Shown here piece after piece: positions 1-64,000 of a stretch of DNA of 64,000 bases. The notes below the pieces were generated by a model. That model searched no databases, had not been told where the DNA came from, and saw nothing but the letters and a program-made list of their open reading frames with translations. How positions within the stretch are numbered: the stretch's first letter is position 1; each line of letters opens with the position of its first letter. This DNA is from Spirulina subsalsa PCC 9445. GTDB lineage: Bacteria; Cyanobacteriota; Cyanobacteriia; Cyanobacteriales; Spirulinaceae. The DNA is taken from contig NZ_JH980292.1 of assembly GCF_000314005.1 (NCBI RefSeq), positions 5,057,894 to 5,121,893 of the forward strand, given 5' to 3'. The position numbers and the translations under genes are program-made.

Positions 1-139
1 CACTCACAAGGGTTGTTCTTCCAATTGGCATCCCCCCATGACTAATTTCATCAAACCCTTCGATCATGGTCCGAATTTTACGGACTCCTAAAATGGATGT
101 GCTATTAGAAGGGTGATCACTCGAATTAGGTTGATTCAT
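1..139 (-). CDS. kaiC: Circadian clock ATPase/kinase KaiC, N-terminal 46 residues only
   Basis: The reading frame starts at 139 on the minus strand and runs off the window. The 46 visible residues end in KIRTMIEGFDEISHGGMPIG followed by RTTLVS. This matches the N terminus of KaiC just ahead of the first Walker A loop (RTMIEGFDDISHGG in Synechococcus). KaiC is the hexameric autokinase, autophosphatase and ATPase at the core of the cyanobacterial clock. It follows kaiA and kaiB on the same strand in the usual order. The kaiB-kaiC spacer of 217 bp (140-356) is longer than in many clusters and shows no gene. Identity is near certain; the rest of the gene lies outside the window. Confidence 0.95.
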   Translation of the reverse strand, partial: MNQPNSSDHPSNSTSILGVRKIRTMIEGFDEISHGGMPIGRTTLVS

Positions 140-356
140 CACTGAGTTGTTTAAGGTGTTCGGTGAAACAGAAGATGAGAAACGGATTCAAGAATCAGAA
201 GAAAACGTTTTCATCCTAACAGAAAGATGGCAAGCTGTTGATTTAACTTTCGATTGAACTGTTAAGTCATTTGATACAGGTTGAGTAGGGGTGACTCAGT
301 GATGGGTCTTTTCCGTTGGAGGAAACCGTGTCTTTGCCGAGATGGGGCGACCTCCC

Positions 357-659
357 TTAAGCTTCGGTAATTTCTTCATATAATAAATCTAAACCGATTA
401 GCACTTTTTCTCGATCGGATAAATCACCGATAATTTTCCGCACCGGGGGAGGCAATACTTTTGATAAGGTGGGCGTGGCTAGGATTTTATCCTCTTCGGC
501 AAGTTGTGGATTTTTCAGTACATCAATAACTTTTAGAGCATAAACTCCTTGAAAATCCTGTTCTAAGATGTTTTTTAAGGTTTTCAAGGCTCGCGCTGAA
601 TTTGGGGTATTGCCAGCGACGTAGAGCTTGAGAACATAGGTTTTTTTGGACGCACTCAT
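357..659 (-). CDS. kaiB: Circadian clock protein KaiB
   Basis: This 100-residue protein begins [20 protein letters not shown] and contains the thioredoxin-like KaiB fold signatures [20 protein letters not shown] and [20 protein letters not shown]. KaiB binds phosphorylated KaiC in its fold-switched form and sequesters KaiA, which drives the dephosphorylation phase. An upstream in-frame ATG at 674 would add MNCYP. I prefer 659 because homologues start at this point and the length then matches the family (about 102 residues). It lies 69 bp downstream of kaiA and probably shares a transcript with kaiC. Confidence 0.97.
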
Positions 660-728
660 AGGATAACAGTTCAAAAAAAGAAAATAAAGGTTAATTTTTA
701 GTTACTTTGTTCTACCTTGAGGTAGACT

Positions 729-1745
729 TTACTCACTAGACGTGAAGATTTCAAAGGGAATATCTTCTCGGGGGATAGAACGACGATACATTTCACAGAG
801 GTGAGCGATGATGTCAATGAGTGCGAGACGGTAATCTAAGAGGATTTCTTCGCTGCGTCCTTCTAGCTTGAGTTGTTGGGAGAATCGATCCATCAGTTCC
901 ATGTGAATTTCCAAAATTTGTGAGACAGATAAATCCGCAAAGAAGGCTCGGTTGACAAACTGATCAATCGTTTGATTGAGGGGATAGTCTGGGATGAAGT
1001 AGTTGAGGATAATTTCACGGTATTCTACGCTCAATTCTTCGAGGAGTTCTTGCTTGTCTTTGGGGGGGAGGTTTCGCCAAAATTCTTGGGGGTTTCGTTT
1101 GTAGTAGATGCCGAGATAGCCTAGACGTTCTTTCAGTTTTTCAGCGAGTCGTCGCTGTTGGAGGAGGAGGAAGTTTGGGCAGGGTTGCTCATGGTGGGGG
1201 TTGGAGAGGGTGGGGGTTTGGGCGAAGGTGGGGGTTTGGGTGAGGGGGGAGAGTTGGACAAAGGGGGGGAGTTGGAGGAATTTAGCGATCGCCTGTTCAA
1301 TGGCGTTGGTAATCTGTGCGACTTGGGTCGCCAATAACCAAACCTCTCCGGTATGATACAAGTAGGGGGATGCTCCGGGGGTGGAATGCTCAGAAATTCT
1401 ATCATCTCCGGTGGTGTCCAAGAGGGAGGTATTCTGATTATCAGAGTTTCTGGGTTCAATAATCACCACAGGCAAAAGAGTCCCTTGAGTGAACAAGTGA
1501 TTTAAGACCGCTAACTCCCCATCAATATTTTGTAAAATCAGGCAGTCGATCTGTTCTTTATGGTGTTCGACAAACTCCAAAAACTGAGCTTGTTGATCAA
1601 AGCGATAGCAATTATACCGTTCATGATTCAAAAAATGTTGCAAAGACTGAGCGAGTCCCTCGGTCTTGGCATAGAGACAAATACACAATTTAGGGTTCAA
1701 GAGGTTACTGGGATCGGACTCCAAAGGAGCGTTTTCATGGGTCAT
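729..1745 (-). CDS. kaiA: Circadian clock protein KaiA
   Basis: The protein has 338 residues. The N-terminal part (about 1-130) is a pseudo-receiver domain opening with LNPKLCICLYAKTEGLAQSL. The C-terminal KaiC-binding four-helix domain (about 205-330) includes LGYLGIYYKRNPQEFWRNLP and LLEELSVEYREIILNYF. KaiA stimulates KaiC autophosphorylation by binding its C-terminal tail. It is longer than Synechococcus KaiA (284 residues). The extra length is a Pro/Thr/Gln-rich linker at about 145-195 between the two domains. It is first in the kaiABC transcription order, with its start facing the solute-binding protein gene about 220 bp away. Confidence 0.96.
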   Translation of the reverse strand: MTHENAPLESDPSNLLNPKLCICLYAKTEGLAQSLQHFLNHERYNCYRFDQQAQFLEFVEHHKEQIDCLILQNIDGELAVLNHLFTQGTLLPVVIIEPRNSDNQNTSLLDTTGDDRISEHSTPGASPYLYHTGEVWLLATQVAQITNAIEQAIAKFLQLPPFVQLSPLTQTPTFAQTPTLSNPHHEQPCPNFLLLQQRRLAEKLKERLGYLGIYYKRNPQEFWRNLPPKDKQELLEELSVEYREIILNYFIPDYPLNQTIDQFVNRAFFADLSVSQILEIHMELMDRFSQQLKLEGRSEEILLDYRLALIDIIAHLCEMYRRSIPREDIPFEIFTSSE

Positions 1746-1904
1746 CAGACATAAACGGGGACATACATCGTAGGCTTGTCGTAAAAGTTAACATCAGATC
1801 GATTATACCTGATCCCCTCTCATTCTTAAGTTGTAGCTGATACTCGTAGATGATGTTTAGCATGGGGCTATGATAGCATCGGGGGCAGGCCATCGGCTCA
1901 GAGT

Positions 1905-1931
1905 CAAGCCGCCCTAGAAGGGCGGGACTTG
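1905..1931. repeat. GC-rich hairpin, possibly an old IS200/IS605-type end
   Basis: CCGCCC (1909-1914) and GGGCGG (1920-1925) pair around the 5-nt loop TAGAA. The stem can be prolonged by CAAG (1905-1908) and CTTG (1928-1931) across a 2-nt bulge. It stands alone in the kaiA/lipoprotein intergenic region with no run of T, so it is a poor intrinsic terminator. Similar hairpins occur at the ends of IS200/IS605 elements; that link is an inference. Confidence 0.4.
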
Positions 1932-1964
1932 TGTCCCATGAATTTTGCTTAATTGGAAGGCAAT

Positions 1965-3251
1965 ATGATGAACAAATGGTCGAAATGGTTGCGGTTGGGG
2001 GTTTTTGCTCTGTTAGGGCTTGGGGTGAGTTGGTTGGTGAGTTGTTCCCGTCCGGTGGCTACGTCGGGAACGGAGATTGAGTTCTGGACGATGCAACTCC
2101 AGCCCCAATTTACGGCCTATTTTGAGGGGTTGATTGAGGACTTTGAGGCGGAAAATCCGGGGGTTAAGGTGCGCTGGGTGGATGTGCCTTGGGAGGCGAT
2201 GGAGAGTAAGATTTTAACCTCGGTGGCGGCGAATACGGCTCCGGATGTGGTGAATTTAAATCCTAAGTTTGCGTCCCAGTTGGCTAGTCGTGAGGCTTGG
2301 CTGAATTTGGATGAACAGCTTTCTGAGGATGACCAACGGCTTTATTTACCGAAGATTTGGCAGGCTAGCACTCTGAATGGGAAAACCTTTGGTCTGCCTT
2401 GGTATTTAACGACGCAGGTAACGATTTATAATCGGGCGCTGTTGGAGGCGGCGGGGATTGAAAATCCCCCCCAAACCTATGAGGAGTTGGCGACAGTGGC
2501 GCGTCAGGTGAAGGACCAAACGGGCAAGTTTACGCTGTTTGTGACCCTGATTCCGGAAGATTCGGGGGCGGTTTTGGAGTCTTTGGTCAAAATGGGGGTG
2601 ACGTTAGTAGATGAGTCGGGGAAGGCGGCGTTTAATAGTCCTGAAGGGGTGGCAGCGTTTGAATATTGGGTCAATCTCTATCGGGAGGGATTATTACCGC
2701 CGGAAGTCTTGACAAGAGGACATCGTTATGGTATAGACCTGTATCAAACGGGGGAGGCGGCGTTAGTGGCGACGGGGCCGCAGTTTTTAAATGCGATCGC
2801 CACCAATGCGCCAGATATTGCTGAAGTCTCGGGAGTTGCGCCAGAAATTACCGGAGAAACGGGCAAGAAGAATGTGGCGGTGATGAATTTAACGATTCCC
2901 CGCACCACACGACACCCGGAAGAAGCGGTTAAGTTTGCCCTGTTTGTCACCAATAGTCAAAACCAGTTAGCTTTTGCCCAAGAGGCGAAGGTGTTGCCCT
3001 CTACTCAGGAAGCGGTGGCGGAGTTTATTGAGGTGCTGGAAAGTTCTAGTGAGTTATCACCCCAAGAGGAGGCGGTTTTAGTGGGGGCGAAACAGTTACA
3101 AGATGCTGAGGTATTAATCCCAGCGATGGACAATTTGAATGTGTTGCAAAGGGCAATTTATGAGAATTTACAGGCGGCGATGTTGGGGCAAAAAACTATA
3201 GAACAGGCGCTAGCAGATGCGGCTCAACAATGGGATCAAGACCAGAGTTGA
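1965..3251 (+). CDS. ABC-transporter sugar-binding lipoprotein (family 1 extracellular solute-binding protein)
   Basis: The protein has 428 residues from ATG 1965, preceded by GGAAGG and a 4-nt spacer. A TTG at 1953 is open but has no such site. The signal peptide ends in a lipobox (LVSC, Cys27), so the mature protein is probably lipid-anchored on the periplasmic face. The body has the type I carbohydrate-binding fold signatures EIEFWTMQLQPQF, VKVRWVDVPWEAMESKI, NTAPDVVNLNP and GLPWYLTTQVTIYNRALLEAAG, as in maltose/glycerol-3-phosphate/multiple-sugar binding proteins. No permease or ATPase gene is adjacent, so the partners must lie elsewhere. The substrate cannot be read from the sequence. 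Confidence 0.9.
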   Translation: MMNKWSKWLRLGVFALLGLGVSWLVSCSRPVATSGTEIEFWTMQLQPQFTAYFEGLIEDFEAENPGVKVRWVDVPWEAMESKILTSVAANTAPDVVNLNPKFASQLASREAWLNLDEQLSEDDQRLYLPKIWQASTLNGKTFGLPWYLTTQVTIYNRALLEAAGIENPPQTYEELATVARQVKDQTGKFTLFVTLIPEDSGAVLESLVKMGVTLVDESGKAAFNSPEGVAAFEYWVNLYREGLLPPEVLTRGHRYGIDLYQTGEAALVATGPQFLNAIATNAPDIAEVSGVAPEITGETGKKNVAVMNLTIPRTTRHPEEAVKFALFVTNSQNQLAFAQEAKVLPSTQEAVAEFIEVLESSSELSPQEEAVLVGAKQLQDAEVLIPAMDNLNVLQRAIYENLQAAMLGQKTIEQALADAAQQWDQDQS

Positions 3252-3261
3252 GGACGTTGGG

Positions 3262-3299
3262 AGAGGACAAACTATGAGTTGTTCAGTTGTTTGTCCTCT
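3262..3299 (+). terminator. Stem-loop after the solute-binding protein gene
   Basis: An 11-bp perfect inverted repeat, AGAGGACAAAC (3262-3272) and GTTTGTCCTCT (3289-3299), begins 11 nt after the stop codon. The loop is 16 nt. No T-run follows, so it may act as an mRNA 3' stabiliser or a weak terminator rather than a classical intrinsic one. Confidence 0.55.
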
Positions 3300-3315
3300 A
3301 TTCTCATCAGAGATT

Positions 3316-3444
3316 TTAGCAGGATAGGTTTAAGTGGAGTTTGAGGGCAGTCTCTACTATTTCCATAACTTCTTGGCTCAAAAATCCCACTGCATCCCCA
3401 CGAATCCTTTGTTTAGAAATAGAACGCACCCTACCACTACTCAT
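3316..3444 (-). pseudogene. MazF/PemK-type toxin, C-terminal relic
   Basis: This 42-codon frame is open from ATG 3444 to TAA 3316. It reads VRSISKQRIRGDAVGFLSQE followed by VMEIVETALKLHLNL. This is the typical end of MazF/PemK endoribonucleases (V/IR-x-I-x-K-x-R-I/L ... G-x-L-S-x-E-x-M-x-x-V-x-x-A-L-x-x-x-L). The first two thirds of the fold, with the catalytic surface, is absent upstream, and no antitoxin gene is next to it. It therefore looks like the remnant of a toxin-antitoxin locus squeezed between two plus-strand genes. Identification rests on recalled family sequence only. Confidence 0.6.
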
Positions 3445-3528
3445 GAAATCGCTCCGGGTTGGGGCTGAATCTGTTGTCCGCTAATGTTAGAGTGGAGAAT
3501 TGCCGAAGTAACTGATGATTGACGAAGA

Positions 3529-6500
3529 ATGCCGTTCTCCTCTCTAATTCGCCACTTAATGCGATCGCCTCTCACCCAAGACCTGATCGCTAAACTCCAA
3601 GACAGGCAAAACCTCCAGTTAACTGGGATTCCCCGATTACCGAAAGGGGTAGTCGCTTCTACCCTGGCCCGGAGTTTGGGGCGCAATCTTTTGGTGGTCT
3701 GTGCGTCCTTGGAAGAAGCCGGGCGCTGGACGGCACAAATGGAAATGATGGGCTGGGATACGGTGGACTTTTACCCCACCTCAGAGGCCTCCCCCTATGA
3801 CCCGTTTGACCCAGAATCGGAGATGATCTGGGGTCAGATGCAGGTTCTCTCTCACCTCACGGGAGAATCGCGCCAGAACCTCGCTATTATCACCACAGAA
3901 CGGGCGTTACAGCCCCATTTACCCCCGCCAGAGGTCTATCGGGACTATGGCCTCACGTTGCAGGTGGGGAACGTATTTGGGGGGAAATTGCTAGATCGGC
4001 AACTGGCGAAACTGGGTTATGAACGGGTGGGACTGGTGGAGACGGAGGGACAATGGAGCCGTCGGGGGGATTTGGTGGATATTTTCCCGGTTTCGGCGGA
4101 ATTGCCTGTACGGTTGGAATGGTTGGGGGATGAAATTGAGACGCTGCGGGAGTTTGACCCGGCCACTCAGCGCTCCTTAGATGCTCTCCCGGAGTTAGTT
4201 CTCACCCCGACGAGTTTTTCCGGTGCGATCGCCCAATCTCTCTCCTATCCCGAGGAACTCTTTTCGGATCAGGAATTAGAGCAATTACGCAGGGGGAATT
4301 ATCCCGAAGGAATGCGGCGCTTTTTAGGGGTGGCCTTTAACCATCCGGCCTCCCTATTGGACTATTTAGCCCCAGAAACCCTGATTGCTGTGGATGAGGT
4401 GGAATTATGCCGTTTAAATTGCGATCGCTGGGTAGAACACGCTCAGGAACAATGGCAACTCACCCAAGAGCAATTCCCCCCCGAAACGGCCACACTTCAT
4501 CACCCCTTCGCCCACTCTCTCCAACAGATTCAAGAAAAATACTATTCGCTGCAATTATCCACCCTAACTGAAGACAACCCCCAAACCCCCTTTCCTAGCA
4601 TTAATTTATCCAGTCGTCCCCTGCCCACCAGTCCCCACCAGTTCGCCAAACTCGCGGAAATCTTAAGGGGGAAACGAGATATTTATAGCGGAATGAACCT
4701 GAAAGAATACGCCACTTGGCTCATTTCTGCCCAACCTTCGCGCTCGGTTTCTCTCTTACAAGAACACGATTGTCCGGCGCAATTTGTCCCCAATATCCGC
4801 GACTATCCCGCCATTGAACGGTTAGTTATTCAAAAAACCGCCATTGCTTTAAAATATTCGGGTTTAGCAGAACTGGAGGGCTTTATTCTCCCCACGTTTC
4901 GAGTCGTTATTGTCACTGACCGGGAGTTTTTTGGACAACATACCTTAGCCAGTCCCAGCTATATCCGCAAACGTCGCCGCGCTGCCTCTAAAAAAGTTGA
5001 TCCAAACAAGCTCAGTCCGGGAGATTATGTGGTGCATAAAAGCCACGGGATTGGCAAGTTTTTAAAATTGGAACGGTTGGGAGATCGGGACTATTTAGCC
5101 CTGCAATATGCCGATGGTATTTTAAGAGTGCCTGCGGACAGTTTTGATAGTTTGTCCCGCTTCCAACCTGCGGCCAAAACGCGCCCCGATTTGGATAAAA
5201 TGACGGGCAAGGTGTGGCAAAAGAATAAAGCCAAAATTCGCAAACTGGTTAAAAAGTTGGCGGTGGATTTATTGGCACTCTATGCCAAACGGTCTAAACA
5301 AACAGGCTTTGCTTATCCCCCGGATACCCCTTGGCAACAGGAACTAGAGGATTCTTTCCCCTACCAAGCCACCCCCGACCAACTCAAGGCGGTACAAGAT
5401 GTTAAGCAGGATTTAGAACAAGATCGACCGATGGATCGGTTAGTCTGTGGGGATGTGGGCTTTGGGAAAACAGAAGTCGCGGTGAGGGCGATTTTTAAAG
5501 TCGTAACAACGGCTCATAAACAGGTGGCTTTTCTCGCCCCGACGACCATTTTAACCCAACAACATTATCACACCCTCAAAGAACGGTTTGCGCCCTATCC
5601 CATCAATGTGGGGCTATTAAATCGCTTTCGGACGGCTTCTGAACGGCGAGAGATTCTCAAACGTTTAGAAACGGGAGAATTAGATATTGTGGTAGGCACT
5701 CATCAACTCCTAAGTAAGTCGGTGAAATTTAAAGATTTGGGGCTATTAGTGATTGATGAAGAACAGCGCTTTGGGGTCAATCAAAAGGAGAAAATTAAGG
5801 CATTAAAAACCCAGGTTGATGTATTAACCCTCAGCGCGACTCCCATTCCCCGCACCCTCTACATGGCCATGTCGGGCATCCGGGAAATGAGTTTGATTAC
5901 CACCCCTCCCCCCTCCCGTCGTCCCATTAAAACCCATCTCTCCCCCTACAATCCCGAAGTGATTCGCACGGCCATCCGCAATGAGTTAGATCGAGGGGGA
6001 CAGGTGTTCTATGTTGTGCCGCGTGTGGAGGGGATTGAGGGGGTGGCCGCCCAACTACAGGAAATGTTACCGGGAATTCGGATTGCGATCGCCCATGGTC
6101 AATGTTCCGAGGCTGAATTAGAGTCTACCATGCTCACCTTTAGTAACGGAGAGGCGGATTTATTGGTCTGTACCACCATTATTGAGTCAGGGTTAGATAT
6201 TCCCCGCGTTAATACCATTATTGTGGAAGATTCCCAACGCTTTGGACTGTCCCAACTCTACCAACTGCGGGGCCGGGTAGGACGGGCAGGAATTCAAGCC
6301 CACGCTTGGCTATTGTACCCCCAACAGGGGGGGCTGTCCGAAGCAGCCTTAGAACGGTTGCGCGCCCTACAAGAGTTTACCCAATTAGGCTCCGGCTACC
6401 AACTGGCCAGTCGAGATATGGAAATTCGCGGGGTGGGGAATATCCTAGGGGCTGAACAGTCGGGACAAATGACTACCATTGGATTTGACCTTTATATGGA

Positions 6501-7017
6501 GATGTTACAGGAGGCGATTCGGGAGATTCAAGGTCAGGCCATTCCCACCGTTGAGGAAACTAGCGTCGATTTAAAACTGACGGCCTTTATCCCCAATGAT
6601 TATATCCCCGACTTAGAGCAGAAAATGGCCGCCTATCGTGCTGTGGCTACTGCCCATTCTAAGCGGGAATTAGACCTGTTAGCGGAAGATTGGCGCGATC
6701 GCTACGGAGAAATCCCCTCCCCGGCCTTACAATTGATTAAAATCGTACACCTCAAACAACTCGCCAAATCCCTCGGTTTCTCCCGCATTAAACCCGACGG
6801 CAATCAGCACATTGTCCTTGAAACCCCCATGGAAGAACCCGCTTGGCGACTGTTGCAAGAAAACCTCCCCCAACACCTCCGCTCCCGTTTCGTCTTCTCC
6901 CCCAAAAAAGTCACCGTGCGCGGTTTAGGCACCCTCAAACCCCAAAAACAATTAGAAAACCTCATCGAGTGGCTAGAGAAAATGCAGGGCGCGCTCCCCG
7001 ACTCCCTGCCACAATGA
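3529..7017 (+). CDS. mfd: Transcription-repair coupling factor Mfd
   Basis: The protein has 1162 residues, the usual size. It has a UvrB-like N-terminal half (about 1-430) with [18 protein letters not shown]. Next is the CarD-like RNA-polymerase-interacting domain (about 490-560, [20 protein letters not shown]). The translocase motor follows, with Walker [10 protein letters not shown], a DEEQ box ([10 protein letters not shown]), the [19 protein letters not shown] motif and the RGRVGR box. The TRCF C-terminal domain (about 1010-1110) is last. Mfd pushes stalled RNA polymerase off template lesions and recruits UvrA. ATG 3529 is used; an in-frame ATG at 3559 is a possible later start. Confidence 0.97.
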
Positions 7018-7080
7018 AGAAAATGCCCAACCTGCGTTAATATTCACTAGATGACGCTTGCTGAATCAATCTGGTAGTGG

Positions 7081-7205
7081 GGCATGGGGAACAGGTAATA
7101 GGTAATAGGCACTCTTGCAATAGGCAATAGCCAAAAGTTTTTGCTATTCACTGCTCCCCCTCCTCCCCTCTCCCCCCTGTTCCCTGTTTCCTGTTCCCTA
7201 ACCCC
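7081..7205. repeat. Heptanucleotide-type low-complexity repeat
   Basis: A purine-rich half (GGGGAACAGGTAATAGG and similar) is followed by a pyrimidine-rich half (CCCCTCCTCCCC ... CCCTGTTCCCTG). The two halves can pair imperfectly. Comparable blocks occur at 27841-28063, 50281-50376, 52767-52797, 52970-53010 and 60835-60945, always between genes. They resemble the short tandemly repeated repetitive sequences described in cyanobacteria. Confidence 0.7.
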
Positions 7206-7236
7206 AAGCCCTAGACACCCCTTAAAAACATCTACT

Positions 7237-7392
7237 ATGGAATGGACTGCCGAAGCTGAAGCCAAACTGAAAGAAATCCCTTTTTTTGTCCGTCCTGCCG
7301 CCCGGAAAAAGATAGAAAAATTTGCCCAAGAAGCCGGACAAACTCAGATTACTGTTGAGGTTTACGAACAAGCTAAAGCCAAATTTGGCTAA
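7237..7392 (+). CDS. Small PCP_red-domain protein (light-independent protochlorophyllide reductase subunit B C-terminus-like)
   Basis: The protein has 51 residues from ATG 7237: WTAEAEAKLKEIPFFVRPAA then RKKIEKFAQEAG and VEVYEQAKAKFG. This matches the PCP_red domain found at the C terminus of ChlB/BchB and as stand-alone small cyanobacterial proteins. Upstream in-frame codons from 7141 encode only the low-complexity repeat and are not part of the gene. The function of the stand-alone form is unknown; it may be a regulatory or assembly module linked to chlorophyll metabolism. It lies 39 bp before the ABC transporter gene, so co-transcription is possible. Confidence 0.8.
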   Translation: MEWTAEAEAKLKEIPFFVRPAARKKIEKFAQEAGQTQITVEVYEQAKAKFG

Positions 7393-7431
7393 TTCTAAAT
7401 CGTCCCCTCACATCCCACTTGATGACCCTCT

Positions 7432-9180
7432 ATGAATCAATCTAAACTTCAGAGACTCTGGAATTATGTCCGCCCCTATTGGCGCTCTGTCGTGTTCGGG
7501 GTAAGTGCCCTGTTAGTGGTGAATTTAATTGGGGTTTATATCCCCCTATTAATTCGCGATAGTATCGACACCTTAAGCGGGTCTTTAACCTTTGCCCAAA
7601 TCTCTAAATATGTCTTTTTAATCTTTATTTACGCCTCCATTATGTGGGTCATTCGGATGACTTCCCGCATTATCTTATTTGGGGTCGGTCGTCAAGTGGA
7701 ATATGACTTAAAACAGCGACTTTTTCAACATATTTTAAGATTAGAACCCGCCTATTTCGCCACCAATAGCATCGGGGATTTAATGAACCGCGCCACCAGT
7801 GACGTAGATAATATTCGCCGCTTACTGGGGTTTGCGGTGTTGAGTATTGCCAACGCCCTATTTACCTATGCCTTAACCCTGCCCGTCATGTTGGCGATTA
7901 ATGCACGGTTGAGTTTAGCGGCTTTGGCGGTTTATCCTTTTATGTTGGTTTTGGTGCAGTTATTTAGTGATAAATTGCGGGAAGATCAGCGAGAAGTTCA
8001 GGAGAACTTATCCGACTTAAGCCAATTGATTCAAGAGGATATGAGTGGAATTTCCCTCATTAAAATCTACGCCCAAGAAGCCAACGAAACCGTCGGATTT
8101 CAACAAAAAAACGCCAAACTATTAAAAGCCAATTTAAGCCTTGCCCGCACCCGAAATTTACTCTTTCCCATTATTGAGGGTCTGGTTTATATTTCCCTGT
8201 TAATTCTGCTCTGGTTAGGTTCAGGCGCTATTGCCCAAGGAATCATCACAGTGGGGGATTTTCTCGCCCTGATTCTCTATGTAGAACGCCTTGTATTCCC
8301 CACCGCTCTCCTTGGGTTTACGATTACCACTTACCAACGGGGAGAGGTCAGTATTGACCGAGTGGAGTCGGTGTTATTAGCGAAACCTGCCATTACCAAT
8401 CCTGAAGAAGCGATTACCTTACCCCCGGAATTGGTGCAAGGGAAAATTGAAATTAAAGACTTAACTTTTATCTATCCGGGAACGAAAAAACCCGCCCTGA
8501 AAAACATTTCCTGCACCATTGAACCGGGAGAAACTATTGCCCTTGTGGGATCGATTGGTTGCGGCAAATCTACCCTCGCCAATGCTATCCCGCGCTTACT
8601 GGATATTGAACCCGGCCACATCTTCCTAGATGGCTATGATGTCACGCAATTGAGGCTGAATGATCTGCGAGAGGCGATCGCCTACGTTCCCCAAGATAGT
8701 TTCCTCTTCAGTACCCAAATCCGCAACAATATCCGCTATGGGCAACCCTTAGCAGAACAGCCAGAAGTCGAAGATGCCGCCCAACAAGCCCAGATTCACC
8801 CCGAAATCCTCAACTTCCCCAGCCAATACGACACCCTCGTAGGAGAGCGAGGAATCACCCTCTCCGGGGGACAACGACAACGCGCCTCCCTCGCCCGGGC
8901 TTTGATGATTGATGCACCTGTATTAATTCTTGATGATGCCCTATCCAGTGTTGATAATAAAACCGCCACCGACATCCTCGATTTTCTCTCCCAAGGCACA
9001 GCACGGCAAACGGTGATTTTTATTTCTCACCAACTCTCAGCCGCCGCTACTGCCGATCGGATTTTTGTCATGGATCAGGGGGAAATTGTACAAAGCGGCA
9101 CCCATCAGGAGTTAGTGGAACAACCGGGCCCCTATCAACACCTCTGGCAACAGCAACAACTGGAAAAAGTTCTAGAGTAG
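7432..9180 (+). CDS. ABC exporter half-transporter (transmembrane domain plus ATPase)
   Basis: The 582-residue protein has six predicted membrane helices in residues 1-310, then an ATPase domain (about 340-570). The domain has Walker A GSIGCGKST, signature LSGGQRQR, Walker B VLILDDALSSVD and switch His in ISHQLS. This is the MsbA/MdlA-type exporter architecture, expected to work as a dimer in the inner membrane. The residue after the Walker B Asp is Asp rather than the catalytic Glu. This is usual for the degenerate-site subunit of heterodimeric exporters (MdlA/YheI type), so a partner half-transporter may exist elsewhere. The substrate is unknown. Confidence 0.9.
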   Translation: MNQSKLQRLWNYVRPYWRSVVFGVSALLVVNLIGVYIPLLIRDSIDTLSGSLTFAQISKYVFLIFIYASIMWVIRMTSRIILFGVGRQVEYDLKQRLFQHILRLEPAYFATNSIGDLMNRATSDVDNIRRLLGFAVLSIANALFTYALTLPVMLAINARLSLAALAVYPFMLVLVQLFSDKLREDQREVQENLSDLSQLIQEDMSGISLIKIYAQEANETVGFQQKNAKLLKANLSLARTRNLLFPIIEGLVYISLLILLWLGSGAIAQGIITVGDFLALILYVERLVFPTALLGFTITTYQRGEVSIDRVESVLLAKPAITNPEEAITLPPELVQGKIEIKDLTFIYPGTKKPALKNISCTIEPGETIALVGSIGCGKSTLANAIPRLLDIEPGHIFLDGYDVTQLRLNDLREAIAYVPQDSFLFSTQIRNNIRYGQPLAEQPEVEDAAQQAQIHPEILNFPSQYDTLVGERGITLSGGQRQRASLARALMIDAPVLILDDALSSVDNKTATDILDFLSQGTARQTVIFISHQLSAAATADRIFVMDQGEIVQSGTHQELVEQPGPYQHLWQQQQLEKVLE

Positions 9181-9299
9181 GAGGTGATGGCAAGCCAAAC
9201 GGCAAGAGCAACTGTCTCCGACTGAGGCTAAAGCTATTTCAGCCAAATCTGGGATCGAAGTTTACCCCCATTAGTGGAGCAAGCCCCCATTTCCAATAC

Positions 9300-9336
9300 A
9301 ATACACCCCTAAAATACACCCCATGAAATACACCCC
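9300..9336 (+). promoter_or_regulatory. Triple AATACACCCC repeat across the XRE start codon
   Basis: AATACACCCC occurs at 9300-9309, 9313-9322 and 9327-9336, spaced 13 and 14 bp. The third copy is inside the coding sequence (codons 2-5) and the second directly abuts ATG 9323, where a Shine-Dalgarno site would be expected and none is seen. Direct repeats at this spacing around a regulator start codon suggest a self-operator, but this is an inference. Confidence 0.35.
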
Positions 9337-9898
9337 CAAACTTCAAGAATGGATGGAGCGCGCTAACCTGACCAGTTTTCGCCAGTTAAGCATCAAAGCT
9401 CGGGTTTCCCCCTGGTCCGTCCAACAACTCCGACAGGGTAATGTTGCCAAAATGCGCATAGAAGTCCTCTCTAAACTGGCGGCTGCCTTACACGTCTCCC
9501 CCCCTGATCTCTGGGAGGCTTTTTCCGGGCAAGAGAAGGTCAAGGCCGCTCAGGGCGCAACGATTGCCCCCCGACTGTCCAGCGAAGAATGGGAAACCCA
9601 CAATTTACAAATCTTAGAAGGCTGGCTGCTGCAATGGTACACGGCCGTTGCAGCCGTGGAGAAAAACCCCGATCTCGCCGCCAGTCATTTGGTGCCGTTA
9701 GTGAGGCCTGTTGAGGAATTGATCCAAAGTTGGGGAGTGGAGGCGATCGCACCCGTTGGGGCAGAAATTCCCTATGATCCCCAGTGGCACGAGCTTATGG
9801 GCGGCTCTGCTTCCCCCGGTGATCCCGTGTGCGTCCGTTATGTGGGCTATCGCCACCGAGGGAAATTACTCCACCGGGCTAGGGTGAGTCCCTGCTAA
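9323..9898 (+). CDS. XRE/Cro-type helix-turn-helix DNA-binding protein
   Basis: The protein has 191 residues. Residues 1-65 form a Cro/C1-type domain: YTPKLQEWMERANLTSFRQL, then SIKARVSPWSVQQLRQG with the recognition helix, then LSKLAAALHVSPPDLWEAF. The remaining 125 residues have no recognised domain; they include a likely helical stretch (SSEEWETHNLQILEGWLLQW) and a predicted beta-rich end (CVRYVGYRHRGKLLHRARV). Similar proteins are annotated as cyanobacterial helix-turn-helix regulators of unknown target. It lies just before purE on the same strand, 55 bp apart. The direct repeat over its start codon may be its own binding site. Confidence 0.8.
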   Translation: MKYTPKLQEWMERANLTSFRQLSIKARVSPWSVQQLRQGNVAKMRIEVLSKLAAALHVSPPDLWEAFSGQEKVKAAQGATIAPRLSSEEWETHNLQILEGWLLQWYTAVAAVEKNPDLAASHLVPLVRPVEELIQSWGVEAIAPVGAEIPYDPQWHELMGGSASPGDPVCVRYVGYRHRGKLLHRARVSPC

Positions 9899-9953
9899 CC
9901 ATTCCTCCCCAACAGACTGCTATGATGAGGCAAATCATCAGAGATTTTGATCC

Positions 9954-10487
9954 ATGAACACCACTCAAGCCTTAGTCGGAATTATTATGGGCAGTGATTC
10001 GGACTTGCCCACCCTTGAAGCCGCGATCGCCATTTGTAAACAATTTGCTGTTCCCCACGAAGTAGCCATTGTTTCCGCCCACCGCACCCCCGAACGCATG
10101 ATCCACTACGCTAAAACAGCCCACACCCGAGGTCTAAAAGTGATTATCGCCGGAGCAGGAGGAGCCGCCCATTTACCCGGAATGGTCGCCTCCTTAACCC
10201 CCCTCCCCGTGATTGGGGTTCCCGTCGCCACTCGTCACCTCCAAGGGGTAGATTCCCTTTACTCCATCGTCCAGATGCCCCGAGGGATTCCCGTGGCAAC
10301 CGTCGCCATTGGCAATGCTCAAAACGCCGGATTATTAGCCGTGCAGATTTTAGCCACACACCAGCCCGAATTATTAGAAAAAGTTCAACAATATCGTCAA
10401 GACCTGAGCCAATCCGTTCTAGATAAACAGAATCATTTAGACTACATGGGCTATCAAAATTACTTAAAAACCTTTGGCTCCAATTAG
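9954..10487 (+). CDS. purE: 5-(carboxyamino)imidazole ribonucleotide mutase PurE
   Basis: The protein has 177 residues with the class I PurE signatures [16 protein letters not shown] (phosphate-binding loop), [13 protein letters not shown] with the catalytic His, and [20 protein letters not shown]. The enzyme converts N5-CAIR to CAIR in de novo purine synthesis as a cytosolic octamer. The length is normal. It follows the XRE gene and precedes the FHA-cyclase gene on the same strand; the small gap to the latter (36 bp) makes read-through likely. No purK is adjacent. Confidence 0.96.
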
Positions 10488-10523
10488 TCTGAATCTGGAC
10501 ATTGTTTTTTAGGGGTGCGGCTT

Positions 10524-12191
10524 ATGTCCTATTGTTTAGTCTGCCTTCCCGATACCCGACAGGAACGAAGTTTTCCCCTTCAGGTCGGCTCCAACATCAT
10601 TGGGCGTTCTCCCAACAATCATATCGCGATTAAACATAACAGCTTATCCCGCCGTCATGCTGAAATTATTGTGACCCCCCATCGGGTTATTTTGCGAGAC
10701 TTAAATAGTCTCAATGGAACCTTTGTCAATGAACGACAAATTCACACAGAACAGATTGTACAACCGGGGGATAAAATTGTCTGTGGCATGGTGATCTTTA
10801 AATTAATCCAGAAAGGCTTTTCTCCCTTTGCCACTAGCCCCGACTCCCAAGAACAGGGAATTGATACCCAAGGAATCCCCATTGTTCGCCAACTTTCACC
10901 CCGTCAAACTCGTATTGAAATTCAAGACATTTTAGATTCCAGTTCCCCCAGACAAACGGGATCTGCCTTGAAAATTCGGGAACAAAATGAAGCCCAACGT
11001 GCCTTAGATAAACTAAAAATTCTCCTAGAAGTCAGTAAAGAATTATCCTCTCCCGAAGACCCAGATAAATTATTAGAAAAAATTCTAGACTTATTATTAA
11101 AAATAATGAACGTGGATCGGGCTGCCATTTTAATGGTCAACGAAACCACAGGACAATTAGAACAACAAGCCGTTCGCTCCCGCTCGGGAATTTCCGTCAG
11201 CTACCAGTTTTATAGTACCCAAATCACCAACTATGTTCTACGACATGGGGATGCCATCCTCACCGACGAGGCGCGCAAGGATCAACGCTTTGAAGGATCA
11301 AACTCCATCTTAATCCAAGCCATTCGTTCCTCTATGTGTGCGCCCTTACAACCCAAGGAGGAGGTTTTAGGGGTATTATACGTCGATAATTTATCTTGTT
11401 CTAAAGCCTACACCGACGAGGATTTAGAGTTTTTAACCGCTTTGGCCAGTCAGGCGGCGATCGCCATTGAAAACGCCCGTCTCACCAACAAAATGCAAAG
11501 CGAAGCCATTTGGCGCGATAAATTAGAGCGTTTTTTCCCCTCAGCCGTCAGTCGCAAATTACGAGAAGAAGGCCATCTCGATATTATTGATACAGAAGTT
11601 ACCGCACTTTTTGCCGATATTAGCGACTTTACTAGAATGTCTTCCACCATGCAGCCTCGGGAAGTTATTGAAATGTTAAACGACTATTTCAACGTCATGG
11701 TCGAAGAAATTGTTTTCGCCTACGAAGGCACCTTAGAAAAATACATTGGTGATGCCTTATTAGCCATTTGGGGCGCACCCTACCCCCAAGAAAACGACGC
11801 ACAACGCGCCGTTCAAGCCGCCATTGATATGCAGTGGGCTGTCCGTCGTTTAAATCGAGAATGGGAGAAGCGCAACCGTCAACCTATTGCCATTCATATT
11901 GGCTTAAATACAGGGAAAGTCGCCGCCGGAAATATTGGCTCCCGCAAACTCATTCAGTATGCTGCCATTGGCGATACAACGAACGTCACCAGTCGCATTT
12001 GTAACGTCGCCAGAGCCGGGGAAATTCTACTCTCTCAAAGTACAATCGATCAACTTCAACCCGGACTCTTTGCCTTAGAAAAATTGCGCCCTGTACGAGT
12101 CAAAGGCAAGAGCGAACCATTACAACTCTATCGCTTAGATTGGCGACAAACCCCCGTAGATCAAACCATCGTTCACGATGCTAATTGTTAG
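10524..12191 (+). CDS. FHA-GAF class III adenylate/guanylate cyclase
   Basis: The protein has 555 residues from ATG 10524 (AGGGG lies 8 nt upstream; a GTG at 10515 is the alternative). An FHA domain (about 1-95) has NIIGRSPNNHIAI, SLSRRHAEI and LNSLNGTFVN. A GAF domain (about 165-320) includes DRAAILMVNETTGQLEQQAV and MCAPLQPKEEVLGVLYVDNL. The class III cyclase domain (about 355-535) has both metal aspartates (ALFADISDFTRM and YIGDALLAIWG) and the substrate loop IGDTTNVTSRI. FHA suggests docking to a phosphothreonine protein and GAF a ligand-controlled cyclase. cAMP is the likelier product from the Lys in EKYIGD and the Asp of the IGDTTN loop, but that needs assay. It converges on the stressosome operon, 5 bp from its end. 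Confidence 0.9.
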   Translation: MSYCLVCLPDTRQERSFPLQVGSNIIGRSPNNHIAIKHNSLSRRHAEIIVTPHRVILRDLNSLNGTFVNERQIHTEQIVQPGDKIVCGMVIFKLIQKGFSPFATSPDSQEQGIDTQGIPIVRQLSPRQTRIEIQDILDSSSPRQTGSALKIREQNEAQRALDKLKILLEVSKELSSPEDPDKLLEKILDLLLKIMNVDRAAILMVNETTGQLEQQAVRSRSGISVSYQFYSTQITNYVLRHGDAILTDEARKDQRFEGSNSILIQAIRSSMCAPLQPKEEVLGVLYVDNLSCSKAYTDEDLEFLTALASQAAIAIENARLTNKMQSEAIWRDKLERFFPSAVSRKLREEGHLDIIDTEVTALFADISDFTRMSSTMQPREVIEMLNDYFNVMVEEIVFAYEGTLEKYIGDALLAIWGAPYPQENDAQRAVQAAIDMQWAVRRLNREWEKRNRQPIAIHIGLNTGKVAAGNIGSRKLIQYAAIGDTTNVTSRICNVARAGEILLSQSTIDQLQPGLFALEKLRPVRVKGKSEPLQLYRLDWRQTPVDQTIVHDANC

Positions 12192-12196
12192 CTTGA

Positions 12197-13453
12197 CTAT
12201 CTTTGTTTAACGATCAATAACGTAATATCATCAAAAACCTTTTGTTCTCCAATATGTTGATAAACATCCTCAATAATCTTTAACTTAATTTCTTCACTCG
12301 ATTCATGCCAATACCGAGAGACTAAAGTACAGAGTCTCTCAATCCCATAATGCTCTTGCTCCAGATTTTCCGCTTCCGTAATCCCATCCGTATATAACAC
12401 AATTCCATCCCCCGGTTCTAACTCCACAAAATGATGATTGATAAACTCCTTAATATCATCATGTAAACCGATGGGAAACCCTAAATCAATCGTATCAATT
12501 CTTTCAACCTTCCCTCCCTTTCTCACTACAATGGTTTCCTCATGTTGACCACTAATGCTAATTTTACCCTTAGCATAATTCAGAATCGCTAAAGTAATAT
12601 TTTTATCCGACTGCATCCGTTCAATATTATTATAAATTGCCCGATTTAAAGTATCTAAAAACCGAACCGGATTTTTTTCTTGAATCTCTTGCAAAGTTCT
12701 AACGGCGGTTTGAGTCATCACCATCAAGATGCCACTTTCTAATCCATGACCCGTAACATCTCCAATAGCAATCGTAATCACCCCATCTGAACACAAAACA
12801 TCATAGTAGTCTCCCCCTACTTCATCCGCAGGCTGCATAAATCCGGCAATATCTAACTCCTGAATACTCTCTAATTCTTCAGTTTTAGGCAAAATTAATT
12901 GCTGCATTCGCTTAAGTAAATCTAACTCTGCTGACATCCTCAGATTATCTTTTGTGAGTTGCTCTTTCAGCAGGGTTTCTCGTTTTAATCTCTCCAGAGA
13001 TTTCAAAAGCTTTTTGTTCTTATTTTCTAATTCCTGCATTAATTCATAACGACTTTTCTCCGCGAGAATCCTTCTGGCCTCGTCTAAAATTCCATCATTG
13101 GGAATACCTGTCTTGAGGAAAACAAGACATTGCAACTGAAACGCTCTACGTTTGGATGTGAGATAATTCACTTCATCAAAAAAACTCAATAAAAAAGTAG
13201 CCTCTGATAGGGGGTTTTGCCCCACAAAAGTTAAACAAAATGCCACGTGATGAGCCTTGTTAAATAGAGCAACATTAACCGTTGATTTGACAGATGTTTG
13301 GTATAATAATCGACAGACTTGGGATGTTGCACTCGCAACTCTACCCGACATAATCGGATCTTCAGTCAATAACTTTAAAACCTGAAGTACCTTTTTTCGG
13401 ATGGCATAAATTGAATCGGAATGGGTTAAACTGATGCTACCGAGACGGATCAT
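12197..13453 (-). CDS. RsbU-like PP2C/SpoIIE-family serine phosphatase, last gene of the stressosome operon
   Basis: The protein has 418 residues. Residues about 1-110 look like a worn anti-sigma/HATPase-type fold without the ATP-binding Asn box. A coiled coil follows at about 130-185 (ENKNKKLLKSLERLKRETLL). The SpoIIE/PP2C domain (about 195-415) has the metal aspartates in GGDYYD (Asp215), GDVTGHG (Asp232), YTDG (Asp356) and FDDIT (Asp409/410). Such phosphatases normally dephosphorylate STAS anti-anti-sigma factors after activation by RsbT. Its start overlaps the rsbX stop by 4 bp, so translation is coupled. No anti-sigma factor, STAS antagonist or sigma gene follows, so its target is not in this window. 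Confidence 0.88.
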   Translation of the reverse strand: MIRLGSISLTHSDSIYAIRKKVLQVLKLLTEDPIMSGRVASATSQVCRLLYQTSVKSTVNVALFNKAHHVAFCLTFVGQNPLSEATFLLSFFDEVNYLTSKRRAFQLQCLVFLKTGIPNDGILDEARRILAEKSRYELMQELENKNKKLLKSLERLKRETLLKEQLTKDNLRMSAELDLLKRMQQLILPKTEELESIQELDIAGFMQPADEVGGDYYDVLCSDGVITIAIGDVTGHGLESGILMVMTQTAVRTLQEIQEKNPVRFLDTLNRAIYNNIERMQSDKNITLAILNYAKGKISISGQHEETIVVRKGGKVERIDTIDLGFPIGLHDDIKEFINHHFVELEPGDGIVLYTDGITEAENLEQEHYGIERLCTLVSRYWHESSEEIKLKIIEDVYQHIGEQKVFDDITLLIVKQR

Positions 13454-14061
13454 TTTTTATAGCGTAAAACAAGGCAAGTCGCATCATCATAAACTTTCTC
13501 AAACTGACGTACAATATTACGAGCTAAAGATTGGGGACTTTCATATAATAATTGAGGATAATCATCTACTTCAAAACGATCTTTTACCCCGTCGGTGTAC
13601 ATCAACAGAATATCTGTTGGCGTTAAATATAATTTTTGTTCAACGGGAGTTCGCATTCGATTCCCTACAATGCCATCCACAGAATAAAGACGTTTGGACT
13701 GCCTGCCGACTACGCGAATTGTAGTATTTCCTATCCCACAGTAGGATAATTCTCCCGTCTGCACCTTGAGGAGGCCTAAACCAACCGCAGCACCTAATGT
13801 TCCTTTACAATGGTCATGTAGACTGAAGAGGGTTGTTCGTAGATCAACTGTCCAGTTTTCTTGCAAAAAGTTTTGCATGAGTACTGAAACCTGATTGGCC
13901 TCTCTTCCATGACCTAAAGCGTCGATAATCCCTAAGAAAATAATACCATCTTTTTCATCGATCATGGCTTGATCTCCGCTCACTCGTTCGCCAAAGCAGG
14001 GACGACCAAAAATGGAGTAGTCTACAAGACTTAAAGCACTGGCTTGATTTTCATTGTCCAT
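13450..14061 (-). CDS. rsbX: RsbX-like stressosome feedback phosphatase (PP2C/SpoIIE family)
   Basis: The protein has 203 residues, one compact phosphatase domain with no sensor. Metal-binding positions are in SGDQAMI (Asp30), IIDALGHG (Asp47), MYTDGVKD (Asp157) and YDDAT (Asp192/193); GTLGAAVGLGLLK is also typical. In the Bacillus and Vibrio systems RsbX removes phosphate from RsbR and RsbS and resets the stressosome. Here it sits between rsbT and the rsbU-like gene and overlaps the latter by ATGA. The 53-bp gap from rsbT contains no obvious promoter or terminator. Confidence 0.88.
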   Translation of the reverse strand: MDNENQASALSLVDYSIFGRPCFGERVSGDQAMIDEKDGIIFLGIIDALGHGREANQVSVLMQNFLQENWTVDLRTTLFSLHDHCKGTLGAAVGLGLLKVQTGELSYCGIGNTTIRVVGRQSKRLYSVDGIVGNRMRTPVEQKLYLTPTDILLMYTDGVKDRFEVDDYPQLLYESPQSLARNIVRQFEKVYDDATCLVLRYKK

Positions 14062-14114
14062 GTTTTTTTAGAAAAGTTAATTGCCAGTATAATTATATGA
14101 TAATGTTTTACTAT

Positions 14115-14519
14115 TCACAGCCATTTTCGGATAATGACTTTTGTTCCCTGATTGACAATAGACGTAATTTCAAATTCATCCATCAGACGTTTGACTCCGG
14201 GCAATCCTAAACCGAGGGTTCCCGATGAACTGAAATAATCTTTCATGGCTTGGTCAACATTGGGAATACCGGGGCCGCTATCTTGACAAATAATCTCGAT
14301 GCCGGAACGTCGTCTCTCATTTAAGGGAGTAATAATAATTTTGCCTTTTTCGGCGTATTTAATAATATTGCGAGCCAGTTCAGAAACGGCGGTTGCAATC
14401 ATTTGGGCGCGACCATGATCAAATCCTACGCTTTGAGCCATCCGTTGGCTTTCAAAAATTGACCGAGTAATATCAGCTTCCCGATTAATCACAATCCAGA
14501 TTGATTTTGGATAATCCAT
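14115..14519 (-). CDS. rsbT: RsbT-type serine/threonine kinase (switch kinase)
   Basis: The protein has 134 residues, the family length. The GHKL ATPase motifs are intact: N box [13 protein letters not shown] (Asn51), G1 DSGPGI (Asp80) and G2 [17 protein letters not shown]. RsbT phosphorylates RsbR and RsbS in the stressosome under stress and is then released to activate a partner such as an RsbU phosphatase. It lies between rsbS and rsbX in one minus-strand operon. The preserved catalytic residues argue for activity. Confidence 0.94.
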
Positions 14520-14585
14520 AATTTTAGTTCTTTAATCAATTGAAGATCAGGTGAGACTTCTCCTGATAATTTTAACGTAACCATT

Positions 14586-15032
14586 TTATGAAAATTCGTC
14601 TTTTTTTCCTAAATTCTCAGAGACAAACTCGGGTTTTGTTGTTTGAACTTGTGACCATTCTTGTCGTAGTTCTTTCATCAGTTCAAAGGCATTATCTAAG
14701 GTTAAGGTAGCGTGAATTCGTTCAAAGTCTACCCTAAAATCAACGAGGGCGGACACTACGCCGGGTTGAAATCCACAAAGAATAGTTTTTGCACCCATTA
14801 AAGAAGCCATTGCTATAGTAGCGGTGAGATCCTGAAATTCGATCATATCCATCACTTCCACGCCGGATAAATCCAAAATAAGGCCGTGAGCGTTGGTTTG
14901 ATGGAGATAGGTTAGGACATCTTGCCGAAATTGCTGTAAGACGGCATCCGTTAAATCAATTTGAATGGAGGCAATAACACAATTTTGGGCAAATTGTAGG
15001 GGGATGCGTTGAATTTCGGATCTTTTGATCAT
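14586..15032 (-). CDS. rsbS: RsbS-type single STAS-domain stressosome scaffold
   Basis: The protein has 148 residues: a STAS domain (about 10-120) plus a short charged tail. LILDLSGVEVMDMIEFQDLT carries the DLSG loop, whose serine (Ser56) is the expected RsbT phosphorylation site; GAKTILCGFQPGVVSALVDF is also family-typical. RsbS forms the core of the stressosome with RsbR and holds RsbT inactive. The C-terminal extension of about 25 residues (ending KKDEFS) is longer than in Bacillus RsbS. It lies 46 bp after rsbR and 66 bp before rsbT. Confidence 0.92.
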   Translation of the reverse strand: MIKRSEIQRIPLQFAQNCVIASIQIDLTDAVLQQFRQDVLTYLHQTNAHGLILDLSGVEVMDMIEFQDLTATIAMASLMGAKTILCGFQPGVVSALVDFRVDFERIHATLTLDNAFELMKELRQEWSQVQTTKPEFVSENLGKKDEFS

Positions 15033-15078
15033 AACCTAGGTTATCCATTGGGGGTGATAGGTTGGGGATATTATCTGG

Positions 15079-15996
15079 TTATCGCTCGACTTTGTGAATT
15101 TGTAAGTTTAGTGAACGGAAGGAGTCGTTGAGTGCGTCCATCATGTTGGCGGTTGTTTTAATAGTTCCTACGTCAATTCCTAGTTCAATCATGGTTTGAG
15201 CAATGGCGGGAGAAATGCCGGAAATGGTTGATTCACAGCCCATTAAACGAGTGGCTTTGGTAATTTTAATTAGGTGATTGGCTACGGCGGTATCAACAAC
15301 GGCAACGCCACTAATATCCAGGATAAAAATTCTAGATTGGGTGCGATTAATGGCTGATAAAACGGCGTTCATGATGTCTTGAGCGCGTTTGGAGTCTACA
15401 ATCCCCACCACGGGTAAAAGTAAGATATTTTCCCAAATTTGGGTGACGGGGGTAGACATTTCCATCAGGGAGCGACTTTGGGCTGTAATTGTCTCGTTAG
15501 ACATGATGGTATAGACTTCGCAGACTATGCCTGTGTCGAGATGGAGGAGTTTGCTCACAGCATCAATGGTGCGGACTTGTTCTTTTAGTTTCAAGTTTCG
15601 TTGTGCCATGATTTTAGAAAAAAGGTCATGGAAAATGCTCATCCCGGCGAAAAAGATGGTCATGGACAGTCCGATTCTGGCGTGAGTTTCTCCAATTTTG
15701 CGCCGAGATTCTACATAGTTATCATCAAGTTGGGCTTCGATAAATTGTTCCCAGTAAATATGCTGCATTTTTTGGGCATGATGAAGCGCTCTACTGTCGG
15801 AAAAAAACTGTTCATATTCGGGTTGAGTCATGAGCCATTCATACCACGTATGAACCATGTGATCCATTTGGGGCAGCATAAATTCTCCGAGTTCTCGGAT
15901 ATAGTGAATGTCCTCTTCTGAGATTTTATAAAGTTTTTGTAGGGTGGCTGCATTCCTCATGTCTCCAGCGTCGCTAGCGTAAAAGTTGCTCATCAT
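15079..15996 (-). CDS. rsbR: RsbR-type stressosome sensor: globin-like N-terminal domain plus STAS
   Basis: The protein has 305 residues. Residues about 15-165 match a globin-coupled sensor/protoglobin fold. SRRKIGETHARIGL places His105 where the proximal haem histidine of such sensors sits, followed by a conserved hydrophobic helix. The STAS domain (about 183-300) has LPVVGIVDSKRAQDIMNAVL and FILDISGVAVVDTAVANHLI, with Ser229 at the usual phosphorylated position. In LPVVGIVD an Ile stands where Bacillus RsbR proteins often have Thr, so one of two phosphosites may be missing. It is the first gene of the operon. An oxygen, NO or redox sensing role through haem is inferred. Confidence 0.9.
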   Translation of the reverse strand: MMSNFYASDAGDMRNAATLQKLYKISEEDIHYIRELGEFMLPQMDHMVHTWYEWLMTQPEYEQFFSDSRALHHAQKMQHIYWEQFIEAQLDDNYVESRRKIGETHARIGLSMTIFFAGMSIFHDLFSKIMAQRNLKLKEQVRTIDAVSKLLHLDTGIVCEVYTIMSNETITAQSRSLMEMSTPVTQIWENILLLPVVGIVDSKRAQDIMNAVLSAINRTQSRIFILDISGVAVVDTAVANHLIKITKATRLMGCESTISGISPAIAQTMIELGIDVGTIKTTANMMDALNDSFRSLNLQIHKVER

Positions 15997-16061
15997 GGTG
16001 GTTGTCTTGATGGTCTGTTAGTTTTTCTATAATATACGGCCTCTCCCTCGTGAACTGTTCC

Positions 16062-16095
16062 GGGATTATTGGGGTTGAGGGAGAAGAATAATCCC
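16062..16095. terminator. Inverted repeat between the deacetylase gene and the stressosome operon
   Basis: GGGATTATT (16062-16070) and AATAATCCC (16087-16095) form a 9-bp stem with a 16-nt loop. It lies about 50 bp past the deacetylase stop codon and about 65 bp before rsbR, read on the minus strand. There is no strong T-run, so the termination role is tentative. Confidence 0.45.
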
Positions 16096-16144
16096 CCGCC
16101 AGAATAGCGAGGGATTTAAACTCTATCTGTTTTTGGCTGTCGGT

Positions 16145-17119
16145 TTAGCCTCCCGAGGCGGTTTGAGTTTCTTGGGCTTTGAGTTCTAATAATTCCGGGA
16201 CGGTGACAAATTCATAGCCTTGTTCCTGGAGTTTGGTGATAATGGTGGGCAGGGCGAGAATGGTGGGACGGCGATCGCCTCCTCCGTCATGAAGTAGGAC
16301 AATTGCGCCGGGTTTCGCTTGGCTGAGGACGTTTTCAATGATGCGCGGGGCGGGGGCGTAGTAGTCTTTGGAGTCTACAGACCACATGACTACGGTTTGT
16401 CCCTGTTTGGCGGCATAGGCGGCTAAACCGTTATTTAAAAAGCCCCCCGGTGGACGGAAGAGACGACTTTTCACACCTCCGGTGGCCTGTTCAATCCAGT
16501 GGGTGGTATTGTCAATTTGCCCGGCCGCTTGACTGTCGCTATGTTGGTGATAAGGATGACTCCAGGTGTGATTGCCTAAAGCATGACCATGTAAGTACAT
16601 TTGTTTTGTGCGCTGGGGGAAGTTCCGCACGTTGCGCCCGATGACAAAAAAGGTGGCTTTGACGTGATGGTGTTTGAGAATATAGAGGATTTCGTTGGTG
16701 AATTCGGGCCAAGGTCCATCATCAAAGGTTAGGGCAATGACTTTTCGCCCACTGTTGAGGGGAACTTGACTGACGGTTTTGCTTTGAAACTCTTGAGGAA
16801 TCATCCCGTTCAAGGTTTTGGATAGCTCAACGGTTTGTTGATGGAGGGCTTGACTGGCCGCGCTATTGAGTTGTTCTAGACCTGTGCTTAGGAGAACGGG
16901 GGAAACTAGCGTTTGACTCATTAATTGCTGATGAGCTACAAAACCTATAGGCAGAATGGCTCCTAATACGGTGATTAGGATTCCAAGAACAAAGGCGAGC
17001 TTAATTCTCGCTGAAATGACGTTTTTCTTTCGCTTAGACCGTTTACGGGTTGCGACTTGTTGCTTAGACAGATCCGCCTCCTCACGCCTCAAAAATGTGA
17101 TATTAATTGGAATAGACAA
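16145..17119 (-). CDS. Membrane-anchored polysaccharide deacetylase (NodB-homology, CE4)
   Basis: The protein has 324 residues. A basic cytoplasmic stretch (RKRSKRKKN) is followed by one membrane helix at about 38-62. The NodB domain (about 120-315) has TFDDGPWPEF (catalytic base and metal Asp), GNHTWSHP (two metal His), RPPGGF and LHDGGGDR (catalytic His). These motifs are complete. The enzyme probably removes N-acetyl groups from peptidoglycan or an exopolysaccharide in the periplasm. It stands between panC/cmk and the stressosome operon on the same strand, but the gaps on both sides (about 150-180 bp) make it likely monocistronic. Confidence 0.92.
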   Translation of the reverse strand: MSIPINITFLRREEADLSKQQVATRKRSKRKKNVISARIKLAFVLGILITVLGAILPIGFVAHQQLMSQTLVSPVLLSTGLEQLNSAASQALHQQTVELSKTLNGMIPQEFQSKTVSQVPLNSGRKVIALTFDDGPWPEFTNEILYILKHHHVKATFFVIGRNVRNFPQRTKQMYLHGHALGNHTWSHPYHQHSDSQAAGQIDNTTHWIEQATGGVKSRLFRPPGGFLNNGLAAYAAKQGQTVVMWSVDSKDYYAPAPRIIENVLSQAKPGAIVLLHDGGGDRRPTILALPTIITKLQEQGYEFVTVPELLELKAQETQTASGG

Positions 17120-17297
17120 AATTAGCCCTTCAGAGGATAGTGATCCGTCTGAGGACTTAACCCTGACAAGCTGTTCTTGAAACTCTTCAAATCTTACTGC
17201 TTTTGTTTAGCAGTTCTGTTTCAATCTTATCCGGAATATTACCAAATGTTTTGAGCGAATTGGGGGGTGGCAATGGGTGATTTCTCGGGATCATTGC

Positions 17298-18872
17298 CTA
17301 GCCAGTGATCCCCGCTACAACAGATTTTTGATAGAGTTGAACAATTTGTTCAATGACGGTTTCTATGGTCAATCCGTCGGTGATGATTTCGATGGCATTG
17401 AGGGATTTACGGAGGGGGGAGGTCGGGCGGGTGCTATCAAGGCGATCGCGCTCGGCAATTTGGGCTTCTAATTCTTCTAGATTTCCCCCAGGGATCCCCT
17501 GTTCTTGCAGGTCTTGGAGACGGCGACGGGCGCGTTCTTGGACGGAGGCGGTGAGGAATATTTTCAGGTCGGCATCGGGGAATACTCGGGTGCCAATATC
17601 TCGCCCTTCGGCGACGATGCCCCCTTTGCGTCCCCAGCGTTGTTGCTGGGCGACTAGGTGCTGACGCACGGCGGGGACTTGGGAGACGAGGGACACTTGG
17701 GCGGTGACGCGGGGGGTGCGAATGGCTTGGGTGATGTCTTTGCCGTTGATGAGGACTCGTTGGTTGTGGTCTTCGGGGGAGTTAATAAATTGAATTTGGC
17801 TATGGGCAGTTAATTCTGCGATCGCCGCTTCATCGTCTAGGGAGATTCCGGCTTCTAGCACTTGCCAGGTTAGGGCGCGATACATGGCTCCGGTGTCGAG
17901 ATACAGCAAGCCTAAGCGTTGGGCGACACCTTTGGTTACGGTGGATTTTCCGGCTCCGGCGGGGCCGTCGATGGCAATAATGGGCTGGCGCTGACGCAGT
18001 ACGAGATTATCAATTAACCGGGTTTGACCGAGATAGGCGGCGATCGCTAATAATCCCTCATCTTCCACTTCTCCTAGGGGGGCGAGGGTTTCGGGATCCA
18101 CTAATTCGGCATACTGGACCGATAGGGCGGGTTCGCTGGCTAGTTCCTGATTTACCATGTCTAGGAGGCGATCACTATTGCGTTCCCCGGCCTCAAAGGC
18201 CTGTTTTGCCCGTTGTAAACTGCGGGACAAAACCACGGCTTGCTCTTTTTCTTGGGGCGTTAAATACTGATTGCGGGAACTATAGGCTAACCCAGATTCT
18301 TCCCGCACGGTTGGACAAGCTCGAATTTCCACAGCTAAACTTAAATCTTTGACTAAACGTTGAATAATGGCTACTTGTTGCGCATCTTTTTCGCCAAAAT
18401 AGGCGCGGTCCGGTTGCACCACATTAAGCAATTTTACAACAATAGTAGCCACTCCCTGAAAATGACCCGGCCGATAGGTTGCACAGAGTCCACTGAGGAG
18501 GGACGGGGGGGGTTGGATAACGCTGGTTTGTTCGAGGAGGGGGGTGGCTTTGCCGTTGTTGGTTGGGGAAGATGCGATCGCCAAATCTTCCGGACTCGGC
18601 GCAAACACCACATCCACCCCCAACTCTTCGCAGAGTTCACAATCAGTCCCTAACTGGCGAGGGTACTGTTGAAAATCCTCCCGTGGACCAAACTGAAGGG
18701 GATTGACAAAAATGCTCACGATTACTACTTCATTTTCCCGTCGAGCCTGTTCAATTAAGCGGCTGTGGCCCCGATGTAATGACCCCATCGTAGGCACTAA
18801 ACCCACCCTTTGCTGATGCCAAATCGGCGCTAAATAGGTTCGTAAGCCCGCCACTGTTTTAAACAGACGCAT
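17298..18872 (-). CDS. panC/cmk: Bifunctional pantothenate synthetase / cytidylate kinase
   Basis: The protein has 524 residues. PanC occupies about 1-280, with VGLVPTMGSLHRGHSRLIEQ, RPGHFQGVATIVVKLLN, DRAYFGEKDAQQ and SSRNQYLTPQEKEQA. Cmk occupies about 285-515, with P-loop IAIDGPAGAGKSTVTKG, YLDTGAMYRALTW, AEGRDIGTRVFPDADLKIFL and RDRLDSTRPTSPL. PanC joins pantoate and beta-alanine for coenzyme A synthesis; Cmk phosphorylates CMP and dCMP. The fusion is a characteristic cyanobacterial arrangement. Both catalytic parts look intact. Confidence 0.97.
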   Translation of the reverse strand: MRLFKTVAGLRTYLAPIWHQQRVGLVPTMGSLHRGHSRLIEQARRENEVVIVSIFVNPLQFGPREDFQQYPRQLGTDCELCEELGVDVVFAPSPEDLAIASSPTNNGKATPLLEQTSVIQPPPSLLSGLCATYRPGHFQGVATIVVKLLNVVQPDRAYFGEKDAQQVAIIQRLVKDLSLAVEIRACPTVREESGLAYSSRNQYLTPQEKEQAVVLSRSLQRAKQAFEAGERNSDRLLDMVNQELASEPALSVQYAELVDPETLAPLGEVEDEGLLAIAAYLGQTRLIDNLVLRQRQPIIAIDGPAGAGKSTVTKGVAQRLGLLYLDTGAMYRALTWQVLEAGISLDDEAAIAELTAHSQIQFINSPEDHNQRVLINGKDITQAIRTPRVTAQVSLVSQVPAVRQHLVAQQQRWGRKGGIVAEGRDIGTRVFPDADLKIFLTASVQERARRRLQDLQEQGIPGGNLEELEAQIAERDRLDSTRPTSPLRKSLNAIEIITDGLTIETVIEQIVQLYQKSVVAGITG

Positions 18873-19106
18873 TTTGACCCCCTTGCTCTTTCAGTTAGAT
18901 TCTACCCAACTTCCCCCAGATCCGTCACAGAAAAGAGAGCATTCAAGGCTTAACCCTCAATGCTCATCCCAACGTTAAAATTCCAAGTGTTCATCTAGTG
19001 TAGCAAGAAGCTTGTATTTTGCAAGAAAACAGGAAAAAACAGCCAAAATAGAGAAAATGCCCCCTCTAGCCTATCCTAGGTTGGTCTGACTTTTTTGGGA
19101 CATTTA

Positions 19107-19139
19107 CCCCCTATACTAGGGGGAATTGATCAATTCCCC
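19107..19139 (+). promoter_or_regulatory. Two overlapping, mutually exclusive hairpins
   Basis: CCCCCTA (19107-19113) pairs with TAGGGGG (19117-19123) around TAC. The perfect palindrome GGGGAATTGATCAATTCCCC (19120-19139) reuses the same G-run, so only one can form. They lie 60-95 bp before the DUF29-like gene in a 329-bp gap (18873-19201) that otherwise shows no gene. A switch or operator role is a guess. Confidence 0.4.
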
Positions 19140-19201
19140 TGACCAAAACCGATTCAGTACGGCTACAATTGTAGTGCTTTTCGGGAGGATGACCGCTAAT
19201 C

Positions 19202-19420
19202 ATGAGCCGAATAAACTTAGAAAACCTGTATAAACTTGATGACTTAGAATGGTTAGAAAAAACCATTACTTTATTAAAAAAGCAGCAATTCAATCAACTA
19301 GATATAGAACATTTTTTTGTCCAGATCAAAACCCAACAGACCCTAAACTTGCCCCCAGAATGTCCCTACCGTCTAGAGCAACTGCTCGATATTCATTGGT
19401 TGCCCCCGCAAAAAGACTAG
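19202..19420 (+). CDS. Short DUF29-like protein
   Basis: The protein has 72 residues. NLYKLDDLEWLEKTITLLKK followed by QQFNQLDIEHFFVQIK resembles the first half of the cyanobacterial DUF29 family (LY-x-x-D-x-x-x-WLE-x-T-x-x-LL-x-x-x-x-F-x-x-L-D-x-EH). DUF29 proteins are usually about 140-150 residues, so this is a short member or a truncated one that has kept a stop codon. The frame is open and a GGGAGG lies 13 nt upstream of the ATG. Function is unknown. Confidence 0.6.
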   Translation: MSRINLENLYKLDDLEWLEKTITLLKKQQFNQLDIEHFFVQIKTQQTLNLPPECPYRLEQLLDIHWLPPQKD

Positions 19421-19691
19421 GATATTTAGGGATTCCGATGTTCAATCCCAGAGCAGAGCGCAGGACTTATTCCCCCCCAAACCATGATCAATAAAGAGGG
19501 TTCCGTTTTCGGAAGAAAAGGTTAGAATAACAGATACCCCCCAAAGCATCCCCTTCTCCTATGCGGGAACATTGAATTGAAGTCCCTTAAATTAACCTCC
19601 CAGTCTGGTCTATTAGAGGTGCCGGGGAACATTCGATTAGGTCATAGCCATTACGTTATCGCCATTAGGTCACAGAGACAGTGAGAACAAT

Positions 19692-21323
19692 ATGAGTAGG
19701 TTTGGCAAGTCAATTTACTGGGAACTTGTATCACCGTTAACCGTAGAAGATATTCAAGCGCAACGGTGGGGAATCCTCAAGCGCCTACAAAAAGTCTCCG
19801 ATGATGTAGATTTACAAATGCTAGACATTCAAGGAGGACTCGCTCAACCCACTATTGTCCGGTTTGAAGGTTCTCCTCAAGGATACCAACGCATCCGTAC
19901 CCTCGTAAAAACCATGCAACTGACGGACCTAGTGGGAGTGATGGTCAAAGAAGTACGGGAAAGACAGCACAATCAGCATAATATCGCGGAAACTAGCCAA
20001 ATTTCTCAAATCCAGCCCAGGAGTCCGGGAGCAGGTTGGAGAACTGTAGCGGTTGATTCCATTGACCTAGAAGAACTGCAACGGGAGATATATAATCATC
20101 TCAATGACTGTGTACAGAAACAAGATCCGGCAGATGTTTTAGAACGGTTTCGTTGTTTATTTATTGATAGTGGCGAATATTCCGATTTGAAGATTAGAGC
20201 CACATTAGAGAAAATTGTTAATGCAAAATCGGCAGAAAATGAGTATCATTTGTTCCTGAATCACTGCTGTTATTTACTCATTGACTATTGGCAATTAGAC
20301 AGTAAACAACGCCATGCGATTCCAGAACTCATTGCCCTCTTTGAAGAAATTCCGCCTCCGGGTATGAGGCAAACTCGCTCCGTGCGAAGGTTGCGGCAAC
20401 TTGCAGAAATGTTTGTTGAAACCCATCAGTATAAAATGCTGCAACGATTAGCGCGGGTGATTTGTCCGGTGAAGGATAGTGAAGATCCTAATCGTCAACT
20501 GGTGAAGGTTTTACTTTATCGTTACACCTACTTATTCCGCCACTATTTGTTAGATGAAGAGAGTACCTATGAGCAACAACAAACGATTAAGTTAATTCAA
20601 TCTCGTCTACAAAATCGTTTTGAGTTTCGTTTAAATCGGTTTGTTACCTATCAAGTGACTTTAGCCGAAATTGCGAAGGCGCGCCAACTCTCCCAAGGGG
20701 CTGGGCGAATCCTACGACGGGAGAAGAATCCAACGTTTTTGAGCGATCGCGAATTAGCCATTGCTTTACGTCTCTTTTTTGGCAAGGTACAGGGGAACTA
20801 TACCTATCAGCAGTTAGCCGAACGTTTTAGTAGCCATATCCCTGAAATCTCGTCCTATCAAGAGTTTAAGGATAAATTACTCGCCTATTTAGTTTCTAAT
20901 TTAGATTCAGATTTTGCCTTACATCAGTTGAATCCTCAACTCAAGAAATGCCTTAATGAGACATTAACTCATTACAACCATCAGAAAATGAGCAACTCCT
21001 TGATTTTGAGAACTTCTACAAAGTTGCTCAGTTTTTTAGTGGTAGAAAATGCCCAAAATGTCCATCATTATCTTTTCATAGATTTAGTCACCCATTTAGG
21101 AGCAGCCTCGACCCTTGGGTTGCTGTTAAAAATTGTCTTACTTTGTCCTCCGGTTTTAGGGGAATTAGAAAAGCGTTTTGCGATTCTTTTTAATCATTAT
21201 GAGGAATTTCCCCAGTCGGATGTAGTCTGGTTTATTAAAGTATTGGAAACCTTCCGCGTTGCCCATAGTATTCAATTTGGGACGGCGGATTTATCGCCTT
21301 TGTATAAGTTAGTCAAGCGCTAA
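19692..21323 (+). CDS. Conserved cyanobacterial protein of unknown function
   Basis: The protein has 543 residues and no signal peptide or clear membrane segment. Residues 1-95 (FGKSIYWELVSPLTVEDIQA, TIVRFEGSPQGYQRIRTLVK) form a small alpha/beta module. A Gln/Asn-rich linker at about 96-130 follows. From about 135 to the end the protein is predicted almost wholly helical, with ERFRCLFIDSGEYSDLKIRA, NHCCYLLIDYWQLDSKQRHA and VKVLLYRYTYLFRHYLLDEE. I do not recognise a named domain; a helical-repeat scaffold is possible. Its end overlaps the convergent J-domain gene by 4 bp. It is preceded by a 271-bp gap without a gene. Confidence 0.75.
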   Translation: MSRFGKSIYWELVSPLTVEDIQAQRWGILKRLQKVSDDVDLQMLDIQGGLAQPTIVRFEGSPQGYQRIRTLVKTMQLTDLVGVMVKEVRERQHNQHNIAETSQISQIQPRSPGAGWRTVAVDSIDLEELQREIYNHLNDCVQKQDPADVLERFRCLFIDSGEYSDLKIRATLEKIVNAKSAENEYHLFLNHCCYLLIDYWQLDSKQRHAIPELIALFEEIPPPGMRQTRSVRRLRQLAEMFVETHQYKMLQRLARVICPVKDSEDPNRQLVKVLLYRYTYLFRHYLLDEESTYEQQQTIKLIQSRLQNRFEFRLNRFVTYQVTLAEIAKARQLSQGAGRILRREKNPTFLSDRELAIALRLFFGKVQGNYTYQQLAERFSSHIPEISSYQEFKDKLLAYLVSNLDSDFALHQLNPQLKKCLNETLTHYNHQKMSNSLILRTSTKLLSFLVVENAQNVHHYLFIDLVTHLGAASTLGLLLKIVLLCPPVLGELEKRFAILFNHYEEFPQSDVVWFIKVLETFRVAHSIQFGTADLSPLYKLVKR

Positions 21324-21892
21324 ACCAACTGTCCTAAACGCCGAAATTCCTCGGCAATTTCCGCCACCAACGCTCGATTGTGGGGATCCGTGCGCAGGGC
21401 TTTTTTGAGGTAGATTTTGCCTTTAGCCAGTTGACCTTGGCGAATCAGTTGCCGTCCCCAAGCTTGATAGGCAATGGCCTGCCATTGTCTCACCTCCGCA
21501 TCTTGAGGTAAACGGAGCGTTAATCCTTCAACTAAAGCGATCGCACGAGCAAAACGGCGCTTCTTCAATAAATCCTGTAAACGCTGGTAAGCCTCCCGTT
21601 TGAGTTTCTGCTCTGCGGGGGAGAGGGGGGAAACCGGGGGAGGAGAGGGGGGAGGGGGAGGAGGGGAAGTCACAACAACCGGAGAACGAGGAGGTTGAGG
21701 TTCTAGAGTCGCCTTGACCAAAAACTGATAAGCCTCATTGAGACGGATAAAAGCCTCTTGGGCTGCCAGTTGATTCTGTGGGTTCACATCGGGATGATAA
21801 CGCCTCGCTAACCGCCGATAGGAGGCCTTAATCGCCTTCAGATCCGCCCCCCGTTTTAGTCCCAATAGGGAATAACACTCCTCCAAATTCAT
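21320..21892 (-). CDS. J-domain protein with C-terminal TPR-like helices
   Basis: The protein has 190 residues. Residues 3-62 are a J domain: CYSLLGLKRGADLKAIKASY then RRLARRYHPDVNPQ with the HPD triad intact. A Pro-rich linker at about 70-92 follows. The C-terminal half (VEGLTLRLPQDAEVRQWQAI, GQLAKGKIYLKKALRTDPHN) looks like two TPR units. It should stimulate an Hsp70 (DnaK) through the J domain, with the TPR part choosing a client. It has no Gly/Phe or zinc-finger region, so it is a type III J protein. It converges on the 19692-21323 gene. Confidence 0.88.
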   Translation of the reverse strand: MNLEECYSLLGLKRGADLKAIKASYRRLARRYHPDVNPQNQLAAQEAFIRLNEAYQFLVKATLEPQPPRSPVVVTSPPPPPPSPPPVSPLSPAEQKLKREAYQRLQDLLKKRRFARAIALVEGLTLRLPQDAEVRQWQAIAYQAWGRQLIRQGQLAKGKIYLKKALRTDPHNRALVAEIAEEFRRLGQLV

Positions 21893-21941
21893 GTTTTTTG
21901 CCTGACCCCTAATGCCCCCTGACCCCTATTATGAGTGTGAC

Positions 21942-22073
21942 TTAATCCTCATGATCCTCAAAGGGATCACTCAATTCCGCCGAAGGCGCACCAAAGGACA
22001 TATAAATCGAGTATCCCGTCACCGCTAAGACTAAAGCCGCCAAGCCAATTACAAAAATTGTTGCCGTTTCCAT
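21942..22073 (-). CDS. psbN: PsbN, photosystem II assembly factor
   Basis: This 43-residue gene starts at ATG 22073 and ends at TAA 21942. The product begins METATIFVIGLAALVLAVTG, a single membrane helix, and continues YSIYMSFGAPSAELSDPFED. This matches PsbN throughout. PsbN is needed for early photosystem II assembly. It is divergent from psbH across 292 bp, as often seen in cyanobacteria, where the pair normally lies close to psbB and psbT in plastids. The spacer 22074-22365 probably holds both promoters; I see no further gene there. Confidence 0.96.
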   Translation of the reverse strand: METATIFVIGLAALVLAVTGYSIYMSFGAPSAELSDPFEDHED

Positions 22074-22365
22074 AGAGTTTGATTAAGAATGATTGCTTAA
22101 TAGCCTTATACTATCATGTAGTACAGTCCTTGGAAGCCCTGTCCGCCTCCAATATCAATCCCCTGAAAAGGGTCGGATTGTGATATCATCCTTCAAATAG
22201 AAACTCTGAAGTTCAAACAGGTTGCGACATTCAACCTGTGGGTTAAGACAGGTAAGGCAACACCGAACCCTCTCACCTTAGCCCATAAATCCCTCTATCT
22301 CAAGGTTAGGGAATATGTCAAGAAAAATTAACAAAAACTCACTTACATTCACAATTTGGTGACTT

Positions 22366-22569
22366 ATGGCACAGCGTACTTGGTTAGGCGATAGACTCAA
22401 ACCCTTGAATTCTGAATACGGCAAAGTTGCACCCGGTTGGGGAACTACCCCAGTGATGGGCGTTTTTATGCTACTCTTTTTTGTTTTCCTCTTGATTATC
22501 CTGCAAATCTACAACGCTGATTTGTTACTGGAGAACGTAGACGTAGACTGGACTAGCTTCGGTCGGTAG
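22366..22569 (+). CDS. psbH: Photosystem II 10-kDa phosphoprotein homologue PsbH
   Basis: The protein has 67 residues: [20 protein letters not shown] then [20 protein letters not shown] and a short lumenal tail. It is the cyanobacterial-length form without the plastid phosphorylated extension. PsbH is a single-pass subunit near CP47 that stabilises QA/QB electron transfer and bicarbonate binding. It is followed by a strong intrinsic terminator and faces psbN. Confidence 0.97.
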
Positions 22570-22624
22570 GCTCAATTTTACCCACTTCTTAGTGATTTGG
22601 ATTAAGATTTCGAGTCAATCATAT

Positions 22625-22646
22625 CCCCGCTTGTCGGGGTTTTTTT
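22625..22646 (+). terminator. Intrinsic terminator of psbH
   Basis: CCCCG (22625-22629), loop CTTGT, CGGGG (22635-22639), then seven T (22640-22646). It is about 55 bp after the psbH stop and 34 bp before tatA. Confidence 0.85.
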
Positions 22647-22679
22647 GTAGAGACAAAAACCCTTAACCCGGAGCAAATT

Positions 22680-22955
22680 ATGAATATTTTTGGCATTGGA
22701 CTACCCGAAATGGCTTTAATTTTTGTGGTAGCGTTGTTAATTTTTGGGCCTAAAAAGCTCCCTGAAATTGGGCGAAGTTTAGGGAAAGCCTTGCGCAGTT
22801 TTCAAGAGGCCTCTAATGAGTTTCAAAAAGAGATTAAACGAGAAGCCGAACAAACGGAAACATCAGTTAAAATGCAGGCACAGCTTGAGCCTGAAGCGAA
22901 AAAAACACCTCAGCCTAGCTCAGAAACGGAAACGGAAAAAGCGTCAGAGAGTTAA
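22680..22955 (+). CDS. tatA: Twin-arginine translocase subunit TatA/E
   Basis: The protein has 91 residues. The N-terminal membrane helix ([20 protein letters not shown]) is followed by the [20 protein letters not shown] amphipathic helix and an acidic, Glu/Thr-rich tail. These are the hallmark features of TatA/E. It forms the pore-like oligomer of the Tat pathway in thylakoid and plasma membranes. The companion tatC lies about 6 kb away on the other strand; no tatB is seen, which is normal for cyanobacteria. Confidence 0.94.
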
Positions 22956-23009
22956 AGGGCTAATGAGCCAAATCTCCTCACTACATTGGGGAGATTGCCC
23001 TAGATACAC

Positions 23010-23741
23010 TTAAGCTTCAGCACTCTTTTCTCCAGAAGGGACTTCAAAACGATAACCAAAACCGCGAATGGTCTTAATAAAACTAGGATCTGAGGAGTTG
23101 GTTTCAATTTTCTTGCGAATTTGCCCAATATGAACATCCACCACTCGATTATCCCCAACCATTTGGTCATATTCCCAAACGTCATTAATCAAAGTCGTCC
23201 GTTTTAAGGCTTGACCGGGATGAGTGGCGAGATAATAGAGCAGATCAAACTCTAAGGCCGTAAAAGACACCAAGTTATCATGAACTCGGACTTCTCGACG
23301 TTCCGGGTCAATGGATAAGTGACCAAAAACGAGAGGTTGTTTCGTGGACACTTGTTTAACATCCCGTTTACGCTTTAACAGCGCGGCCACTCGTAATTCC
23401 AATTCCAGCAGATCAAACGGTTTGGTTTGATAATCGTCGGCACCCTGACCATAGCCGATCACCTTATCATCAGGATCCGTGCGACTGGTGAGCATCATGA
23501 CTAGCACCCCAGTCTGTTCTTGCATCGTCTTACAAAGATCATAGCCCAAGGCATCGGGCAAATTGACATCAAGAATCACAAGATCCGGGTTAAATTTTTG
23601 GAAAACCTCCAGAGCAGACTTTCCATCCGCCGCAGCCTCCATCTGATAGTTTTTTTGGCTGAGGAAACGGAAGATTAGATTACGGACTGCCGGGTCATCG
23701 TCCACAACCAGAATCTTGACAGATTCATTAGCCATAGCCAT
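23010..23741 (-). CDS. OmpR/PhoB-family response regulator
   Basis: The protein has 243 residues. The receiver domain (8-122) has the acidic pocket DDD (14-16), phosphoacceptor Asp58 in LVILDVNLPD, Thr85 and Lys107 (DYQTKPF). The winged-helix domain (about 137-235) has FTALEFDLLYYLATHPGQAL and NRVVDVHIGQIRKKIE with IKTIRGFGYRFE. It is a transcription factor controlled by a histidine kinase that is not adjacent. It differs from the RpaA and RpaB sequences I recall, so I give no symbol. A second ATG at 23735 is an alternative start. Confidence 0.9.
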   Translation of the reverse strand: MAMANESVKILVVDDDPAVRNLIFRFLSQKNYQMEAAADGKSALEVFQKFNPDLVILDVNLPDALGYDLCKTMQEQTGVLVMMLTSRTDPDDKVIGYGQGADDYQTKPFDLLELELRVAALLKRKRDVKQVSTKQPLVFGHLSIDPERREVRVHDNLVSFTALEFDLLYYLATHPGQALKRTTLINDVWEYDQMVGDNRVVDVHIGQIRKKIETNSSDPSFIKTIRGFGYRFEVPSGEKSAEA

Positions 23742-24185
23742 TGTTCTTTCTCGGTAAAAGTTAGGAAACTTAACAATTTAAAGCCAGAATAGTTGATCCA
23801 AGGGGTTTAAACAGCATTCTAGACAAAAATGGCGAGAGAATCTGTCGAATTCCACAAAGATTGACATTTCCAACCATACAAATGCTCATCAACGATAACA
23901 ACGAGGGACTAGATTGGTCAATCTACACACTAATCCATCAGCAGCTATGGTTTAGAGTGTAGGCGATCGCGCTCTTGGCACATTTGGTCAAGAGAGGTCA
24001 AAATAAACTAAAGACCGACCTAGCGGATCTGTTACAGAGCGCAAGGTTCAAGCTACACTAACAACGAAAGGGTCAGTTAGAGCTATTGGTTCTAAAGGAC
24101 GGCCTTTACTGCTGTAGTCAATTGTCTATTAGTTTACAGTTTGCAGCAACCACAGGCAAAAACGGGACAATCGCGGAGGTTCAAC
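23742..24185. other. Divergent intergenic region without a recognised gene
   Basis: This is the 444-bp gap between the OmpR-type regulator (minus) and the CPP1-like gene (plus). It contains one HIP1 octamer near 23963 and AT-rich stretches next to both starts, so it probably carries two promoters. I see no ORF with coding character, no tRNA and no strong hairpin. Confidence 0.5.
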
Positions 24186-24812
24186 ATGAGTGAGCAAAAT
24201 CCCTACGAAACGCTTGGGGTGACAGAAGATGCTTCTTTTGAAGAAATACAAAATGCTAAAAGTCGTCTCAGCCAGGAACATCAGAATGATACCAAATTGG
24301 TAGAGACGATTGAGGCAGCCTATGATTCGATCATCATGGAACGGTTGAGAATGCGGCAAGAAGGGAAAATTAAGGTTCCTGATCGCATTCGGTTTCCTGA
24401 ACGATCCATCGAGGTTCCCCCGGCCGTCACCCCCTTGAATCCAAAAGCCTCAACCGGGTGGCTACAGAATTTTCTGGACAATCCATCTCGTTCAGATATT
24501 CTCTGGGCAACGGGTGTCTTTGGCGGTTTAGCCATTCTCACCCTGTTATCCCAAAGTAACGGATCGTCTTTTTTACCGTTGGCGTTGGCATTGGGGTTCT
24601 GTGCCAACCTCTATTTCCTCAATCGCAAGGAAAACCGCCTAGGACGTGCCTTTTTAATGAGTTTTGTCGGATTAATCCTCGGACTGCTTTTAGGGGGAGT
24701 ATTGTCCCAATTCCTTGGCACTCCTGTAGGAAATGGAGGGATTCGCCCAGCCGAATTTGCAGAATTAGTCACTTTTGTCTTTTTCTGGCTGATCAGTTGC
24801 TTTCTGCGCTGA
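24186..24812 (+). CDS. CPP1-like membrane J-like protein (DUF3353 family)
   Basis: The protein has 208 residues from ATG 24186, with CGGAGG 6 nt upstream. The frame is open from 24141, but the extra 15 residues lack a start signal. Residues 1-60 resemble a J domain without HPD (NPYETLGVTEDASFEEIQNA). Three to four membrane helices follow from about 105 onward (SDILWATGVFGGLAILTLLS, FLMSFVGLILGLLLGG, FAELVTFVFFWLISCFLR). This is the layout of cyanobacterial/plastid CPP1 (chaperone-like protein of protochlorophyllide oxidoreductase), which stabilises POR at membranes. That role in this organism is an inference from the family. Confidence 0.85.
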   Translation: MSEQNPYETLGVTEDASFEEIQNAKSRLSQEHQNDTKLVETIEAAYDSIIMERLRMRQEGKIKVPDRIRFPERSIEVPPAVTPLNPKASTGWLQNFLDNPSRSDILWATGVFGGLAILTLLSQSNGSSFLPLALALGFCANLYFLNRKENRLGRAFLMSFVGLILGLLLGGVLSQFLGTPVGNGGIRPAEFAELVTFVFFWLISCFLR

Positions 24813-24852
24813 CGGATGGGTTTACCCCAATAGGTTCAAAAGTTCTTACTAC

Positions 24853-24945
24853 AGAAACCCGGTTTTCTTTTGAGATTCGTCATCAGTTAACAGTGAATCC
24901 TTTTTTCTCCTGATGGCTAATCACACCTAAGAAACCGGGTTTCTT
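24853..24945. terminator. Nested inverted repeat between convergent genes
   Basis: AGAAACCCGG (24853-24862) pairs with CCGGGTTTCT (24935-24944), and an inner CATCAG/CTGATG pair nests between them. The right arm is itself a palindrome, AAGAAACC-G-GGTTTCTT (24929-24945). A related AGAAAC-GGG-GTTTCT occurs near 42557. It lies between the CPP1-like gene and the convergent phosphorylase gene, so a two-way terminator is likely. Confidence 0.6.
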
Positions 24946-24977
24946 TCCGTTGCCAGAATGATTAGGGGGTGGGGAAA

Positions 24978-26735
24978 TTAATTATCGATTAAATTTGTCA
25001 CCCAGGCGGACTGATAGGGATTTAAGACCAACTGATCATAGATGTCTGTGATCACGATGCCGCTAATTAAATCTACCCAAGGATCCGTCGCGACGAGATT
25101 CAGATCCGTTAAGCGCAATTTTTGGGGGCGATCGCTTAAATTGTGAATAGAAAAAATACTCTGATCCCGTGCCATACTCTGCCGCCAAAACACAAACAAA
25201 GCCTTATTCAAGGGGTGCAGGGTGTATTGAGTCGCGTTGGGGTGAAACGCAGGCTGACGGCGACGAATGCGAATTAGACGGGAGAGTTCCGCTAAAACCC
25301 TAGCGTGGGGACTCTGTTCATCCTGTAACTGTTTTTCCAGTTCCACCCCTGACCAACGATAACGATTAATAGCGCGATTTTGTCCCGTGGCTTCTACCCC
25401 AGCCTCATGATTGTGGGTGGCTAACAAACTATGCAGATAAAAGGCCGGAATTCCCTCTAACGACATCATAATGGTTTGACAACAGATGAACCGTTCAATC
25501 TGCCATTGATCTACCCCTTTAACGGTTCCTTGGAGCGCATCAAACAGAGAAATATTTAACTCATAGGGACTGGCTGAACCATCGGGTTTTTGCCGATAAC
25601 TAATCTTGCCGCCAAAGCGTTGAACTGTTTGTAATAAGCTCTGATACTCCTCGTCATTTAACAAACCCTCCGCCGGACGTAAACCAATCCCATCATGGGA
25701 GGCCGTGAAGTTTAAATAAGCACAGCCCAAAGGAGCGGGAGGCATACTCATCATCCAAGTTTTCAGGTGATCAGAACGACCTTGGAGTAAGGCATTGAGC
25801 AACAAGGGGGGTAAACTGAAGTTATAGATTAAATGGGCTTCATTTCGATTGCCAAAGTAACTTAAGTTTTCTCGATTAGGAACGTTAGTTTCCGTAATTA
25901 AAGAAACTTCCGGATCAATCATTTGTAAGACTTCTCGCAACAATCGAATGACCGAATGAGTTTGGGGTAAATGAATGCAGGGTGTGCCGATTTCTTTCCA
26001 CAAAAACCCCACGGCATCTAAGCGAACATAACGCGCCCCCATTGTAACATAAAAAGCGAGAATTTTGATGAATTCTAACAAAACATCAAAATTGCTAAAA
26101 TCTAGATCAATTTGGTCTGGGCTAAAGGTTGCCCAGACGTACTGTTTACCGTTTTTGGTGTCATAAGGGACTAAAACAGGGGTATTGCGAGGGCGTACAA
26201 CTTGGGATAAATCTTCGGTAGGGTCAACGGTAATAAAGTAATCACAGCCGGGTTTTTCCCCTTGCTTAAATTGTTCAAACCAAGGGCTTTGACTAGAGAC
26301 ATGATTTAAGACTAAATCGGTCATTAAATCATAATCTTGGGCAATGGTTTGAATTTCAGCCCAAGTGCCTAGGTTAGGGTTAACGGCTAAATAGTCAATA
26401 ACGGCAAAACCATCATCGGAACTGTAGGGAAAAAAGGGCAGAATATGAACCCCGGTAATGGTATCTTTTAGGTGTTGATCTAGAAAGCGTTTCAGGGTGA
26501 CTAAGGGTTTTTCCTGACCTTGGGGATTGTAGATACTATCCCCATAGGTAATGACTAATATATTGTCCTGACTCCACTTATAGAGATTTTCCTGACTGTT
26601 TTGGGTGAGATGAGGTTCAATAATGGTGAAGATTTGACCAAGTAATGATTCAGATTGAGCGGTGGGATAAAGGGTTTCCAGTAAGGGGGTTAAACGTTGA
26701 GTTAGGGTGAGAAAATCGGGGGATGGATTAAGCAT
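24978..26735 (-). CDS. GH13_18 sugar phosphorylase (sucrose/glucosylglycerate phosphorylase type)
   Basis: The protein has 585 residues. The TIM-barrel motifs are present: HILPFFPYSSDDGFAVIDYL, DLVLNHVSSQSPWF, YVRLDAVGFLWK with the nucleophile Asp240, LITETNVPNREN with acid/base Glu282, and TASHDGIGLRP with the transition-state Asp348. SSDDGFAVIDY resembles the glucosylglycerate/glucosylglycerol phosphorylase branch more than classical sucrose phosphorylase. The enzyme would phosphorolyse a glucoside to glucose 1-phosphate in the cytosol, and could recycle compatible solutes. It lies 17 bp after a methyltransferase gene, so the two are probably one operon. The exact substrate is unknown. Confidence 0.85.
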   Translation of the reverse strand: MLNPSPDFLTLTQRLTPLLETLYPTAQSESLLGQIFTIIEPHLTQNSQENLYKWSQDNILVITYGDSIYNPQGQEKPLVTLKRFLDQHLKDTITGVHILPFFPYSSDDGFAVIDYLAVNPNLGTWAEIQTIAQDYDLMTDLVLNHVSSQSPWFEQFKQGEKPGCDYFITVDPTEDLSQVVRPRNTPVLVPYDTKNGKQYVWATFSPDQIDLDFSNFDVLLEFIKILAFYVTMGARYVRLDAVGFLWKEIGTPCIHLPQTHSVIRLLREVLQMIDPEVSLITETNVPNRENLSYFGNRNEAHLIYNFSLPPLLLNALLQGRSDHLKTWMMSMPPAPLGCAYLNFTASHDGIGLRPAEGLLNDEEYQSLLQTVQRFGGKISYRQKPDGSASPYELNISLFDALQGTVKGVDQWQIERFICCQTIMMSLEGIPAFYLHSLLATHNHEAGVEATGQNRAINRYRWSGVELEKQLQDEQSPHARVLAELSRLIRIRRRQPAFHPNATQYTLHPLNKALFVFWRQSMARDQSIFSIHNLSDRPQKLRLTDLNLVATDPWVDLISGIVITDIYDQLVLNPYQSAWVTNLIDN

Positions 26736-26752
26736 AGATTAGGGGGTAAAGA

Positions 26753-27526
26753 TTAGGAATAAACGGTGGGGGGGTTGAGGGCGACAAAAACTTGCATTGG
26801 ATAGTCCCCTTCTGGGAATAAAAAGGGTTCATATCCCCCATCCCAGCGGGTTTGTTTAACGGGGAGTCCTGCCTCCTGAAATGCCGATTGCCAGTCACTT
26901 TGAGCAAAAAGACCGAGGAGATGGCGATCGCAATGAATCGTCAGTTCCCCCCCTTGTCGAATCAGGTAGACTAAGGTCGCCTCATAGGAAGTCGGCGGAT
27001 CACCGGGCAGAATGTAGTTATTCTCAAAAATGGTAATTTCTACCGCATCATTCCCCCCCCTATAGCAAAAATTATTATGCCAAAATTCCTCACGAGTTTT
27101 CCCCACAATCACCAGCACTCCCCCCGGTTTAAGATGTTGACGGGCTACCGCAATCACCCTTTTAAGGTCAGGTAACGTCACCATATAATCAATTGCATCG
27201 GGAATGATGACCGCATCAAAACAGGCGCAGAGTTGCAGGTTGCGCATATCTCCCTGAACATAGGTTAGTTCAGGATTGGTCTGTCTGGCAATAGCTAACA
27301 TTTCCGGGCTGATATCCACGCCAGTTACTTGGAAGAAACGCTTAAAAATAAAATCATAACCCCCTGCCCCACAGCCTAAATGGAGTAAAGTTTTAAGCTC
27401 AGATGGGGAATTTTCCTGAAGAATTTTGACACAATACCCAACTTCTTCTTCATAATCGGCGGGAGGGGTAATAATCGGTTCTGTCCAAGCGAGCAAACTA
27501 TAACTTAGGTAAGAATTAGGTTGCAT
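26753..27526 (-). CDS. Class I SAM-dependent methyltransferase
   Basis: The protein has 257 residues. Motif I is LLHLGCGAGGYDFIF (residues 48-61), motif II VTGVDISPEMLAIARQ (Asp71), then VQGDMRNLQLCACFDAVIIP and HLKPGGVLVIVGKTREEFWH. This is a Rossmann-fold methyltransferase of the methyltransf_25/11 type with a C-terminal beta-rich part (about 165-250). The acceptor is unknown. Close linkage to the GH13_18 phosphorylase suggests a sugar-derived or osmolyte-related substrate, but this is only context. Confidence 0.85.
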   Translation of the reverse strand: MQPNSYLSYSLLAWTEPIITPPADYEEEVGYCVKILQENSPSELKTLLHLGCGAGGYDFIFKRFFQVTGVDISPEMLAIARQTNPELTYVQGDMRNLQLCACFDAVIIPDAIDYMVTLPDLKRVIAVARQHLKPGGVLVIVGKTREEFWHNNFCYRGGNDAVEITIFENNYILPGDPPTSYEATLVYLIRQGGELTIHCDRHLLGLFAQSDWQSAFQEAGLPVKQTRWDGGYEPFLFPEGDYPMQVFVALNPPTVYS

Positions 27527-27599
27527 TTTGATGAATCAATGAATTGAGTGATGAATGCAGCTAACATTAAACTAGCCAATCTCTAGGAGATGAGCCATT

Positions 27600-27659
27600 A
27601 TGGCACAGACCCCCGTCCAACCGGAAACGGAAACGCTGTTATGTCGGGTTTGGAGTTAA
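27600..27659 (+). CDS. Very short ORF with a good ribosome-binding site (uncertain)
   Basis: AGGAGA at 27585-27590 stands 9 nt before ATG 27600, which opens a 19-codon frame (AQTPVQPETETLLCRVWS) ended by TAA. The N-terminal composition resembles the Pro/Glu/Thr-rich start of small light-harvesting-like (HLIP/Ssl1498-type) proteins, but no HLIP helix follows in any frame. It could be a relic or a leader peptide. An 8-bp hairpin (TTTTCTCT-GGT-AGAGAAAA, 27741-27759) lies downstream. Nothing else is recognised in 27527-27828. Confidence 0.25.
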   Translation: MAQTPVQPETETLLCRVWS

Positions 27660-27828
27660 TCTACCGATGGGAATTCCCCTCAAGGTTGCCTCTGGCAAAC
27701 TCGGCCTCAAAATTTTCTGCTGTTTTTCCGGATTGGGAAATTTTCTCTGGTAGAGAAAAAATATAGACCATAATTCAAACCCTATTTGCTCTCTTTCACT
27801 GTTGAGGGGGGGCTTTTTTTGTTTAATT

Positions 27829-28063
27829 AGGGTTGGCTGAATAAGTCGGGGGGAGGGGGAGAGGGGAGCGGGGGAGCAGGGGAATAGTGGCTAGTGAATA
27901 GCTAAAACTCTTTTATTTTAGGGAACAGGGAACAGGGAACAGGGAACAGGGGGGGAGAGTTCCCGGACTCCCGACTCCCGACTCCCGATTCCCGACTCCC
28001 AACTCCCCGATTCCCTATTCTCTATTCCCTATTCTCTATTCCCCGTTCTCGACTCCCTGTTCC
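27829..28063. repeat. Heptanucleotide repeat block with one element-type end
   Basis: The block opens with GGGTTGGCTGAATAAGTC (from 27830), a variant of the GGGTCTGCTGAATA element ends seen at 52873, 60736 and 60802. Then follow G-rich sequence, four tandem GGGAACA units (27921-27948), about six GACTCCC-type units (27966-28008) and TATTCCC-type units up to 28063. The two halves are partly complementary. The block runs directly into the 3' end of the GNAT gene. Confidence 0.7.
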
Positions 28064-28549
28064 TCATTCCCTAGCGATGAACGAACGTAAGGGCTTAACC
28101 ATTAACAGGGAATGGGTGTGATAGCCGAACTTGTGGTATAGGGAGAGGGCGGTTTGATTGTTGGCGAACACTTGTAAGCCTATTTGGCGATCGCCTCTTG
28201 CCATTGCCCAAGCTTGTGCTTCTTGCATCAAGGCACTTCCCAGGCCTTTCTGACGGTGTTCGGGTCGGACATAGAGCAGGAAAATCTGGGCAAAGCGATC
28301 GCCTTCTATCGGATCTAAGGCATTCCCTAACCATAATCCTGCTACCGGATTAAAGGCTAACTCGTCTTCTGGCACCACCCACCAGCGCGGCGTTTGTTCG
28401 GAACAATACTGATCAATCATTTGCCATCCCAAACCCTCAGCAAAGCCATCCGGACATAATTCCTGATAGGTTAAGGAGACAAACTCCAATAAAACCGACC
28501 GCTCCTCAGAGGAAGCTTTAGCCCAACCATACCCTACAGGCAAACTCAC
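28064..28549 (-). CDS. GNAT-family N-acetyltransferase
   Basis: The protein has 161 residues. The acetyl-CoA binding core is IFLLYVRPEHRQKGLGSALM (motif A, Q/R-x-x-G-x-G/A) followed by EAQAWAMARGDRQIGLQVFA and NNQTALSLYHKFGY (motif B). Substrate is unknown. It starts 9 bp after the small membrane protein gene, so they are probably co-transcribed. Its last codons and TGA stop lie at the border of the heptanucleotide repeat (GGGAATGAGG read on the minus strand). The repeat may have replaced the original gene end. Confidence 0.88.
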   Translation of the reverse strand: MSLPVGYGWAKASSEERSVLLEFVSLTYQELCPDGFAEGLGWQMIDQYCSEQTPRWWVVPEDELAFNPVAGLWLGNALDPIEGDRFAQIFLLYVRPEHRQKGLGSALMQEAQAWAMARGDRQIGLQVFANNQTALSLYHKFGYHTHSLLMVKPLRSFIARE

Positions 28550-28558
28550 AGCCCCCTC

Positions 28559-28756
28559 CTAGACCCGAGGCGCTGCACTCACCCCTCCCCAAGGTGTTAT
28601 CGGTGTAATCCGGGCTTGATCCGCCTCAAACGCCTCCACTGGAGCAGGCGCCGCCAAATCAGAAGGCAGGAAAATCCGCGCACTCACTGCCACTAAAGCC
28701 ACCAAAAAGATTAAAACCACGATGAAAGGGGCTACATATTGACGGAAAAATGCCAT
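28559..28756 (-). CDS. Small single-pass membrane protein, unknown function
   Basis: The protein has 65 residues. One membrane helix spans about 8-28 (APFIVVLIFLVALVAVSARI), followed by an Ala/Pro-rich, acidic tail (LAAPAPVEAFEADQARI). A GGAG lies 9 nt before the ATG. It sits upstream of the GNAT gene with a 9-bp gap and downstream of tatC on the same strand. I recognise it only as the kind of small conserved cyanobacterial membrane protein that lacks a named family. Confidence 0.65.
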   Translation of the reverse strand: MAFFRQYVAPFIVVLIFLVALVAVSARIFLPSDLAAPAPVEAFEADQARITPITPWGGVSAAPRV

Positions 28757-28816
28757 AGAGATAACTCCAATTTCTTGGGTAAGGTTTGCCTTGACAAAGT
28801 TATCTGAGCTTGTTGG

Positions 28817-28998
28817 GTCTAACTCACGTTCTTAAGCCCTTAGAGATGTTTAAAGTTAGACGACAGAGCCGCGAACTGGCACCCATTCCGAGGTGTCTTG
28901 ACCCAGATAACGTAGTTCTTGAAAAACCTAGTCTGGTCACGTTTAGACTTTTTCAAGCCCCCGTTAGATTGTGTCAGCAATTTAACGGCGGGTTCGTG
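28817..28998. mobile_element. Structured gene-less DNA, possible decayed IS200/IS605 (TnpB-type) right end
   Basis: GTCTAACT (28817-28824) and AGTTAGAC (28854-28861) form an 8-bp inverted repeat. Further on, a stem of about 14 bp joins 28958-28971 (CCCCCGTTAGATTG) to 28978-28992 (CAATTTAACGGCGGG) with one bulge and a 6-nt loop. The sequence reads GCGGGTTCGTGAC at its end, which resembles right ends of tnpB-carrying elements. No transposase remains in 28757-29168. The family assignment is from memory and is tentative; a structured RNA of another type is possible. Confidence 0.4.
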
Positions 28999-29168
28999 AC
29001 AACACCAGATTCAGCCAGAACAACCTTCTGATTTTAACCCAATGTCGGGCAGAATTCCCTTATCCTCTGTAGGTTAGGGTTAAGTTGTTGTTGGCAGCCC
29101 CAACTTCAGCCAAGCAAGTTGGCGAGCCAGTGAACGAAGAATCCCCGTCTAGGCAAGAGTAGGGACTG

Positions 29169-29933
29169 TCAACGTCCTATTACCTTGACTACGCCAATGC
29201 CGCCGAAATATAAGCCCAGGACGGCTCCGGCGAGGAGGGATTGAGTTACTGGGTCGGTGGAAGGGGTTAAGACAGCACCGAGGATGACGGCACCGAGGAC
29301 GACGAAACGCCATCCGGCGGTCATTTGGGCGGAGGATACGATACCGAGGAGACTTAATAAGATTTGTAAGATGGGGACTTCAAAGACTAAGCCGGTGCAG
29401 AACATGAAGAGCAGGATAAAATCAAAGTAACGCTCAATAGACCAAGCTTGTTCGACGACATCGGCTCCATAGTTAATGAAGAAGTTAAGGGCGGCGGGGA
29501 CTAGGACCCAATAGGCAAATCCTAGACCAACGAAAAAGAGGACACTGGCTCCTAGGACGACTGGACCGAGTAAACGTCTTTCGCGACGGGTGAGGCCGGG
29601 GAGGACAAAGCGGACAACCTGATAAATAATGAAGGGACTGGCGAGTAAGATTCCACAGTAGGCGGCGACTTTGAAGGATACCCAGAAGAATTCCCCGGGG
29701 GCAAGTTGGAGGAATTTCACGCCTTGGGCGGGAACTTCTAGGATGTTGACGATGGGACGCACGGCAAAGAAACAGCCTACCATGGCGATCGCAACAGCGA
29801 TTAAACTATAAAAAATCCGCATCCGCAATTCTTCGAGATGGTCGAATAAAGACATTTCGAGATCCTCGGGGATTTCGTCGAGATACTCTTCCGGGTTGAG
29901 ATCAGGGTTGGGTTTTACTTCAGTCGTCGCCAT
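29169..29933 (-). CDS. tatC: Twin-arginine translocase subunit TatC
   Basis: The protein has 254 residues with six membrane helices. Family motifs are [40 protein letters not shown] followed by [23 protein letters not shown] and [20 protein letters not shown]. TatC recognises the twin-arginine signal peptide. The acidic N-terminal extension ([18 protein letters not shown]) is longer than in Escherichia coli, as in other cyanobacteria. It is flanked on both sides by gene-less structured DNA. Confidence 0.96.
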
Positions 29934-30162
29934 GCTTTGTGATTCTGGGGTCTATTGCTCCTTCGTTATTCTAACCAATCACGGGTTCAGGGAGCTATGG
30001 GACGAGGCATGGGGATCCCTAGGGATCTCTATTTTTGGGTTTTTTCTCAGTCTTGAACGGGGATTAATCCAACTCACTAAATGTCACATTTCCTACAGAA
30101 CACTACATTGGGTGACAAAAATTGGGTTGACGAGATGTTATGATTTAATGACGGTTGAAGAT

Positions 30163-30452
30163 GTGAACCACCCCACCCTGCCTAGGCGTGAGGATGGAGC
30201 TTCCTGATTCAATGGGAAGTGCTTTCTATACCGAAATATAGCGAGTCTTATCTTCCCTCCCCAGGCAGAAGTCCTAGTTCCTAAGACCCAAATTTTCTCT
30301 TGCAACACAGCCCTTTTTAGCTTGGTTTTCGCTTTGGGAGTTAGTGGTCAAGATCTATTTATCTTAGCATGGATTCGCTGTCGCTCAGTATATTGCTGGG
30401 TTGCTATCCATCCCCTCCCTGCAAGCGAGGAAGGGGAATTCCGCAACATTTT
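30163..30452 (+). mobile_element. Structured gene-less DNA, possible internally deleted IS605- or IscB-type element
   Basis: Just after GTGA (30163-30166) lies a folded block. CTGCCT (30178-30183) pairs with AGGCAG (30263-30268) and encloses CTTCC/GGAAG (30200-30204/30215-30219) and CTATA/TATAG (30226-30230/30237-30241). At the far end, CCCCTCCCT (30412-30420) pairs with AGGAAGGGG (30428-30436), then AATTCCGC and a CAACATTTTTGTT hairpin. This looks like the left and right ends of an element whose protein gene is lost; GTGA is also the reported insertion context of HEARO/IscB elements. The rest of 29934-30464 shows no convincing gene. Confidence 0.4.
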
Positions 30453-30464
30453 TGTTAAATATCA

Positions 30465-31670
30465 ATGGTTTCCACTGCCCCCCATCTTGTTTATCCGTCT
30501 CAGATTCGTCCGGCCATTCGCAATTTACAACCCCAGTTAGTACAATGGCGCAGACGGTTTCATCGTTTGCCAGAGTTGGGTTTTCAAGAAAAAATTACTA
30601 GCACTTTTATCTCCGCTTGTCTCTCCCAGTGGGGAATTGAACATCAAACGGGCATCGCCGAGACGGGGATTGTGGCGCTGATATCGGGGGAAGAATCCGG
30701 GTCGGTGTTAGGGATTCGGGCGGATATGGATGCGTTGCCGATTCAGGAATTAAACGAGGTGTCCTATCGGTCCCAACATGATGGGATTATGCACGCTTGC
30801 GGTCATGATGGCCATACGGCGATCGCACTCGGAACCGCCTACTATCTTTCTCAACACCGCGATCGCTTTCGGGGTACCGTGAAAATCATTTTCCAGCCAG
30901 CCGAAGAAGGCCCAGGGGGAGCAAAACCCATGATAGAAGCCGGAGTCCTCAAAAACCCCGATGTAGACGCTATAATTGGCCTCCATCTCTGGAACAATTT
31001 GCCTATGGGACAGTTGGGAGTTCGGACCGGCCCGTTAATGGCAGCAACAGAATGTTTTCGCTGCACCATTTCCGGCAAGGGAGGACATGGAGCCATGCCT
31101 CATCAAACCGTAGATTCTATTTTAGTCACAGCCCAAGCAATTAATGCCCTCCAGACCATTGTGGCGCGCAATGTAGACCCCATTCAATCCGCCGTGGTGA
31201 CAGTGGGAACTGTGGAGGGAGGAACAGCCCTCAATGTGATTGCTGACTCAGCGCGCTTTAGCGGCACCGTGCGCTATTTTAACCCCGACTTAGCCGACTT
31301 TTTCTGCCGACGTATTGAGGAAATTGTGGCGGGCGTGTGTCACAGTCACGGGGCGACCTATGATTTGGACTACTGGCGACTCTATCCCCCCGTGGTGAAT
31401 GATGCCCAGATTGCCGACCTAGTGCGGTCTGTGGCGTTTAGTGTGGTGGAAACTCCCGCCGGGGTAGTGCCGGAATGTCAGACCATGGGCGGTGAGGATA
31501 TGTCGTTTTTCCTGCAAGAGGTGCCAGGGTGTTACTTTTTCTTGGGGGCGGCCAATCCTGAAAAAGGGTTAGCTTATCCCCATCATCACCCTCGCTTTAA
31601 TTTTGATGAAAGTGTGTTAGGGATGGGGGTGGAAATGTTTGTCCGTTGTGTCGAGCAGTTTTGTCAGTGA
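30465..31670 (+). CDS. M20D-family metallo-amidohydrolase (N-acyl-amino-acid/hippurate hydrolase type)
   Basis: The protein has 401 residues. Two-metal site motifs are GIRADMDALPIQE, MHACGHDGHTAIALG, IFQPAEEGPGGAKPMIEAG and, near the end, LAYPHHHPRFNFDE. The dimerisation domain (about 185-290) starts near GGHGAMPHQTVDSILVTAQ. The family removes acyl groups from amino acids or auxin-like conjugates in the cytosol. It is a full-length, common cyanobacterial gene. The frame is open from ATG 30465, only about 13 bp after the structured block, so its promoter may lie in that block. Confidence 0.93.
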   Translation: MVSTAPHLVYPSQIRPAIRNLQPQLVQWRRRFHRLPELGFQEKITSTFISACLSQWGIEHQTGIAETGIVALISGEESGSVLGIRADMDALPIQELNEVSYRSQHDGIMHACGHDGHTAIALGTAYYLSQHRDRFRGTVKIIFQPAEEGPGGAKPMIEAGVLKNPDVDAIIGLHLWNNLPMGQLGVRTGPLMAATECFRCTISGKGGHGAMPHQTVDSILVTAQAINALQTIVARNVDPIQSAVVTVGTVEGGTALNVIADSARFSGTVRYFNPDLADFFCRRIEEIVAGVCHSHGATYDLDYWRLYPPVVNDAQIADLVRSVAFSVVETPAGVVPECQTMGGEDMSFFLQEVPGCYFFLGAANPEKGLAYPHHHPRFNFDESVLGMGVEMFVRCVEQFCQ

Positions 31671-31710
31671 ACAGTCAGTTGGTGGGAAGCTTCCCACCCA
31701 ACCCTTAAAT

Positions 31711-34700
31711 TCACATCAAATAAGACTGTCCTAACTTCGCCACCCAAGCATCACCCACCCCATGATGCACATTATCCTCCGTATGATCATTTACCCCAGC
31801 AGGCATCACACCAGACGTTACACCCGCCACATACACAGCATTTTCTCCCAAGGCGATCGCATGAGACACATCATTACGCACAGTTCCCAACTGAACCGCC
31901 CACTGATAAGCCCCATCCCGGTTATACATCGCCACAAAACCATCCCGGCCCCCTGCCTCCCCATGCAGTTCACCCAACGCCCCATCCGTATAGCCCGTAA
32001 TATACACATTGCCCTCCCCATCCGTCGCCACACCCGTCGCCCGATCCGCCAACTCCGTCCCCAGAAGACGTTTCCACTCAGAAACCCCATCCCCCGTAAA
32101 CTGAGCCACCCAAGCATCCCCTTGGCCGTGATAAGTGCCACCTAAGCCCGACATATCCCCATGCACCCCAGCCCACACCGCCACGGGATCTTTCCAATCG
32201 TAAATATTCACCTTTTGTCGATCTAACGTTTCACCCAACCATCCCCGTGTATACCCCGCCAGATGAATCCGCACCAACGAAGGATCATGATCATCACCCC
32301 CCGAATTGGGATCATAAACAGAAATCCCCAACACCTCATCCGTTGCCATCGTGCCGAACTGTTTCACCCATTGGAAATTCCCCTCCCCGTCATACTTCGC
32401 CAACCAGCCATCCTTATCCCCCAAGTGAGTTTGTTCCTTCATCGCCCCTTGAGTATGTCCTGTTAGATAAACATTTCCCGCCTTATCAACTGCCACCCCC
32501 GTCGCCTCATCCCACCGGGACGATCCCACAGAAGCTCCCAACTGTCGCAACCAAACCTGTTCCCCATCCGGGCTATATTTAGCCACCCAAGCATCCGCCG
32601 TCCCCGCAACAGTTCCCCCTAAATTCCCCGTCGTGTAGCCCGTAATATAGAGAAAACCATCATCCCCTAGGGTCATCTTGCCACTAGCAATGTCATAATT
32701 CAGCGAGGACTGACCACTGATGCGTTTATTCCCCACAAACTCCGTCCATTGAACCTCACCAGACCCATTATATTTGGTAATAAAAGAAGCCCGACTGCCG
32801 TTCATACTATCTTCCCCATCAGTCCAGCCTGAAATATACACATCTCCCGTGTGAGGATTCACTACAATACTGTTCGGTTCAGTAAATCCATCATTCCCCC
32901 ATTGTTTCACCCAAGTTAACTCCCCATTGGGGTCATATTTCGCCACAAAACCATCACCCAATTGGATAGCCGGAGAGTCGGAGTCCTTGTCTCCTAAAGC
33001 CCCGGCCGTCCGTCCAGTCAAATAAACATAACCCGCCCCATCCACAGCAACTCCCGTTGCTAGATCAAAAGCGTTTGTCCCCAATTGCTGAACCCATTGC
33101 ACCTCGGTTTTATTAATATCATCAATCCAGAGTTCAACCGAGAATCGTGACCCAATAGAATAGGCATCATCTTCTCGCAACACAATCCGAACTCGTTTAT
33201 TGTTTGGATCGCGCAACCCATTATTAATCGGCACAATTTCCAATGTCACCGATTCTTCTCCATCGGGAATAATAATACTGCCCTGCAAGCGGTTATTTTG
33301 ATTAAATTCTCCATTTACCACAGGGCGGCCGTGAGCGTCTGTAATATAACCTCCTTCTGGCACTTCATAATCAATTCCCGGCAGTGCTTTCAACCACCAC
33401 CCATTATCCCAATAGTGAATTTCTAAATCCCCCTCTAGGAATCCCTTGCGGGTAAACGTGACTTGTCCCACTGTGCCATCTTCAGAAGCCCGTTGAGTGA
33501 CGGCCATTTCGATCACAGGTTGAGAATCATTATCTAAAATTTCTATCGGAATATAGTTTGGTTGCCGACGATTATAGGATGGATGAACGATATAAGAAAC
33601 GTCCGAATCATCTCCTTGTAAATTGCTAGGTTCAATCTGGATAATAACTTTTTCTGTGGGTTCTACTTCGTCATCATTAATAGGGGAAAAATCGATCCAT
33701 GGCGATTCCCATTGACCCGCCGCAAAGGTAACTGTTCCTGTCCCTAAAATCATACTATTGGGGTCGGGATTAGGGGTAAATACATCCCGTGTATTTCTTG
33801 GGTTAATCGTGAAATCATCCAGTTGAGCAGGATGGAAGATTTCCGTCAAAAATTGATCATAGCTAACTCCGGGATAAACTGGAGCAAATATATCATTAAA
33901 GGCCTGTTCTGTCACCTCTGTTGTAATCGAATAATTAACCGTTAACTCTTGATCTAAATCACCCATTCGGCGTAATTTAAACATTGCATTATGTGACCCT
34001 TCAGTGGCTACACCTCCCTTGTCTTGATATTTAGAAGACCAATGACTTAAAAGCCAGACTAACGGCACATTATTATCCCAAATTGTCACCGCAGCTATGT
34101 CGTTTGTTCCCACTTCATAGTGTTTATCTTCATCTTTTTTCTCCGTTCCATCTTCCTGTTGATCTTCTGCAAGGTGTAAGTACACCATTTCACGATACTC
34201 GGATAAATCATCATCAACGGGTTGCACTGTAATTTTTACTTCGGATTCTCCTGCTGGAATAATCACACTCCCCTGCGCTAAATTGCCTGTTGCACGGTCA
34301 ATGGACTGAATTAAATTGCCATTATCATCCGGGTTTTCTGTGGTTAGGAAGTAATCCACATTAGGAGTTGCCGCAGGACGAGATATGCTATTCCGCCCTT
34401 CTATCGTGTAATACACTGTTAACGCTTCTTGGGTGTTACCCGTGCGCGTAATCGTAAACTCCCCTGAATGTTCCCCCTCCTTCGCATCCGGATTCGTAGC
34501 GACAATAGAAATCGTTGGTTTATAACCGTACAGATTCAATTTCCACTGTTTTAATTCCCCTGTTATCTCATTATTATTCTCATCAAACACTTGCAGCGTC
34601 CAATCCCCAACAGACGACTCTCCCCAATGACGCGCCGATGTAAATATCCACTTATCAAAATTATTCCCCGTATCCTTTAAACGAGGTTGCGCCAGAATCG

Positions 34701-37134
34701 ACTCTGTACCACTCGGAGACGTTAACACCACTTTTAAATCCCCTCGATTGCTATGAGTCGCATCAAACATCACCTCAACTTTTTCTAGGGTTATATTTTC
34801 CCTAATCTCTACAGTTGAAGTCACAGAATCACCATTTTCGGGAATCTGTTCACCCACCGGAATCACTCCCGACGTAACCATCCATTCCCGCCCCACTAAT
34901 TTCCCCGTTTCCCTCCACTCCTTCGCTAACTCAACCGCCCTCGCCGCATCCAATGCCCCAAACCCATACTTATAATTATGTTCAAATCCCCCACCATTCA
35001 CCGTCCAACCTTCATCCTCTGGATCATTTTTCCGCGCACTTTCCACCAGAATATGCTGCACATCCCGCCAGGTTAAACTCGGATGCGCCTCCAAAATCAA
35101 CCCCACCACCCCAGAAGTCAACGCCGCCGCCGCCGAAGTCCCCCCAGTGTCTACATAGTCAGCAAGATCCGTTGTGATAATATTGTGACCATCACCACTC
35201 GAATAAGCGGAAATCAACAGAGGTGCGCCCGACTCACTATAAACCGCTTGCACACCCTCACGGGTAATCGCTGCCACCGGAATCACATAACGAGAATTTG
35301 CATAGCCATCAAAATTCACCCCATCATCCTGCTGCCCTCCATTGCCACCAGCCCAGACAAAAATACTCCCCAGTCCATTCCGTCCTTGGTTAATTCCGTT
35401 ATATAAAACCATCTGAGTTAGAGGATCTGGCGCGCCTAATGTTGAGCCATTATCCAACGGTCCCCAACTATTGTTATAAATATCAATATTGTGATTTAAA
35501 TAAGACAGAGTATCCGCTTTTACTAAATCTGTAGGGTTGCTTGAGTCAGGATCCAAACGTAATCCCACCAGAGAAGCATCGGGTGCCGCTCCTTTATAAT
35601 CTCCCAAACCATCATCATATCCATTCCCCCCAATAATTCCCGCCATCTCAGTCCCATGAGCTTGCCAAAAACCCGGACTCGCATCATTGCCATAAATCCC
35701 AAAACCTTGAGAATCGGTAAAATTACGACTTAAATCCACCCGATAATTATGACTTAAAGCCGGATGATTAAAAGCTACCCCATCATCAACAATGGCAATT
35801 GTCACCCCTGTTCCCGTTACTCCCTGCGCCCAAGCCCCATTAATATTCACACTTTCTCCACCCGGATTATGTAAATGCCATAGCAGAGTATCATCAGGTA
35901 ACAAACCTCGTAATTCTAACTCCCGAGGGACTAAAGGATAGGCAAACTCTAACCCCTTCAAACCATCTAACTGACGCAACACCTCACCCGATGTCACCCC
36001 CTCCCCAAACTGCCAGACATAAGTATTGGGAATATGCCGAGTTGTCCCTAAACTTTCCGCCTCCACTAACGTTAATAAATTGGGCAGTAATTGTTGACTG
36101 GTTACTCCCACCACCCACTGATGATTCTGGACTAATGTTTCTGGACTATAACTATCAGGATTAACCGCTCGTTCTAGGGAATATCTTACGGGGTCAGGTA
36201 GTCCTTCAACAATGGAAATTTCCGGCTCATCAAACGTCACATATTCAATCAAAGCCCTGCCCAACTCTGTCTCACGCCAATCCAGCGCAGGATTGATCAC
36301 TTCCTCAATATGAATTGCTTCCCCCCTTGCACCATTCACCCGAAAAATAATGTCATTGTAATCAAAATCCGTCTTCCCATCCACTCGGGCATCTTCCCAA
36401 GCAAACGTCATCCCCTCCCCCGTCACATCCGCAATCTGACCCAAGTTTAAACCATCATCGGGATTGGCGGTTGCTAAAGAAAATAGAGGACGGAGTGACC
36501 CCCCTGCACTAGGATTAGCGGCCAATCGTTGCACCGTTCCATTCGGTACTAACATCACCCCAAAAGTGTCCCCCGGTCGCATTTGAAAGGTTTTTTCTCC
36601 TAGATATTCCCCGGTATTCCAATCCGGTTCTCCCAATTCTCCACTAAATCTTGCCCCTTCCAAACGGTCAGAAATAACCACATAACCCATTTCAGAATCA
36701 CTTAATGAACGAGCCACGGCTTCCCGAATAAAGTCCACTGACCCCGGTTCAAATTCCTCCATTCCCTCTAGGCTAAAAATGGCTAATTCTCCTTGATATT
36801 TCCCCCCATCAAACACAAAATCAATGGTCACTTCTCCCGTCTCACCCACCGTAAACACCCCAGAGGTAAATTCAACCCCTTCTGACTGGTCAAAGGTTTC
36901 CATGAAGGGCAAAACTTCCAGGTCATTTAAATCCACCTCTAGGGGGTCAGTAATCTCAACCGCCGCCTCGAACACTTCCAGCGTTTCTAGAGCCATTTCC
37001 GGGTCAAGTTCAATGCCATCCTCTCCCACATCAATTAATCCCGACGGCGTTAAAATTGGCTCAAGAATAAATGCTTGAAACAGGGGAGTTTCGTCCGGGG
37101 TCGAGGAAGACTTTTTAAACCAAGAGAACACCAT
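31711..37134 (-). CDS. Giant secreted subtilisin/kexin-like protease with P domain, Calx-beta and SBBP repeats
   Basis: The protein has 1807 residues from ATG 37134 (GGAGG and 4 nt upstream; the frame is open to 37200, but that part is a repeated leader motif). In order: an N-terminal region; DUF4114 (about 200-290, DGKTDFDYNDIIFRV); a propeptide-like part (about 330-420); an S8 peptidase (about 430-740) with Asp in IAIVDDGVAFNHP, His in QAHGTEMAG and Ser in GTSAAAALTSG; a proprotein-convertase P domain (about 765-860); about four Calx-beta domains (870-1390); and SBBP beta-propeller repeats (1390-1807, units like GVAVDGAGYVYLTGRTAGAL). No classical signal peptide is seen. The product is probably an exported calcium-dependent protease; similar cyanobacterial proteins carry the same repeats. 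Confidence 0.9.
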   Translation of the reverse strand: MVFSWFKKSSSTPDETPLFQAFILEPILTPSGLIDVGEDGIELDPEMALETLEVFEAAVEITDPLEVDLNDLEVLPFMETFDQSEGVEFTSGVFTVGETGEVTIDFVFDGGKYQGELAIFSLEGMEEFEPGSVDFIREAVARSLSDSEMGYVVISDRLEGARFSGELGEPDWNTGEYLGEKTFQMRPGDTFGVMLVPNGTVQRLAANPSAGGSLRPLFSLATANPDDGLNLGQIADVTGEGMTFAWEDARVDGKTDFDYNDIIFRVNGARGEAIHIEEVINPALDWRETELGRALIEYVTFDEPEISIVEGLPDPVRYSLERAVNPDSYSPETLVQNHQWVVGVTSQQLLPNLLTLVEAESLGTTRHIPNTYVWQFGEGVTSGEVLRQLDGLKGLEFAYPLVPRELELRGLLPDDTLLWHLHNPGGESVNINGAWAQGVTGTGVTIAIVDDGVAFNHPALSHNYRVDLSRNFTDSQGFGIYGNDASPGFWQAHGTEMAGIIGGNGYDDGLGDYKGAAPDASLVGLRLDPDSSNPTDLVKADTLSYLNHNIDIYNNSWGPLDNGSTLGAPDPLTQMVLYNGINQGRNGLGSIFVWAGGNGGQQDDGVNFDGYANSRYVIPVAAITREGVQAVYSESGAPLLISAYSSGDGHNIITTDLADYVDTGGTSAAAALTSGVVGLILEAHPSLTWRDVQHILVESARKNDPEDEGWTVNGGGFEHNYKYGFGALDAARAVELAKEWRETGKLVGREWMVTSGVIPVGEQIPENGDSVTSTVEIRENITLEKVEVMFDATHSNRGDLKVVLTSPSGTESILAQPRLKDTGNNFDKWIFTSARHWGESSVGDWTLQVFDENNNEITGELKQWKLNLYGYKPTISIVATNPDAKEGEHSGEFTITRTGNTQEALTVYYTIEGRNSISRPAATPNVDYFLTTENPDDNGNLIQSIDRATGNLAQGSVIIPAGESEVKITVQPVDDDLSEYREMVYLHLAEDQQEDGTEKKDEDKHYEVGTNDIAAVTIWDNNVPLVWLLSHWSSKYQDKGGVATEGSHNAMFKLRRMGDLDQELTVNYSITTEVTEQAFNDIFAPVYPGVSYDQFLTEIFHPAQLDDFTINPRNTRDVFTPNPDPNSMILGTGTVTFAAGQWESPWIDFSPINDDEVEPTEKVIIQIEPSNLQGDDSDVSYIVHPSYNRRQPNYIPIEILDNDSQPVIEMAVTQRASEDGTVGQVTFTRKGFLEGDLEIHYWDNGWWLKALPGIDYEVPEGGYITDAHGRPVVNGEFNQNNRLQGSIIIPDGEESVTLEIVPINNGLRDPNNKRVRIVLREDDAYSIGSRFSVELWIDDINKTEVQWVQQLGTNAFDLATGVAVDGAGYVYLTGRTAGALGDKDSDSPAIQLGDGFVAKYDPNGELTWVKQWGNDGFTEPNSIVVNPHTGDVYISGWTDGEDSMNGSRASFITKYNGSGEVQWTEFVGNKRISGQSSLNYDIASGKMTLGDDGFLYITGYTTGNLGGTVAGTADAWVAKYSPDGEQVWLRQLGASVGSSRWDEATGVAVDKAGNVYLTGHTQGAMKEQTHLGDKDGWLAKYDGEGNFQWVKQFGTMATDEVLGISVYDPNSGGDDHDPSLVRIHLAGYTRGWLGETLDRQKVNIYDWKDPVAVWAGVHGDMSGLGGTYHGQGDAWVAQFTGDGVSEWKRLLGTELADRATGVATDGEGNVYITGYTDGALGELHGEAGGRDGFVAMYNRDGAYQWAVQLGTVRNDVSHAIALGENAVYVAGVTSGVMPAGVNDHTEDNVHHGVGDAWVAKLGQSYLM

Positions 37135-37169
37135 AAAACCTCCAAAAACTTTAGCCTTGTTGTCTTGTC

Positions 37170-37199
37170 GGTTAGGCACAGGAAAAGCACAACCCAACA
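37170..37199 (-). repeat. 30-bp leader motif, copy 1 (protease gene)
   Basis: GGTTAGGCACAGGAAAAGC-A-CAACCCAACAA differs by one base from 45699-45728. Each copy lies 36-47 bp upstream of a minus-strand gene for a large secreted protein (this protease and the TpsA protein). It belongs to the wider CACCCAACCTACGG / TTGTTGGGTTG repeat family of the island. Confidence 0.75.
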
Positions 37200-37297
37200 A
37201 TTCTCACATCAAAATCTCTCATAGAATGCGTCAGACCGAGCCAATTTAAAACCATTAAAACTGACATAAACCCGACGCACCATCAACAGCGAACCCG

Positions 37298-38785
37298 TCA
37301 AAATTTTCGTTCATTATGCCGTTGAAAAAACTGCTGACCAGTCCCCATAAAAACAGCCCCTAAAACCAATAAACTCAACAGACTAGAAGGTTCAGGAGTA
37401 GAAGCTTTATTAGAATTATCTTCAGAAGGCCCCCTTACTATTTTGTCCCAGTAGTCAATACGCTCCTTTGGTGTTTCCTGACACCCAGAAATTAAACTAC
37501 CATTGCTCGCATCCCCAAGAATGGCCAAAGCATCCGCATTACATAAACCGAAAAAGTCAATAACATATTGACCCTCTAAACGTTCAGGAATAAAAAAGTG
37601 TTGTTTCCCCTCACCCCTGTCATAAAACGCATTGGGAATTTCCTCAAACAAGCCAAACTCTTCAGTATAGCCCAAACGTCGCCCTAAAGGGTCTGTGAGT
37701 AGAAACTCAACATTCTGGAATAACCCCTGTAAAGTGTCCGAATTGTTCGAGAAATAATGGTTCAGGAGATAGTGCAGAAAACCGGAGGAAAGCGTTGGTA
37801 TCTGTAGCGGATTTCTCAACTCATAATCAGACCGACATTCAATCGTCGTCGGAAAAACACTTAGACATTCCCAAGGGACTTGAGAAGCTGGCTGGCTACC
37901 ATTAACATGGATTAATTCGAGATGGTTGAAAATAAAACCCTGACCATTAAAGATTCCCGCTTGTTCAGCCGCCCGTTCAATCAAACCGATGCCGCTAAAT
38001 ACTCGCCGAAAATCATAGCCCTTTTGTCGCACAGGGGTAACATTAACATCTGAGGAAACATAAGGGCGATTTTCCTGACTTTGAATATAAGCCAGCATCA
38101 ATTCTACTTGATTTTCGCTGACATAAGGAATATCGGAAAAACGCACAATTTCTCGATTTTGAACAGGGGAACTATTCGGGTCAGATGAAAGATGGAGGAA
38201 TGTCCCCAAGGTGTGAGTAGATTGCACTCCACTTTGAGAATTAACGGCTATACAATCTTGTGCAAAAATATCCCAATAGCAGGGCTGAGTATAAGCTGGA
38301 CTTGACTCATAAATATTCGTCCCGTCAAAGAATCCTACATGATCAAATGATGAGTTAGTCCCGGTGCTAAGAAAAACTAAGCCCGCCTCGGTAGAAATCT
38401 TAGTGTCTACATTAAAAGTGTAGTTCTGGCTGGGGTCTTTGGGTGTTACCAGAAATTCGATAATAGACCCCTGTTTAACTTTTAAATAACTGTCCCAGCT
38501 AGTTTCTCCACTGGCTTGTCCGTTGGTTTGATTCGTATTCTGAATGTCTAAATTACCAAGGATATCCTTTCCATCAAGCAAGATTTGAAAGGTCAATTGA
38601 TCTACTGTCCCCAACGTTGTGGAAAGGTCAATATAGCCTGTAAAGGGACTTTGCCAGATTAAACTTTGTTCGGTGCTGTTGAGGGTTCCTTGAAATAGGG
38701 TCATCCCTAGGGTGGGAGAGACTCCACTAAAGACTCCTAACGTTAGGCTGGCTAAGGTGAGGAGGGTTTTATTAAGGTGTCGCAT
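37298..38785 (-). CDS. PEP-CTERM protein with NlpC/P60-like domain, paralogue A
   Basis: The protein has 495 residues. A signal peptide (about 1-27, LLTLASLTLGVFSGVSPTLG) is followed by a beta-rich domain (about 28-130). An NlpC/YiiX-like stretch runs from about 135 to 290 with DHVGFFDGTNIYESSP and GIGLIERAAEQAGIFNGQGF. A domain shared with paralogue B contains LLTDPLGRRLGYTEEFGLFE. The C terminus is a PEP-CTERM anchor (PEPSSLLSLLVLGAVFMG, then a basic end). Exosortase would cut this signal and attach the protein to the surface. The expected catalytic Cys in FxCxGLIERAAE is replaced (FSGIGL), so hydrolase activity is doubtful. Function is unknown. Confidence 0.8.
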   Translation of the reverse strand: MRHLNKTLLTLASLTLGVFSGVSPTLGMTLFQGTLNSTEQSLIWQSPFTGYIDLSTTLGTVDQLTFQILLDGKDILGNLDIQNTNQTNGQASGETSWDSYLKVKQGSIIEFLVTPKDPSQNYTFNVDTKISTEAGLVFLSTGTNSSFDHVGFFDGTNIYESSPAYTQPCYWDIFAQDCIAVNSQSGVQSTHTLGTFLHLSSDPNSSPVQNREIVRFSDIPYVSENQVELMLAYIQSQENRPYVSSDVNVTPVRQKGYDFRRVFSGIGLIERAAEQAGIFNGQGFIFNHLELIHVNGSQPASQVPWECLSVFPTTIECRSDYELRNPLQIPTLSSGFLHYLLNHYFSNNSDTLQGLFQNVEFLLTDPLGRRLGYTEEFGLFEEIPNAFYDRGEGKQHFFIPERLEGQYVIDFFGLCNADALAILGDASNGSLISGCQETPKERIDYWDKIVRGPSEDNSNKASTPEPSSLLSLLVLGAVFMGTGQQFFQRHNERKF

Positions 38786-39190
38786 AGGTCAATCATAGAA
38801 GCTAGTTGTTTTCAGTGATGTATTACTTATGAAAAATTGGTCAGTGGTGCGAATTCCACTCGATAGAAACATTTAGAGGGATTTGGGTTGAAGGAGACAT
38901 CTGACAACCTATTATTTAGTTAGTGCGTGCAACAGCTTAGATTTTTATTTAGCTGGAGTTAATTCTAAATCAGTCCATAGTATCTGTCTCCTGTAATATT
39001 ACCGAGTTTATTTAAAGAGTTGATGAAGTTTTTTAGGGTTTAATAAAAAATTGAATAAACTCTTTATCAAGTTGGTGTAAAAATACGGAGACTTGCTAAT
39101 AATTAAACACGAGAAAGTTAGAGTGATATTTAGTCAAAATCCAGTAAATGGGAACAGACTAAATCATCACTCCGCAAAATCAACAGAGGA
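38786..39190. other. AT-rich intergenic region, no recognised gene
   Basis: This is the first 400 bp of a 662-bp gap. A 9-bp inverted repeat (GAGTTTATT 39004-39012, AATAAACTC 39054-39062) is the only clear structure. The DNA is distinctly AT-rich compared with its neighbours and probably contains the promoter of paralogue A. No ORF here has coding character. Confidence 0.45.
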
Positions 39191-39213
39191 GTTGCGACAG
39201 ACTAGGCCACAAC
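39191..39213. promoter_or_regulatory. 23-bp palindrome, copy 1
   Basis: GTTGCGA-9 nt-CCACAAC with the core ACTAG. It matches copies at 42255-42277 (GTTGTGG-9 nt-CCACAAC, perfect 7-bp arms) and 42324-42346. All copies precede PEP-CTERM genes on the minus strand. It is a candidate operator. Confidence 0.5.
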
Positions 39214-39263
39214 TTAGGGGAACCTGACGAACTGAGTCAGTGAAGACTGACTTACTGTGTTCG

Positions 39264-39425
39264 TCTTCATTTAGTTCTCTGGAGGTGGGGCGGGTTTTGA
39301 TGCAGGGTGGCCAAGATTGTTACATAAGTTTACATCTGGCGGGGTTGGTGTGCCTTGGGATGAGGGAGTTAAGATGGCGTGGAATGGAGAATCCCCGTGC
39401 TTTGATGCGGGGGATTCTGACGGTG
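39264..39425. repeat. Duplicated intergenic block, copy 1
   Basis: From TCTTCAT (39264) to the hairpin GAATCCCC...GGGGGATTC (about 39389-39418), this segment is closely similar to 42373-42518. The shared stretch includes TAGTTCTCTGGAGGTGGGGC and GATGCAGGGTGGCCAAGATT. Both copies lie between two minus-strand surface-protein genes. Confidence 0.8.
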
Positions 39426-39447
39426 AGGCTTTTCTGGGGGTTATGGT

Positions 39448-41259
39448 TTAATCTACTTTGGGGGAGGTTGCAAGTAATCCCCATGTTCCGGTGATTAGTA
39501 ATCCTAAGATAATAGAGGGTTCAGGGACTGATTGTGACTGAGTTTCTGGTCGTAAATTCTCCATAACAGTTGTTGAGGTTTGACAAAGGTCTAGTTCTGT
39601 CCGAATGGTCTGACTTCCATCTTCAATTGTTGATGATCCTTGACGACTGTTTCCGATTTGCTTAATTTGATATTGACCGGGTAATCGATCCATAATAAAA
39701 AACTGGAAAATACTGGAAACAAAGTTAGTAGATTCACTGTTATTTTGATTCTCTGAATAACTAATGGGTTGAGATACAGGGGTTACATTACAAGTTTTTT
39801 CTTCGGTTGCAGGTTGAGATGACTGAGGTTTTAAAAGGGGAGCTATTTGTCCCATTGCATCGGGTAGTCCTACTAGGTTTTCCCCCGTATAAAGAACATT
39901 GGGAATCTCGTTAAAGAATCCGAATTCTTGACTGTAACCCATTTGGCGACCAAGAGGATCGGTTAAGATAAAATCTACGGAGTCAAAAGAACCTTGTAAC
40001 CAACTTGATCGTTGAAACGGATTAATTAATGTGGCAAACTGTTGAGGTTTAAAATATTGGGTTAGAGTTAAATTTTCATCATAAAGAAAGAAAGCCCAAT
40101 AAGGTATATCTAAGCTAAGATTATTGGGGTCTTTTATAATAGAAGTAATATATTCATAAGTCTCTTCTGTTGTTTTTTCAAGCTCCTTAAATCCCTGTGT
40201 TTGAAGATAATCAAATTGGGTGTTGTTTTGATGTTCAAGACTTTGGGGAATAGAGGGCATTCCGTGATGTAGAAAATCCCAAATTCTATACTGTAACATA
40301 TCATAATTTAATCGTGTACAATGAAGACTAAGGCATGAGATTCCAACTCGATAATCTTGCTCCAAATGTGTAGGAATAAATCCTTGCCTATTGTTAACAC
40401 GAGCTTCTTCTGCTGCTCGCTCAATTAGACCTACATTAGTAAACTCACCAAACCATCCTTTTTGGGCAAGAGGAGTTAAATTCGTGGTAGATGGAATTAA
40501 GTAAGGTTTTCCTACTTGTGATTCAATATAACTGGCCATCGTTTGTGAGATAAAGGGAGGGAGTTGTTTAAATTGATGGTCAAAAGGAGATAGATTATGG
40601 TCTTGGATGAATGTGTTAAAGGGTTGAACTATTACACCATACTGGGAATGAGCGTGATAGACGTTACCGTTAAAAAGAAGTGCTACATGACCTCCCTGAA
40701 TGCCGGGATATTGATCCAAAAATATCAACCCTGAAGAGGCTTGTATTTTTGCCATTAAATTAAATTGCCCACTCCAGTTGTTAGAAGGAGCGAAAATAAA
40801 ATCAACCTGAGAGCCAATGTTAACCGCAATATTATCCAAATTATAGATACTATGTCCGTTTTGAGAGGAACTATCTTGAGATAGTAAAACTTGATTATCA
40901 ACGATAATTTTTTGGGCAAAGGTAACATCGGAATTATTACTATCTGTGGAAGGCATTAAGGCAGATAGGGAGATAATTCCGTTGAAGTTACTAACCCAAC
41001 GGCGGGCAATCCATTCTGGATTATTGCCGCCGTTGATAATTCCTCCAGAAGAGCTAAAAGTTCCCCATTGTGGATTAGAGTTTAGTTGAAAACCATTGCT
41101 GTTGTAATATCCATACTGCCATCCATAAAGACTGGTTTCAAGGGAAAAGTCTTTTTCTGAATCGGCAATGAAGGAGCTAGCATAACTGGGAAAAACGGAA
41201 CTCGATAAACCACAAATTATCAGTAATAGTTGAGCGACGGTATTTTTGAGATTAATCAT
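39448..41259 (-). CDS. PEP-CTERM protein with NlpC/P60-like domain, paralogue B
   Basis: The protein has 603 residues. A signal peptide (LLLIICGLSSSVFPSYASS) leads into a beta-rich domain. The NlpC/YiiX-like part contains GGHVALLFNGNVYHAHSQYG and FTNVGLIERAAEEARVNNRQ. Next is a domain with ILTDPLGRQMGYSQEFGFFN like paralogue A, then LPGQYQIKQIG. The PEP-CTERM anchor is VPEPSIILGLLITGTWGLLA. The Cys expected in the F-x-C-x-G-L motif is Asn here. An insert of about 100 residues (about 300-400) sets it apart from paralogue A. Both lie on the minus strand in the same island, consistent with duplication. Function is unknown. Confidence 0.8.
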   Translation of the reverse strand: MINLKNTVAQLLLIICGLSSSVFPSYASSFIADSEKDFSLETSLYGWQYGYYNSNGFQLNSNPQWGTFSSSGGIINGGNNPEWIARRWVSNFNGIISLSALMPSTDSNNSDVTFAQKIIVDNQVLLSQDSSSQNGHSIYNLDNIAVNIGSQVDFIFAPSNNWSGQFNLMAKIQASSGLIFLDQYPGIQGGHVALLFNGNVYHAHSQYGVIVQPFNTFIQDHNLSPFDHQFKQLPPFISQTMASYIESQVGKPYLIPSTTNLTPLAQKGWFGEFTNVGLIERAAEEARVNNRQGFIPTHLEQDYRVGISCLSLHCTRLNYDMLQYRIWDFLHHGMPSIPQSLEHQNNTQFDYLQTQGFKELEKTTEETYEYITSIIKDPNNLSLDIPYWAFFLYDENLTLTQYFKPQQFATLINPFQRSSWLQGSFDSVDFILTDPLGRQMGYSQEFGFFNEIPNVLYTGENLVGLPDAMGQIAPLLKPQSSQPATEEKTCNVTPVSQPISYSENQNNSESTNFVSSIFQFFIMDRLPGQYQIKQIGNSRQGSSTIEDGSQTIRTELDLCQTSTTVMENLRPETQSQSVPEPSIILGLLITGTWGLLATSPKVD

Positions 41260-41406
41260 GATTTTTAAAGGGAGCAGAGGAATGAGGAATAATAAGAAAT
41301 AATGTAGATTGCACCCTGTTTTAGCTGGGGGGTCGGGTTGCGCTGGTGCTTTAACTAACCGACAAATGGCTAAAATGGTGTTTAGTTTAGGACGGCTAGA
41401 TAAGGG

Positions 41407-42222
41407 TTATTGCTGACGAGAGACGGTCAACAAAACACCACTGGCACTGAGCATAATTAATCCCATAATGGTACTGGGTTCAGGGACTGGTTTTGATGGA
41501 TTGGTTGAACTATCTTGAGTTAATTGAACCCCTAAAACGGATTGATTGGAATTTGATGTGAAGATGCAAGCAGACGCTTGGTCAAAAGCGGTGCTGGAAT
41601 TTAAGGGAGTTCCCCCTTGTGTCGCTGGATTATCGGGTTTACCAAAAACTTGAACCCAATAATTTTCTTCTGAATTGCGATCGCTAGAAACCCCAAAACC
41701 AATTTCTGTGTAGTTGGGGTTGAGAATATTTTCTCGGTGTCCTTGACTATTCATCCAGCCTTCCATGACTGATGTAGCACTCCGGTGTCCACGAGCAATA
41801 TTTTCGCCGACATAATTCCAATTATAACCTACGGCTCTGGCTCGATCTCCAACGGATGAACCGTTCAATCCTGTATGACTGAAGTAGTTATTTTGAGCCA
41901 TATCTTCGGCATGGTTTTGAGCGGCTTGGGTGAGTTCTAACACTAAGGTTAGATTATTCAGCCCTTGTTTTTGTCGCTCGGTATTGGTTAAATCGAGCAA
42001 TCTCTGGAATAACTCTTTTTGAGCAATATTGACACAAGAATCCTGATGGTTGACTTCTACTGTGTTGGTTGATGGTGTGGAGGAGTTTCCCCCCTCTGCA
42101 TCATTGATATTACTCGTGTTACTACTGTTTCCACTTCCACCGCCACGACCACAACCCGTCATGACTAAGGAGAAGACAACAAGACACCAAAACACCTGAT
42201 TCGGAATTCTTTGCATGAGCAT
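41407..42222 (-). CDS. CAP/SCP-domain lipoprotein with a PEP-CTERM tail
   Basis: The protein has 271 residues from ATG 42222 (AAGGAAAA upstream; the frame is open to 42345, but that part covers repeat DNA). Residues about 8-24 are a lipoprotein signal ending in VMTGC. A Ser/Thr/Gly-rich linker follows. The CAP domain (about 78-205) has TNTERQKQGLNNLTLVLELT, HAEDMAQNNYFSHTGLNGSS, VGENIARGHRSATSVMEGWM and NSQGHRENILNPNYTEIGFG. The C terminus is VPEPSTIMGLIMLSASGVLL, a PEP-CTERM signal. CAP proteins are secreted and of varied function. Having both a lipobox and a PEP-CTERM signal is unusual. Confidence 0.85.
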   Translation of the reverse strand: MLMQRIPNQVFWCLVVFSLVMTGCGRGGGSGNSSNTSNINDAEGGNSSTPSTNTVEVNHQDSCVNIAQKELFQRLLDLTNTERQKQGLNNLTLVLELTQAAQNHAEDMAQNNYFSHTGLNGSSVGDRARAVGYNWNYVGENIARGHRSATSVMEGWMNSQGHRENILNPNYTEIGFGVSSDRNSEENYWVQVFGKPDNPATQGGTPLNSSTAFDQASACIFTSNSNQSVLGVQLTQDSSTNPSKPVPEPSTIMGLIMLSASGVLLTVSRQQ

Positions 42223-42254
42223 TTTTCCTTTTGGGTTGAATAGAACAGGAATAA

Positions 42255-42277
42255 GTTGTGGCAAACTAGACCACAAC
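42255..42277. promoter_or_regulatory. 23-bp palindrome, copy 2
   Basis: GTTGTGG (42255-42261) and CCACAAC (42271-42277) flank the spacer CAAACTAGA. It is 33 bp upstream of the CAP gene start on the minus strand. This is the most symmetrical of three copies. Confidence 0.55.
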
Positions 42278-42323
42278 TTATAAGGAATAGACGAACATTC
42301 CAGTGTTATTTTGGCTCCGGGTT

Positions 42324-42346
42324 GGTGTGGCACACTAGACCACAAC
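42324..42346. promoter_or_regulatory. 23-bp palindrome, copy 3
   Basis: GGTGTGG-9 nt-CCACAAC with spacer CACACTAGA. It is 69 bp from copy 2 start to start, close to seven helical turns, in front of the CAP gene. The even spacing is compatible with cooperative binding, though this is an inference. Confidence 0.5.
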
Positions 42347-42372
42347 CAGCGAAGACGGACTGACTTTTGTTG

Positions 42373-42518
42373 TCTTCATCTAGTTCTCTGGAGGTGGGGC
42401 GGGTTTTGATGCAGGGTGGCCAAGATTGTTACATAAGTTTACGTTGGGGGGGGTGAGGGGGTTAAGATAGCGCAGAATGGAGAATCCCCGACCTAAAAGC
42501 ACGGGGATTCTCACGTTA
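42373..42518. repeat. Duplicated intergenic block, copy 2
   Basis: This segment is closely similar to 39264-39425, starting TCTTCAT and ending in the hairpin GAATCCCCG...CGGGGATTC (about 42483-42511). It lies between tpsA and the CAP gene. On the minus strand the hairpin could end tpsA transcription. Confidence 0.8.
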
Positions 42519-42590
42519 AGTTGCTTTTGGGGATAGGTTGTGAGAGTAGCAGAAATCAGAAACGGGGTTTCTACATTTTAAGCGGGGGGG

Positions 42591-42667
42591 TGTTGGGTTG
42601 CGCTGGCGCTTCACCCAACCTACGGATAGGGGGGTGTTGGGTTGCTGGCGCTTCACCCAACCTACGG
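42591..42667. repeat. Two tandem CACCCAACCTACGG hairpin repeats overlapping the tpsA stop
   Basis: Units at 42591-42625 and 42635-42667 read TGTTGGGTTG(CG)CTGGCGCTTCACCCAACCTACGG, the second lacking CG. Each folds through GTTGGGT/ACCCAAC with an inner GCGC pair. The CTACGG end of the second unit supplies the TAG stop of tpsA. A worn third copy lies at about 41338-41372. Confidence 0.75.
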
Positions 42668-45652
42668 TTCTGGGCGGCAGGGGACGAGGAGATGACCGGG
42701 GGCGATTTCGGCGACTAATTCAATGTCCCCCTGGGCGTTGGTGCGCCAAGTTTGGGCTTCGATGAGGGGGGGATGGGGGAGGTTGAGGTCTTGCCAGATG
42801 TTGGTGTTGCTGAGGGGGGCGGTGGGGAAGTTGGGGAAGCCACCGGAACCGATGTTATAGAGGGAAACGGGGTTTTCGGATTCGAGGGCGGCGCATCCGG
42901 TGGCGAGTTCGGCGGTGATGAATTCCCGGGGTAGGTTGTCGAGGCTGAGTTTGTCGAGGATGTCGATGTTAACGATGCCGTCTATGCCGAGTTCGGAGGT
43001 GGCGGTAAAGTCACTTTCGGGGGTGCGACGGCCTTGGAATTGCCGGAAGCCGAAGATGCCCCGGGCGCGTCCGGTAATGTTGCCGCCCCGTCCTTGGAAG
43101 GCGCTGGCGACGATATCGCTGTTTTCGGAGAGGAAGGCGAGGATGAAGCCGCCAACGTCGAAGGTAATGTTACCGCCTGTACCGAATCCTCCGGCTTCGG
43201 CGGTGATGTCGCTGTTGAAGCGGAGGATGATGGATTCGGCGACGGTGAGGTTGATGTTGCCGCCGTTGCCTGCGGCGGTGCTGGCGTTGAGTTTGCCTTG
43301 ATTGTTGAGGAGGATGGAACGGGCTTGAATGTCTAGGTTGCCGGAGTTGCCTATTCCGTCGGTTCTGATGGAGATTTCGGAGTTGTTTTGGATGGTTAGG
43401 GTTCCGGTTTGCAGTTGGATGTTTCCGGCGTTGCCTGTGCCTGTGGCTTGGGCGAGGATGCGGCTGTTTTTGTCGAGGGTGGTTTGTTGGCGGGGGGTGG
43501 CGGTGATGTTGCCGCTTTGTCCGTCAACGGTGGAGGCGGAGATTTGGCTGTTGTTGAGGTTGAGGTTTTGCAGGTTTTGCAGGGTGATGTTGCCGCCACT
43601 GCCTCGGATGGTTTCGGCTTTAAGGGTGCTGTTGGTTAGGTTGAGGTTGTTGGCACTAATCCCTAAGTTCCCGGCGTTTCCGGTTCCAGTATTACTCACA
43701 CCAACTTGAGCGTTCCTCTGTAGGTTCAATTGTGGGGTGAATAGGTCTATATTGCCCGCATTCCCGGTTCCGGTGGCGTTACTGGAGATGAGGCTATTTC
43801 CCCCTAAACTTATCTGTTCGGCGGCACGAATGCCAATATTTCCCCCCTGTCCGTTAACGGTGCTGGTGCTGATTTGGCTTTGATTTTCTAGAAAAAGCGA
43901 TCGCACATTTCCCAATACTACATTCCCCCCCGCGCCCTGTCTGGTTTCTGCGCTTAATTTCCCTTGATTTAAGTTAATCTCACTGGCACTAATCCCTAAG
44001 TTCCCCGCGTTCCCGGTTCCGGTATTACTCACACTAACTTGAGCCTTATTCGTAATATTTAAAACCTGCCCCTGTAGCGTCACATCTCCAGCGCGACCAA
44101 TCCCTATAGACTGGGCAATAATTTCACTATTGCCCCCTAAATTAATCCGATTCCCGTTTAAAACTTCAATATTTCCCCCTTGTCCCCTTTGAGTAGAAGC
44201 CGAAATTTTACTATTATTAGCAAGGGTTAATAATTGTGAATTTCTGATGATAAGATTGCCCCCTTGTGCTATATCTGTTTCAACCGAAAGTAGGGCATTT
44301 TGATTTAATTCCAGAACCCCCACCCTTAAATCAATATTGCCCGCCTTGCCCTGTTGTTCACTTTTCGCTAAAACTTGCCCCCCCTCTAAAATTCGCATTT
44401 GATGGGCGACAACATTTAAATTTCCTGCGTCTGAATTGCCCAAAGTTTGGCTTGTAATTAAACTAGGAACTCCATTCTGAGATCCTCGAACTTCAACTAA
44501 ATTCCCATTGAGATTAATTGTTCCAGCTTTTCCCAAACTATTAACATCCGTTGACGTGGAAATTCTAGCCCCATTTTCCACCAAAAGATTCCCCCCATTC
44601 ACCGTAATATTCCCCGCGTTTCCCGTTGCACCTAACCCTGATTCTGAATAAATCCCACTCGGGCGATCTCCCACAACACCCCTTAAAACGACATTTCCTG
44701 CATTAATAACCGTATTTCCTGCATTACCTGCTCCCACTGTAGAAGTTAAAATCACTCCCCCATTTTCTAGGACTAAAAGCGGGGTTGAAATATTGATATT
44801 CCCCCCATCGGCAATTCCCCCTAAATTTTGAGCATAAAACCCACTCCTAATATTCGTAGATAATGGCGAATTTCCCGAAATTTGCACCGATTCAGAAGCC
44901 CTGACCGTTAACCTTCCCCCCGGTTGATCAAACGTAGGAGGAACACCGACAGTAGAACCCCCAGTTAAAATAATATTGCGACCATCTAAGGTTACATTTC
45001 CCCGCTCTACAGAAATATTAGAAGACTGAGGAATACCAAAATTCAACGTATCGGAAAGGATAATATCTCCACCCACGAAAGACAAGTTATTGCCCGGACT
45101 TGGGATTAAATTTGCCCCTTGCAGTTGAATTGAACCGGGATTAGTCCCCCGTTGGATTCCTACAGGAACACTCATCGTTAAAGGAGGATTATCGCCTGTT
45201 GCGGGAAAAACAATCCCATCACTAAAAACTATCCCTGTTCCCGTAGCTGCCGTAAACGAACCGTTAAAATTTAAACTAGCATTAGCTCCAAAAATAATAC
45301 CGTTGGGATTGAGCAAAAATAAGTTAAAATTAGGGTTAGTGGGTGCAGCTTGAATAAAACCATTAATCTCTGACGGCAATCCTCCCGTTACTCGGGCAAT
45401 GACGTTATTAATAGCCGGATTATGCTGAAATTGGGCAGTATTGAAAAGGGGAACAGAAAATGCTTGAAAACTGTGGAATAGGTTATTCCCTATCGTTGTT
45501 CCTTGGGTAATTGTCCAAGTAAATCCTGCATGATTCACAACCGTATTATTAGGTAGGGTTGTATCTTCAGCAATTTGAGCTTGTAGGGAAGCATTAAAAT
45601 TGAGCAAACCGAGGACAAACCCACTTGATACAACCAGCGCATTTTTAAACAT
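42662..45652 (-). CDS. TpsA-type filamentous haemagglutinin exoprotein (two-partner secretion)
   Basis: The protein has 996 residues. After a signal peptide (LVVSSGFVLGLLNFNASLQA) comes the TPS secretion domain (about 30-150) with HSFQAFSVPLFNTAQFQHNP, NPNGIIFGANASLNFNGSFT. The rest is a long right-handed beta-helix of near-repeats such as GTGNAGNLGISA, TVDGQSGNI and GQGGNIEVLNGN, ending in a Pro-rich Cys-containing tail (PCRPEP). It should be exported across the outer membrane by its TpsB partner, encoded divergently 146 bp away. Likely roles are adhesion, sheath building or contact-dependent interaction. The stop codon lies in a repeat unit, so the original end may have been different. Confidence 0.9.
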   Translation of the reverse strand: MFKNALVVSSGFVLGLLNFNASLQAQIAEDTTLPNNTVVNHAGFTWTITQGTTIGNNLFHSFQAFSVPLFNTAQFQHNPAINNVIARVTGGLPSEINGFIQAAPTNPNFNLFLLNPNGIIFGANASLNFNGSFTAATGTGIVFSDGIVFPATGDNPPLTMSVPVGIQRGTNPGSIQLQGANLIPSPGNNLSFVGGDIILSDTLNFGIPQSSNISVERGNVTLDGRNIILTGGSTVGVPPTFDQPGGRLTVRASESVQISGNSPLSTNIRSGFYAQNLGGIADGGNINISTPLLVLENGGVILTSTVGAGNAGNTVINAGNVVLRGVVGDRPSGIYSESGLGATGNAGNITVNGGNLLVENGARISTSTDVNSLGKAGTINLNGNLVEVRGSQNGVPSLITSQTLGNSDAGNLNVVAHQMRILEGGQVLAKSEQQGKAGNIDLRVGVLELNQNALLSVETDIAQGGNLIIRNSQLLTLANNSKISASTQRGQGGNIEVLNGNRINLGGNSEIIAQSIGIGRAGDVTLQGQVLNITNKAQVSVSNTGTGNAGNLGISASEINLNQGKLSAETRQGAGGNVVLGNVRSLFLENQSQISTSTVNGQGGNIGIRAAEQISLGGNSLISSNATGTGNAGNIDLFTPQLNLQRNAQVGVSNTGTGNAGNLGISANNLNLTNSTLKAETIRGSGGNITLQNLQNLNLNNSQISASTVDGQSGNITATPRQQTTLDKNSRILAQATGTGNAGNIQLQTGTLTIQNNSEISIRTDGIGNSGNLDIQARSILLNNQGKLNASTAAGNGGNINLTVAESIILRFNSDITAEAGGFGTGGNITFDVGGFILAFLSENSDIVASAFQGRGGNITGRARGIFGFRQFQGRRTPESDFTATSELGIDGIVNIDILDKLSLDNLPREFITAELATGCAALESENPVSLYNIGSGGFPNFPTAPLSNTNIWQDLNLPHPPLIEAQTWRTNAQGDIELVAEIAPGHLLVPCRPEP

Positions 45653-45698
45653 ATTATAGTTTGAACTCCAAAAATAAGGTTATTTGTCTTAATTCCTA

Positions 45699-45728
45699 GG
45701 TTAGGCACAGGAAAAGCGCAACCCAACA
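45699..45728 (-). repeat. 30-bp leader motif, copy 2 (tpsA)
   Basis: One base different from 37170-37199. It stands 47 bp upstream of the tpsA start. Next to it, AGGTTGGGT (45753-45761) and ACCCAACCT (45775-45783) form a 9-bp hairpin just before the TpsB gene. Confidence 0.75.
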
Positions 45729-45798
45729 AATAAATTACCGCCAGTATTGGGAAGGTTGGGTTACATTTCATTTCACCCAACCTACAAATTTAAGTAAA

Positions 45799-47529
45799 AT
45801 GATGTCACCGAACCTAGCTCAACCCATCTACCACCAAAATATGAGAAAAATTGCTCAATTTTGCGGCATTCCAGCCTTAATTCTCCTCAGTTGGGGCGGG
45901 ATCTTAAATCCCCTATTTTTAAACCCCCTTGCGGCTCAAAATCTACCCAATCCTAACCCAAATTTCCCCCCTCCAGATCCCCCCTCTCCTCTCCCTCCCC
46001 CGGAAGAATTGCTCACTCCCCCCTCTCCCCCCACTCCTCTGAGGGAGACGCTTCCCCCCGATAGGATAACGGTAACGCGGTATGAGGTGCGAGGGAGTAC
46101 CGTGTTTAGTGAGGAACAGTTACAGGCCATTACAGCGCCTTTTACGGGGGAAGGGGTGACATTTGATCAGCTAGTGGCTGCCCGTTCTGCGGTGGAACAA
46201 TTGTATTTAGAGCATCAGTATTTAACCTCTGGGGCCTATCTACCCCTACAAACCATTCAAGGGGGGGTGGTGATTATTCAGGTGGTGGAGGGACGGATTG
46301 CAGAGATTGAGATGCAGGGGTTAAATCGTCTCCCAGAACAGTATATCCGCCGACGTTTACCGAATGCCCAGAGGGTTCCTTTACATCTGCCCAGTTTGGA
46401 GGAGGAGATTCAACTGTTGCAACAAAATCCTTTGATTGCGGGAATCTCTGCCAACTTGATTGAGGGGGAAAATCCGGGGGAAAATGTGCTAGATGTGACA
46501 GTACAAGAGGCATCCCCGTGGCAGGTGCAAGTGGGGGTGACAAATGATCGGGTGCCGACGGTGGGAACGGTGGAAGGGTATGGAATGATCAGTTGGGGGA
46601 ATGTTGGGGGATGGGGAGATCGTTTGGGGGGGAGTTATCGCAGGAGTGAGGGGAGTGAGGGGTGGGAGGTAAGTTATGCGCTGCCGTTGAATGCTCAGGA
46701 GGGGACGCTGGGATTGCGTTACAATCTCACGAATAGTCGGATTATTGACCCGGTGTTTGAGATTTTACAGATTAGTTCTCGTTCTCGTTATTGGGAATTG
46801 ACGGTGAATCAGCCTGTGGTGCGATCGCTCCGAGAAGAGTTTACCCTAGGATTTAGTCTATCCCATCAGGTCAATGAGACGTTTTTACAGGATATTCCTT
46901 TCCCCCTCAGTGTGGGGGCCGATAGTCGGGGGGTGACTCGTGTTTCTGTGTTGGGTTTTAGTCAAACTTGGTTGAGACGTTCAGAAAAAAGTGCGATCGC
47001 CCTCCGTTCCCAATTTAACTGGGGAGTCAATCTTTTAGACCCCACTCGCAATAATACCCCCCCCGATGGTCGGTTTTTCACTTGGCTTGGTCGATTACAA
47101 TGGGTTCATCGTCTAACCCCCGATACTACCCTAATCCTACGGGGAACCTACCAATGGGCGGATCGTCCCCTCCTTGGGGTACAACAGTTAAGTGTGGGAG
47201 GTCGAAACACGGTGCGAGGATACCGTCAAGACTTGAGCCTTGGGGATCACGGGTTTTATAGCACGTTAGAACTACAGTTTCCCCTAGCCCGTCTCCCAGA
47301 AGACAGGGGAACTCTTTACCTAACCCCCTTTTTGGACTATGGCCGAACTTGGAGACAGGGGGCCGAGTCGGTGAACACCTTGGCCGGACTGGGAACCGGG
47401 ATGATCTGGCAAATCGGCGACTCATTTCAAGCGCGCTTAGATTGGGGGGTGCCGGTGTTGAATGCTTCCTCTTCCGTTGGGACATGGCAAGAACAAGGGT
47501 TACATTTTTCCCTACAATTGTCCTATTAA
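45799..47529 (+). CDS. TpsB outer-membrane transporter (ShlB/FhaC/HecB family)
   Basis: The protein has 576 residues. A signal peptide follows MRKIAQFCGIPALILLSWGG, whose Met at 45841 is an alternative start. A Pro-rich stretch (about 50-80) leads to two POTRA domains (about 90-240), including VTRYEVRGSTVFSEEQLQAI and GGVVIIQVVEGRIAEIEMQG. The 16-strand barrel follows (about 245-576, LRYNLTNSRIIDPVFEILQI, GGRNTVRGYRQDLSLGDHGF, ending LHFSLQLSY). The VRGY box is the conserved loop-6 motif of TpsB/Omp85 proteins. It should secrete the adjacent TpsA protein. The divergent arrangement suggests shared control. Confidence 0.94.
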   Translation: MMSPNLAQPIYHQNMRKIAQFCGIPALILLSWGGILNPLFLNPLAAQNLPNPNPNFPPPDPPSPLPPPEELLTPPSPPTPLRETLPPDRITVTRYEVRGSTVFSEEQLQAITAPFTGEGVTFDQLVAARSAVEQLYLEHQYLTSGAYLPLQTIQGGVVIIQVVEGRIAEIEMQGLNRLPEQYIRRRLPNAQRVPLHLPSLEEEIQLLQQNPLIAGISANLIEGENPGENVLDVTVQEASPWQVQVGVTNDRVPTVGTVEGYGMISWGNVGGWGDRLGGSYRRSEGSEGWEVSYALPLNAQEGTLGLRYNLTNSRIIDPVFEILQISSRSRYWELTVNQPVVRSLREEFTLGFSLSHQVNETFLQDIPFPLSVGADSRGVTRVSVLGFSQTWLRRSEKSAIALRSQFNWGVNLLDPTRNNTPPDGRFFTWLGRLQWVHRLTPDTTLILRGTYQWADRPLLGVQQLSVGGRNTVRGYRQDLSLGDHGFYSTLELQFPLARLPEDRGTLYLTPFLDYGRTWRQGAESVNTLAGLGTGMIWQIGDSFQARLDWGVPVLNASSSVGTWQEQGLHFSLQLSY

Positions 47530-47781
47530 ATCCTGCCTGATACATTTACGCTACATTTTTCCGGTTTTTCCCGGACAATGGGACGATAGCACTATTACCC
47601 GTTAAGGTAACAGAGGCGTTATCCCGCAAAGCACGCACGAAAGATTCCCAAATCAGGGGTACATTTTCCCGGACAAAATAACCGGAAACGTTTTTATGAC
47701 GGGGGAAAAGAGGGGAGAGGAAACTTTTCCCGGAGAAGGGTGTCCTCAGTGAACATACAGAGTTTAGATGGGTAAACCGTC

Positions 47782-48393
47782 ATGAAATATTGCGCTCGGA
47801 TTCGGTTTTGGCCTGTTATTTGTTCTTTAGGGGCGATCGCACCGTTATTCCTATTTAACCCGGCCGCCCAAGCACAAACGGGGATGTCAGGGAATTATAT
47901 GGGGTTTGGTATGGGGAATAATTCATCAGGTTTAGTGGAGGACTTAATCCGTCAACAGTTTGGGGGAATTACCATTGATACCCTCAGCACCTTAACAGGA
48001 ATTAACTTATCCACTCCGCCTAAATCTTCCGCTTCCTCTTCCCCCGTCGGGACTTCTTTTAATGGCCGTTATGATGTCCCCCATAGTAATTTATCCGTCC
48101 GAGGGGCGGCATTTTTAGGCAGTCAAACCCGCGTTGTTGAACCGTCTGTTTCCTATGATTTTCCGGTGGCCGAAAATACCAACGTTTATGTTGGGGGCGG
48201 TTATACTTTTGTGGAAGGAAAATCAACAGCAACTCCCCTCGGAGAAACCAGTTCCCCCGTCATTACCGCCGGGGTAGAAACGGCCGTTATGGGGGATTTT
48301 GTCATTTATGGCAATGCCCGATTCCGGTTAAGTAATCCCACCCCCAACAGTTCTCCCTTGCGGATGCAGGTGGGAGCAGGGTATCGTTTTTGA
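47782..48393 (+). CDS. Outer-membrane beta-barrel protein, porin/opacity-like
   Basis: The protein has 203 residues. A signal peptide runs to AQAQ (about residue 32). A flexible region follows (to about 85), then regular amphipathic strands: GRYDVPHSNLSVRGAAFLG, VVEPSVSYDFPVAENTNVYV, GVETAVMGDFVIYGNARFRL and MQVGAGYRF at the end, with the terminal Phe typical of barrel proteins. It is likely an eight-strand barrel in the outer membrane. It lies 252 bp after the TpsB gene on the same strand. Exact function is unknown. Confidence 0.8.
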   Translation: MKYCARIRFWPVICSLGAIAPLFLFNPAAQAQTGMSGNYMGFGMGNNSSGLVEDLIRQQFGGITIDTLSTLTGINLSTPPKSSASSSPVGTSFNGRYDVPHSNLSVRGAAFLGSQTRVVEPSVSYDFPVAENTNVYVGGGYTFVEGKSTATPLGETSSPVITAGVETAVMGDFVIYGNARFRLSNPTPNSSPLRMQVGAGYRF

Positions 48394-48456
48394 GCCAAGA
48401 GGTAGAACGTCCTGATGACATCCTCAAACAAAATAACGAAATAGATGGAAAATTTG

Positions 48457-48548
48457 TCCGGAACACCATAGACCCTCACCGTAGTAGAAAAAAGAGTAGA
48501 TGCACCCTGATTGGTTGACCTTGGCTGGATACCAGCCAAGGTTTTTAT
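48457..48548 (+). ncRNA. sRNA-like unit 1 with intrinsic terminator
   Basis: The unit runs from TCCGGAA through TAGATGCACCCTGATTGGTT (48497-48516) to a 10-bp perfect hairpin, CCTTGGCTGG-ATA-CCAGCCAAGG (48519-48541), and a T-run. A second unit with the same parts lies 138 bp on. There is no ORF in it. I infer a small RNA gene; the 5' end is a guess from the conserved start of similarity. Confidence 0.5.
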
Positions 48549-48598
48549 TGCTCTTTTTACCGCCAGTTCTCCCGATTTTTGCGCTTTTTCTAAAAATG

Positions 48599-48692
48599 TC
48601 CGGAATCTTAGGAGAACCTGCTGTAACAACACATTAGATGCACCCTGATTGGTTTCCCTTGGCTGGTTTCAGCCAAGGCTTTTTCTTTTTTT
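48599..48692 (+). ncRNA. sRNA-like unit 2 with intrinsic terminator
   Basis: It contains TCCGGAA near its start, the same 20-base TAGATGCACCCTGATTGGTT (48635-48654), then CCTTGGCTG-GTTT-CAGCCAAGG (48657-48678) and CTTTTTCTTTTTTT. The terminator of this copy is strong. The intervening bases diverged, so selection appears to act on the shared 20-mer and hairpin. The rest of 48394-48792 shows no gene. Confidence 0.5.
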
Positions 48693-48792
48693 AGCCCAGT
48701 TCACTACAGGATAACCTACCCATTTCGTCCAAATTTAGCGACAATAGACTGAGATTTTCCATCTCGTGACTGGCAAGCCCATCTAAAATGCT

Positions 48793-50286
48793 ATGTACCG
48801 TTATTGTCTTTCTCTCCTTCTCGGTTTTTCGTTAGCCACCCTTCCGGGGAGCGTTCTCGCTCAAAGGGTGGATGCTCAAAGAATTGAGCAGTTGTTTGAA
48901 CAAGGAAATGCGGCTCAGGACGCAGGAGATTATAATGGGGCGGAGTCGATTTGGCGCAGGTTGTTGCGCATTGATCCCGAAAATGGGGCGGCTTATAATA
49001 ATCTGGGCAATACCCTACAAGCCCAAGGGAAGCTAGAGGAAGCCATTGCCGCCTATCAACGCGCCATTGAACTCGAACCGACGGCCATTCGTTACTATAA
49101 TCTGGGGAATGCCTTCTATGAGCAAGGAGAGTTAGACGAGGCGATCGCGGCTTATCAAGAAGCCATTCGTCTGGATCCTGAATATGTCTACAGTTACAAC
49201 AATTTGGGCAATGCTCTAAGTGATCAAGGAGATTTAGAGGGAGCTATTGCTGTCTATCAACAAGCCATTCAAGTAGCCCCCGATGATCCCCTAGCCTATA
49301 GTAATTTGGGGGTGATTCTGGGGGAACAGGGACGCAGGGAGGAGGCGATCGCGGCCTTTCGCCAAGCCCTCCAACTAGACACCCCCCCCAATGGTGTCAC
49401 CCACAATGGCTTAGGCATTGCTTTAGCCGAACAAGGGGACTTAGAAGGGGCAATGAGAGCCTATCGGGAAGCGTTGCGCATTGAACCCAATCCCATCTAT
49501 TATCGCAATTTGGGCATGGTTTTAGTCGAGATGGAACAATGGGAGGCGGCCATTGCAGCCTACCGACAAGCCCTCAATTTAGACCCCAATTATTACCCCG
49601 CCTATAATAGTCTGGGCTTGGCTTATACCGACTTGGGGCAATATGAAGACGCGATCGCCGCCTACCAAAAAGCCCTAGAATTAAACCCCGAATACCATTG
49701 GTCCCACTACAATCTCGGCGTTGTCTTAAGTCTCATGGGGCGTTATACAGAATCCATCCAAGCCTATCAACGCACCCTAGAACTTGATCCCACCTATGCC
49801 CCCGCTTACTACAGTTTAGGCATTGATTTAGGGCAGGAAGGCAACTATAACGAAGCCATTGAGCAACTCCGTCAGGCCATTGTTTATGATCCCAGCTTCA
49901 CCGATGCCTATATTTGGCTTAGTATCTGGTATCAACGGGCGGGGGATTTAGAACAAGCCCAAAGCATGATTCAACAAGCCCTTAATTTAGAACCCCAATC
50001 TACTTGGGCCTATGCGAGTTTAGGGGATTTATTATTAGAACAGGGAAATGCTAGTGAGGCGATCGCCCGTTACCGCCAAGCCCTTGGTTTACCCGATCGC
50101 CCCGGTGTGGGAACCACAGCCCACGCTCACGCCCACAATGGCCTGGGCAGTGCCTTAAAAGTCCAAGGCAATCTAGAGCAGGCGATCGCAGAATTTCGTC
50201 AAGCCCTCGCCCTCGATCCCGATTACACCACCGCCCAAGAAAATCTACGCACCACTCAACAACTGTTACAACGGAATAGGGAGTAG
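48793..50286 (+). CDS. Secreted TPR-repeat protein
   Basis: The protein has 497 residues. A signal peptide (CLSLLLGFSLATLPGSVLAQ) is followed by about twelve consecutive TPR units of 34 residues, for example AAYNNLGNTLQAQGKLEEAI and ALAYSNLGVILGEQGRREEA-like stretches, filling residues 30-495. Such solenoids act as protein-binding scaffolds; this one would work in the periplasm. The tandem repeats are well conserved at codon level. Function beyond binding is unknown. Its end runs into a low-complexity repeat. Confidence 0.9.
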   Translation: MYRYCLSLLLGFSLATLPGSVLAQRVDAQRIEQLFEQGNAAQDAGDYNGAESIWRRLLRIDPENGAAYNNLGNTLQAQGKLEEAIAAYQRAIELEPTAIRYYNLGNAFYEQGELDEAIAAYQEAIRLDPEYVYSYNNLGNALSDQGDLEGAIAVYQQAIQVAPDDPLAYSNLGVILGEQGRREEAIAAFRQALQLDTPPNGVTHNGLGIALAEQGDLEGAMRAYREALRIEPNPIYYRNLGMVLVEMEQWEAAIAAYRQALNLDPNYYPAYNSLGLAYTDLGQYEDAIAAYQKALELNPEYHWSHYNLGVVLSLMGRYTESIQAYQRTLELDPTYAPAYYSLGIDLGQEGNYNEAIEQLRQAIVYDPSFTDAYIWLSIWYQRAGDLEQAQSMIQQALNLEPQSTWAYASLGDLLLEQGNASEAIARYRQALGLPDRPGVGTTAHAHAHNGLGSALKVQGNLEQAIAEFRQALALDPDYTTAQENLRTTQQLLQRNRE

Positions 50287-50376
50287 GGAGTCGGGAGTCA
50301 GGAATCGGGAGATTGCCTCTCCCCTGCTCCCCCTTCCCCCCTCTCCCCTCTCCCCTATTCCCTGTTCCCTATACCC
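50281..50376. repeat. Heptanucleotide-type low-complexity repeat
   Basis: GGGAGTAGGGAGTCGGGAGTC-type units (purine-rich) are followed by CTCCCCTGCTCCCCCTTCCC and CCCTATTCCCTGTTCCC units (pyrimidine-rich). The TPR gene stop (TAG at 50284) lies in the first unit and the DUF58 gene starts 2 bp after the block. Confidence 0.7.
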
Positions 50377-50377
50377 T

Positions 50378-51532
50378 ATGAAAATTACCCGAAGACTCCA
50401 TCATTGGCTTGAACAACGCTGGGCTGCCCCTGCCTATAGTGGGGGGATTTTGTTAACCCTAGCCTTGTGTTTTTTTGGAGCAGCAACCAATACAATGGCC
50501 GGATGGTTATATGCCATCAGTGGGCTAATTCTCGCCCTCTTAGGCCTCAGTATCCTGCTGTCTATGCGCAATTTATCTCAGTTGAAAGTGCGGCGCTTCC
50601 CCATTACCCCCGTAACCGTGGGAGATGAATTAGCCATTGAGTTAGAACTAGAAAACCCCACCCTCCAACCGAAACTTTTACTACAAGTGTGGGATCAAGT
50701 CCCTCCCCCCCTCCAAACTCAGGAGGCGATCGCCCTCGAAGTCATCCCCCCCCAAACCACCCAACGCTGCACCGCTTACTATCAGGCCCGGAAACGGGGA
50801 GTTTATCGTTGGCAAAACGTGGATTTACGCACCGCCTCCCCCTTGGGCTTGTTTTGGTGTCGTCGCAGCCACTCCGCCCCCGGCAAAGCCATTGTTTACC
50901 CCACCGTCTTACCCCTCACCTACTGCCCCCTCGTGGAAAGTTTAGGCCAAGACGACACCCTACAAATTGAGCGCGATCGCCGCTACCAATCCGCCACCCA
51001 AGGCATCACCAAAGCCCTCCGCCCCTACCGTCTCGGAGATCCTACCCGCCTCATCCACTGGCGCACCAGCGCCCGTTTAGGCATCCTACAAGTCCGAGAA
51101 TTGGAAATGCTCACCAGTGGCCAAGAAGTGGTCATCTGTTTAGATACCCAGCACCCCTGGGACCCAGACAGCTTTGAACAAGCGGTAACAGCCACAGCCT
51201 CCCTTTATTTTTATGCCAGTCGCGCCCAACTCGCCGTTAAATTATGGACGGCTAAAACGGGCTTAGTCCAAGGCAATCACTTAGTTTTAGAAACCCTAGC
51301 CGCCACCTCTCCCCAAGAAGAAAGACACGGGGATCCCCCCCAAAATGTCCCCCTCGTTTGGCTAACGTCTTCCCGACAAACCTTGCAAAATTTGCCGACT
51401 GGGAGTTGTTATGTGTTGTTCCCCGATCCCCTAGCCGGAACGATTGCACCCATTCTTCAATCTACCTATCCCGGGTTAGTAATTGATCCCGAAAAAGGTT
51501 TACAGCAACAACTTCAACGCAGGATTTGTTAA
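50378..51532 (+). CDS. DUF58-domain membrane protein
   Basis: The protein has 384 residues. Two membrane helices span about 18-62 (SGGILLTLALCFFGAATNTM, GWLYAISGLILALLGLSILL). A beta-sandwich part (about 65-165) is followed by the DUF58 signature ALRPYRLGDPTRLIHWRTSA with RLGILQVRELE, then a vWA-like end (VVICLDTQHPWDPDSFEQAV). DUF58 proteins are often linked with MoxR ATPases and transglutaminase-like proteins, none of which is adjacent here. Function is unresolved. The start codon follows a repeat block, so the promoter is probably inside or before the upstream gene. Confidence 0.88.
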   Translation: MKITRRLHHWLEQRWAAPAYSGGILLTLALCFFGAATNTMAGWLYAISGLILALLGLSILLSMRNLSQLKVRRFPITPVTVGDELAIELELENPTLQPKLLLQVWDQVPPPLQTQEAIALEVIPPQTTQRCTAYYQARKRGVYRWQNVDLRTASPLGLFWCRRSHSAPGKAIVYPTVLPLTYCPLVESLGQDDTLQIERDRRYQSATQGITKALRPYRLGDPTRLIHWRTSARLGILQVRELEMLTSGQEVVICLDTQHPWDPDSFEQAVTATASLYFYASRAQLAVKLWTAKTGLVQGNHLVLETLAATSPQEERHGDPPQNVPLVWLTSSRQTLQNLPTGSCYVLFPDPLAGTIAPILQSTYPGLVIDPEKGLQQQLQRRIC

Positions 51533-51595
51533 AAAAATGGCCTCAAAATTTGCACTTTTTTTGTTGACTTTTGACTTTTGTAGTGATATTATTAG

Positions 51596-51643
51596 ATAAT
51601 GGGAGTGGTTGCTTTCATTGACAGGTTCAACCACTCCCATTAT
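51596..51643. repeat. 16-bp perfect hairpin
   Basis: ATAATGGGAGTGGTTG (51596-51611) and CAACCACTCCCATTAT (51628-51643) are perfect inverses with a 16-nt loop. There is no T-run on either strand. It lies about 65 bp after the DUF58 stop in a 347-bp gap (51533-51879) that has no gene; the rest of the gap is AT-rich. A stabilising 3' hairpin or a small mobile palindrome are both possible. Confidence 0.6.
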
Positions 51644-51879
51644 GAAAAAACTTTAACTAAAAACATTATCCCAAGGCCTCGCCCTTTCGTCAAAAAAAAT
51701 TACATTTCGTTACATAATGTGATCAAGTTTTCAATTTCTAGCCTGAACAATCCTGCCCGTGTTAAGTAGCATTTAAGGAAAAATAGTGCTAGAACAGAAA
51801 ATACGACTTTGAACGTGTTTTCAAATCTGTTTTCCAATCCATCCCAATAACTCACCCCATCTTTAACCGAGAAACCACC

Positions 51880-52194
51880 ATGATTTTAACGAACTTAGAG
51901 AGCGTTCCTGGAAAGACCATCGTTAAACACTATGGCATAGTCCAAGGTAGCACCGTCCGAGCGAAAAACGTTGGTAAAGACATTTTAGCGGGACTACAAA
52001 ACCTAGTCGGGGGGGAATTAAAAGGCTATACCGAATTATTGCAAGAGGCACGACAAGAGGCCGTTAATCGGATGATTGCTGAGGCGGAAAAAATGGGAGC
52101 GAATGCCATCATAAATGTACGTTTTGCCACCTCTTCTATTTCCCAAGGAGCCGCAGAACTCTTTGCCTATGGAACAGCCGTTCAAGTCATGTAA
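51880..52194 (+). CDS. YbjQ/UPF0145-family heavy-metal-binding-like protein
   Basis: The protein has 104 residues: LESVPGKTIVKHYGIVQGST, GGELKGYTELLQEARQEAVN, MGANAIINVRFATSSISQGA and ELFAYGTAV cover the whole YbjQ domain. Family members form pentameric assemblies and have no firm function; a metal or stress role has been proposed. A second, membrane-anchored member follows 65 bp downstream on the same strand, so the two are probably a paralogous pair in one operon. Confidence 0.92.
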   Translation: MILTNLESVPGKTIVKHYGIVQGSTVRAKNVGKDILAGLQNLVGGELKGYTELLQEARQEAVNRMIAEAEKMGANAIINVRFATSSISQGAAELFAYGTAVQVM

Positions 52195-52259
52195 AGGTGT
52201 GAATAGTTAATAGATAGGGTCTGCTGACTGTTTACAAATAAAACCTTGAGGATTAAATT

Positions 52260-52736
52260 ATGACAGCAATCTTTGACTTGATTGTAATTATTTTAAGTCT
52301 AGGGATTCCCTTGTTTTTGCTGATTTTAGGTTATTTTGTAGGTAGCTGGCGGGAGAAATCCCATTTTCAAGACTTAGAACAACGAGAGAAAAAAACGGCG
52401 GACTTAGAGACTTGGAACTATGGAGGAAAGCAAGAATTTCTACGGGCAAAAAAAACAACTTTGGTTGTGGGGAGTGTTGTATTAACGTCAGATTATTTTA
52501 AACAGTTTATCCTCGGTTTCGTTCAGCTAACTGGGGGCAAAATAACGGTTTATGAAAGTATTGTAGAACGCGCTCGTCGGGAGGCACTTTTACGGATGAA
52601 AGAACGAGCTATTGGTTGGGGCGCGACCAAAGTAGTCAATGTGCGCTATACCAGTAGTTCATTAAATGGGAATAATCCCAAAGATGGGGGGTTTTCGATT
52701 GAAGTTATTGCCTATGGCACCGCTATTCAAGATTAG
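52260..52736 (+). CDS. Membrane-anchored YbjQ-family protein
   Basis: The protein has 158 residues. One N-terminal membrane helix (about 5-27, LIVIILSLGIPLFLLILGYF) is followed by a basic/acidic linker (EKSHFQDLEQREKKTADL). The YbjQ domain (about 68-157) contains VVGSVVLTSDYFKQFILGFV, ERARREALLRMKERAIGWGA and VVNVRYTSSS. It pairs with the soluble homologue at 51880. The helix would anchor the domain on the cytoplasmic side. Function is unknown. Confidence 0.88.
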   Translation: MTAIFDLIVIILSLGIPLFLLILGYFVGSWREKSHFQDLEQREKKTADLETWNYGGKQEFLRAKKTTLVVGSVVLTSDYFKQFILGFVQLTGGKITVYESIVERARREALLRMKERAIGWGATKVVNVRYTSSSLNGNNPKDGGFSIEVIAYGTAIQD

Positions 52737-52766
52737 GAGAAAAGAGGCAAAAGGCAGGATGTAGGA

Positions 52767-52797
52767 GGGAATAGGGAATAGGGAATAGGGAATAGGC
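52767..52797. repeat. GGGAATA tandem heptamer, four copies
   Basis: Four perfect GGGAATA units (52767-52794), then GG. This is the cleanest heptamer array in the window. Confidence 0.85.
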
Positions 52798-52836
52798 AAC
52801 CTTAACAAGTTAAGCTTGTGTGCATTTTTTCAAGTC

Positions 52837-52874
52837 CCATATATAGTGTCCAATTAATTGGACACTATATATGG
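52837..52874. repeat. Perfect 38-bp palindrome
   Basis: CCATATATAGTGTCCAATT followed directly by its reverse complement, with no spacer (centre between 52855 and 52856). It has no mismatch. Its last two bases (GG) are shared with the left end of the adjoining small element at 52873. It could be a strong operator, a cruciform site or a fused pair of element ends. Confidence 0.9.
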
Positions 52875-53027
52875 TCTGCTGAATATCCCTCTAAGCATTG
52901 TTACTAGGACTTTTAGCCGTTTATACCAAATTAAATAGACTTGAGGGCAAAAAGCTGAATTTCCCCTGTTCCCTGCTCCCCTGCCCCCCTGCTCCCCTGT
53001 TCCCTAGCCCAGTTATTCAGCAGACCC
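52873..53027. mobile_element. Short non-autonomous element (MITE-like), copy 1
   Basis: The ends GGTCTGCTGAATA (52873-52885) and TTATTCAGCAGACCC (53013-53027) are inverted repeats. The interior shares ATATCCCTCTAAGCA-TGTTAC and TTTTAGCCGTTTATAC with the copy at 60736 and includes a C/T-rich heptamer stretch. It encodes no protein. Confidence 0.75.
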
Positions 53028-53083
53028 TAGTTAGTGAAAGTACAATTAATCATAGAAAGCATCCGGTGAGTTGGGAGAAAACT

Positions 53084-54148
53084 GTGAGAAAACAAACCCT
53101 AGGGAGAACTTGCGCGATCGCCTTAATCCTACCCTTTCTCTGGAATGTATCGCCGGGGATGGCTCAGGATATGGATCGCCTAGACGAACAACTGCGCACA
53201 TCTCCCCGTCAAGATGTGTCCAGTGGACAACGAAATGAGGCGGATTTACTGCTCAATCTAGGCAGTCAAGCCCAAAGTCGGGGGGATCTCAATCAAGCCA
53301 TTGATCTATGGCTGCAAGCCCTCGTTCTCTATGACCGCTTAAACGCTGATGACGGCATGGCACTAGCCTATAAGTATCTTGGCATTGTTTACACCCAATT
53401 GGGGCGTTATGATGCCGCAGAGAACGCCCTCCGTCGTCATTTAGCCATTACTCGGGATGAACGGAACTTTTCCGCTCAGGTGTATGCCTTAAATAATCTC
53501 GGGGTGGTGTTACTGGAAATGAATAATTTAAGGGGAGCCGAAGCAAGTTTTGCCGAAGCGTTGACCATTGCCCGCAGTATCCGAGATCAAGAGGGGGAAG
53601 GCCTCAGTATTAGTAATTTGGGCTTAGTCGCGATCGCGCAACAGAATTACAGCACCGCTATAGCTTACTTTGAACAAGCGTTAGATTATCGGCGGCGAAT
53701 GCGCGATCGCGCTGGACAAGCCAATACCCTCAATAACTTAGGGGATGCCTACCGAGGCCTAGGGGAAATAGACAAAGCCCTTGCAGAATACCGTCTCGCC
53801 CGGTGGTATGCCCAAGAAGTGGGAGACTTACCCAATCAGTTTCGCGCCTTGCGGGGATTGGCGGAAGGTTATGCTCGGGGGAGACGGTGGAGCCCTGCTT
53901 TTAAGGCCTTGGATGAGTGGGTTTTATTAGCGCGCACGACAGGGAATTTAGCCCAACAAATGCGGGCATTACATCTTTATGCCCAATATCATACAGGCCT
54001 CGGGATTTGGCAGAGAGCGGGGGAATTTTATCAAAGTGCGATCGCCGTTGCGCGTCAGTTAGGAGATGAAACCAGCGAAGCGATTCTATTAAATGAATAT
54101 TCTCAAGTCGTCTATGGTTTCCCCTTTGGTTTGCCCAGAATGCCTTAA
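53084..54148 (+). CDS. Secreted TPR-repeat protein, GTG start
   Basis: The protein has 354 residues from GTG 53084, which has GGGAG 7 nt upstream. The frame is open from 52898, but that part covers the mobile element. A signal peptide (TCAIALILPFLWNVSPGMAQ) is followed by about six TPR units of the 40-residue, Rapsyn/kinesin-light-chain type (AYKYLGIVYTQLGRYDAAEN, ALNNLGVVLLEMNNLRGAEA, TLNNLGDAYRGLGEIDKALA). It is a probable periplasmic scaffold, distinct from the 48793 protein. No partner is evident, though a sensor kinase gene follows 66 bp later on the same strand. Confidence 0.85.
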   Translation: MRKQTLGRTCAIALILPFLWNVSPGMAQDMDRLDEQLRTSPRQDVSSGQRNEADLLLNLGSQAQSRGDLNQAIDLWLQALVLYDRLNADDGMALAYKYLGIVYTQLGRYDAAENALRRHLAITRDERNFSAQVYALNNLGVVLLEMNNLRGAEASFAEALTIARSIRDQEGEGLSISNLGLVAIAQQNYSTAIAYFEQALDYRRRMRDRAGQANTLNNLGDAYRGLGEIDKALAEYRLARWYAQEVGDLPNQFRALRGLAEGYARGRRWSPAFKALDEWVLLARTTGNLAQQMRALHLYAQYHTGLGIWQRAGEFYQSAIAVARQLGDETSEAILLNEYSQVVYGFPFGLPRMP

Positions 54149-54214
54149 ACCCTAAACAGACAAGAGCGAGTGATGAATCCTAACTTTCCCTGACTCTGGC
54201 AAAATAAAAACCCG

Positions 54215-57200
54215 ATGTTTAAGAAAATCCCCCTGCACTTAATTCTAACCCTCCAGTTTGTGATCCAAATGTTGGTCGTTGTCGGATTGGTCGGGTATTT
54301 TTCCTATCGCAGTGGTCAGGAAGTGGTCGGGGAGTTAGCCCATGAGTGGATGAATACAACAGCCAACAAAATCCAAGCCGAACTAGATCAATTCCTTGGC
54401 GATGCGTTGTTACTCTTGGCGACTAATCAGGGCTTAATTGAGCGGCAGCAACTGAATCCCGACGATTTTAGAGAGTTAGAAACCCATTTTTTACAGACGC
54501 TCAAACTGTATCCGGGGTTAACCGCCATGAGCTTCTATAATCCCCAGTCTCAGATGATTGGGGTAGCAAACGATAGGTCGGGACTTCTCACAACACCTGA
54601 AACCATGATTGTGCTGGAAAAGGCAGAACCGGGTCTAAGTGAGGGTCGGTTTTATCGCTTGAGTGAGGAAGGTGAGCGGCTCGATCTAATCCGGCGGATT
54701 CCGAACTGGAATCCCACTCAACGCTCTTGGTATGCACAGGCGCTCCAACAAGACCAACCGGACTGGACTGGCATCAGCGCCTTAGCAGTAGCCCCACTTC
54801 CGGCAATTCTAGGGGTGAACTCCATCAAACAAGGGGGGGAAATTCGAGGAGTCATCACCATTACACTGATCCTCAATGACATCAATCAATTTCTGGCCGA
54901 GTTGGATCTTTCCCCCCAAGGACAGGTTTTTATTCTCGAAACCACTGGGGAATTAGTCGCCACCTCAACCACTGAAATTGTTGCACCCATTACCCGTCAA
55001 GATAATCAGAATGTTTTAACTCGTTTAGGGGTCACGGAAAGTCAGAATCCTTTAACCCAAGCCGTGGGGGAAGCCCTTCTCACTCAAGAACGAGAGAGGG
55101 CATCGGGTCAACCCTTCAACTTCCAATTTACCGCCTCTGTGCCGGGGGTGGAACATCGGGGGGTTTTTAAGGGGAATCGCCTTGCTGTAGCGTCTGGGAA
55201 CGGGAATCGCCAGCGCTTCTTTGTCAATGTTACCCCCTATCAAAATGGTCAAAATTTGAATTGGCAAATTGTCAGCGTTATTCCAGAATCGGATTTGATG
55301 GGGGCAATCTATGCCAATTTACGGCGCACCTTGCTACTCGGGGCGGTAGCTTTAGGGGGGGCGGTGGCCAGTAGTCTGTGGATAGCGCGCCGAATTACGC
55401 GATCGCTCTCCCACCTCACCGCAACCAGCCAAAACTTTATGACCCAAAGGCGAGAGCAAACCCTTCAACTGACCCGGATTGCAGAAATTGCCACCCTCTC
55501 CCAATCCTTTCAAGCCATGATGCTGGCCATTCAAGAAGGCGATATTTTGCGTCACAACTACACCCAAGATTTGGAGCAACAGGTCGCCCTCAAAACCATT
55601 GCCCTCACGGAAGCTCAGAAACTGGCTCACATGGGCAGTTGGGAAGTAGATCCCCAGCAAAACACCGTCACCTGGTCAGAAGAAGTCTATCGCATCCATG
55701 AGGCGGAAGCTCATCCCCCCACCACTCGCCCCGACCGCGAGATAGTCAAAATTCATCCTCAAGATCAAGAGCATTATCAAAAAAACGTGATTGAAGCCAT
55801 AAAAGCCGGCCAGTCTTTTGATACAGATGTGCAGATCATAACTTGTCAGGGCAATGTTCGGTTTGTCCAAATCCAAGGGCAGCCCATCTATAATGAGGCC
55901 GGGGAGATGGTTAAAATTATTGGCACCACAACGGATATTACAATCCGCAAACAAGCTGAACAAGCGTTAATTCAAGCCAAAGAAGCGGCCGAAGCGGCGA
56001 ATCAAGCCAAAAGTATTTTCTTGGCTAATATGAGCCATGAACTCCGCACCCCTTTAAATGCCATCCTCGGCTACCCTAGACTATTACTGAATAGCCCCAC
56101 ACTCTCCCCTGAAGACCAGAGCTATATCCGCACCATTGAGCGCAGTGGGGAGTATTTATTAGCCCTAATTAACCAAATCTTAGACCTGTCGAAAATTGAA
56201 GCAGGGCGAATGGTTCTCAATGTAACCCCCCTCAAATTACATCAATTACTCCATGAGCTTGATATTATGTTGCAACCTTCGGCACAAGCCAAAGGGTTAA
56301 TATTCACCCTAGAAAAAGGGGACAATCTGCCGGATTTAATTCAAGCCGACGGGGTGAAGTTACAGCAAGTTTTAGTGAATTTGCTCAACAATGGCATTAA
56401 ATTCACCTCAAAGGGGACAGTTCGTTTAACGGTGGTCTATTCTCAGGAGGAAGATCCTCCTTCGGCCTCACCCTGCCTCAAGTTCACGATTCAAGATACT
56501 GGGGTAGGAATTGCTCCGGAGGAACTACAGACTTTATTCCAAGCCTTTGTACAAACCCAAAGTGGCCGGAATAGCCAGACGGGAACGGGTTTAGGTTTAG
56601 TGCTGAGTCAGAAATTTGTGGCGTTGATGGGGGGAGAACTTGAGGTTGAAAGTGAGGTGGGGAAGGGGACAACCTTCAGCTTTGCGCTTCCGATCTCTTG
56701 GCCTGAGTCCGATGAGTCGCTGGATTCAGTGTCGGAGTTTATTGACTGGCGACTGGCACCCCAAGAACCTGCTTATAGGATTTTAGTGGCCGATGATGTG
56801 GCGGAGAATCGGGAAGTTTTAGTGAAACGGCTGGAATGCTGGGGGTTCAAGGTTTTTGAGGCTGAGGATGGGGAGGATGCGATCGCCCAAGCGGCCCAAC
56901 ATCATCCCGATTTGATTTTTATGGACATTCGGATGCCAAAACTCAACGGGATTGAAGCCAGCCAACGGATTCAACAAATCTTGACCCCTCCCCTTCCCAA
57001 AATTATTGCTCTAACGGCCAGTGTGTTTGAGGAAGATCGAACCAAGATTCTGGCCTCGGGTTGTGATGATTTCATCCGGAAGCCGTTTCAAGAACAGGAG
57101 ATTTTAAACAGTTTAACGCGCCATCTCAAGGCTCAGTTTATTGAACAAAAACAGGGGGGAGTCTCTCCCGCTTGGGAAGAAACCCCCCCCACTTTAGAGA

Positions 57201-57586
57201 TGGAGGATTTAGGGGCTTTACGAATTCTTATAGCTGAGGATAATCTCATTAATCAGAAAGTGCTGTTACTCAACCTCAAAGCACTGGGTTATCAGGCTGA
57301 TGTGGTTGCCAATGGTTTGGAAGTGTTGGAACGTTTGTCGCTGAACCCCTATGATCTGATTTTGATGGATGTACAAATGCCGGAAATGGATGGGATTACG
57401 GCGACACAAATCATCCGGCGCGATTTTCCCCCAGTGGTTCAACCCTATATTATCGCGCTGACGGCGAATGATGAAGCAGGCGATCGCACGACCTGTGCGC
57501 AAGTGGGGATGAATGGTTATCTCACAAAACCTCTAGGGCAAAACCAACTGGCTGAAGCGTTGGCGGTTGTTAAGCAGACCCTATAA
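54215..57586 (+). CDS. Hybrid sensor histidine kinase with two receiver domains
   Basis: The protein has 1123 residues. A membrane helix (about 8-28) is followed by a periplasmic dCACHE sensor (about 35-355, with SFYNPQSQMIGVANDRSGLL, RSWYAQALQQDQPDWTGISA). A second helix and HAMP come next (about 370-430). Then: PAS/PAC (about 470-585), HisKA with MSHELRTPLNAILGYPRLLL, HATPase with NLLNNGIKFT, DTGVGI and GTGLGLVLS, receiver 1 (about 850-965, phospho-Asp in LIFMDIRMPK) and receiver 2 (about 1005-1120, LILMDVQMPE). All catalytic motifs are intact. It should sense a small periplasmic ligand and relay phosphate internally. No phosphotransfer protein or output regulator lies next to it. Confidence 0.93.
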   Translation: MFKKIPLHLILTLQFVIQMLVVVGLVGYFSYRSGQEVVGELAHEWMNTTANKIQAELDQFLGDALLLLATNQGLIERQQLNPDDFRELETHFLQTLKLYPGLTAMSFYNPQSQMIGVANDRSGLLTTPETMIVLEKAEPGLSEGRFYRLSEEGERLDLIRRIPNWNPTQRSWYAQALQQDQPDWTGISALAVAPLPAILGVNSIKQGGEIRGVITITLILNDINQFLAELDLSPQGQVFILETTGELVATSTTEIVAPITRQDNQNVLTRLGVTESQNPLTQAVGEALLTQERERASGQPFNFQFTASVPGVEHRGVFKGNRLAVASGNGNRQRFFVNVTPYQNGQNLNWQIVSVIPESDLMGAIYANLRRTLLLGAVALGGAVASSLWIARRITRSLSHLTATSQNFMTQRREQTLQLTRIAEIATLSQSFQAMMLAIQEGDILRHNYTQDLEQQVALKTIALTEAQKLAHMGSWEVDPQQNTVTWSEEVYRIHEAEAHPPTTRPDREIVKIHPQDQEHYQKNVIEAIKAGQSFDTDVQIITCQGNVRFVQIQGQPIYNEAGEMVKIIGTTTDITIRKQAEQALIQAKEAAEAANQAKSIFLANMSHELRTPLNAILGYPRLLLNSPTLSPEDQSYIRTIERSGEYLLALINQILDLSKIEAGRMVLNVTPLKLHQLLHELDIMLQPSAQAKGLIFTLEKGDNLPDLIQADGVKLQQVLVNLLNNGIKFTSKGTVRLTVVYSQEEDPPSASPCLKFTIQDTGVGIAPEELQTLFQAFVQTQSGRNSQTGTGLGLVLSQKFVALMGGELEVESEVGKGTTFSFALPISWPESDESLDSVSEFIDWRLAPQEPAYRILVADDVAENREVLVKRLECWGFKVFEAEDGEDAIAQAAQHHPDLIFMDIRMPKLNGIEASQRIQQILTPPLPKIIALTASVFEEDRTKILASGCDDFIRKPFQEQEILNSLTRHLKAQFIEQKQGGVSPAWEETPPTLEMEDLGALRILIAEDNLINQKVLLLNLKALGYQADVVANGLEVLERLSLNPYDLILMDVQMPEMDGITATQIIRRDFPPVVQPYIIALTANDEAGDRTTCAQVGMNGYLTKPLGQNQLAEALAVVKQTL

Positions 57587-57675
57587 ATCGGGTCTGCTTG
57601 AATATCCCTGTAAGCACTGTTAATAAGGCTTTAGACCATTTTAAGCGCCAGAAAGTGCAAGGTTTTTTTAGGTCT
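57572..57675 (+). mobile_element. Partial MITE-like element forming a hairpin with the kinase gene end
   Basis: AAGCAGACCC (57572-57581, the last kinase codons) and GGGTCTGCTT (57590-57599) are a 10-bp inverted repeat flanking the stop codon. After it, GAATATCCCTGTAAGCACTG matches the left part of the 60736 element, and GAAAGTGCAAGGTTTT (57650-57665) matches its right interior. It is a shortened family member that may also terminate transcription. Confidence 0.6.
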
Positions 57676-57699
57676 TAACTTGTCAAGACGGGTGACTCC

Positions 57700-59268
57700 C
57701 TATTGCTCTGGGTAGAAAACAATAGAATCATTGAGGGGTTCAACCTTCGCACCGGGATAATAGAACTCTAAAATCCGCGTAGCATTCCAGCCCAAATTTG
57801 CCAAAGTATAGGAGCTATACTGACTCAATCCTACACCATGACCAAACCCCCCCCCAACAAAGCGATATCCCGTTAGATTCTGATTACCGTCCCGAATAGG
57901 GTCAACATAAAACAACGTACTGCGCGGGGGGCCGAAAGCGCTGCGGGCTTCGGTTTTGTGGAGTTCCACCGTACCCTTATCCGTTTCCACCACAAAGCGC
58001 AAAATCCGACCCGCCACAGAACGTTCTGCCACCTCCATACTTAAAATCCGATTAATCCCCCCCAGAGGGTGTTTCGTCCGTTCCAGATAGCGGTTTAAAT
58101 CCGCCGTTAAGTCCCCAATACTACTTTCCCGACTCCAGCGAAAGACCGAACTATTAGAACCATTGAGTCCCGTTTGCAAACTCATAAACTCCCGAAACGC
58201 CTGTTCATCACTCAAAGGCCGTGCGTTTAAGTCCCAAGGAGGTGTCACCGCATCCACCCGCGCTTGTAAATAGGGGCGAGGTTCTCCATCCCAAGTATCC
58301 TCAAAGGGTGAAGTAGTGCCGCCACTGTGGGCAGAATAGAGCGCGTCTACTAGCTCATTATTGTAGGTTAAAACCAGTCCGGCTGTAGCCGTAATGGCGC
58401 GGTCAGAGCGTTCCACCGTCCCCGTCAAGCCCCGGTAAACCTGACAGTGAACTGTAGCGCAGAGTTCGTAATTATCAGCCTTAAAACGGCGTAAATTGCG
58501 CAGGGCATAGGTGCGAGCAATAATAGCTTGAGCTTCTACGGCATTGTAAGGGGCATTGGGGCCAATTTCGTGGGGAACAACTCCTCGTAAATAGGTTTCA
58601 ATGTCAATGTTATTCACAAGGGTAAAATCCCCGTAGGCATTGGGTTGAATGCGCAAATCTCCGGCATAAACGTATTGATTGGTGCCGTCATTCACCCGGA
58701 TACGGTTGTTGGCGCTGCGAATGGCAAAATTCGCCCGGTTATAGCGAAAACTACCCACCACAAAAGACACTACAGGGGTAGTTTCTAACACTTCTGACTG
58801 TAAATAGATTTCGGTTTCTCCGGCTTCTTGTAAATTCTTAATTAACATTCGCCGCAGGAGGGGGGTATTATAAACCTCCCGTTTAGCCCACACTTGCCAG
58901 CGTCCGGGCTGAGTCACTTCAACTTCAATCCCTTTTTCTTGCCATGCTTTGGCGCTATTTTCGGCGGTTTCAAAGGTGGCATGATCACTTAATACGACCC
59001 ATTCCCGCACGACGGGGTTTTCTTGGGGTTGGCGGACGATTTCTAAGGTGACGCTGGGGGTGGTGACGGTTTGGGTGCTACCATCTCCGGCTAAAAATTC
59101 TAGGGTGAGGGGGTTTCCGTCGCTGCCGGAGAGGGTGAGACGATCACTATCTTCATCCCCAAACCGTTGCACTATACCCACATCAATGAGAACTGTTGCA
59201 CGGGCAAGGGAGGGGTTAAGACTGAGGAGGGATAGGGGGAAGAGGAGCAGCAGGAAGGTTTTAAACAT
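57700..59268 (-). CDS. SpoIID/LytB-domain secreted protein
   Basis: The protein has 522 residues. A signal peptide (FLLLLFPLSLLSLNPSLARA) is followed by a beta-rich/SPOR-like region (about 100-185) and the SpoIID domain (about 215-515). The domain has YLRGVVPHEIGPNAPYNAVE, AQAIIARTYALRNL, YSAHSGGTTSPFEDTW and GGGFGHGVGLSQYSS. In spore-formers SpoIID is a peptidoglycan lytic transglycosylase; cyanobacterial relatives are common and lack a proven role, though cell-wall remodelling is likely. The motifs are intact. It converges on the kinase gene. Confidence 0.92.
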   Translation of the reverse strand: MFKTFLLLLFPLSLLSLNPSLARATVLIDVGIVQRFGDEDSDRLTLSGSDGNPLTLEFLAGDGSTQTVTTPSVTLEIVRQPQENPVVREWVVLSDHATFETAENSAKAWQEKGIEVEVTQPGRWQVWAKREVYNTPLLRRMLIKNLQEAGETEIYLQSEVLETTPVVSFVVGSFRYNRANFAIRSANNRIRVNDGTNQYVYAGDLRIQPNAYGDFTLVNNIDIETYLRGVVPHEIGPNAPYNAVEAQAIIARTYALRNLRRFKADNYELCATVHCQVYRGLTGTVERSDRAITATAGLVLTYNNELVDALYSAHSGGTTSPFEDTWDGEPRPYLQARVDAVTPPWDLNARPLSDEQAFREFMSLQTGLNGSNSSVFRWSRESSIGDLTADLNRYLERTKHPLGGINRILSMEVAERSVAGRILRFVVETDKGTVELHKTEARSAFGPPRSTLFYVDPIRDGNQNLTGYRFVGGGFGHGVGLSQYSSYTLANLGWNATRILEFYYPGAKVEPLNDSIVFYPEQ

Positions 59269-59503
59269 GACTCAGTTTGGATAAGGGCTAGTGAAAATCA
59301 CAGGTTCTGTGCGATTGTAGCTTGTAGACGGGGGATTGAGCGCAATCTGTTCCCCGGCTGGCTTTATGCTCCGGTGATGGGGGGAAGTTGGCTGCGATCG
59401 CCAGTCCTACAGTTCCAATCGTGAGCGTATATTGAAGTTCTCCACCCACAAGGGGATGGGGATTCTTGGGTAAAATGAATAAAGATCAAGGAGGGTAAGA
59501 TTA

Positions 59504-60715
59504 ATGGACTCCCGACGTACTGAAAACCCCCGTCCCTTTAAGCCGGGGAGTGTCAACATAGAAGTAGACTATCGCTTTCCCTTGGGAGTTGATGCCCACA
59601 AACAAGCTAAAATGATCGCCGTGGGTCAAACCGTCGGCACATGGGACGGGCGCTTTTCTCACCGAGAAGAGAGCTTACGCGCCCACCTCGCTGAAGTCGT
59701 GAACGTCGTGGAAGATGACACCGGAAGCACCGCTACAGTACGTTTTCCCGAAAGTAACGTAGAAGGGGATATCCCCAGCTTACTGACCATGATTTTTGGC
59801 AAGTATTCCATGGCAGGACAAGGCAAAATTATTGACTTGCGCTTACCCGAACACTACGGCAAAAAACCCACGGTGGGCATGAGTGGCATTCGGGAACGTT
59901 TAGGGGTTCCCCATCGCCCCCTGATCATGGCTATCTTTAAACCAGCCCTCGGACTCTCCCCGGAAGATCATGCCCTGATTTTTTCTCAAGTTGCTCATGC
60001 GGGTCTTGATATCATCAAAGATGATGAAATTCTGCCGAATTTGGACATCGCCCCCACCAAAAAACGCCTAGAAGCTTGTTTAGAAGTCATTCAGGAGGTA
60101 AAAGCCAAAACCGATCGCACGGTTCTCTATGCGGTAAATGTTACCGGATCGGCGGAGGAATTAATCCAGAATGCCCGTAAACTGGTTTGGAAAGGGGCAA
60201 ATGCTCTGTTGTTAAATGTCCTCACCTATGGGTTTTCTGTCCTGGATACTTTAGCTAGCGATCCAGAAATTAACGTTCCTATCTTTGCTCATCCAGCCTT
60301 TGCCGGGGCGCTCTGTGGTGCCCCCCATACGGGGTTAGCCTATAGTGTGGTGTTGGGAACTCTCATGGCGCATGGGGGAGCGGATGCGGTGCTGTACCCC
60401 GCCCATTATGGGAGTTTACCTTTTGACCCCCAAGAAGAGGCGAAAATCTGCCAAATTCTCCGCCAGCGCAATGTTTTCCCGGTTCCTTCAGCGGGCATTC
60501 ATCCGGGGATTTTCCCCCAAGTGATTCAAGACTATGGCACGGATGTAATTCTCAATGCAGGTACGGGGATTATGGATCATCCCGAAAGCCCGGCCTCTGG
60601 GGTACGCGCCTTTTTTGAGGCTTGGGAACGATGGCAAGGGGGGGAATCTTTTGATCTAACCTGTTTACCCGAGGGGGCGTTAAAGCAGGCTGTGGAGAAG
60701 TGGGGAGGGGCTTGA
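59504..60715 (+). CDS. mtnW: RuBisCO-like protein, probable DK-MTP-1-P enolase
   Basis: The protein has 403 residues with AAGGAGGG 8 nt before ATG. The RuBisCO large-subunit fold is clear: AIFKPALGLSPEDHA (Lys146), GLDIIKDDEILPN with the carbamylation Lys172 and metal ligands Asp174 and Glu175, and FAHPAFAGAL. Active-site differences show it is not a carboxylase: the Lys of KPK is Ala148, and the loop-6 Lys region reads HYGSLPF. This is the form IV/MtnW pattern, an enolase in methionine salvage of methylthioadenosine. No other salvage gene is adjacent. The activity has been shown for the Bacillus and Microcystis members; here it is inferred. Confidence 0.85.
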   Translation: MDSRRTENPRPFKPGSVNIEVDYRFPLGVDAHKQAKMIAVGQTVGTWDGRFSHREESLRAHLAEVVNVVEDDTGSTATVRFPESNVEGDIPSLLTMIFGKYSMAGQGKIIDLRLPEHYGKKPTVGMSGIRERLGVPHRPLIMAIFKPALGLSPEDHALIFSQVAHAGLDIIKDDEILPNLDIAPTKKRLEACLEVIQEVKAKTDRTVLYAVNVTGSAEELIQNARKLVWKGANALLLNVLTYGFSVLDTLASDPEINVPIFAHPAFAGALCGAPHTGLAYSVVLGTLMAHGGADAVLYPAHYGSLPFDPQEEAKICQILRQRNVFPVPSAGIHPGIFPQVIQDYGTDVILNAGTGIMDHPESPASGVRAFFEAWERWQGGESFDLTCLPEGALKQAVEKWGGA

Positions 60716-60735
60716 TGGGCTGACCTCTTCAATTA

Positions 60736-61132
60736 GGGTCTGCTGAATATCCCTCTAAGCACTGTTACTAGGACTTTTAGCCGTTTATACCCAATTAAAT
60801 AGGGTCTGCTGAATAACACGCCTATGCTAGGCTCAACAAGGGAACAGGGAACTCTTAACAGGGAACAGATCATCTAAAACTGGCACGATTGCCTATTCCC
60901 GACTCCCGACTCCCGACTCCCGACTCCCGATTCCCCAACTCTCGGACTTATTCAGCAAGCCCTAAATAGACTTGAAGGCAAAAACCTGAATTTCCCCTGT
61001 TCCCTTGACTTCTCACAGCGAGAAAGTGCAAGGTTTTAGGGATAAATCATCAAAAAGGCTTGCTTTTTTCCGACTCTCTCTCCCCCTGTTCCCCGTTCCC
61101 TAACCCCACCAGCAGACTTATTCAGCAAGCCC
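60736..61132. mobile_element. Short non-autonomous element, outer copy (interrupted)
   Basis: The left end GGGTCTGCTGAATA (60736-60749) and right end TTATTCAGCAAGCCC (61118-61132) are inverted repeats. The element is split at 60801/60963 by an inner copy. Without it, the element is about 230 bp and its sequence joins smoothly as AATTAAATA-GACTTGA, as in the copy at 52873. The gap 60716-61213 holds only these elements and C/T-rich heptamers. Confidence 0.75.
60802..60962. mobile_element. Short non-autonomous element, inner copy with target duplication
   Basis: GGGTCTGCTGAATAA (60802-60816) and TTATTCAGCAAGCCC (60948-60962) match as inverted ends at 13 of 15 positions. The 6-bp direct repeat TAAATA flanks it at 60796-60801 and 60963-60968. 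Its interior differs from the outer copy and includes CGACTCCC-type heptamers. Confidence 0.8.
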
Positions 61133-61213
61133 CAATGATAACGAGTCGGCGAATGAAGTATCCACTCACCTTGAGGCCGTGGAGCGTCAACCGTCTATTA
61201 ATCGCGAAGCACC

Positions 61214-61642
61214 ATGATGAAATTCCCTTTAATGATGATTGCCCTTGGTTTAGTGTTGCTCTTGAGTGCTTGCTCTGGGGCAACGCCCCCGATTTCTCTG
61301 GCTCCTGGGATGGATATTATTAAAAAGGCGATCGCACTCCAAGTTGAACAAACCCAAGAGCAACTGAGCGAACAACTGGCGGCCTCCCATCCCCAGTTAG
61401 ATATTTCTCAGGTCAAACTCAAAGCCATTGAACCCCTGTATCTGGCGAAACTCCCCACCTACCATATACAAGGAACTTATAATCTAGACATTGACCTACC
61501 CAATCAAAAAGTCAGCCAAAAACAAAACAGTTTTGACGTTTACCTCCAACGGCAACGGGAAGGGAAAACGTGGCGCTGGTTAAAGCGAGATGTTTCTAAT
61601 CCCGATGAATCCCCCCTTTGGCGAACTTACTGGATTCATTGA
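61214..61642 (+). CDS. Small lipoprotein, unknown function
   Basis: The protein has 142 residues. The signal peptide ends in LLLSAC (Cys20), so it is lipid-modified. The mature part is helical at first (IIKKAIALQVEQTQEQLSEQ) and then beta-rich (YHIQGTYNLDIDLP, NSFDVYLQRQREGKTWRWLK). It resembles small cyanobacterial lipoproteins with no named domain. It stands after the mobile-element cluster, and I see no operon partner. Confidence 0.75.
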   Translation: MMKFPLMMIALGLVLLLSACSGATPPISLAPGMDIIKKAIALQVEQTQEQLSEQLAASHPQLDISQVKLKAIEPLYLAKLPTYHIQGTYNLDIDLPNQKVSQKQNSFDVYLQRQREGKTWRWLKRDVSNPDESPLWRTYWIH

Positions 61643-61869
61643 TTCATTAGGGCTTGGGGAATAACATCAGATTCCCCAAGCCCTAGGTATTTTAACTTTA
61701 ATTGACTTAAAAAATGACCTAGTATGCTACCACTCATTTTGAGTAAAGAATTCTATCTATAATTTTTTCTTTATCTCTGCCAGTTTTACAATGAATACAG
61801 CAGTTTTAAGGGAACTGCGTAACGCCTTGGACTGGATCAGATCAAATTGTTGGCAAGAGGAAGAATAAA

Positions 61870-64000
61870 ATGACCGTCGCCGATCAAACTGTGGCAGGGT
61901 ATCGACTCATTGAACAAATTTATGACGGTTCGCGAACTGCCGTTTACCGGGCAATTCCGGGCTTATCGGGGGAAATCCTTCAAGGGGATTCCGTCATTAT
62001 TAAACTCTTGCAACAAGATTATCCAAGCTTCAACGATTTACTCCAATTTCGTAATCAATACACCATTGCCAAAAACCTCAATATTCCGGGGATTGTCCAT
62101 CCCTACGGCTTAGAAACCTATCAACACAGTTATCTATTAGTTATGGAGGATTGTGGGGGGGTTGCCCTGCGGGATTATGTGCGTTGTGAACGTCTGAGCC
62201 TGCCAAAAGTGTTAAATATTGCTATTCAACTCGCGCAGATTCTCTATGATCTTCATCAGGCGAATGTCATCCATAAGGACATTAAACCTGCAAATATTCT
62301 GATTCAACCCAATAGTGAAAAAATCAAACTCATTGATTTTAGTATTGCCTCTCTGTTACCGAAAGAAACCCAATCGTTGCAAAATCCCACAGGTTTAGAG
62401 GGAACGTTAGCCTATATTGCCCCAGAACAAACAGGGCGGATGAATCGAGGGATTGATTACCGGGCGGATTTTTACGCGTTGGGGGTAACATTGTTTGAAT
62501 TGTTAGCGGGGGAATTACCTTTTTCAAGTAATGAACCCCTCGAATTAGTCCATTGTCATATTGCCAAAACACCACCTACTCTGAGTTTAGAACAAGCACC
62601 AGAAATGGTAAATGCTATTGTGCAGAAGTTAATGGCGAAAAATGCGGAGGATCGTTATCAAAGTGCTTGGGGGTTAAAACATGACTTGGAAATGTGCCTT
62701 GAACAGTGGCTAAGAAAGGGGAAAATTGAGCCGTTTGATCTCGGAGAACGGGATCAGTGCGATCGCTTTTTAATTCCCGAAAAACTCTATGGCCGCGCTG
62801 GGGAAGTCCAAGCTCTTCTAGAGGCTTTTGAGCGCGTCACAGAATCCGGGGCGGAATTTGTGCTGGTGGCGGGTTTTTCCGGCATTGGTAAAACGGCGGT
62901 TGTCCATGAAGTGCATAAACCCATTGCCCGACAACGGGGTTATTTTATTCAGGGCAAATTTGACCAGTTTAATCGCAATGTGCCGTTTTGTGCTTTTGTG
63001 CAGGCTTTCCGGGATTTAGTCAATCAACTGCTTTCGGAGTCCAGCCTAGAATTGCAGACTTGGCGGGAACAAATCCAAGGGAGCTTAGGAGAGAATGCCC
63101 AAGCTATCTTAGAAGTATTACCAGAACTAGAGCGCATTATTGGGCTACAGCCTCCGGTGCCAGAACTATCTGGGACGGCGGCTCAAACTCGCTTTAATCT
63201 ATTGTTTCAGGGCTTAATTCAGGTTTTTGCTACGGCGAAACATCCTTTAGTGATCTTTCTGGATGATTTGCAATGGGCCGATTCTGCCTCCTTAAAGTTG
63301 ATGGAATTGTTAATGGCGGAGGGAGAAAGTGGACATTTTTTGTTAATTGGGGCTTATCGGGATAATGAGGTATTTCAAGCCCATCCCTTAATGCTCATGT
63401 TGCAGGACATTCAGCAACAAGGGGCGAAAGTTAACACGATCACCTTGAAGCCCTTAAGTTTTCAGAGTTTAAACCAACTGGTAGCGGATACGTTGAACTG
63501 TTCTAACCCGGCCGCCGAACCCCTAAGTTGGCTCATTCAACAAAAAACCCAGGGCAATCCCTTCTTTGTCACTCAATTTTTAAAAGCCCTTTATCACGAT
63601 CACCTCGTTTATTTTGATCCAGAAAGCCATCACTGGCAATGTGATTTAACCCAAGTGCGTGGCCTTGCGCTAACGGATGATGTGGTGAGGTTTATGGCCG
63701 AGCAGTTGCAGAAGTTGCCGCCCAAGACCCAAGAAAGCCTAAAACTGGCGGCTTGTATGGGCAATCAGTTTGATTTAGAGACTTTGGCGATCGCCTCCGA
63801 ACAATCGGAAACCGACGTAGCGGATCATCTCTGGCCGGCTTTACAACAAGGATTTGTCATTCCCCAGAGCCAAGTTTATAAATTCTACCTTGCCCAAGAA
63901 GAAGGAGAAATCGGGGGAGAAACTCGGCAAACCGTCCCCTACCGTTTTTTGCATGATCGCGTCCAACAAGCGGCCTATTCCCTGATTCCAGACTCTGAAA
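61870..64000 (+). CDS. Ser/Thr protein kinase fused to an AAA/PknK-type ATPase (5' part of a multidomain sensor kinase)
   Basis: The frame starts at ATG 61870 (GAGGAAG upstream) and is open to the window end, 710 residues. The kinase domain (about 10-270) has the ATP Lys45 in VIIKLL, HKDIKPANILIQ (catalytic Asp137) and LIDFSIASLL (Asp156; DFS instead of DFG, as in this family), with APEQTGRMNRGIDYRADFYA. The NTPase part (about 305-700) has P-loop GFSGIGKTAVV, QGKFDQFNRNVPFCAFVQAF and VIFLDDLQWADSASLKLMEL. This is the start of the cyanobacterial two-component/Ser-Thr hybrid type (HstK-like), which usually continues with GAF and histidine kinase domains; those are outside the window. Confidence 0.9.
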   Translation, partial: MTVADQTVAGYRLIEQIYDGSRTAVYRAIPGLSGEILQGDSVIIKLLQQDYPSFNDLLQFRNQYTIAKNLNIPGIVHPYGLETYQHSYLLVMEDCGGVALRDYVRCERLSLPKVLNIAIQLAQILYDLHQANVIHKDIKPANILIQPNSEKIKLIDFSIASLLPKETQSLQNPTGLEGTLAYIAPEQTGRMNRGIDYRADFYALGVTLFELLAGELPFSSNEPLELVHCHIAKTPPTLSLEQAPEMVNAIVQKLMAKNAEDRYQSAWGLKHDLEMCLEQWLRKGKIEPFDLGERDQCDRFLIPEKLYGRAGEVQALLEAFERVTESGAEFVLVAGFSGIGKTAVVHEVHKPIARQRGYFIQGKFDQFNRNVPFCAFVQAFRDLVNQLLSESSLELQTWREQIQGSLGENAQAILEVLPELERIIGLQPPVPELSGTAAQTRFNLLFQGLIQVFATAKHPLVIFLDDLQWADSASLKLMELLMAEGESGHFLLIGAYRDNEVFQAHPLMLMLQDIQQQGAKVNTITLKPLSFQSLNQLVADTLNCSNPAAEPLSWLIQQKTQGNPFFVTQFLKALYHDHLVYFDPESHHWQCDLTQVRGLALTDDVVRFMAEQLQKLPPKTQESLKLAACMGNQFDLETLAIASEQSETDVADHLWPALQQGFVIPQSQVYKFYLAQEEGEIGGETRQTVPYRFLHDRVQQAAYSLIPDSE

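Follow-up and report, generated by a model that had tools for sequence, protein, structure and literature searches.

A degenerate RsbT-type domain as the probable input of an output phosphatase behind a haem-globin stressosome in Spirulina subsalsa

The window (the whole 64,000-nucleotide stretch of Spirulina subsalsa PCC 9445 DNA that was analysed) contains a five-gene stressosome operon on the minus strand, which converges with a nucleotidyl cyclase gene. The genes, and the features of RsbR, are as follows.

15079..15996, minus strand: rsbR, haem-globin RsbR, 305 aa (Pfam Protoglobin 1.1e-30, STAS 2.7e-13)
15508..15948, minus strand: protoglobin/globin-coupled sensor domain, RsbR residues 17-163 (PF11563; HemAT 1or4 alignment)
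15841..15843, minus strand: Tyr52 codon, distal haem-pocket tyrosine equivalent to HemAT Tyr70 (alignment; invariant)
15682..15684, minus strand: His105 codon (CAC), proximal haem ligand equivalent to HemAT His123 (alignment; invariant)
15172..15450, minus strand: RsbR STAS domain, residues 183-275 (PF01740)
14586..15032, minus strand: rsbS, single-STAS scaffold, 148 aa (Pfam STAS 4e-7)
14115..14519, minus strand: rsbT, serine kinase, 134 aa (Pfam HATPase_c_2 2e-13; kinase motifs)
13450..14061, minus strand: rsbX-like PP2C feedback phosphatase, 203 aa (PF07228, SpoIIE/PP2C, 5.5e-11; metal-Asp motifs)
12197..13453, minus strand: output phosphatase, 418 aa, composed of a pseudo-RsbT domain, a helical linker, and a PP2C (PF07228 3.9e-38)
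10515..12191, plus strand: FHA-GAF-class III nucleotidyl cyclase, candidate partner (adenylate-type residues EKYIGD, AIGDTTN)

The rsbX-like and output phosphatase ORFs overlap by 4 bp, and the remaining gaps are 46, 66, and 53 bp. All five ORFs were found where the preliminary description had placed its operon of rsbR, rsbS, rsbT, and an rsbX-like and an rsbU-like phosphatase gene, as was the convergent cyclase gene, 5 bp from the output phosphatase gene. The cyclase gene adjoins purE.

RsbR is matched over its full length by RsbR of the V. vulnificus stressosome, whose structure is solved (7o0i; E 9e-96). The gene order rsbR-rsbS-rsbT-rsbX is that of the Vibrio-type haem-globin stressosome, the RsbT motifs (N-box, DxGxG, GLGLPG) are all intact, and loci arranged R-S-T-X-effector turn up repeatedly in Cyanobacteria, Bacteroidota, Nitrospirota, and Gammaproteobacteria. 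Both the match to 7o0i and the recurring order are far above chance. The alignment of RsbR with HemAT (1or4) is free of gaps throughout the haem pocket; His105, earlier singled out as a candidate proximal ligand, aligns with HemAT His123 and is invariant across nine aligned sequences, and Tyr52 is likewise invariant. The identification of a stressosome with a globin-type RsbR thus holds. Thr236 of RsbR is also invariant in the alignment, as are Ser181/Thr182, immediately ahead of the STAS domain. In RsbS, a Met follows the conserved Asp62, at the site of the phospho-Ser of classical RsbS, which the Vibrio-type protein lacks as well. Metal-Asp motifs are present in the rsbX-like PP2C.

Oxygen, NO, or redox state had been offered as the signal. 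O2 is the likely ligand because the V. brasiliensis and V. vulnificus homologues are haem-O2 sensors (PMC4976288, PMC9237108); redox is the weaker proposal, being deemed unlikely for the Vibrio protein in the 2016 paper (PMC4976288). By analogy, O2 is the best-supported signal of RsbR. Publications on haem-globin stressosomes date from 2016 and 2022 and mention Cyanobacteria by name (PMC4976288, PMC9237108), and Heinz et al. 2022 list Cyanobacteria among the carriers of globin-RsbR rsbRSTX (PMC9237108). The globin stressosome is already known as a class; the new part is the output side. The Vibrio-type O2-sensing system resembles the present one in its haem-globin RsbR, RsbT, adjacent RsbX, and output gene directly downstream (same sources), but its output protein is a hybrid histidine kinase, while that of the window is a PP2C made up of three parts.

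13061..13453, minus strand: degenerate RsbT/RsbW-type GHKL domain, residues 1-131, without ATP motifs (predicted model, hhalign, HMM, motifs)
12884..13060, minus strand: long helical linker, residues 132-190, with conserved SRxELMxEL motif
12197..12871, minus strand: PP2C catalytic domain with SiaA/RssB-like fold, metal-binding Asp motifs kept (PF07228 3.9e-38; SiaA structure)

The catalytic domain is of RsbU type, with the metal-binding Asp residues present, and its predicted model matches the SiaA PP2C (6k4e) with Z 19.6. The label 'rsbU-like' given to the whole protein is nevertheless misleading, since a degenerate RsbT-type domain stands in place of RsbU_N. No Pfam match to the RsbU_N four-helix domain was found at E<1 in the output phosphatase, and the predicted model has a mixed alpha/beta GHKL fold; an RsbU_N identity was rejected on these grounds. 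In a search with the full-length model, PP2C dominated the match list, and the N-terminal domain was therefore predicted and searched by itself. Its fold was taken from structure prediction because a PDB sequence search with the domain profile gave chance-level matches only. The predicted model (pLDDT 88) matches RsbW with Z 14.6 and an rmsd of 2.1 over 101 residues, UsfX with Z 14.1, and SpoIIAB with Z 13.8. With Z values of 10.9-14.6, the top folds all belong to the SpoIIAB/RsbW/UsfX/SiaB kinase subfamily; no histidine kinase exceeded 7.5. The hhalign comparison with RsbT gave a probability of 73% (E 3e-5); a STAS origin, run as a control, was rejected at a probability of 0.2%. In an HMM search of 829 ORFs, the GHKL part alone matched an intact RsbT (3e-10) as well as effector domains of the intact kind (about 1e-7).

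Although the SpoIIAB/RsbW/RsbT-type fold is kept in the predicted model, the ATP-binding N-box, G1, and G2 motifs are lost. The N-box Asn and G motifs are absent from all 12 globin-type effectors and kept in all 14 non-globin effectors. Since the loss extends to 12 of 12, we conclude that this is a pseudo-kinase domain rather than an active member of the GHKL kinases.

The gene behind rsbX begins with the pseudo-RsbT domain in every globin-type locus that has an effector. The domain holds this position in 12 genomes from four phyla, fused to PP2C, PP2C plus HATPase, histidine kinases, or hybrid kinases; one of the genomes is that of a Vibrio, with an output protein of a type for which no input domain had been recognised. 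When 369 genomes were searched across the class, one case not seen before emerged (G580), again directly behind rsbS-T-X, and a plasmid search with the domain returned no match. A close full-length match was found in the window's genome only, out of 386 cyanobacterial genomes, and the haem-globin type is rare in the sampled Gammaproteobacteria and Bacteroidota. Non-haem stressosome loci (cyanobacterial, proteobacterial, and Deinococcus; L053-L066) share the RsbR-S-T-X order and an effector that starts with an RsbT-like GHKL domain, but there this domain is intact and RsbX bears a further GHKL domain. The available text of the Vibrio stressosome papers (PMC4976288, PMC9237108) makes no mention of a pseudo-RsbT input domain, and no prior report of a degenerate RsbT-type or ATPase domain in stressosome effectors was found in the open-access literature, though an earlier notice may exist.

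The preliminary description saw no sigma factor, anti-sigma factor, or STAS antagonist linked to the operon and left the output open. The first statement stands for the window but not for its close relatives, and the second can be improved. In four cyanobacterial relatives, the operon goes on to encode a SiaB-like kinase together with its SiaC/STAS-like substrate, a pair of the slr1658/slr1659 type, so that a SiaA-like PP2C is linked to both; in two of the four, a PAS-class III nucleotidyl cyclase ends the operon, while in L020 and L023 no cyclase lies beside the pair. The window's genome has three slr1658/slr1659-type pairs, all outside the stressosome operon, and contains an operon of REC-PP2C, slr1658, and slr1659. 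The best candidate is the unlinked pair at C2:4922 kb, which groups in the same well-supported subfamily as the stressosome-linked pairs; one-to-one orthology with them was not supported (AU p 0.03). The arrangement resembles SiaABCD of P. aeruginosa in its SiaA-kind PP2C and, in the relatives, in the added kinase, substrate, and, twice, cyclase. It differs in that the stressosome and pseudo-RsbT domain replace the SiaA sensor part, the pair is of the slr1658/slr1659 subfamily, and the cyclase is class III rather than GGDEF.

The pseudo-RsbT domain looks like the missing plug that joins sensor to response, and we think it probable, on balance, that the Vibrio-type haem-globin stressosome controls the PP2C phosphatase through it. 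The proposed path would run from O2 through the stressosome and RsbT to the pseudo-RsbT-PP2C protein and then to an unlinked slr1658/slr1659 switch. RsbR and RsbS would form the core; once the RsbR haem has given up its O2, RsbT would phosphorylate RsbR and depart, and RsbX would reset the system. O2-dependent RsbT activity and stressosome assembly are known from homologues and may be expected here by analogy; the later steps we infer, namely the contact between RsbT and the pseudo-RsbT domain, the role of the linker in activating the PP2C, the identity of the substrate, and the eventual output. Free RsbT would engage the pseudo-RsbT domain, probably by GHKL-GHKL pairing like that in SpoIIAB/RsbW dimers, and stiffen the helical linker into a coiled-coil, switching the PP2C on; the phosphatase would then dephosphorylate the slr1659-type SiaC/STAS-like protein, which the slr1658-type SiaB-like kinase phosphorylates. 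In B. subtilis, RsbT turns on the PP2C of RsbU via a coiled-coil linker (PMC12143880), and feeding of a PP2C by a stressosome via RsbT, as proposed here, is what likens the operon to rsbRSTUVW-sigB-rsbX. It differs from the latter in its degenerate GHKL domain in place of the RsbU_N four-helix domain, in RsbX preceding the phosphatase, and in the absence of RsbV/W/SigB. In most downstream proteins, the 2022 Vibrio study likewise found no RsbU_N (PMC9237108).

Several observations were counted against control through RsbT. The pseudo-domain is very divergent in Vibrio, Flammeovirga, and Eudoraea (in Vibrio, the linker part alone scores by itself); at L051, a distant locus with a globin RsbR, RSTX stands without an adjacent effector; and the pair in the window's own genome is unlinked and without supported strict orthology. 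In addition, Heinz et al. report no contact of V. vulnificus RsbT with the output protein D1, in an aerobic two-hybrid assay in which RsbT-RsbR and RsbT-RsbS contacts were likewise not reproducible (PMC9237108).

A tentative possibility, compatible with control through RsbT as its last step, is a cyclic nucleotide output, a class III cyclase being controlled either by the SiaC-like protein or directly by the PP2C. The cyclases that end two of the relatives' operons and the control of the cyclase SiaD by SiaABC in P. aeruginosa (PMC8457831, PMC7647112) speak for it, as does the adenylate-type cyclase next to the phosphatase gene in the window, earlier named as a partner. The latter, however, runs convergently, has FHA-GAF in place of PAS, and adjoins purE, and L020 and L023 manage without an adjoining cyclase, so the partnership suggested for the window's cyclase is weakly supported.

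Somewhat doubtful is a second arrangement, in which the pseudo-RsbT domain docks on the RsbR/RsbS core, competing or riding with RsbT, and the effector is sequestered and released, RsbT not being its partner. The domain is an RsbT paralogue, the RsbT-like domain of non-globin effectors is intact and could thus bind STAS partners, and the missing RsbT-D1 contact in Vibrio would fit. Kinases of the SpoIIAB/RsbW/RsbT family, however, meet their STAS substrate at the ATP-lid/G2 region, and this is the region that the domain has lost, whereas conservation is highest in strand 1 and in the linker helix.

We consider it unlikely that the domain is a mere dimerisation platform, the phosphatase being constitutive or responding to some other signal, with a position in the operon that merely reflects its history. 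GHKL kinases of this family do dimerise, and PP2Cs of the output-phosphatase kind act as linker-driven dimers (PMC12143880), but the domain was found behind rsbX only, in four phyla and with varied outputs, a pattern difficult to account for if it plays no part in the stressosome. A classical B. subtilis-like cascade, from an RsbU-type phosphatase through an unlinked RsbV/RsbW pair to a SigF-type sigma factor, is more improbable still: further STAS and anti-sigma-type ATPase genes are present in the genome, but the phosphatase has no RsbU_N, and in the relatives the genes linked to the PP2C are slr1658/slr1659, in place of RsbV/RsbW or any sigma factor.

To the question of how the signal is relayed in stressosomes without SigB and RsbU, the shared pseudo-RsbT domain at the post-rsbX place provides one testable answer for several phyla. 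There is an even chance, in our judgement, that a catalytically dead RsbT paralogue starting the post-rsbX effector, be it a phosphatase or a histidine kinase, is an overlooked coupler common to the haem-globin stressosomes of these phyla, which captures RsbT or the core in place of RsbU_N, and that in cyanobacteria it passes an O2 signal to the slr1658/slr1659 (Sia-type) switch and, in some, on to a nucleotidyl cyclase. If true, this would tie cyanobacterial oxygen sensing to the slr1658/slr1659 switch, which has been little studied, and would show a kinase fold put to new use as a receiver.

The minus-strand operon rsbR-rsbS-rsbT-rsbX-PP2C lies at positions 12197-15996 of the window, exactly where the preliminary description had placed it, and each of the five genes has its own family match. 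The operon is compact: spacings of 46, 66, and 53 bp separate the first four genes, and rsbX overlaps the final phosphatase gene by 4 bp. In S. subsalsa FACHB-351, the equivalent region has the same flanking genes and encodes an RsbR of 98% identity. The G+C content of the operon (40% versus 47% for the window), together with its patchy distribution, hints at horizontal transfer.

RsbR was alignable from end to end with its counterpart in the solved V. vulnificus stressosome (7o0i; E 9e-96). Alignment of its globin domain with HemAT paired Tyr52 with Tyr70 and His105 with His123, and both residues were unchanged in all aligned relatives. A stressosome with a globin sensor and His105, as proposed initially, is borne out, the haem site being predicted. 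No protoglobin other than that of RsbR was found in the genome. RsbT contains a complete set of ATP motifs, while the classical phospho-Ser position of RsbS is occupied by Met; the V. brasiliensis report likewise describes this site as non-conserved (PMC4976288). Oxygen-sensing haem-globin stressosomes have been described in V. brasiliensis (PMC4976288) and V. vulnificus (PMC9237108). The latter paper names Cyanobacteria among carriers of globin-RsbR rsbRSTX, places RsbX directly after RsbT in globin-type modules, and includes PP2C phosphatases among the downstream proteins. The headline finding therefore adds a member to a known kind; the reading of operon and sensor is correct, but was previously known.

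The last gene had been described as encoding an RsbU-like phosphatase:
12197-13453, minus strand, output phosphatase of 418 aa.
It is not RsbU, since a Pfam search revealed no RsbU_N domain, nor any family match for residues ~1-130. The PP2C domain is complete, with SiaA and other PP2Cs as nearest folds. Modelled alone, the N-domain (residues 1-131) yielded a confident fold (mean pLDDT 88) with the topology strand-helix-helix-strand-strand-helix-strand-strand-helix. The best solved folds were RsbW (Z 14.6), UsfX (14.1), SpoIIAB (13.8), and SiaB (10.9), versus Z <=7.5 for histidine kinases. Profile comparison with RsbT gave 73% (E 3e-5), versus 0.2% for a STAS control. The N-box Asn, DxGxG, and GxGxG were all absent; with these motifs missing, the N-domain is predicted, from model and sequence, to be a pseudo-kinase domain of the RsbT type. 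A long helix bearing the conserved motif SRxELMxEL comes next.

Judged by sequence, the effectors encoded after rsbX in globin-type loci share this degenerate domain as their N-terminus:
Other cyanobacteria: degenerate domain and PP2C.
Bacteroidota: degenerate domain, PP2C, and HATPase.
Nitrospirota: degenerate domain and histidine kinase.
SAR86 and a marine Vibrio: degenerate domain and hybrid kinases with Hpt domains.
RsbR of the marine Vibrio is closely homologous to that of V. vulnificus, and the marine Vibrio effector contains a PAS domain, as does the V. vulnificus output protein D1. Across 369 gammaproteobacterial genomes, a blind search with the domain profile turned up one unseen genome (G580), in which the domain likewise sits directly behind rsbS-rsbT-rsbX. 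The putative assignments are weakest for Vibrio, Flammeovirga, and Eudoraea.

At cyanobacterial, roseobacterial, Paraburkholderia, and Deinococcus loci with non-haem RsbR, an intact RsbT-like domain opens the downstream kinase (about 1e-15 to 1e-29 against the RsbT profile); the degenerate-domain profile also matches most of these intact domains. Catalytic motifs were degenerate in 12 of 12 globin-type effectors and kept in 14 of 14 non-globin ones. In a GHKL tree, the degenerate domains formed one long-branched group and globin-type RsbTs another, the long branches precluding a finer reading. At the non-haem loci L053-L066, RsbX carries a fused, intact GHKL domain at its N-terminus, and a further one opens the kinase that follows, making three tandem RsbT-like domains per operon. 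Two further loci differ in layout:
L068, 5961-6778, minus strand, tandem pair of rsbT genes within one stressosome locus.
L051, 6087-8428, distant globin RsbR with S-T-X and no effector alongside; the opposite strand nearby encodes a GAF-type GGDEF protein.

By homology, RsbR with deoxy-haem would allow RsbT to phosphorylate the core and then depart. In B. subtilis, RsbT binds the RsbU N-domain and linker, whereupon coiled-coil formation by the linkers accompanies dimerisation and activation of the phosphatase (PMC12143880). A similar scheme is proposed for the phosphatase described here, with the pseudo-RsbT domain in the docking role. The Vibrio study, in which no RsbT-D1 contact was seen, counts against such RsbT docking (PMC9237108); this negative is tempered because the two-hybrid assays were aerobic and likewise failed to show RsbT contacts with RsbR and RsbS. 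The main rival to RsbT docking is that the pseudo-RsbT domain docks directly onto the RsbR/RsbS core. A cyclic-nucleotide output through the convergent FHA-GAF-cyclase, whose residues are of adenylate type, is thinkable from relatives whose operon ends in a class III cyclase, but appears rather unlikely, as the cyclase architectures are not alike and the window's cyclase gene sits on the purE side.

In four cyanobacterial relatives (a Microcoleaceae MAG, Prochloron, UBA11370, and Spirulina SIO3F2), the operon extends into an slr1658-family kinase (E 3e-75 to 1e-80 in three, 8e-63 in the fourth) and an slr1659-superfamily STAS protein (E 2e-39 to 6e-45); in two of the four, a PAS-class III nucleotidyl cyclase comes next. 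The kinase family weakly matches SiaB, and the linked substrate protein is SiaC/STAS-like. In P. aeruginosa, SiaC, which controls the cyclase SiaD, is phosphorylated by SiaB and dephosphorylated by SiaA (PMC7647112, PMC8457831). The STAS antagonist directly after the Flammeovirga phosphatase is consistent with a STAS substrate. The following arrangements were also observed:
L048 (Flammeovirga plasmid), 1-1968, pseudo-RsbT phosphatase with C-terminal HATPase, then STAS antagonist.
L073 (own genome, C2:1721-1724 kb), 5338-8112, plus strand, operon of REC-PP2C, slr1658-type kinase, and slr1659-type STAS.
L073, 14998-15961, second kinase/STAS pair, about 7 kb from the REC-PP2C operon.
L083 (genome G125), two tandem slr1659-type STAS genes adjoining an slr1658-type kinase.

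The window's genome carries three slr1658/slr1659 pairs, all unlinked to the stressosome operon. The pair at C2:1723 kb has its own REC-PP2C, and the other two have no PP2C directly beside them. The C2:4922 kb pair falls into the same supported subfamily (97/92) as every stressosome-linked pair, with the other two outside; one-to-one orthology with the linked pairs received no support. The C2:4922 kb pair is the best candidate for the substrate pair of the phosphatase. As far as the accessible literature goes, the new, testable parts of this system are the slr1658/slr1659 link and the degenerate input domain of RsbT type.
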